IMG/VR virus record: IMGVR_UViG_3300020394_000201
Location: 1 to 20,095 of that record
Source: a virus
Length of the DNA stretch: 20,095 bases
Reading direction: 5' to 3' (one strand)
The notes below the pieces were generated by a model. The model was not told the origin of the DNA, made no database searches, and saw only the letters and a list, made by a program, of their open reading frames with translations. Shown here one piece after another: positions 1 to 20,095 of this stretch (position 1 is the first letter of the stretch; the number at the start of each line of letters is the position of its first letter). A program made the position numbers and the translations under genes.

Positions 1-1
1 A

Positions 2-70
2 AGATGGTGGGCAATACCACTCGGTGTGGTGACTGGTGCTACCATTGGATGTGATATAGACGGAGGGTGA
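2..70 (+). CDS. C-terminal fragment of a rightward gene (partial, unknown)
   Basis: The frame starting at base 2 is open for 22 codons and ends in TGA at 68-70. The other two forward frames stop at 30 and 54. The visible end, with segments such as IPLGVVTGATIG, is hydrophobic and glycine-rich, as at the end of a small membrane or structural protein. A terminator hairpin follows about 25 bases later, which fits a real gene end. I do not recognise the family, and too little is visible to say more. Chance openness over 69 bases is quite possible. Confidence 0.4.
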   Translation, partial: RWWAIPLGVVTGATIGCDIDGG

Positions 71-93
71 TATATTATTCGCCTTTAGAAACT

Positions 94-128
94 AAAAAAC
101 CCCGATAAAAAATTCGGGGTATTTTTTT
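94..128. terminator. Bidirectional intrinsic terminator
   Basis: A perfect 7-bp stem, ACCCCGA (99-105) with TCGGGGT (114-120), closes an A-rich 8-base loop. It is followed on the + strand by ATTTTTTT (121-128). On the - strand it is followed by a T-run, complementary to the A-run at 94-99. It therefore has the form of a rho-independent terminator in both directions. It lies between the end of a rightward reading frame (stop at 70) and the end of the leftward gp53 gene (stop at 158-160), where converging transcripts need termination. The rest of 71-157 shows nothing else. Confidence 0.85.
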
Positions 129-157
129 GTCTGTAGGGTCGATATAAGTATTAATAC

Positions 158-1015
158 CTAGTACTGACTACCTGATTGAGTTGATGATGAATCGGTAGTA
201 CCTACTGTAACTCCACTAGAGTTAGTACCAGTATTTGTAGTATCTACTGTTCTGACCTGTGCACCAGATTCTGTAGTTTCGATAGTAACGGTTCTATTGA
301 CCAATTCCTGTGAGGACGCAAATTCGATAGTTGGTACTGCACCGTAACGAGTAGTATATGTCTCTTTCTGTGTATTAAAGATTTCCTCTACTGCGTTCCA
401 TGTCATCTTAACGTCATCATCGCCAACTTCGTCATTTGGAGCATATTTGACTAATCGGTGATATTCTGCTCTAAAGTCATTTACGAAAGTTGGCTTTAAT
501 AACCAAATCTGCGATTTTTTGTCATTTTCGCTTTTTTCGTATTCATAGTTAGAAACAGGATATGTCATATTTGCGACAATACTGCCATCTGACTTATAAT
601 AGCGAAATTCGGAATTCACCTCTAATCCTGCTTTTAAGACGATTTCGCCTTTATCGTTTTTTACCTCATTTGTCTCATAATGGTGAACATCGTCTGCACT
701 GCCATATTTCTTCATAATATATGCATACAGTTCATGCTCGGACATTGGCCATTCTTTATAACAATTGGTTATATTGTTACATAGCATGATAATCCAATCA
801 AACTGAGAATTACCATATATCTCTTGAGCAACTTGGTAGGGTTTTACGTCATTACCAATGGTATATTGCTGAAAACCTAAAACCGTGCTTTGTATGTCAT
901 CTACAAGTTTAATTCTTCTGAAGATGTTTCTAGCAACGACCCATGGTTCGACATTATTGGATCTTTGACTTTTTATCCTAATTTTTACCTTAGGTAGGTG
1001 TCTGAAATATGCCAT
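158..1015 (-). CDS. 53: Baseplate wedge subunit, T4 gp53-like
   Basis: A 285-residue structural protein of the baseplate wedge, where T4 gp53 clamps neighbouring wedges together in the virion tail. The start (MAYFRHLPKVKI) and the central stretch with QYTIGNDVKPYQVAQEIYG, FDWIIMLCNN and YKEWPMS (about residues 50-95) are the LysM-like signature of gp53 homologues. The protein is longer than T4 gp53 (about 196 aa). The extra length lies largely in a C-terminal tail from about residue 240 that is rich in Ser, Thr and Gly and looks disordered. Its start codon overlaps the gp48 stop as TAATG on the minus strand, so the two are probably translationally coupled. The bidirectional terminator just downstream ends the unit. 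Identity rests on recognised motifs. Confidence 0.85.
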   Translation of the reverse strand: MAYFRHLPKVKIRIKSQRSNNVEPWVVARNIFRRIKLVDDIQSTVLGFQQYTIGNDVKPYQVAQEIYGNSQFDWIIMLCNNITNCYKEWPMSEHELYAYIMKKYGSADDVHHYETNEVKNDKGEIVLKAGLEVNSEFRYYKSDGSIVANMTYPVSNYEYEKSENDKKSQIWLLKPTFVNDFRAEYHRLVKYAPNDEVGDDDVKMTWNAVEEIFNTQKETYTTRYGAVPTIEFASSQELVNRTVTIETTESGAQVRTVDTTNTGTNSSGVTVGTTDSSSTQSGSQY

Positions 1016-2133
1016 TATTTGTTACCCCCATCCCCATCTTTGTCGCCACCTTCTGCAGGTGTATCTAATGCCAAGAAGGACATCTCCTTCTCGGTCAAAG
1101 TATCTTCTCCTTTACCATCCCAAGTGTCTGAGTAACCAGTACCACCTGCAAGTAGATTCCTTGTGATGAATGCAGTTTCCTCAAAACTGAGATTTAACTT
1201 ATAAGCAGCAGGACCGTGATCAACCTTTTGATCTTTAGCAGAAGCACTCATATCTCTAAGACTTGTATGAGACCCACCAGGAGTTAAGTTAACATCCATA
1301 GCAGTAAGAACCATTTTCACAGGGAATTGCATAATATATGATAAACCTGCAGGTTGATCTAGTGACTCCTCTCCACCACTGATATTTCCTTTTACGGGTG
1401 GATGATATCTAACCATAGACATTTTAAAGAACCTAGGAATAGTTAGATATTGATTACTAGCACCATCCATACCTGGTAGCATGGAATCTCTTAGTAGTGT
1501 GATAATGTTTCTAATTTCTTTAACTTCAGCACCGTTTCTTGGTACTAAGTCAAAATCAAAGCTATGACTACGATAGTTAGTACCTTCGAATACTGTCTCT
1601 TCGTATGGGTTAAAAACTCTTTGTTTAGTTAATGCTAAAAGTTGATCTCTATTAACATTACCGTCAGTACCCATTGCTTGATTAGCAGTACTGAAAGCAC
1701 TTCCTATTGCGTTAAAGATTAACTGACCTGCTCCTGTATTTGCTCCTCCCTGTAGTGCTTTAGTTATTTTTTCCATGTCACCACCATCTTGGGCTGTTTG
1801 CATTGCTGCTTCTAAAGTACCACCAAACGGTCCTAAGGTTGCCTTATTATATCTTACATTATAGTTCTCATTGAGAGAATGTGGCATATGTAGATAAATA
1901 GAACCATGGATACCTGCTTCTGAGGCGGTTCCACCACCAAAGGTACCATATTGATCACCAGTACTACCTACCCATGTATATGGACTCGTCTTTTCTGGAT
2001 CATAAATGGTTAATTTGAGATAATCAATACTCTTTGCTGGCCACCTACGCCCCTCTGCAATATCTTGATCGGTATTGTTAGGTGCCCTAGATGGAACCAA
2101 TGGGTACATATATCTTTTATTACTTACAGCCAT
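1015..2133 (-). CDS. 48: Baseplate tail-tube cap protein, T4 gp48-like
   Basis: 372 residues, close to T4 gp48 (about 364). In T4, gp48 sits on the baseplate hub and, with gp54, forms the platform from which the tail tube polymerises. Features seen include IYLHMPHSLNENYNVRY (about residues 78-94), FNPYEETVFEG with HSFDFDLVPRN (about 170-200), and MLPG followed by FFKMSMVRYHPP (about 217-245). This tube-like fold pattern occurs in gp48, gp54 and gp19 relatives. The C-terminus is an acidic, Gly-rich tail. The ATG (2133-2131) overlaps the start of the opposite-strand gp4-like gene by two bases. Any promoter must therefore lie inside that gene; a perfect late-promoter match is at 2204-2197. No strong Shine-Dalgarno sequence is visible. 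The alternative assignment is gp54. Confidence 0.8.
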   Translation of the reverse strand: MAVSNKRYMYPLVPSRAPNNTDQDIAEGRRWPAKSIDYLKLTIYDPEKTSPYTWVGSTGDQYGTFGGGTASEAGIHGSIYLHMPHSLNENYNVRYNKATLGPFGGTLEAAMQTAQDGGDMEKITKALQGGANTGAGQLIFNAIGSAFSTANQAMGTDGNVNRDQLLALTKQRVFNPYEETVFEGTNYRSHSFDFDLVPRNGAEVKEIRNIITLLRDSMLPGMDGASNQYLTIPRFFKMSMVRYHPPVKGNISGGEESLDQPAGLSYIMQFPVKMVLTAMDVNLTPGGSHTSLRDMSASAKDQKVDHGPAAYKLNLSFEETAFITRNLLAGGTGYSDTWDGKGEDTLTEKEMSFLALDTPAEGGDKDGDGGNK

Positions 2134-2572
2134 GGCTTACTCAGGGAAGTTCAGACCTCAAAACTACAAAAAATATAAAGGGGATCCTACAAACATTATT
2201 TATAGGAGTTTGTGGGAAAAGAAATTTATGCTATGGTGTGATAAGAATGAAAACATTTTGGAGTGGGGCAGTGAAGAAATCATTATTCCTTACAGGAGTC
2301 CTGTGGATAACCGTTTCCATCGGTATTTCCCAGATTTTTATGTTAAGGCAAAGACCAGAAACGGAACCTTATCAAAAAACATTATCGAAATTAAACCTTA
2401 TGCACAGACTCAGCAACCGAAACGCAATAAGAAGGTTAAGGTGACTAGATCTTATCTTTCAGAGGTTAAGACGTTTGCAGTAAACCAAGCAAAATGGAAA
2501 GCAGCAGATGAGTACTGTAAGGATCGTAGAATGAATTTCTTGGTATTAACCGAAAACGAACTCAGGGTATGA
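2132..2572 (+). CDS. 4: Head completion protein, T4 gp4-like nuclease fold
   Basis: 146 residues from the ATG at 2132, close to T4 gp4 (about 150). In T4, gp4 acts after DNA packaging to complete the head before tail joining. The motif series LWEKKFMLWCD, ILEWGSEE, IPYRSPVDNRFHRYFPDFYVK and IIEIKP is typical of the family. It contains a PD-(D/E)XK nuclease pattern: D68 in YFPDFY and E86-x-K88 in IEIKP. A longer in-frame start at 2075 would run 19 codons back into the opposite-strand gp48 gene and add a non-conserved hydrophobic leader, so the ATG in CATG is preferred. The stop overlaps the next start as ATGA. No good ribosome-binding site precedes the start. Confidence 0.82.
   Translation: MAYSGKFRPQNYKKYKGDPTNIIYRSLWEKKFMLWCDKNENILEWGSEEIIIPYRSPVDNRFHRYFPDFYVKAKTRNGTLSKNIIEIKPYAQTQQPKRNKKVKVTRSYLSEVKTFAVNQAKWKAADEYCKDRRMNFLVLTENELRV
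2197..2204 (-). promoter_or_regulatory. Candidate late promoter for gp48-gp53
   Basis: The minus strand reads TATAAATA here, identical to the T4 late-promoter box. It lies about 64 bases upstream of the gp48 ATG, inside the coding region of the divergent gp4-like gene. Because the two divergent genes share their start codons, an internal promoter is expected. In AT-rich DNA of this length a few chance matches are likely, so the support comes mainly from the position. Confidence 0.5.
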
Positions 2573-3045
2573 GTATTTTTAACGACGTAAAAGATTTAGC
2601 GGGCGGTCAACCAAAGAGTAGAGATTGGTACCGTTCACAGCTACTTTATGGTTTACAGGACTATGATGGTGGTTTTAGGACTGGTGACATCATATTTTTC
2701 TCATACAGTCCACAGACACCATCACCTCCATTACCATGGTATGACAGATACCCTATGGTGCAGATAACGGAGAGAGATACCACTAAAGGACAATTTACAG
2801 GTGGTAATCTACATTATCTACGACCAAACTTCCGAAGGTCAGTAGGTAAAATGTGGGCAACTGGTGCATATCAATATCCTATGCAGTGCTATCATAAATA
2901 CTTTATGAATAGTGTATCTAATGCGAAAACTATACCTAGGGAAGAGTTTGTCAATTGGAACCCCTTACCACTCGAACAGTTTTGGATTAAAAGAGGTGGT
3001 TCTTGGATGGATATACCTAGCAGTCACATATGGAGTAGAGTTTAA
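2569..3045 (+). CDS. Conserved myovirus protein, tail-region, unknown role
   Basis: 158 residues. The central pattern is a GDIIFFSYSP segment, then LPWYDRYPMVQI (about residues 54-67), then GGNLHYLRPNFRR (about 78-91). It resembles a conserved family found near tail and baseplate genes of T4-like cyanophages (from memory, often ending in LPYYDRFPLV and GLNLHYLPP). No catalytic motif, signal peptide or membrane segment is visible, and the protein is rich in Trp and Tyr. It starts in an ATGA overlap with the gp4-like gene and ends in a TAATG overlap with the tube-fold gene, so it is probably made together with them. Its position suggests a structural or assembly role, but the function is not established. 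Confidence 0.7.
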   Translation: MSIFNDVKDLAGGQPKSRDWYRSQLLYGLQDYDGGFRTGDIIFFSYSPQTPSPPLPWYDRYPMVQITERDTTKGQFTGGNLHYLRPNFRRSVGKMWATGAYQYPMQCYHKYFMNSVSNAKTIPREEFVNWNPLPLEQFWIKRGGSWMDIPSSHIWSRV

Positions 3046-3827
3046 TGGCTGAAGTAGTAAATGACATAGATTATAATCCTAATTATTTCGAGACTTTTAG
3101 GGAAGCTATTGCTATGGGTCATTTAGAACCCGCACGCAATAACCTCTATGAGTTTAGAATGGGACTGCCTTTGTGTATGATACCTGCTACTGGTGATGTA
3201 GTAGGTGCAGGTGTTCCTAATCTAGCATGGTTAAAATCAGATTCAGGTGGTAAGAATCTAATTAAAAATATGAATCTGTTTGCAAATAATATAACAATTC
3301 CATCTAGAAATGTAACAACTTCAGAAGTACATGTACATGGAATGAACCGTAGTTATGCTAGTGGACAGTCACCAACAGATTTAGAAGTAAGTTTTATAGT
3401 AACAAAGGATAACCAACATAGAGCATTTTTTGAGCAATGGATGCACAATTGTGCTTCTGATTCAGATAATACTGTAGGTTTCTATGACCAGTATGTGTGT
3501 GAGGTAGATATAGTAAAGTGGGAAAGTGGATCTAACTCTTGGTTGACTAAGGTAGTACAAGAAGGTGCCACAGAAAGAATGATGAAGTTTAGAATGAACC
3601 AAGCGACTGCAGTTTATAGGTGTTTTGGTGTATTTCCAAAGAATATTGGAACTCTCTCATTAAATAATGAGGGTAGATCTATTATGGAACTCAGTGTAAG
3701 CTTCCAGATGGAGAGATATAGATTTGATACTGTCAACGTTGATGGTCTTAAATCTAATACACCTAAAAGAGAGTATACTGCTTCCGAGATACCTAATCCT
3801 GGAAGCTTCCAACGATATGGTGTCTAA
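3045..3827 (+). CDS. Tail-tube-fold protein (gp54 tube initiator or gp19-like)
   Basis: 260 residues. Recognisable tube-fold features include NITIPSRNVTTSEVHVHG (about residues 83-100), SPTDLEVSFIVTKDNQHRAFFEQWM (about 108-133), the GFYDQY segment, AVYRCFGVFPKNIGTLSLNN and SVSFQMERYRF near the C-terminus. T4 gp19, the major tube protein, has 163 residues. The greater length and the location beside gp48 and the hub genes favour a gp54-type baseplate/tube junction protein that starts tube growth. A second tube protein with this fold is equally possible from sequence alone. It starts by TAATG overlap with the preceding gene. Confidence 0.7.
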   Translation: MAEVVNDIDYNPNYFETFREAIAMGHLEPARNNLYEFRMGLPLCMIPATGDVVGAGVPNLAWLKSDSGGKNLIKNMNLFANNITIPSRNVTTSEVHVHGMNRSYASGQSPTDLEVSFIVTKDNQHRAFFEQWMHNCASDSDNTVGFYDQYVCEVDIVKWESGSNSWLTKVVQEGATERMMKFRMNQATAVYRCFGVFPKNIGTLSLNNEGRSIMELSVSFQMERYRFDTVNVDGLKSNTPKREYTASEIPNPGSFQRYGV

Positions 3828-3830
3828 ATA
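3823..3830 (+). promoter_or_regulatory. Weak late-promoter-like box before the gp26-like gene
   Basis: TCTAAATA differs by one base from the T4-type late box TATAAATA. It lies in one of the few non-coding gaps of the rightward cluster, 24 bases before the next ATG. It overlaps the end of the preceding gene. A chance match is possible in AT-rich DNA. Confidence 0.3.
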
Positions 3831-3853
3831 AAAATATCGTAATAGATTAAATT

Positions 3854-4555
3854 ATGCCTTTACCCAAACTTGCAGTGCCTGACTATGACTGCGTACTACC
3901 TGTTAGTGGTACAAAAGTCAGTTATAGACCGTTTCTTGTGAAAGAGGAGAAATTGCTTTACATTGCAATGGAAACCCAAGATGAGAAAGAAATGGCAAAA
4001 GCAGTTAAGAATATTCTTAAAGCATGTACAGACTTAAAGAATATTGATAAACTGCCTACTTTCGAAATTGAGTACTTATTTTTGAGAATCCGTGCTAAAG
4101 CAGTCGGAGAGAAGAGTGAATTTAAAGTAACTTGCCCTGATGATAATAAGACTCAAGTTGATATAGAAGTTAATCTTGAGGAAGTAGAAGTAACAGTACC
4201 TAAGAATCATATGAGGATTCTTACTATAGATGATGATATTAAGATTGAGATGACATATCCATCTCTTAATGCGTTTATTGACCGTAATATGAAGAACGAT
4301 CCTACCATGGAGGATGTATTTGACTTATCTGCATCATGTATTGATAAAGTATATCAAGGTGATGAGATCTATGATTCCTTTACTAAGCAGGAAGCAATTG
4401 ATTTCATCGGTGACATGAACCAAGATCAGTTTGGTAAAATCCAAGAGTTCTTTGAGACTATGCCTAAACTAGAGCATACTGTCAAGATCTTTAATCCTAA
4501 GACTAAGAAAAAGAGTGATATGAAACTGGAGGGACTAGCAAGTTTTTTCGGGTAG
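3854..4555 (+). CDS. 26: Baseplate hub assembly protein, T4 gp26-like
   Basis: 233 residues, near T4 gp26 (208). The start with LPVSGTKVSYRPFLVKEEKLLYIAMET (about residues 16-42) is the hallmark of the T4 baseplate gp26 family. TFEIEYLFLRIRAKAVGE (about 68-86) and a C2-like stretch with CPDD follow. T4 gp26 is needed to build the central hub and is not a major virion component. The region ends in LASFFG, where the codons AGT TTT TTC GGG TAG contain a frameshift heptamer in the right phase. A stem-loop follows, so a fraction of ribosomes may make a 299-residue fusion with the next ORF. Its location just before that ORF and the tape-measure candidate fits the role of a tape-measure chaperone. 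Confidence 0.82.
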   Translation: MPLPKLAVPDYDCVLPVSGTKVSYRPFLVKEEKLLYIAMETQDEKEMAKAVKNILKACTDLKNIDKLPTFEIEYLFLRIRAKAVGEKSEFKVTCPDDNKTQVDIEVNLEEVEVTVPKNHMRILTIDDDIKIEMTYPSLNAFIDRNMKNDPTMEDVFDLSASCIDKVYQGDEIYDSFTKQEAIDFIGDMNQDQFGKIQEFFETMPKLEHTVKIFNPKTKKKSDMKLEGLASFFG

Positions 4556-4609
4556 CGTTAATGCATGACAGTCTTGAGAATATGTACAAGACCAACTTCG
4601 CATTAATGC
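4543..4609 (+). promoter_or_regulatory. Candidate programmed -1 ribosomal frameshift signal
   Basis: The heptamer T TTT TTC (4543-4549) is read in the X XXY YYZ phase at the end of the gp26-like gene. A 5-base spacer (4550-4554) follows, then a stem of 10 bp with one G-U pair (4555-4564 with 4600-4609). Inside it is a second perfect 6-bp stem, GTCTTG (4571-4576) with CAAGAC (4587-4592), with a 10-base loop. After a -1 slip the codons are CGG GTA GCG TTA ATG, which run without a stop into the frame of the small ORF at 4561. That ORF's own ATG is buried in the stem and lacks a clear Shine-Dalgarno sequence. The parts and their spacing are seen directly; their activity is inferred. Confidence 0.8.
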
Positions 4610-4752
4610 AGCATCACAAATATAGTCTTACTGAATTGGAAAATATGATGCCATGGGAGAGGGAAATTTACGTCAGTCTCCTCATCAATCATATTAATGA
4701 GCTCGAGAAAGCAAGAAACTCGGCTAAGAACCAAAATAGAGTAAGTCTCTAA
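4561..4752 (+). CDS. 51: Small gp51-like hub chaperone ORF, probably a frameshift extension
   Basis: 63 residues if started at its own ATG. The pattern LTELENMMPWEREIYVSLLINHINELE (about residues 23-49) resembles T4 gp51, the baseplate hub assembly factor. It also recalls the downstream T-type segment of tape-measure chaperones, which often carries a similar PWxxREIY helix. The ATG lies within the 5' arm of a stable stem, and the five bases after the gp26-like stop give no proper ribosome-binding site, so independent initiation looks poor. The same frame is open back to 4519 and so covers the upstream slippery site. It is therefore likely to be translated as the C-terminal part of a 26-51 fusion. 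Its stop overlaps the next start as TAATG. Confidence 0.72.
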   Translation: MHDSLENMYKTNFALMQHHKYSLTELENMMPWEREIYVSLLINHINELEKARNSAKNQNRVSL

Positions 4753-7289
4753 TGACAGCAGTAGTAAGAAAATTTATCAAGATCAATCCCGTAAGAGCAA
4801 CAGAACCCTACGGGAAACAGATTAGAGCTCAGACTATTGCTTACAATAGATTAGGTGGGACACTGACTGGTATTGGTCAGAACCTAGCTAATATAACCAA
4901 TATGATGGAAATCCAGAATGAATTCTTCACTGAGTCATTTCTAAAGAAGAAGAAGGAAGATAAGGAAGAAGTTGATAAGCAACTGGATGAAAGATTAGAA
5001 ATAGCGGAAGATACAGAGAGAGAAGAAAATTTTAAAGAAGATCAGCTAGCTGAGGAAGCTCAGGAAGTTGATGAAGAAGAAGAGAATGAAGATGGTTTAG
5101 CTCAAGCAAAGAAAGCTCCCAAGAAGAAATTCTCTTGGATGGAGGCGTTTCTAAAACCATTCGCACCTCTATTTGGATTTTTAAAAGCTACCGTAGGGAC
5201 ATTTATAAAGTATAAGTTCCTTAAGTGGGTCGGAGATCCGAAGAACCAAAAGACTATGAAGGTCTTCTTCAGCTTCATGAAGTCCTTATTTAAGATGGTC
5301 TTTGGACTGGTCAAATTTGGTTCGAACCAGATAATGACTGGTATTGGTAATGTATTTGGTAATAAAGATCCAGGTCAATCTAATTTAGATAAAGCATTCG
5401 AAGGAATGTTTGGTATCCTCAGGATTATTGGGGGTATGGCAAGTTTCTGGTTAGCATCTAGGATGTTGATGCCATGGAAACTATTAAGTGATATCAATGC
5501 AATGAGAACCATTGGTGTTGCACTGACTGCAGGTGAGTCAGCAGGTGGTGGTCCTGGTATGGGTAATAGAAGAAATCCAAATCAACCAAAGGGTAGAAAT
5601 TATAAGAGTTTAGCAGATCGTCTTCGCAGTACTCGTAGGAAACTACAGATTGCGACGGAGAAGTTTAAAAGAGGATTAGGTAATAAAGTAAATCAAGCTA
5701 AGAACCTTGGTAAGAATATTTGGAAGACTGGTAAAAACCTCTTCCAGAAAGGTATGAAACTCTTCCAGAGTAAACCTGGTACTGGTGGTGGTTGGTTTAA
5801 AGGTCTTAGAGGTAACATTGCTAATATGTGGAAGAATGTCTCTGGTAAAGCGGGAGACGCATGGAATTTTATAGGTAAACAAGGTAAGAAGTTCTTAACT
5901 TGGGCTGATGACTTTGGTAAGCAAATGCTGAAAAATGTTGATGATGTTATTGGTGGTATACAAGCTAAAGCTGGTGCTTGGGCTAAGAGGATTGGTGATA
6001 TAGCAGAAATGGCTAAGAACCCTGCAAAATTAGTAGAGAAGGTCAAGGGTCTGCTTAAGGGCAAGATGGATAAACTGCTTAAGCAGAATAAAACTATGGC
6101 AAAGCTCCTAGAACTTGGGAAGGATCCAAAGAAGATCAAGGATGCCATCCAAGGTATGATGAAAGGGGCAAAGACGAATAAGAATCTATTAAAACTTCAG
6201 AAGGGATTAACCAACGCCAAAGCAATGAAGATTGGTGGTCTTGATGCAATCATTGCTGCCATCTTGGGAGTCATTAATTATACAATGTTAGGTGAATCTC
6301 CTATCAATGCTCTTGTAAATGCATTATCTGGACTTGTAGGTTATACTGCAGGTTTTGCGATTGGTGCTCCGTTTGGTGGTGCACCAGGTTTCATTACTGG
6401 TATGGCAGGTGCTTGGGTTGGTGAACAGATAGGTAAGGTAATATTATCTGGTTTAGCTAAGACAGGGTTAGACAAAGTAACAGATCCTATAATGGGTGAT
6501 AGACCGCTTGTAAGAGATCCTTTCGGTGGTGGTGATTCTGGAGGAGAGGGAGATGGAGAGAAATCCGATTTAGAACTACAACTTGAGCGAGAGGATGCTG
6601 AGGAAAGAGAGCTTATGTTGCATCCTTATGATAGGAGGAATGTAGATGTTTCAGCATTTGGTGGTGAAGAAGGTAAACTCTATACTCTTAGAGAACTCCT
6701 TACGATGGAACAGGAGGGTGGACCTGAGTTTGCGATAAAGTATCTCGAAGCGAGAAGGGGTATCCATGCGGATATGAAAAAATCTGGTATGGGCAGTGAA
6801 GGTTCATACACTTGGTCATCTAAAACAGAGATGACCAATGAAAAGGGTGAAACGATAGTTGTAACGGATTCTTATGATTCTAATAAAATGATCGGTGGTC
6901 TTGTTCCTTTTGTTAAGGATATTAAGACCTTTAAAGATAACAAGATTATGAATTGGATGAAAGAAGAGGGTGGAGAATTCATTAGAAATGCATTCGAGAC
7001 TGGAAAAGAAGGTCTAACACAGTTAATGACTGGTGACATGGAAGGTCTTAAAGAAACTACTTCCAATGTATCCGACAAACTTGGTGGATTCGCAATAAAT
7101 ATAAAGGAGATTATCGCAGCTAAATTAGAGAAGGTTAATAAACCTACTACAGTTAAGAAGACTAATACTAATACAGAAATAATTGTTGCTAGACAGCAAG
7201 TAATTGTGAATAAAGGTATTACTAAAGCACCTCGTAGAGTAGTTTATGCACCTGCCCCAACCATGGTTAACCGTCAGATGAGAGTATAG
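4752..7289 (+). CDS. Candidate tape-measure protein (gp29 position)
   Basis: 845 residues. The N-terminus (MTAVVRKFIKINP) is followed by an acidic, charged stretch at about residues 62-118, probably coiled coil. Next comes a conserved helix block, KYKFLKWVGDPKNQKTMKV (about 151-172), then a long Lys- and Gly-rich amphipathic region with many KxxKNLxKxxWK-type segments (about 270-480). Residues about 495-568 form a hydrophobic, Gly/Ala-rich membrane-like segment. A Gly- and acid-rich linker leads to the C-terminus. Length, amphipathic helices, hydrophobic segments and location directly after a chaperone frameshift pair fit a tail tape measure, which sets tail length and enters the cell envelope on DNA ejection. 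It shares the LKWxxxPxNxKxxK motif with the next gene. Direct homology to T4 gp29 could not be verified. Confidence 0.62.
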   Translation: MTAVVRKFIKINPVRATEPYGKQIRAQTIAYNRLGGTLTGIGQNLANITNMMEIQNEFFTESFLKKKKEDKEEVDKQLDERLEIAEDTEREENFKEDQLAEEAQEVDEEEENEDGLAQAKKAPKKKFSWMEAFLKPFAPLFGFLKATVGTFIKYKFLKWVGDPKNQKTMKVFFSFMKSLFKMVFGLVKFGSNQIMTGIGNVFGNKDPGQSNLDKAFEGMFGILRIIGGMASFWLASRMLMPWKLLSDINAMRTIGVALTAGESAGGGPGMGNRRNPNQPKGRNYKSLADRLRSTRRKLQIATEKFKRGLGNKVNQAKNLGKNIWKTGKNLFQKGMKLFQSKPGTGGGWFKGLRGNIANMWKNVSGKAGDAWNFIGKQGKKFLTWADDFGKQMLKNVDDVIGGIQAKAGAWAKRIGDIAEMAKNPAKLVEKVKGLLKGKMDKLLKQNKTMAKLLELGKDPKKIKDAIQGMMKGAKTNKNLLKLQKGLTNAKAMKIGGLDAIIAAILGVINYTMLGESPINALVNALSGLVGYTAGFAIGAPFGGAPGFITGMAGAWVGEQIGKVILSGLAKTGLDKVTDPIMGDRPLVRDPFGGGDSGGEGDGEKSDLELQLEREDAEERELMLHPYDRRNVDVSAFGGEEGKLYTLRELLTMEQEGGPEFAIKYLEARRGIHADMKKSGMGSEGSYTWSSKTEMTNEKGETIVVTDSYDSNKMIGGLVPFVKDIKTFKDNKIMNWMKEEGGEFIRNAFETGKEGLTQLMTGDMEGLKETTSNVSDKLGGFAINIKEIIAAKLEKVNKPTTVKKTNTNTEIIVARQQVIVNKGITKAPRRVVYAPAPTMVNRQMRV

Positions 7290-7290
7290 T

Positions 7291-9630
7291 ATGGCAACAA
7301 CACCAAAAGCACGATTATATAAGATGATAACTCCACCAACGGTGAAGGGTGGAATTACTGTGAAAGTTGGTGGTAAGACAGTTGCTGGTCCTATGGATGG
7401 CATGACCACCATGATAAAGGCAACTAATAGTATAGGTGCCACTACTAATAGCATTGCTATCATTGTACAGAAGATGAATGAATCTTTTGCTACACAGATG
7501 CAAATGCAGATACAGCAACAACAAGAATTAGCAGATGCAAGAGAAGAAGGAGTACAAAGATTAATAGATCAGAGAAGGGAAGAGCAAGACGATATAAACA
7601 GAAAAAAAGATAAACAAGATGATTTAGATGCAGAGAATAAGCAGGAAGGTCAAGGTGGAACATCACTTTCATATAAAGCAGGTGCCATTGTCGGTGCTGT
7701 TTCTAATGCATTTGGTTTCTTCGAAGGTATTGCAAGGTTCTTAGGAAATGTCTTTAAAACAATTGTTAGTTATGCAATACTGAAATGGATTGCTAATCCT
7801 GAGAACACCAAGAAAGTCAAGAAGATGATAGAGGGTGTTGCTAATATTGGTAAGTTCTTACTTAAAGTTGCAGGTTGGATAGTCAACATGGGACTGGGTG
7901 GACTGGGTGATTTCATGGAAAACCCCTTGAGTTTTAAAGGTATATTTGGTATAGTAAAATTCATAACTGCATTGGGTTTATTCTTCGCACCTGCAAAGAT
8001 GGCGAAGTTGGGACTGAAGGCAGTCATGTCTCTCTTTAAAGGTGGTAAACTCTTTAAGATAATTGGTAGTATGATGAAGAACCTGATGAAGGTTTTTAAA
8101 GGTATAGTAGCGTTCTGTGCTGCTAGACCTAGAGCAGCTCTCATCTTAGGAGGTGCTATACTTGCTACATGGGGTCTAAAAGCACTACTTGATAAGGATG
8201 AAGAAGCAGCAGGAGACGAATTAGAAAAGGATGACAAAGAACAAAAAAATAATGATAAAAAGAATTGGCTTGGTAGTTTATTTGGTGGGAATAAAGATAA
8301 CAAAAAGGAAGAAACACCAGAGAAAGGATCAGAAGAATCTTATGAGCAATGGAGACGAAATTATGATGCTTCCGATACAACTATACATGGTTTAAAAGAA
8401 GGTGATGAAGGTTTTGAGGATGCATTAAAGAAAAGTTGGATGGGGGAGCAACAGAATCAAATAGAAGGCAACTCCGCAAGAATTACTGGTAAAGAAGCAG
8501 AAGGATTAAAATTCGATGATGGAACAGAAGGAAAGCCAGAAATGGCAAAAGGTGGATGGATATCAGGTCCTCAATCTGGTTATCCCGTCAGTCTTGATGG
8601 TGGCAAATCAACTGCCTTCATTGGGCATGGAACAGAGTATGTTGCTGCTCCCAAAGCAGCAAGCGGGGGTGCTTTCGTAGTACCGTTTGATACTCCCGCA
8701 ACTAGAAGAGATCCAAGTCTGACTGGTAGAAGGATGAATGAAGCAGGTAGAATGGGATTTGGACTACCTGGATTTTCTATGGGTGGACTCTTAGACTTTA
8801 TTGCTAAGGGTGAAGGTGGATATAACTCCATGAACCAAGGTACTATGTTTGGTCGTATTGTTGGTAGTACTCATGATGCAAAATCAAAACTTGGTAAGAA
8901 CCTGACTGACATGACTCTTCGTGAAGTTATGGGACTTCAGAGAAGTCGTAAATTATTTGCTGCAGGTCGTTATCAGATCATACCTACTACTATGAGGTGG
9001 ATCGTTGATAAAATGAAACTCCCTGCAGGTTCTACGTTTAATTCATCATTGCAAGATAAGATGGGTGAAGGTCTCATAAAACATAAGAGACCATATGCTT
9101 GGAACTATATTAAAGGTAAGCATGATGATGAGCGTGGTGCAATGCTTGCACTAGCTAGAGAGTGGGCTTCTTTACCACATCCTGATACAGGTAAATCTGT
9201 TTATGGTTTTGGTAACAAGGCACTTCATAGTGTTGATGAAGTTAGAAAAGCACTTAATGATGCAAGAGGTACTCAACCAGAGAAGGAACAAAGTGGACTA
9301 CAGAAGTTATGGCAGGGAATAAAGGATAGATTCAGTAATAAAGATCAAGTTCAGGCTGACCCTAAACAGACATCAGTCAATAGTGGTACCACTATAGATA
9401 ATAATGCTGTGACAGAAGAAGTCTCTACTGGTAGTGGAGACGGGAATGTTAACGTTACTACGGGTGATGTGGCTCCAATCGAAGCTGGTAGTGGACAAAA
9501 TCCAACAGATATAACACCTGATCCACCCATATTCATTGACAATAAGTATGAACCACCAGCTAATGATTATTTCCGTACTAGATATGGAATGATGGCAGAA
9601 GCAAACACCGAACCAGTTGAGATGTTCTAA
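7291..9630 (+). CDS. Tape-measure-like tail protein with C-terminal lysozyme-like domain
   Basis: 779 residues. A Gln- and Glu-rich coiled coil covers about residues 60-125. It is followed by AILKWIANPENTKKVKKM (about 157-175), which parallels the block in the preceding protein, then hydrophobic helices (about 180-300). After an acidic low-complexity linker, residues about 498-660 look like a peptidoglycan hydrolase of the lysozyme superfamily. The evidence is FIAKGEGGYNSMNQGT with a candidate catalytic Glu, LTDMTLREVMGLQ, then AAGRYQIIPTTM, the usual second motif of transglycosylases and phage muramidases. The C-terminus is low in complexity. It probably travels in the tail and opens the cell wall locally during infection. 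One base separates it from the previous stop, and it overlaps gp27 by TAATG. Whether it is a second tape measure or a hub lysin is open. Confidence 0.65.
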   Translation: MATTPKARLYKMITPPTVKGGITVKVGGKTVAGPMDGMTTMIKATNSIGATTNSIAIIVQKMNESFATQMQMQIQQQQELADAREEGVQRLIDQRREEQDDINRKKDKQDDLDAENKQEGQGGTSLSYKAGAIVGAVSNAFGFFEGIARFLGNVFKTIVSYAILKWIANPENTKKVKKMIEGVANIGKFLLKVAGWIVNMGLGGLGDFMENPLSFKGIFGIVKFITALGLFFAPAKMAKLGLKAVMSLFKGGKLFKIIGSMMKNLMKVFKGIVAFCAARPRAALILGGAILATWGLKALLDKDEEAAGDELEKDDKEQKNNDKKNWLGSLFGGNKDNKKEETPEKGSEESYEQWRRNYDASDTTIHGLKEGDEGFEDALKKSWMGEQQNQIEGNSARITGKEAEGLKFDDGTEGKPEMAKGGWISGPQSGYPVSLDGGKSTAFIGHGTEYVAAPKAASGGAFVVPFDTPATRRDPSLTGRRMNEAGRMGFGLPGFSMGGLLDFIAKGEGGYNSMNQGTMFGRIVGSTHDAKSKLGKNLTDMTLREVMGLQRSRKLFAAGRYQIIPTTMRWIVDKMKLPAGSTFNSSLQDKMGEGLIKHKRPYAWNYIKGKHDDERGAMLALAREWASLPHPDTGKSVYGFGNKALHSVDEVRKALNDARGTQPEKEQSGLQKLWQGIKDRFSNKDQVQADPKQTSVNSGTTIDNNAVTEEVSTGSGDGNVNVTTGDVAPIEAGSGQNPTDITPDPPIFIDNKYEPPANDYFRTRYGMMAEANTEPVEMF

Positions 9631-11258
9631 TGGCGACACAAGACGCAAAAGAGTTTAGAATACATGATGCTTACGTTGTATTGGATGGCGAGAAGTTTGA
9701 TATCCAAGCAATGATTTCTGAGTTTCAGTGGTATGAGACTATAGATTCTCCATTTATTCGTTGTGATATTACTATCTTGGATACCATTCAGTTTGGTGAC
9801 AACTTGTTTGGTGATGAAATGGTTAAGCTATCTTTTGAGACATATGCAGGTGTCACACCTGAGAATAGAAATCAAAAAGATCCCGAAAGAGAAGTTATAG
9901 ACCATGACCTACAGATATACAAGATTGGATCAGTGGTTAAAAGTGAAAGAAAGAAAGCATATATCCTACACTGTGCATCACCTGAAGTATTTTTAAACGA
10001 ATCTAATAGAACGTTTGGTGGGTATGGTCCTTATGCTAAGAGACCAGAGGTAGTTAAAGAAGTAATTAAGAACAAATTAAAAGGTTCTGCTAAGATCAAA
10101 CATCCCAATGCATTAGAAGCACATAGTAATATTAATTTCGTATCACCTAACTGGAGACCTGTTGACTGTATTGGTTACATGACTGATAAGGTGGTTAGAA
10201 AAGAATCTAAAGGTGGTGCAGGTGGTAAGAAAGTATCACAGTCAGGATTCTTCTTCTATGAGAATAGGTTTGGGTTTAACTTTCATAGTATTGACTACCT
10301 ATGTGAGCAAGAGTCTGTAGAGAAGTACACTTATAAACAGTCAAATATAGAAGGTTCCAGTCGTGGTGATAATGCTTATCGTATTGAGGATATAATATAT
10401 CCAGAAAGAATGAATCATCTGGATAAGATGAGGTCAGGATTATATAAGAGTATTAGTTATGGTATTACTATTCCTGCTATCTCTGAGAGTGCAGTTCCTA
10501 ATACCTCTGCTACTAGCAGTAGTATCTTTGATAGATTATATGAGGTATATAACAATACTAAAGATATTATAGGGGATGCTTTTAACCCAGATAAAGCGAA
10601 GTCTCTCAATGATACTGAGTTCCAAGACTACTTAGACCAAGGAAAATTCACAACTGATTTTTATAGTGCAGGTGGAGATCCTAAACAGTCATTTAGTATG
10701 GATGTTAATGCTAATGCTATGAACTGGAAGAATACTGCTACTCAGATTAAGACAGCAGAAAATCAATCCAAGACAGGTGGTACTAAGTATCCTCCTGCAA
10801 TTAATTTCATAGGTAAGATATTTGACATGTCATCTACTTTGGAGGTGGGATTCCCATATGACAAGTCCAAGATAGAAGCATATGAAAACGATCATCCTAC
10901 TAGGATCAAGGTCAAAGTACTACCAAACTATACACATCAAACATCAGAGCAGCCCAATAACGGAGCTGATAATGCACCACAAGACATACTTTCAGTTATG
11001 AGTTATGCGTCTGCTAGACTGTCATTACTCAACACATTAACCCTAACTATCAAGGTTCCAGGAAATACAGCACTATATGCAGGTGCAGTTATTACTACTG
11101 AAATTCCATCTTCCCAACAGACTCCAAACAGTGATACTGTAGAATTGGATACCAAATATAGTGGAAAATACCTGATTAAGGGGTTAAGGCACATGTATAA
11201 TGGTAAGGGTATCACTACACAACTTAATCTTTGCCGAGATTCAGTACCCACTGATTAA
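9630..11258 (+). CDS. 27: Baseplate hub protein, T4 gp27-like
   Basis: 542 residues, longer than T4 gp27 (about 391). gp27 forms the trimeric hub cylinder that holds the gp5 spike. The N-terminus contains DGEKFDIQAMISEFQWYETID and SPFIRCDITILD (about residues 18-54), a typical start of gp27/hub beta domains. YILHCASPEVFLNESNRTF (about 110-128) and the segment with VSPNWRPVDCIGYMTDKV followed by GFFFYENRFGFNFHSIDYL (about 170-225) match the family pattern. The C-terminal domain has a beta-rich KYSGKYLIKGLRHMYNG segment, as in contractile-tail hub proteins. It begins by TAATG overlap with the preceding lysozyme-like tail gene. The gp5 partner gene does not follow directly because an accessory cassette lies between them. 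Confidence 0.83.
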   Translation: MATQDAKEFRIHDAYVVLDGEKFDIQAMISEFQWYETIDSPFIRCDITILDTIQFGDNLFGDEMVKLSFETYAGVTPENRNQKDPEREVIDHDLQIYKIGSVVKSERKKAYILHCASPEVFLNESNRTFGGYGPYAKRPEVVKEVIKNKLKGSAKIKHPNALEAHSNINFVSPNWRPVDCIGYMTDKVVRKESKGGAGGKKVSQSGFFFYENRFGFNFHSIDYLCEQESVEKYTYKQSNIEGSSRGDNAYRIEDIIYPERMNHLDKMRSGLYKSISYGITIPAISESAVPNTSATSSSIFDRLYEVYNNTKDIIGDAFNPDKAKSLNDTEFQDYLDQGKFTTDFYSAGGDPKQSFSMDVNANAMNWKNTATQIKTAENQSKTGGTKYPPAINFIGKIFDMSSTLEVGFPYDKSKIEAYENDHPTRIKVKVLPNYTHQTSEQPNNGADNAPQDILSVMSYASARLSLLNTLTLTIKVPGNTALYAGAVITTEIPSSQQTPNSDTVELDTKYSGKYLIKGLRHMYNGKGITTQLNLCRDSVPTD

Positions 11259-11264
11259 TTTTTG

Positions 11265-11284
11265 TGCTATACTGTACATAAATA
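11265..11284 (+). promoter_or_regulatory. Candidate promoter region of the CP12 cassette
   Basis: The gap between gp27 and cp12 holds TGCTATACT (11265-11273), which resembles an extended -10 element of a bacterial sigma-70 promoter. It also holds CATAAATA (11277-11284), one base from the T4-type late box. No convincing -35 box is seen. The gap (11259-11310) is among the longest in the rightward cluster, and an AAGG ribosome-binding site follows at 11299-11302. Both calls rest on short motifs. Confidence 0.45.
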
Positions 11285-11310
11285 GTAGTGTACTATATAA
11301 GGTACGAATT

Positions 11311-11538
11311 ATGCATACAATAGAAGAACACATTAAAAAGGACAGAGAACTCCTTGATGACCCTCTTACTAACCCTGCTGCTCGTAGGCACATCAAAGAG
11401 GAACTACATGATCTAGAAGAATATGTAGAGCATCATAGAACTGAGATCGAAGCAGGAGATCACCACGATCCCAACTGTTTAGAACTATTCTGTGATCAAC
11501 ATCCTGACGAACCTGAGTGCTTAGTTTACGACGACTAA
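11311..11538 (+). CDS. cp12: CP12-like Calvin-cycle inhibitor
   Basis: 75 residues. CP12 is a small, mostly disordered redox protein that ties together GAPDH and phosphoribulokinase and so switches off the Calvin cycle; cyanophages carry it to redirect host carbon flow. The C-terminal segment LELFCDQHPDEPECLVYDD keeps the family pattern of two Cys with eight residues between, followed by VYDD. The usual Arg after the second Cys is Leu here. The N-terminal Cys pair of many plant and cyanobacterial CP12s is absent; the region is instead a charged helix with EEHIKKDRELLDD, as I recall for phage forms. The ATG at 11311 is preferred over an upstream in-frame start at 11200, which lies inside gp27. 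AAGG is 8 bases upstream. Confidence 0.83.
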   Translation: MHTIEEHIKKDRELLDDPLTNPAARRHIKEELHDLEEYVEHHRTEIEAGDHHDPNCLELFCDQHPDEPECLVYDD

Positions 11539-11548
11539 CAATTAAAAA

Positions 11549-12154
11549 ATGATTGGTGACTATATTGATATTGACGCACCCTATTCTTTTATAGGGGGCG
11601 GGGTGATGGAACCTGAAATAATTGATGGATTGTGGGACTTCTGGAATGATCCTGCGATGGAAACGTTGTTTGAGAAAACAGAAGGTCATTGTGGTGGTAT
11701 GGGAGAGAAGGTCAATAAGGAAGTCAAAGACTCCATTGACATGACTATACCCCGATATATCAAGGATAAAAGAATTTGCGATTATATAGATGGTCTAGCG
11801 GAGATTACGAGAGAATATGTAAACTACTGGCCAATGCTTAGGACTATCCATTGGGATCTGCAGAGTGATTTTAACTTGCAGTGGTATCCCAAAGGTGGAG
11901 GATTTAAACAGATGCATTGTGAAAGAAACAATGCAGATATAGAAGCGGTCACTCGTGTTATGGCATGGATGACATACTGTAATGATATAGAAGAAGGTGG
12001 AGAAACATTATTTGATGTACAACAAGCAAAGGTAAAACCCAAGAAGGGATTGACATTGATCTGGCCAAGTGATTGGACACATTTTCATAAGGGATGCCCT
12101 GCACCCAATGAAGAAAAGATGATTATTACAGGATGGTATAACCTTGTTCGATAA
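11549..12154 (+). CDS. 2OG-Fe(II) dioxygenase (prolyl-4-hydroxylase-like)
   Basis: 201 residues. It has the layout of a 2-oxoglutarate- and Fe(II)-dependent oxygenase. A first metal motif is H123-C-E125 in KQMHCERNN, followed by VMAWMTYCNDIEEGGETLFD as in P4H-type enzymes. The second His is H180 in THFHKGCPAPNEEKMIITGWY, with K190 ten residues on as the probable 2-oxoglutarate anchor. The motif is HxE rather than the commoner HxD. Such genes are frequent in marine T4-like phages among structural genes. The substrate (a virion protein, a host protein or a small molecule) cannot be told. It starts 10 bases after cp12, and its last bases overlap the TTG start of the CpeT-like gene. Confidence 0.78.
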   Translation: MIGDYIDIDAPYSFIGGGVMEPEIIDGLWDFWNDPAMETLFEKTEGHCGGMGEKVNKEVKDSIDMTIPRYIKDKRICDYIDGLAEITREYVNYWPMLRTIHWDLQSDFNLQWYPKGGGFKQMHCERNNADIEAVTRVMAWMTYCNDIEEGGETLFDVQQAKVKPKKGLTLIWPSDWTHFHKGCPAPNEEKMIITGWYNLVR

Positions 12155-12620
12155 ATTGATTATTGGTCATTATGAGAATAAGAAACAAGCATACTCAAAC
12201 CCTACTAAGTGGCCATGGGTAAACATTCTCTACACCAAGATAAAACCTAACGTATTAGAACTCAAGCAGTGGTATAACTACGCAGGGGAGGATGAACCGT
12301 ACAGGCACTACCATATAACTTTCGAATATGATGCACCTGATACGGTTTTCACTAAAGCACATAACCTTTTGATTGATAAAGAGGGATGTGAAATGCAGTG
12401 GGGATTCTTCCAAGGTACATGGTATGGCGAAGTAAAAGGTGAGTGTATTGTCAGAGATACAAAAGTCGAAAGTCATGTAGAATTTGATGGCACAAACTAC
12501 AGGTCATTGGACACTGGATATAACATAGAGACAGGAAAATTTTCTTGGGGTAAAGAACCCTCTGAAGGTTTCTTTACTTTTACTAAGCTAAATAACAGCA
12601 GGAAACTAGATTTAACATAA
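12144..12620 (+). CDS. cpeT: CpeT/CpcT-like phycobiliprotein lyase
   Basis: 158 residues. CpeT/CpcT proteins attach bilin chromophores to phycobiliproteins or act as bilin-binding chaperones in cyanobacteria. Seen here are the N-terminal IIGHYENKKQAYSNPTKWPW, PYRHYHITFEY (about residues 52-62), a GECIV segment, and the family ending SLDTGYNIETGKFSWG followed by FFTFTK. The protein is shorter than many cyanobacterial homologues (about 200 aa). No in-frame ATG exists near the conserved start. The best candidate is TTG at 12144 with AGGA at 12130-12133, inside the end of the oxygenase gene; a second TTG at 12156 would trim four residues. It ends in TAATG with the gp5-like gene. Together with CP12 it points to a photosynthetic cyanobacterial host. 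Confidence 0.76.
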   Translation: MFDKLIIGHYENKKQAYSNPTKWPWVNILYTKIKPNVLELKQWYNYAGEDEPYRHYHITFEYDAPDTVFTKAHNLLIDKEGCEMQWGFFQGTWYGEVKGECIVRDTKVESHVEFDGTNYRSLDTGYNIETGKFSWGKEPSEGFFTFTKLNNSRKLDLT

Positions 12621-15352
12621 TGGTAGCAGCTAAGACTGACTTTACAGGTCGTGATGGATTTAATTGGTGGGTCGGTGAAGTAGAAGATATTAAAGATCCT
12701 TCTCAGTTAGGAAGGGTTAAAGTTCGTGTGCTTGGATGGTATACGAGTAATAAGACTGACAAGGATGGTAACTCAGCACATACAGCTGAACTACCTAGAG
12801 AATTATTACCTTGGGCAACTGTCTTATTACCTACTGACAAACCACAGACTAAGAACGCAGGTACAACTACTGAATTGCAGGTAGGTTCTAATGTTCTTGG
12901 TTTCTTTTTAGATGGAGAAGAGGGTCAGTTACCTTGTGTTATGGGTGCTTTCCGTAGTTTCCGTCATGCTGAGAGATCTAATGAAGGTGGTTCTAGTGGT
13001 AATGAACGTGGTACACCAAACCAGTTAGGACGTACACTTATTGCTGATCCTACTGTTGGTGTAGAGATGGCAACTGATACTCCTCAACAGAAGGCAGTTA
13101 ATAATCAGTTTGCATTGGGTGGTCACCCATTCGCTAAGGTTCAGGGTCAGACACCAGGTTCAGCAGAAGGTGGTGAAGAAGTAGCAAGAGGTGCAGTTTC
13201 TAAAGGTGAAGTAGATACACCTGCTAACGTATATACTAACCCTATTAAGATGTCAGGAATGCCAGGTGGTATTGCTGATGGTACTACAGGTCCAGCGAAC
13301 AAAGGTTTCCAACTGGACATGAAGAGGATGTTATCTGATATCGGTGTGCAGGTAGGTGGTCTAGCAAAGGATACTGACAGTGGTAATTTCATGTCTGCTA
13401 TTACAGGCAGAGTGGTAGAAGGTAAAGCAATACTTAATCAGTTATCTAACGTAACTAACTATGTTACTAACGCAGTTTCAGGTATGCTTGCTCCCCTGAA
13501 GGAGTTGGCAGCGAGACTGATTCAGCAAGCGATTGATACTATATTAAAGCTAATTTCTAATATGGTTCCTGTTGTCGTAGTGACAGCAATCGGTGCTATC
13601 CTAGAAATTATATTCGCTATGTTCTGTAAACCTACCCCACAGTGGGTCAGTGTTATGAAGAACATAATGGGATTCATAACGAGTTATCTGAATAAGGTCT
13701 TTGATAATATAATGGATTTCATTGGTGAAATGGAATCTACAATCCTTAATTGGGTTGAGAACGCAATGTCTGGTATTCAGAACCAGATTTGTAAAGCATT
13801 AAATGCTATCAATGGGGCAGCAGATAAGATACTGTCGGCAATTAATGTTGCCAAAGGTATAGCAAATCTGGCTAATGGTATTAAGAGTATCTTCTCTCTT
13901 GATTTTACTAAGTTAGACTTCCAGTCACTTCTTAGCATCCTTAAAGCAATCCTTGCTATGATTCTTGGTAACAAAGGTTGTGAGAGGGAGAGTCGAAAAC
14001 CGAAGTCGCAAGCATGGGTTCCATTGTTAGGTACTACACAATGCGACCCTGAGGATACACCAGGAGTTGCAGGTCCAGGTGGAGGAGACTATAGTAATTG
14101 TCCACCACCGTCAGGTACAAATGCACCAGGTTTAACCTCTGCTTCTGGTGGTACAGGTGCTACTGGTACATTCTTTGATGATTTCTATAAGAATATTAAC
14201 CCATTCTTGATGGAGGTTCAGACATCACTTAATGGTACTAGAATACTTAATGATGCAACGCCAGGTAAAGAGAAGTTTGTAACCTCTGGTCCTGGTGGTG
14301 TTACCTATTTCCAAGATAAGAGAGGTAACGAGCACTTAAACGTACCGTCAAACTGGACTGCTATCTATGGTGGTGACCTAGTACAGGACTCAAAAGGTAA
14401 TCATGTGCATACTGTAGAGGGTGATTACTACCTCAAAGTCATGGGTGACATGCATATAGAAGTTTCTGGATCAATGAATACTCATGTATCAAATGGTCCA
14501 GGTGCTCAAGCATCTGATGCTAACGGTGGTTTCGCCTCAGGTAGTTCATGGGGTGATCAAAAACCATTACAGGCAGCAGGTAATAGTTCTAAGTTTACTG
14601 CAGCAGATTATAAAGACTTAGATCCCGAAGATGGATTCGAAGCACTTGAGCAATCTGGAAGTACTGCATCAACTGCAACTCAACAGATGCAAGCAGTCTT
14701 ACAGGATAAGATAGCAAGACGTAATAAGCCACAGTTTGATGTGGAAGTGGGTGAAAGAGAGTCTAAATCTGTACATACTGTTGCAGGTGACCATGATTGT
14801 AACTATCAAGGTGACTGGACAGTACAGGCAAACAAGTTTAACTTCACTGCTGTATCCGCTATTAACTTAAAAGGACAGCAAATCAACGAAGAAGCAGGTA
14901 CTATATCAAACACTGCACATGGTGAGATTATTAATGAAGCAAACTGGATTACTTCATTCCTTAACTGCGGACGCTTTGATATCATTGGTATATTCCAGTT
15001 TATGCCAGTTATAACAGGACAATATAGTATCGTAAAAGGATCCATTGTAGATGTTACTATGGATCTACCATTCCCAGGTGCATCACCTCCAGCTCAGGTT
15101 CGTCTTTCTCTGGGGCAGTCAATGCCTACAGCGATGGCAGATATTGTAACAGGATCCAGTGCAGGTGGTCACATGACCTTAGTAGCCAGTCCTACAGGTG
15201 GCATAGGTGAGGTTGTAACTGCAGGAAAAGGTGCTATAATCAATCAGTGTACTTCTGGTATTATTTCCTACGGTGTCGGAGTCGGATTCTCTGCCTTCGG
15301 TACCGCTTTGGGAGCAACCCAGATCTATGGATTGCCTGTTATGTTAAACTAA
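12620..15352 (+). CDS. 5: Baseplate hub/spike protein, T4 gp5-like, without an evident lysozyme domain
   Basis: 910 residues, longer than T4 gp5 (575). The N-terminus is the gp5 OB-fold: WWVGEVEDIKDPSQLGRVKVRVLGW (about residues 15-40), LPWATVLLP, then VGSNVLGFFLDGEEGQLPCVMGAF (about 87-110). Residues about 270-455 are mostly hydrophobic helices, including VPVVVVTAIGAILEIIFAMF (about 315-334). The second half has NHVHTVEGDYYLKVMGDMHIEVSG (about 593-616) and a related SVHTVAGDHDCNYQGDWTV stretch, like the beta-helix repeats of gp5/VgrG spikes. T4 gp5 carries a lysozyme between its OB-fold and beta-helix; I see no such motif here, while a lysozyme-like domain is present in the gene at 7291. It should form the trimeric membrane-piercing spike on gp27. 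Confidence 0.8.
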   Translation: MVAAKTDFTGRDGFNWWVGEVEDIKDPSQLGRVKVRVLGWYTSNKTDKDGNSAHTAELPRELLPWATVLLPTDKPQTKNAGTTTELQVGSNVLGFFLDGEEGQLPCVMGAFRSFRHAERSNEGGSSGNERGTPNQLGRTLIADPTVGVEMATDTPQQKAVNNQFALGGHPFAKVQGQTPGSAEGGEEVARGAVSKGEVDTPANVYTNPIKMSGMPGGIADGTTGPANKGFQLDMKRMLSDIGVQVGGLAKDTDSGNFMSAITGRVVEGKAILNQLSNVTNYVTNAVSGMLAPLKELAARLIQQAIDTILKLISNMVPVVVVTAIGAILEIIFAMFCKPTPQWVSVMKNIMGFITSYLNKVFDNIMDFIGEMESTILNWVENAMSGIQNQICKALNAINGAADKILSAINVAKGIANLANGIKSIFSLDFTKLDFQSLLSILKAILAMILGNKGCERESRKPKSQAWVPLLGTTQCDPEDTPGVAGPGGGDYSNCPPPSGTNAPGLTSASGGTGATGTFFDDFYKNINPFLMEVQTSLNGTRILNDATPGKEKFVTSGPGGVTYFQDKRGNEHLNVPSNWTAIYGGDLVQDSKGNHVHTVEGDYYLKVMGDMHIEVSGSMNTHVSNGPGAQASDANGGFASGSSWGDQKPLQAAGNSSKFTAADYKDLDPEDGFEALEQSGSTASTATQQMQAVLQDKIARRNKPQFDVEVGERESKSVHTVAGDHDCNYQGDWTVQANKFNFTAVSAINLKGQQINEEAGTISNTAHGEIINEANWITSFLNCGRFDIIGIFQFMPVITGQYSIVKGSIVDVTMDLPFPGASPPAQVRLSLGQSMPTAMADIVTGSSAGGHMTLVASPTGGIGEVVTAGKGAIINQCTSGIISYGVGVGFSAFGTALGATQIYGLPVMLN

Positions 15353-15549
15353 TGATGGAAGATTTAGTCGATTATGTGGAACATGCTTTTATTCATGTTT
15401 CTACACGAAGAGTCGTCCTAAGGGACGAGGAAGGGTATACTGAAGAAATTCGGTATGAGTTTAATGAAGATGGGGCAACCTGTTTTGAGGACACTGTATC
15501 CTTCTTACAAGATTTTCTTGATCCAGAAGAGTTAACTTTTGTATTCTAA
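15352..15549 (+). CDS. Small acidic protein, unknown
   Basis: 65 residues from the first ATG at 15352, which overlaps the gp5-like stop as TAATG; a second ATG follows immediately at 15355. The protein is acidic, with an EEIRYEFNEDGATCFEDTVSF core and a C-terminus rich in Phe, Leu and Glu. An upstream in-frame start at 15247 would lie inside the gp5-like gene in another frame and is not needed. I recognise no family. The tight overlaps on both sides support a real gene translated with its neighbours. Confidence 0.65.
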   Translation: MMEDLVDYVEHAFIHVSTRRVVLRDEEGYTEEIRYEFNEDGATCFEDTVSFLQDFLDPEELTFVF

Positions 15550-15821
15550 TGAATTCACAAATCCTAGAGGTCTCTGTTGATGAGATCAAAAGCAACCTTG
15601 ATTTCCTCTTGACTTTATGTGAAAGAGGTAATACAATAAAAATTGTGCAAGATGGGAAACCATCTATCATAATGGCACCAGTTCCTGAGTTCGTATCTAA
15701 ATACGAGCAAGAAGAACTGCCAGATATTCCTATGCCACAGGATTGGAAACCCGATCCAGTTGGTGTGAAGGCATATGTGGAAGAGTCACTCGCTGAAATG
15801 CAACAAAACTTTGAGCAATGA
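15549..15821 (+). CDS. Phd/YefM-antitoxin-like small protein
   Basis: 90 residues. The N-terminal half, EVSVDEIKSNLDFLLTLCERG followed by TIKIVQDGKPSIIMAPVPE (to about residue 47), has the layout of Phd/YefM antitoxins: an early V(S/T)xxExxxNLxxLL helix, a RGxTIxI strand and a GKPxxxxxP strand. The second half is Pro- and Glu-rich and ends in an acidic helix. Antitoxins of this family bind DNA and neutralise RelE or Doc toxins. No recognisable toxin is beside it: the following gene, coupled by ATGA, encodes only 57 unfamiliar residues. It may be a solitary regulator or a phage anti-toxin. The fold is read from sequence pattern only. It starts by TAATG overlap. Confidence 0.55.
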   Translation: MNSQILEVSVDEIKSNLDFLLTLCERGNTIKIVQDGKPSIIMAPVPEFVSKYEQEELPDIPMPQDWKPDPVGVKAYVEESLAEMQQNFEQ

Positions 15822-15991
15822 AGTATCACTTGTACGACGACCAAGAGAAACATCGTGGAACTTTTATGAATATTGAGGAACTACGAAGGTATCTTTGTGA
15901 TCGTAAGTACGATATTAATTGTGATGCAGACATATCATGCACATTTGACTACATTAAACACATCAAGTGGTCATTCGACATCGAGGAGTAA
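15818..15991 (+). CDS. Small protein of 57 residues, unknown
   Basis: ATG at 15818 overlaps the stop of the Phd-like gene as ATGA, and the frame runs to TAA at 15989-15991. The product begins MKYHLYDDQEKHRGTFMNIEE and ends KWSFDIEE. It holds three Cys and several aromatic residues and has no membrane segment. Overlap at its start and a following gene two bases after its stop show that it fits the operon. I recognise no family. Its place after an antitoxin-like gene raises the idea of a partner, but nothing resembling RelE, Doc or other known toxins is visible. Confidence 0.6.
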   Translation: MKYHLYDDQEKHRGTFMNIEELRRYLCDRKYDINCDADISCTFDYIKHIKWSFDIEE

Positions 15992-15993
15992 CT

Positions 15994-16215
15994 ATGACAA
16001 AAGATTGGGACGACAGTAATTGGAGGGAAGAGTACAAAGCGTACACTTCTAACAAAAAAGAATTAGAACTATTGGAAAATGGTCCTAAGAGTTTATCGCA
16101 ATCATGGATATTACAAGCACTCCACAATAGATGGATGAAGGTAAAAGGATATTCATATCCAGAACCACCTGATTGTCAATCGTCATTTAAAGAATTTAAC
16201 GAAAAGATCAAATGA
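15994..16215 (+). CDS. Small conserved-type cyanophage protein, unknown
   Basis: 73 residues from ATG at 15994, chosen because a strong GAGGAG ribosome-binding site lies at 15983-15988. The upstream in-frame ATG at 15967 would overlap the previous gene and has no such site. The protein is hydrophilic, begins MTKDWDDSNWREEYKAY and has a SQSWILQALHNRWMKVKGYS helix in the middle, then a Pro-rich turn. No known domain is recognised. It ends in ATGA with the next gene. The style resembles small hypothetical proteins of T4-like cyanophages. Confidence 0.68.
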   Translation: MTKDWDDSNWREEYKAYTSNKKELELLENGPKSLSQSWILQALHNRWMKVKGYSYPEPPDCQSSFKEFNEKIK

Positions 16216-16448
16216 GCGGTCCACACGTCGAAAATTATCATAGTAGTCCACCACCTGAGGCACAGCATCGTCTAAACACGTTGAGTGATGTCATAGGTGA
16301 TTACCTCACTAGCGAAGACTCTTCAGATAAAACCTATGAGGATATTTTGACTGAGGTTCAGTCATGGATTGACTATCATAAAGAACATTTAGAGAAAGCA
16401 AATAAACTTAAATCACTTCTACAAGGAGAGAGGATTTTGGACGTATAA
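16212..16448 (+). CDS. Small helical protein, unknown
   Basis: 78 residues. It has a Ser/Pro/His-rich start, then helices with SDVIGDYLTSEDSSDKTYED and a WIDYHKEHLEKANKLKSLLQG coiled-coil-like C-terminal helix. No known domain or catalytic motif is seen. The start overlaps the preceding stop as ATGA. It is the last gene of the small-gene block; the late promoter box TATAAATA begins within its final codons. Unknown function; a small accessory or assembly protein is possible. Confidence 0.65.
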   Translation: MSGPHVENYHSSPPPEAQHRLNTLSDVIGDYLTSEDSSDKTYEDILTEVQSWIDYHKEHLEKANKLKSLLQGERILDV

Positions 16449-16451
16449 ATA
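16444..16451 (+). promoter_or_regulatory. Late promoter box TATAAATA before the fibre genes
   Basis: An exact match to the T4-type late box TATAAATA overlaps the end of the small helical protein gene. It lies 28 bases before the GTG start of the first fibre-like protein, the right distance for a late transcript with a short leader. This is the only perfect plus-strand match I noticed in the window, and it stands at the boundary between the small-gene block and the fibre genes. Confidence 0.65.
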
Positions 16452-16478
16452 ACTCGGAAGAACCCATATAGATGAATA

Positions 16479-17813
16479 GTGGCAACTAAAAGAATATCAC
16501 AACTTGATACTATAGCTGATGCGTTGGTGACAGGGGAAGCAGTGCTTCCTATTGTTATTTCTGATCCACTTATTCCAAATAGAAAATCAAAAGTTAATCA
16601 ACTTTTTAGGTCAGTTTCTGCAGGCTCACAAGCCGCTCCAGGACTGGCTTTCGATTTGGATAGGGACACAGGGATTTACCAGAGTGCAGTTAATGAAATT
16701 GGACTCACGTTCGGTAGTGCATCATTATATAATCAACGTAACGCAAACCAAGATGGTTCATCAACTTTGCAGATTCGTGCAGTTGATACAGCGTCAGCAA
16801 ACTCTAATGTAGAGATAGTTCCTCAAGGTAGTGGATATTTCACTGTCAATGGATCTGCTACATTTACAGACTCCAACGTTTTCTTCGAAGGTGACCAAAA
16901 CCCAGGAAAGAAGGTAGTCTTTAACGTAGATACAGTTTCTACTGCAGGTGGTATACGTCGTTTCGACTTTCCAAATGTAGGAGCAAACACCTCAGCAACT
17001 ATTGTTGCAGCAGACACATTTCAGACTCTAACTAATAAGTCTATTATCATTAAAGATAATGACCTTAGTATTACAGGTTCTACAGACGTTGCTAAGATTG
17101 CAAAATTCGAGACAGATGCATGGGATGCTCCTGGTCAGCATATCTATCGTCTTCCTGACTATGGTACTACCATTACGCAATCAACATTACTTGATGATAT
17201 AACTCAGCAAGACGTTAAGAACAAGAACATGGTTAACCCCACGTTCTCTACTACACCGTCTACAGATGAGAATGATCCAACCAAGTACATCATCTTCGAT
17301 CAGTCTGGTATTACACAAGACAGAACAGTTACTTGGCCAGATCTTAACGTTAAGGTAGTTGGTGAAGCATCAACTCAGACATTAACAAACAAAGTTTATA
17401 AGGGTGCCATTTTTGAGGACACTGGTGATGTTACCAAGAAGATTAGTTTTAACCTAGCTAACCTCAATGCTAACAGCAATTTACAGTTCACTTTCCCAGA
17501 AGGTTCTATTTCAGAACCTCTAAATAATGGTAACGATTCCAACGTTATTGTAGCAGAGAAAGCAACGCAGACTCTTGCTAACAAGACTATGGAATTCATG
17601 AAGATTAACAACCCAGAGAATGTTAACGGATTAATTTCTATTGATGCGACTAACATTACTGAACCAGTTAACATTCAGTTTCCAGGTGCGGATGCTACAT
17701 TACTATCTACTAACAACATCGAGGCGGTTGGTGTTAGCTTTGGTGGTCCTTTATCAGCACCTACATTCGGTGGTAGACTCCGACTCCAATCTTTTTTCCA
17801 AGCAGGGTGGTAA
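16479..17813 (+). CDS. Virion structural/fibre-like protein with QTLTNK repeats
   Basis: 444 residues. It starts with GTG at 16479: no in-frame ATG is close, and the conserved-looking start MATKRISQLDTIADALVTGE begins there. This N-terminus resembles cyanophage structural proteins that begin with a KRISQL segment and attach to the baseplate or fibre network. Three copies of a QTLTNK-type motif occur at about residues 182 (QTLTNKSI), 300 (QTLTNKVY) and 364 (QTLANKTM), each after a VAADT/VGEAS/VAEKA-type segment, as in phage fibre stalks. The remainder is beta-rich and Asn/Thr-rich. An ATG with a five-residue minigene overlaps the start out of frame. A late promoter lies just upstream. Its role in host contact is inferred. 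Confidence 0.68.
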   Translation: MATKRISQLDTIADALVTGEAVLPIVISDPLIPNRKSKVNQLFRSVSAGSQAAPGLAFDLDRDTGIYQSAVNEIGLTFGSASLYNQRNANQDGSSTLQIRAVDTASANSNVEIVPQGSGYFTVNGSATFTDSNVFFEGDQNPGKKVVFNVDTVSTAGGIRRFDFPNVGANTSATIVAADTFQTLTNKSIIIKDNDLSITGSTDVAKIAKFETDAWDAPGQHIYRLPDYGTTITQSTLLDDITQQDVKNKNMVNPTFSTTPSTDENDPTKYIIFDQSGITQDRTVTWPDLNVKVVGEASTQTLTNKVYKGAIFEDTGDVTKKISFNLANLNANSNLQFTFPEGSISEPLNNGNDSNVIVAEKATQTLANKTMEFMKINNPENVNGLISIDATNITEPVNIQFPGADATLLSTNNIEAVGVSFGGPLSAPTFGGRLRLQSFFQAGW

Positions 17814-17819
17814 ATTAAA

Positions 17820-20003
17820 ATGACAGCAGGAAGGTTAGCCGCCTCAAAACCAGGGGCAACGACAAATACAATACTATACAGTCCTGATATAGACAACAGT
17901 GCATCTGTAGTATTGACAGCAGCAAATCAATCAGGATCAGGTGTGTCATATCGTGCAGCATTGCGTGACTATGATCAGATTTTGACACTTGATGGTGATG
18001 AAACGACTGCATTAGAGTTCACGAAAGGGAACCCAGTATCAGAATATAAATTAAAAATTAGTCCAGGTATCAGTTTCACTGATGCTACACCTGGTGCAGA
18101 TATTACGACCCAGAATGGTGGTACAGCAAAACTCCTTGATGTGTTTAAGGACACTGCTCTTTTAGAGAGATGGGTCAAGGTAGAGAAATTACTTGAGACA
18201 ACGGGTGATAACGCAAGTTTAACGGGTATATTCCAACTTGGTGAGACAGTAACTGGTGGTACATCAAGTGTTGCAGGTGTATTGAGAAGTCTAGACACTG
18301 AGTCTGGAACTTTTCACGTCGCCATAGCAGATGTAGCTTCGGGGGCCACAGCAGTTAACGTATCAAGAAACACAGGTCTTGCAGATGCTGCAAGGTTAAT
18401 GATCTCTGATACTGCTTCTGAAACTGGTACAGAAATTATATCTATTAATGCTTCTGGTATTAACACTACTACCAATGTATTGACAGTAACAAGAGGAGTA
18501 TATGGTACAACCGCAAGTGCAATCCCTGCAGGAGCATTTGCTAAGTGCTTTATCGACTCTGCTACTACATCTACTATCAACGAAGGTGCTACTTTCGCTG
18601 CAGGTGATACAACTCTTACACTTGCAGATGCAACTGGATTCTTAGAAGGTGGTTTCATACAGATTGGTAACGAGACAATTCAGGTCTCTGCTGTTGCAGG
18701 TAATGACTTGACTGTTGTTCGTGGTCAGTATGGTACTTCTGCAGTTAACCATAATGATGGTACTACAGTTACACAGTTAACTGATGCAGGTGATTATCAT
18801 CTTAACTTCTTTACTGAAGGTGAAACTATCACTGGTGGTACATCTAATGCTACTTTACCATTAAACTTCTCTCAACTTTCTAACCCTATCACTAACCAAG
18901 ATAGATTTATTGTTGCAGAGGGTGCTATTGGTAATACATACGAACTATATCTGAATAAGAACCTTAATAATGAAAGAACATATAGATTCTGGCAGACAGA
19001 TGCTTCTAACACAGGACATCCTTTCAGATTATCTGAAGAGACTGATGGTACTCAGTCATTAAGTGGTACAGAGTATACCACTGGTGTAACTAAGGTAGGA
19101 ACCGCAGGACAAGCAGGATGTTATTTGGAGATTGAGATCACTGCTAACTCACCACTATCGTTATCATCATACGCAGAACCTGCAGTAGCAAACACTGCTG
19201 ACAGTAACGCAGGGTTTGGTTGGTCACTAAACATTGTATCTGCTCCTGCTTATGACGAGATTTTCATCTACAAACTAAGAGGTGCACCATTTAATGCTGC
19301 TGATCAGTTTACTTTAGGTGAGACAACTTATACTGTCGAAGCAGCAGGTGTAACTCCAGGTGCATTTGGTTATGTACACTCTTTCGATAAGACACTTAAC
19401 TTACTGAAAGTTTCACTTGATGGTGATTCTGCAGCATTTGCAGCAGGTGGTCAGATTTATGACACACCAACTATTGTTAATGAAAATAGAGTTATGGCAA
19501 CTATTGTTGCAGGTAAAGCAAGAACTCTGGACAGTGTAAGTGGTGCTGACGCTTCTCGTGCTGCAGGTACATATACTGGATTGGCACCTACAGGTGGTAA
19601 TGGAACACTTCTCAAGGTTGATGTAACAGTTGATGGAGCAGGTGCAGCTACTGTAACTCTTATCAATGGTGGTAAGAACTATCAAGCAAATGATACTGTA
19701 ACTCTTACAGACTCCGTTCTTGGTGGTGGAGGTGGAGCATCATTGACATTTGATGTGGCAACTATAGGTACAGGACAGTCTATAGGTGCTACTGCAACAA
19801 CTTATGCTAATGATGAAGATTATTTCGCTTATGGTAAAGCGGTTGCAGCAAATGCTGTTGATCGCACAACTGGTATCGTAGTCGGTCCAGGACAAAACAT
19901 TTTAGTTTATAGTTCTGCTGCTGATATCTCATATAATGTAACTGGTTTTGAGTCTCAGTCAGATGATTACACACAAATACTGAACAGTAAGACCACTGGA
20001 TAA
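17820..20003 (+). CDS. Virion structural protein, beta-rich, with internal repeats
   Basis: 727 residues, starting six bases after the previous stop. It begins MTAGRLAASKPGATTNTILY and is dominated by Thr, Gly, Ala and Asn. Repeats are visible: TVTRGVYGTTASAIPAGA (about residue 222) and TVVRGQYGTSAVNHNDGT (about 298), preceded by related IxxxxASGINTTTN and IQVSAVAGNDL stretches; and GETVTGGTSSVAG (about 142) with GETITGGTSNATL (about 334). A Gly-rich module with GGGGGASLTFDV occurs near residue 640. Such repeats are common in cyanophage tail or fibre proteins that contact the host. No enzyme motif is seen. It ends beside a late-promoter-like box and another structural gene. Confidence 0.68.
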   Translation: MTAGRLAASKPGATTNTILYSPDIDNSASVVLTAANQSGSGVSYRAALRDYDQILTLDGDETTALEFTKGNPVSEYKLKISPGISFTDATPGADITTQNGGTAKLLDVFKDTALLERWVKVEKLLETTGDNASLTGIFQLGETVTGGTSSVAGVLRSLDTESGTFHVAIADVASGATAVNVSRNTGLADAARLMISDTASETGTEIISINASGINTTTNVLTVTRGVYGTTASAIPAGAFAKCFIDSATTSTINEGATFAAGDTTLTLADATGFLEGGFIQIGNETIQVSAVAGNDLTVVRGQYGTSAVNHNDGTTVTQLTDAGDYHLNFFTEGETITGGTSNATLPLNFSQLSNPITNQDRFIVAEGAIGNTYELYLNKNLNNERTYRFWQTDASNTGHPFRLSEETDGTQSLSGTEYTTGVTKVGTAGQAGCYLEIEITANSPLSLSSYAEPAVANTADSNAGFGWSLNIVSAPAYDEIFIYKLRGAPFNAADQFTLGETTYTVEAAGVTPGAFGYVHSFDKTLNLLKVSLDGDSAAFAAGGQIYDTPTIVNENRVMATIVAGKARTLDSVSGADASRAAGTYTGLAPTGGNGTLLKVDVTVDGAGAATVTLINGGKNYQANDTVTLTDSVLGGGGGASLTFDVATIGTGQSIGATATTYANDEDYFAYGKAVAANAVDRTTGIVVGPGQNILVYSSAADISYNVTGFESQSDDYTQILNSKTTG

Positions 20004-20006
20004 ATA
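19999..20006 (+). promoter_or_regulatory. Late-promoter-like box before the last gene
   Basis: GATAAATA, one base from TATAAATA, spans the stop codon of the preceding gene. It lies 22 bases upstream of the next ATG and is followed by an A-rich leader with AGGTAG. The spacing resembles the box at 16444. The same octamer also occurs inside a gene at 1893-1900, so the motif alone is weak. Confidence 0.42.
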
Positions 20007-20028
20007 ATAAAATAGGTAGCAGATCCCA

Positions 20029-20095
20029 ATGGCACTAACCCGTCTTAAAAATATCATCACGTCGAGGACTGGTCGTATTATATACGTCAACCCCG
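20029..20095 (+). CDS. Start of another virion structural gene (partial)
   Basis: ATG at 20029 opens a frame that runs to the window end, giving MALTRLKNIITSRTGRIIYV and two more residues. From memory, an N-terminus with LKNI.TSKTGRIIYVNP begins large cyanophage structural proteins with a right-handed beta-helix (pectate-lyase-like) body, usually fibre or baseplate components. A purine-rich AATAGGTAG leader and a late-promoter-like box precede it. Only 22 codons are visible, so the family call rests on the start alone. Confidence 0.6.
   Translation, partial: MALTRLKNIITSRTGRIIYVNP

Follow-up and report, generated by a model that had tools for sequence, protein, structure and literature searches.

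In phages lambda (G/GT) and P2 (E/E+E'), two overlapping genes lie upstream of the tape measure gene (Xu, Hendrix and Duda 2004), and the same layout is found at the locus described here, upstream of what is likely the tape measure gene. The proteins of lambda and P2 belong to different families from those of our locus, where the heptamer is U UUU UUC and is accompanied by a stimulator resembling a Shine-Dalgarno (SD) sequence. In E. coli dnaX the same three parts are present, i.e. an internal SD, a slippery heptamer and a downstream hairpin (PMC5600365; PMC4066793). The slippery site of dnaX is A AAA AAG, however, and the product is a different one. There the shift shortens the protein, whereas at our locus it would lengthen it.

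T4 itself was listed as an exception in a 2016 review (PMC5009743). As their paper is summarised and cited elsewhere, Vladimirov, Gautam and Davidson (2022, Virology 566:9-15) identified the tail assembly chaperone (TAC) genes of T4-like phages; PMC12846349 refers to it for slippery poly-T sequences in their TAC-N genes, and PMC10885494 for T4-like phages that have a short gene alongside a fusion gene. Going by these citations, poly-T sites in T4-like phages are already attributed to that study, so the frameshift is not undescribed, and the suggestion in the initial annotation that this may be an undescribed or under-described case has to be withdrawn. The TAC-N/TAC-NC genes, as far as those citations go, resemble our locus in the kind of signal and, reportedly, in the gene pair (26 and 51). 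The 2022 study is said to have found the frameshift kept in several T4-like groups, whereas in T4 the two genes are used separately. Possible additions to the 2022 work are the SD-like element, the turnover of hairpins and the Ackermannviridae tetramer described below.

The locus lies within a stretch of 20,095 nucleotides from the IMG/VR virus record IMGVR_UViG_3300020394_000201, a T4-like cyanophage; this stretch is referred to as the window. Its features are as follows.

3854 to 4555, plus strand: gene 26-like, zero-frame product of 233 aa, equivalent to TAC-N and lambda G (PF12322 T4_baseplate, E 3e-68; phrog_150, E 2.7e-73)
4528 to 4533, plus strand: GGAGGG, a putative stimulator resembling an SD, separated from the heptamer by 9 nt (75 of 83 loci reach an anti-SD pairing of -5 kcal/mol or lower)
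4543 to 4549, plus strand: slippery heptamer T TTT TTC, in X XXY YYZ phase relative to the gene 26 frame (83 of 83 near relatives)
4553 to 4555, plus strand: zero-frame stop TAG, one codon past the heptamer (identical distance in 83 of 83)
4549 to 4752, plus strand: -1 frame extension, RVAL plus the gp51-like part, 67 aa, equivalent to TAC-C and lambda T (phrog_634, E 2e-27, and the C-terminal end of phrog_150; open in 83 of 83; no ATG start in 14 of 83)
4555-4564/4600-4609, plus strand: outer 10-bp stem with one G-U, GCGTTAATGC/GCATTAATGC, a clade-specific candidate stimulator
4571-4576/4587-4592, plus strand: inner 6-bp stem GTCTTG/CAAGAC, conserved in the near clade
4752 to 7289, plus strand: next gene, 845 aa (phrog_17778, function unknown; sub-threshold Pfam match only)

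The heptamer and its conservation

At the 3' end of the gene 26-like frame the window reads CTG GAG GGA CTA GCA AGT TTT TTC GGG TAG, and after a -1 slip the reading becomes ...TTT TTT CGG GTA GCG TTA ATG..., which continues into the open reading frame (ORF) at 4561. The spacer between the heptamer and the stem is 5 nt long (4550-4554), and the fusion has a length of 232+4+63 = 299 residues, with SFFRVAL at residues 230-236. The initial annotation had located the heptamer, its phase, the spacer, both stems and the open -1 frame correctly to the base, and its 299-residue fusion with this peptide agrees with our reading, as does its observation that the ATG at 4561 lies inside the outer stem without an SD. 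A second in-phase TTTTTTC occurs in the window at 17792-17798, near the end of a 444-aa ORF; this is probably a chance occurrence, since its -1 frame closes after six codons.

For comparison, 83 sequences were used, consisting of 80 IMG/VR relatives, the phages P-RSM6 and syn9, and the window, together with a thinned set of 68 representatives sharing less than 85% identity. The pattern NNT TTT TTC NNN STOP is found in all 83, without variation in phase or in distance to the stop, and in 68 of the 68 representatives. The -1 frame reading is also conserved in the 83 sequences as FF-R-[IVL]-[ASG]-..., followed by the gp51 domain, with a single locus (L040) having Q in place of R. One could argue that the heptamer is kept merely because the protein needs Phe-Phe, and the two residues are indeed conserved at the protein level. 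It is the choice of codons that is fixed, however: TTT is followed by TTC and NNT always precedes them, against a background Phe codon use in these genes of 0.72 for TTT and 0.28 for TTC. Given the genes' own codon use, a Phe pair that is always TTT then TTC in the 68 representatives has a log10 P of about -47 (a non-phylogenetic estimate), and a -1 frame that is open into a conserved domain goes beyond any need for Phe-Phe, leaving this explanation scarcely credible. An accidental heptamer can be rejected as well, with in-phase T TTT TTN found at just 7 of 15,898 other codon positions in these genes; the junction heptamer is far above chance expectation.

The arrangement extends to divergent T4-like phages. 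When the fusion was used as a tblastn query, 921 phage records were matched. U UUU UUC/U/A followed by a -1 frame that is open and holds the gp51 domain was found in Vibrio phage nt-1, Aeromonas phage ZPAH1, Cronobacter phage LPCS28, Pseudomonas phage pf16, Sinorhizobium phage phiM7, Stenotrophomonas phage DLP6, Pelagibacter phage Mosig, the freshwater phage BUCT-ZZ01, Agrobacterium phage Atu_ph07 and Pseudoalteromonas phage XG4, where it is unannotated. The -1 frame past the heptamer is thus open and encodes the conserved gp51 domain in the window, in its relatives and in these more distant phages. In Mosig (2501-3232 of its locus) the zero-frame stop lies nine codons past the heptamer, compared to one elsewhere, and the short form therefore carries a longer tail. 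In Ackermannviridae (loci L084 and L099-L113) and in Vibrio phage K483, the gp51-like domain is likewise in the -1 frame relative to gp26. The canonical heptamer is absent at these junctions, which read GAG ATT TTC ATT TAA or CTT TTC AAG TAA, and only a T_TTC tetramer without a long T run fits.

Signals around the junction

In the databases gp51 is treated as an independent protein, whose translation would begin at ATG 4561, either because ribosomes re-initiate past the gene 26 stop or through translational coupling. Cyanophage P-RSM6, whose gp26 and gp51 are 100% identical to those of the window, is annotated in this way, with the ORF beginning at the ATG equivalent to 4561, and an ATG is found within 15 codons in the -1 frame in 69 of the 83 sequences. 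In the other 14 there is no ATG near the junction in that frame, and where one exists, its position drifts (codon 2, 3, 5 or 8) and anti-SD pairing of -5 kcal/mol or lower precedes it in just 3 of 69 cases. The FFR-[IVL]-[ASG] residues ahead of the ATG are conserved at the protein level, and an independent start leaves the invariance of the heptamer without a reason. Database entries start gp51 at differing internal codons or omit it, and in some records, such as that of syn9, an internal start loses the conserved N-terminal part. With no start in 14 of 83 and nearly no SD, separate initiation of gp51 was rejected as the explanation, and we consider it very improbable.

The initial annotation did not include the GGAGGG at 4528-4533, which was added by the present analysis. 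Mean anti-SD pairing at this element in the 68 representatives comes to -7.2 kcal/mol, the background being -0.34 +/- 2.36, and its Glu codon is GAG in 76%, compared to 11-61% at other conserved Glu columns. The element is about 24 nt from any gp51 ATG and is therefore too distant to be a ribosome binding site for it. Together with the heptamer and the downstream folding, GGAGGG makes up a predicted three-part -1 frameshift cassette like that of dnaX.

Folding is localised. For the 63 nt directly 3' of the heptamer the mean folding z is -1.92, with 54% of values below -1.5, whereas at 21 other offsets it ranges from -0.81 to +0.63, so that the peak is exactly 3' of the heptamer. In the window, the minimum-energy fold (-18.3 kcal/mol, z -2.7) contains exactly two stems, the outer and the inner one. 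In the near clade the inner stem has 93% of its cells paired and four of its six pairs show changes on both sides, albeit in few sequences, and the same helix is recovered independently by RNAalifold. In 15 near relatives, 79% of the cells of the outer stem are paired, and this stem is formed in part of the clade only; as it is disrupted in several near relatives, the 10-bp stem was rejected as a general stimulator. Other clades have different hairpins, one of them being GTATGGCAC...GTGTCATAC, and folding of the syn9 junction gave no hairpin after the heptamer. The downstream structure varies between clades, which counts against the frameshift reading. An alignment of heptamer, phase and stems, which the initial annotation had proposed as a check, thus bears out the heptamer and phase in 83 of 83 and the inner stem in the near clade, while the outer stem turns out to be clade-specific.

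Slippage could also take place during transcription, at the T6 run, giving frame-shifted mRNAs from which the fusion would be made by ordinary translation. The run is present and conserved. However, six Ts are short for slippage by bacterial RNA polymerase, and the junction has the marks of ribosomal slipping, with a phase that fits X XXY YYZ exactly, a C at position 7, an SD-like element and RNA structure; Ackermannviridae, moreover, keep only T_TTC without a long run. Transcriptional slippage seems to us slightly less probable still than a separate start of gp51.

The 26/51 junction is thus, with high confidence, predicted to be a programmed -1 ribosomal frameshift that would yield two tail assembly chaperones, a short one in the larger amount and a long one in the smaller. 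The -1 frameshift that the initial annotation had proposed for joining the gp26-like and gp51-like frames, following the logic of lambda G/GT, is supported by the heptamer in 83 of 83, the open frame and the stimulators. In the proposed mechanism, the majority of ribosomes would terminate at the TAG at 4553 and release the 233-aa short chaperone. A minority would be made to pause by two elements, GGAGGG upstream of the slip site, which would pair with the 16S rRNA, and an RNA stem 5 nt downstream of it, and the two Phe-tRNAs would then shift from TTT TTC to TTT TTT in the -1 frame. Slipped ribosomes would read RVAL and continue in the gp51-like frame to the end of the 299-aa long chaperone. 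We infer the slipping, its rate and a division of labour like that of lambda gpG/gpGT, by analogy with which the short form would coat the tape measure protein and the rare long form would recruit tail-tube subunits via its C-terminal domain.

The chaperone pair and its T4 counterparts

A chaperone role for gp26 and gp51 of the window is suggested by work on T4 and by the 2022 identification. For T4, PMC3004832 lists both proteins as chaperones of hub assembly, with gp51 absent from the particle. The AlphaFold model of the window's gp26 (pLDDT 86.9) matches models named 'baseplate hub assembly chaperone' and 'baseplate hub subunit' in BFVD, with a best E of 2.3e-17. A fold search of this model against the PDB gave no significant match, which counts against the chaperone reading; among the matches listed, the HK97 tail assembly chaperone 2OB9 had the highest probability (0.33), but with E values of 1.6-2.8. 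A sequence search against the PDB gave no match.

PF12322 is found in both T4 gp26 (E 9e-64) and T4 gp51 (E 4e-52), as it is in the window pair, but the T4 genes are divergent and separate, and gp51 is an uninterrupted fusion. It has a full T4_baseplate (gp26-like) domain plus a C-terminal domain, spans positions 13 to 280 of the 282 in phrog_150, and also matches phrog_634. The sequences show the two T4 proteins to be paralogues, and their genes lie next to each other in divergent orientation in T4 (5303-6729 of locus L095) and at loci L083 and L088. The domain content makes T4 gp26 comparable to G, the short form, and T4 gp51 to GT, the long form, and since gp51 is uninterrupted, no frameshift is required in T4. 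The initial annotation had taken genes 26 and 51 as the equivalents of G and T, which is right for TAC-N and TAC-C in the window; in T4, gp51 corresponds to GT instead.

Both domains are found in one continuous ORF in T4, S16 and Aes012, and the fusion is therefore a natural protein. In the same vein, the gp51-like ORF of the window matches phrog_634 plus the C-terminal end of phrog_150, so that the profile of gp26 relatives already holds the gp51 part in one chain. The gp51 of cyanophages and of marine vibriophages has been described as being without the first ~200 residues (Sullivan et al. 2010, PMC3037559). These 'missing' residues are explained if they are gene 26, joined by the slip, with T4 gp51 being the in-frame fusion.

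It is possible, although we would place it slightly below an even chance, that marine T4-like phages have kept a complete three-part cassette of the dnaX type in which the SD-like element and the heptamer are fixed while the 3' hairpin turns over between clades, and that elsewhere the chaperone pair has been remade two times or more, in the T4 group through gene duplication with in-frame fusion and in Ackermannviridae through shrinkage of the site to the T_TTC tetramer.

Neighbouring genes and annotation

In P-RSM6 the annotation runs 'baseplate hub', 'baseplate hub assembly catalyst', then a long unknown, then 'endolysin'. The initial annotation had named the gene after the pair as the tape measure. 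From its position directly after the pair, the 845-aa gene is likely to be just that, though sequence homology gave only phrog_17778 and the sub-threshold Pfam match; in phiM7 and pf16, ORFs near the pair have weak matches to tape measure families (E 1.8e-5 and 0.0085). At 4752-9630 of the window, the 845-aa gene and a 779-aa gene share N-terminal matches to phrog_1200, phrog_790, phrog_2588 and phrog_17500, and therefore have the appearance of tandem paralogues that have diverged; 'endolysin', the label carried by these shared PHROGs, is doubtful here. Further downstream, a 2OG-Fe(II) oxygenase (11549-12154) and a CpeT/CpcT-like protein (12144-12620) are set among structural genes and are probably auxiliary metabolic genes.

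The principle of frameshifting in T4-like phages was published in 2022, and the window and nearly every marine relative examined make up a further, well-supported predicted case. Database entries split the chaperone gene, start its second half at the wrong place or omit that half altogether. The finding indicates that the tail chaperones of a highly abundant group of ocean viruses are made by frameshifting.
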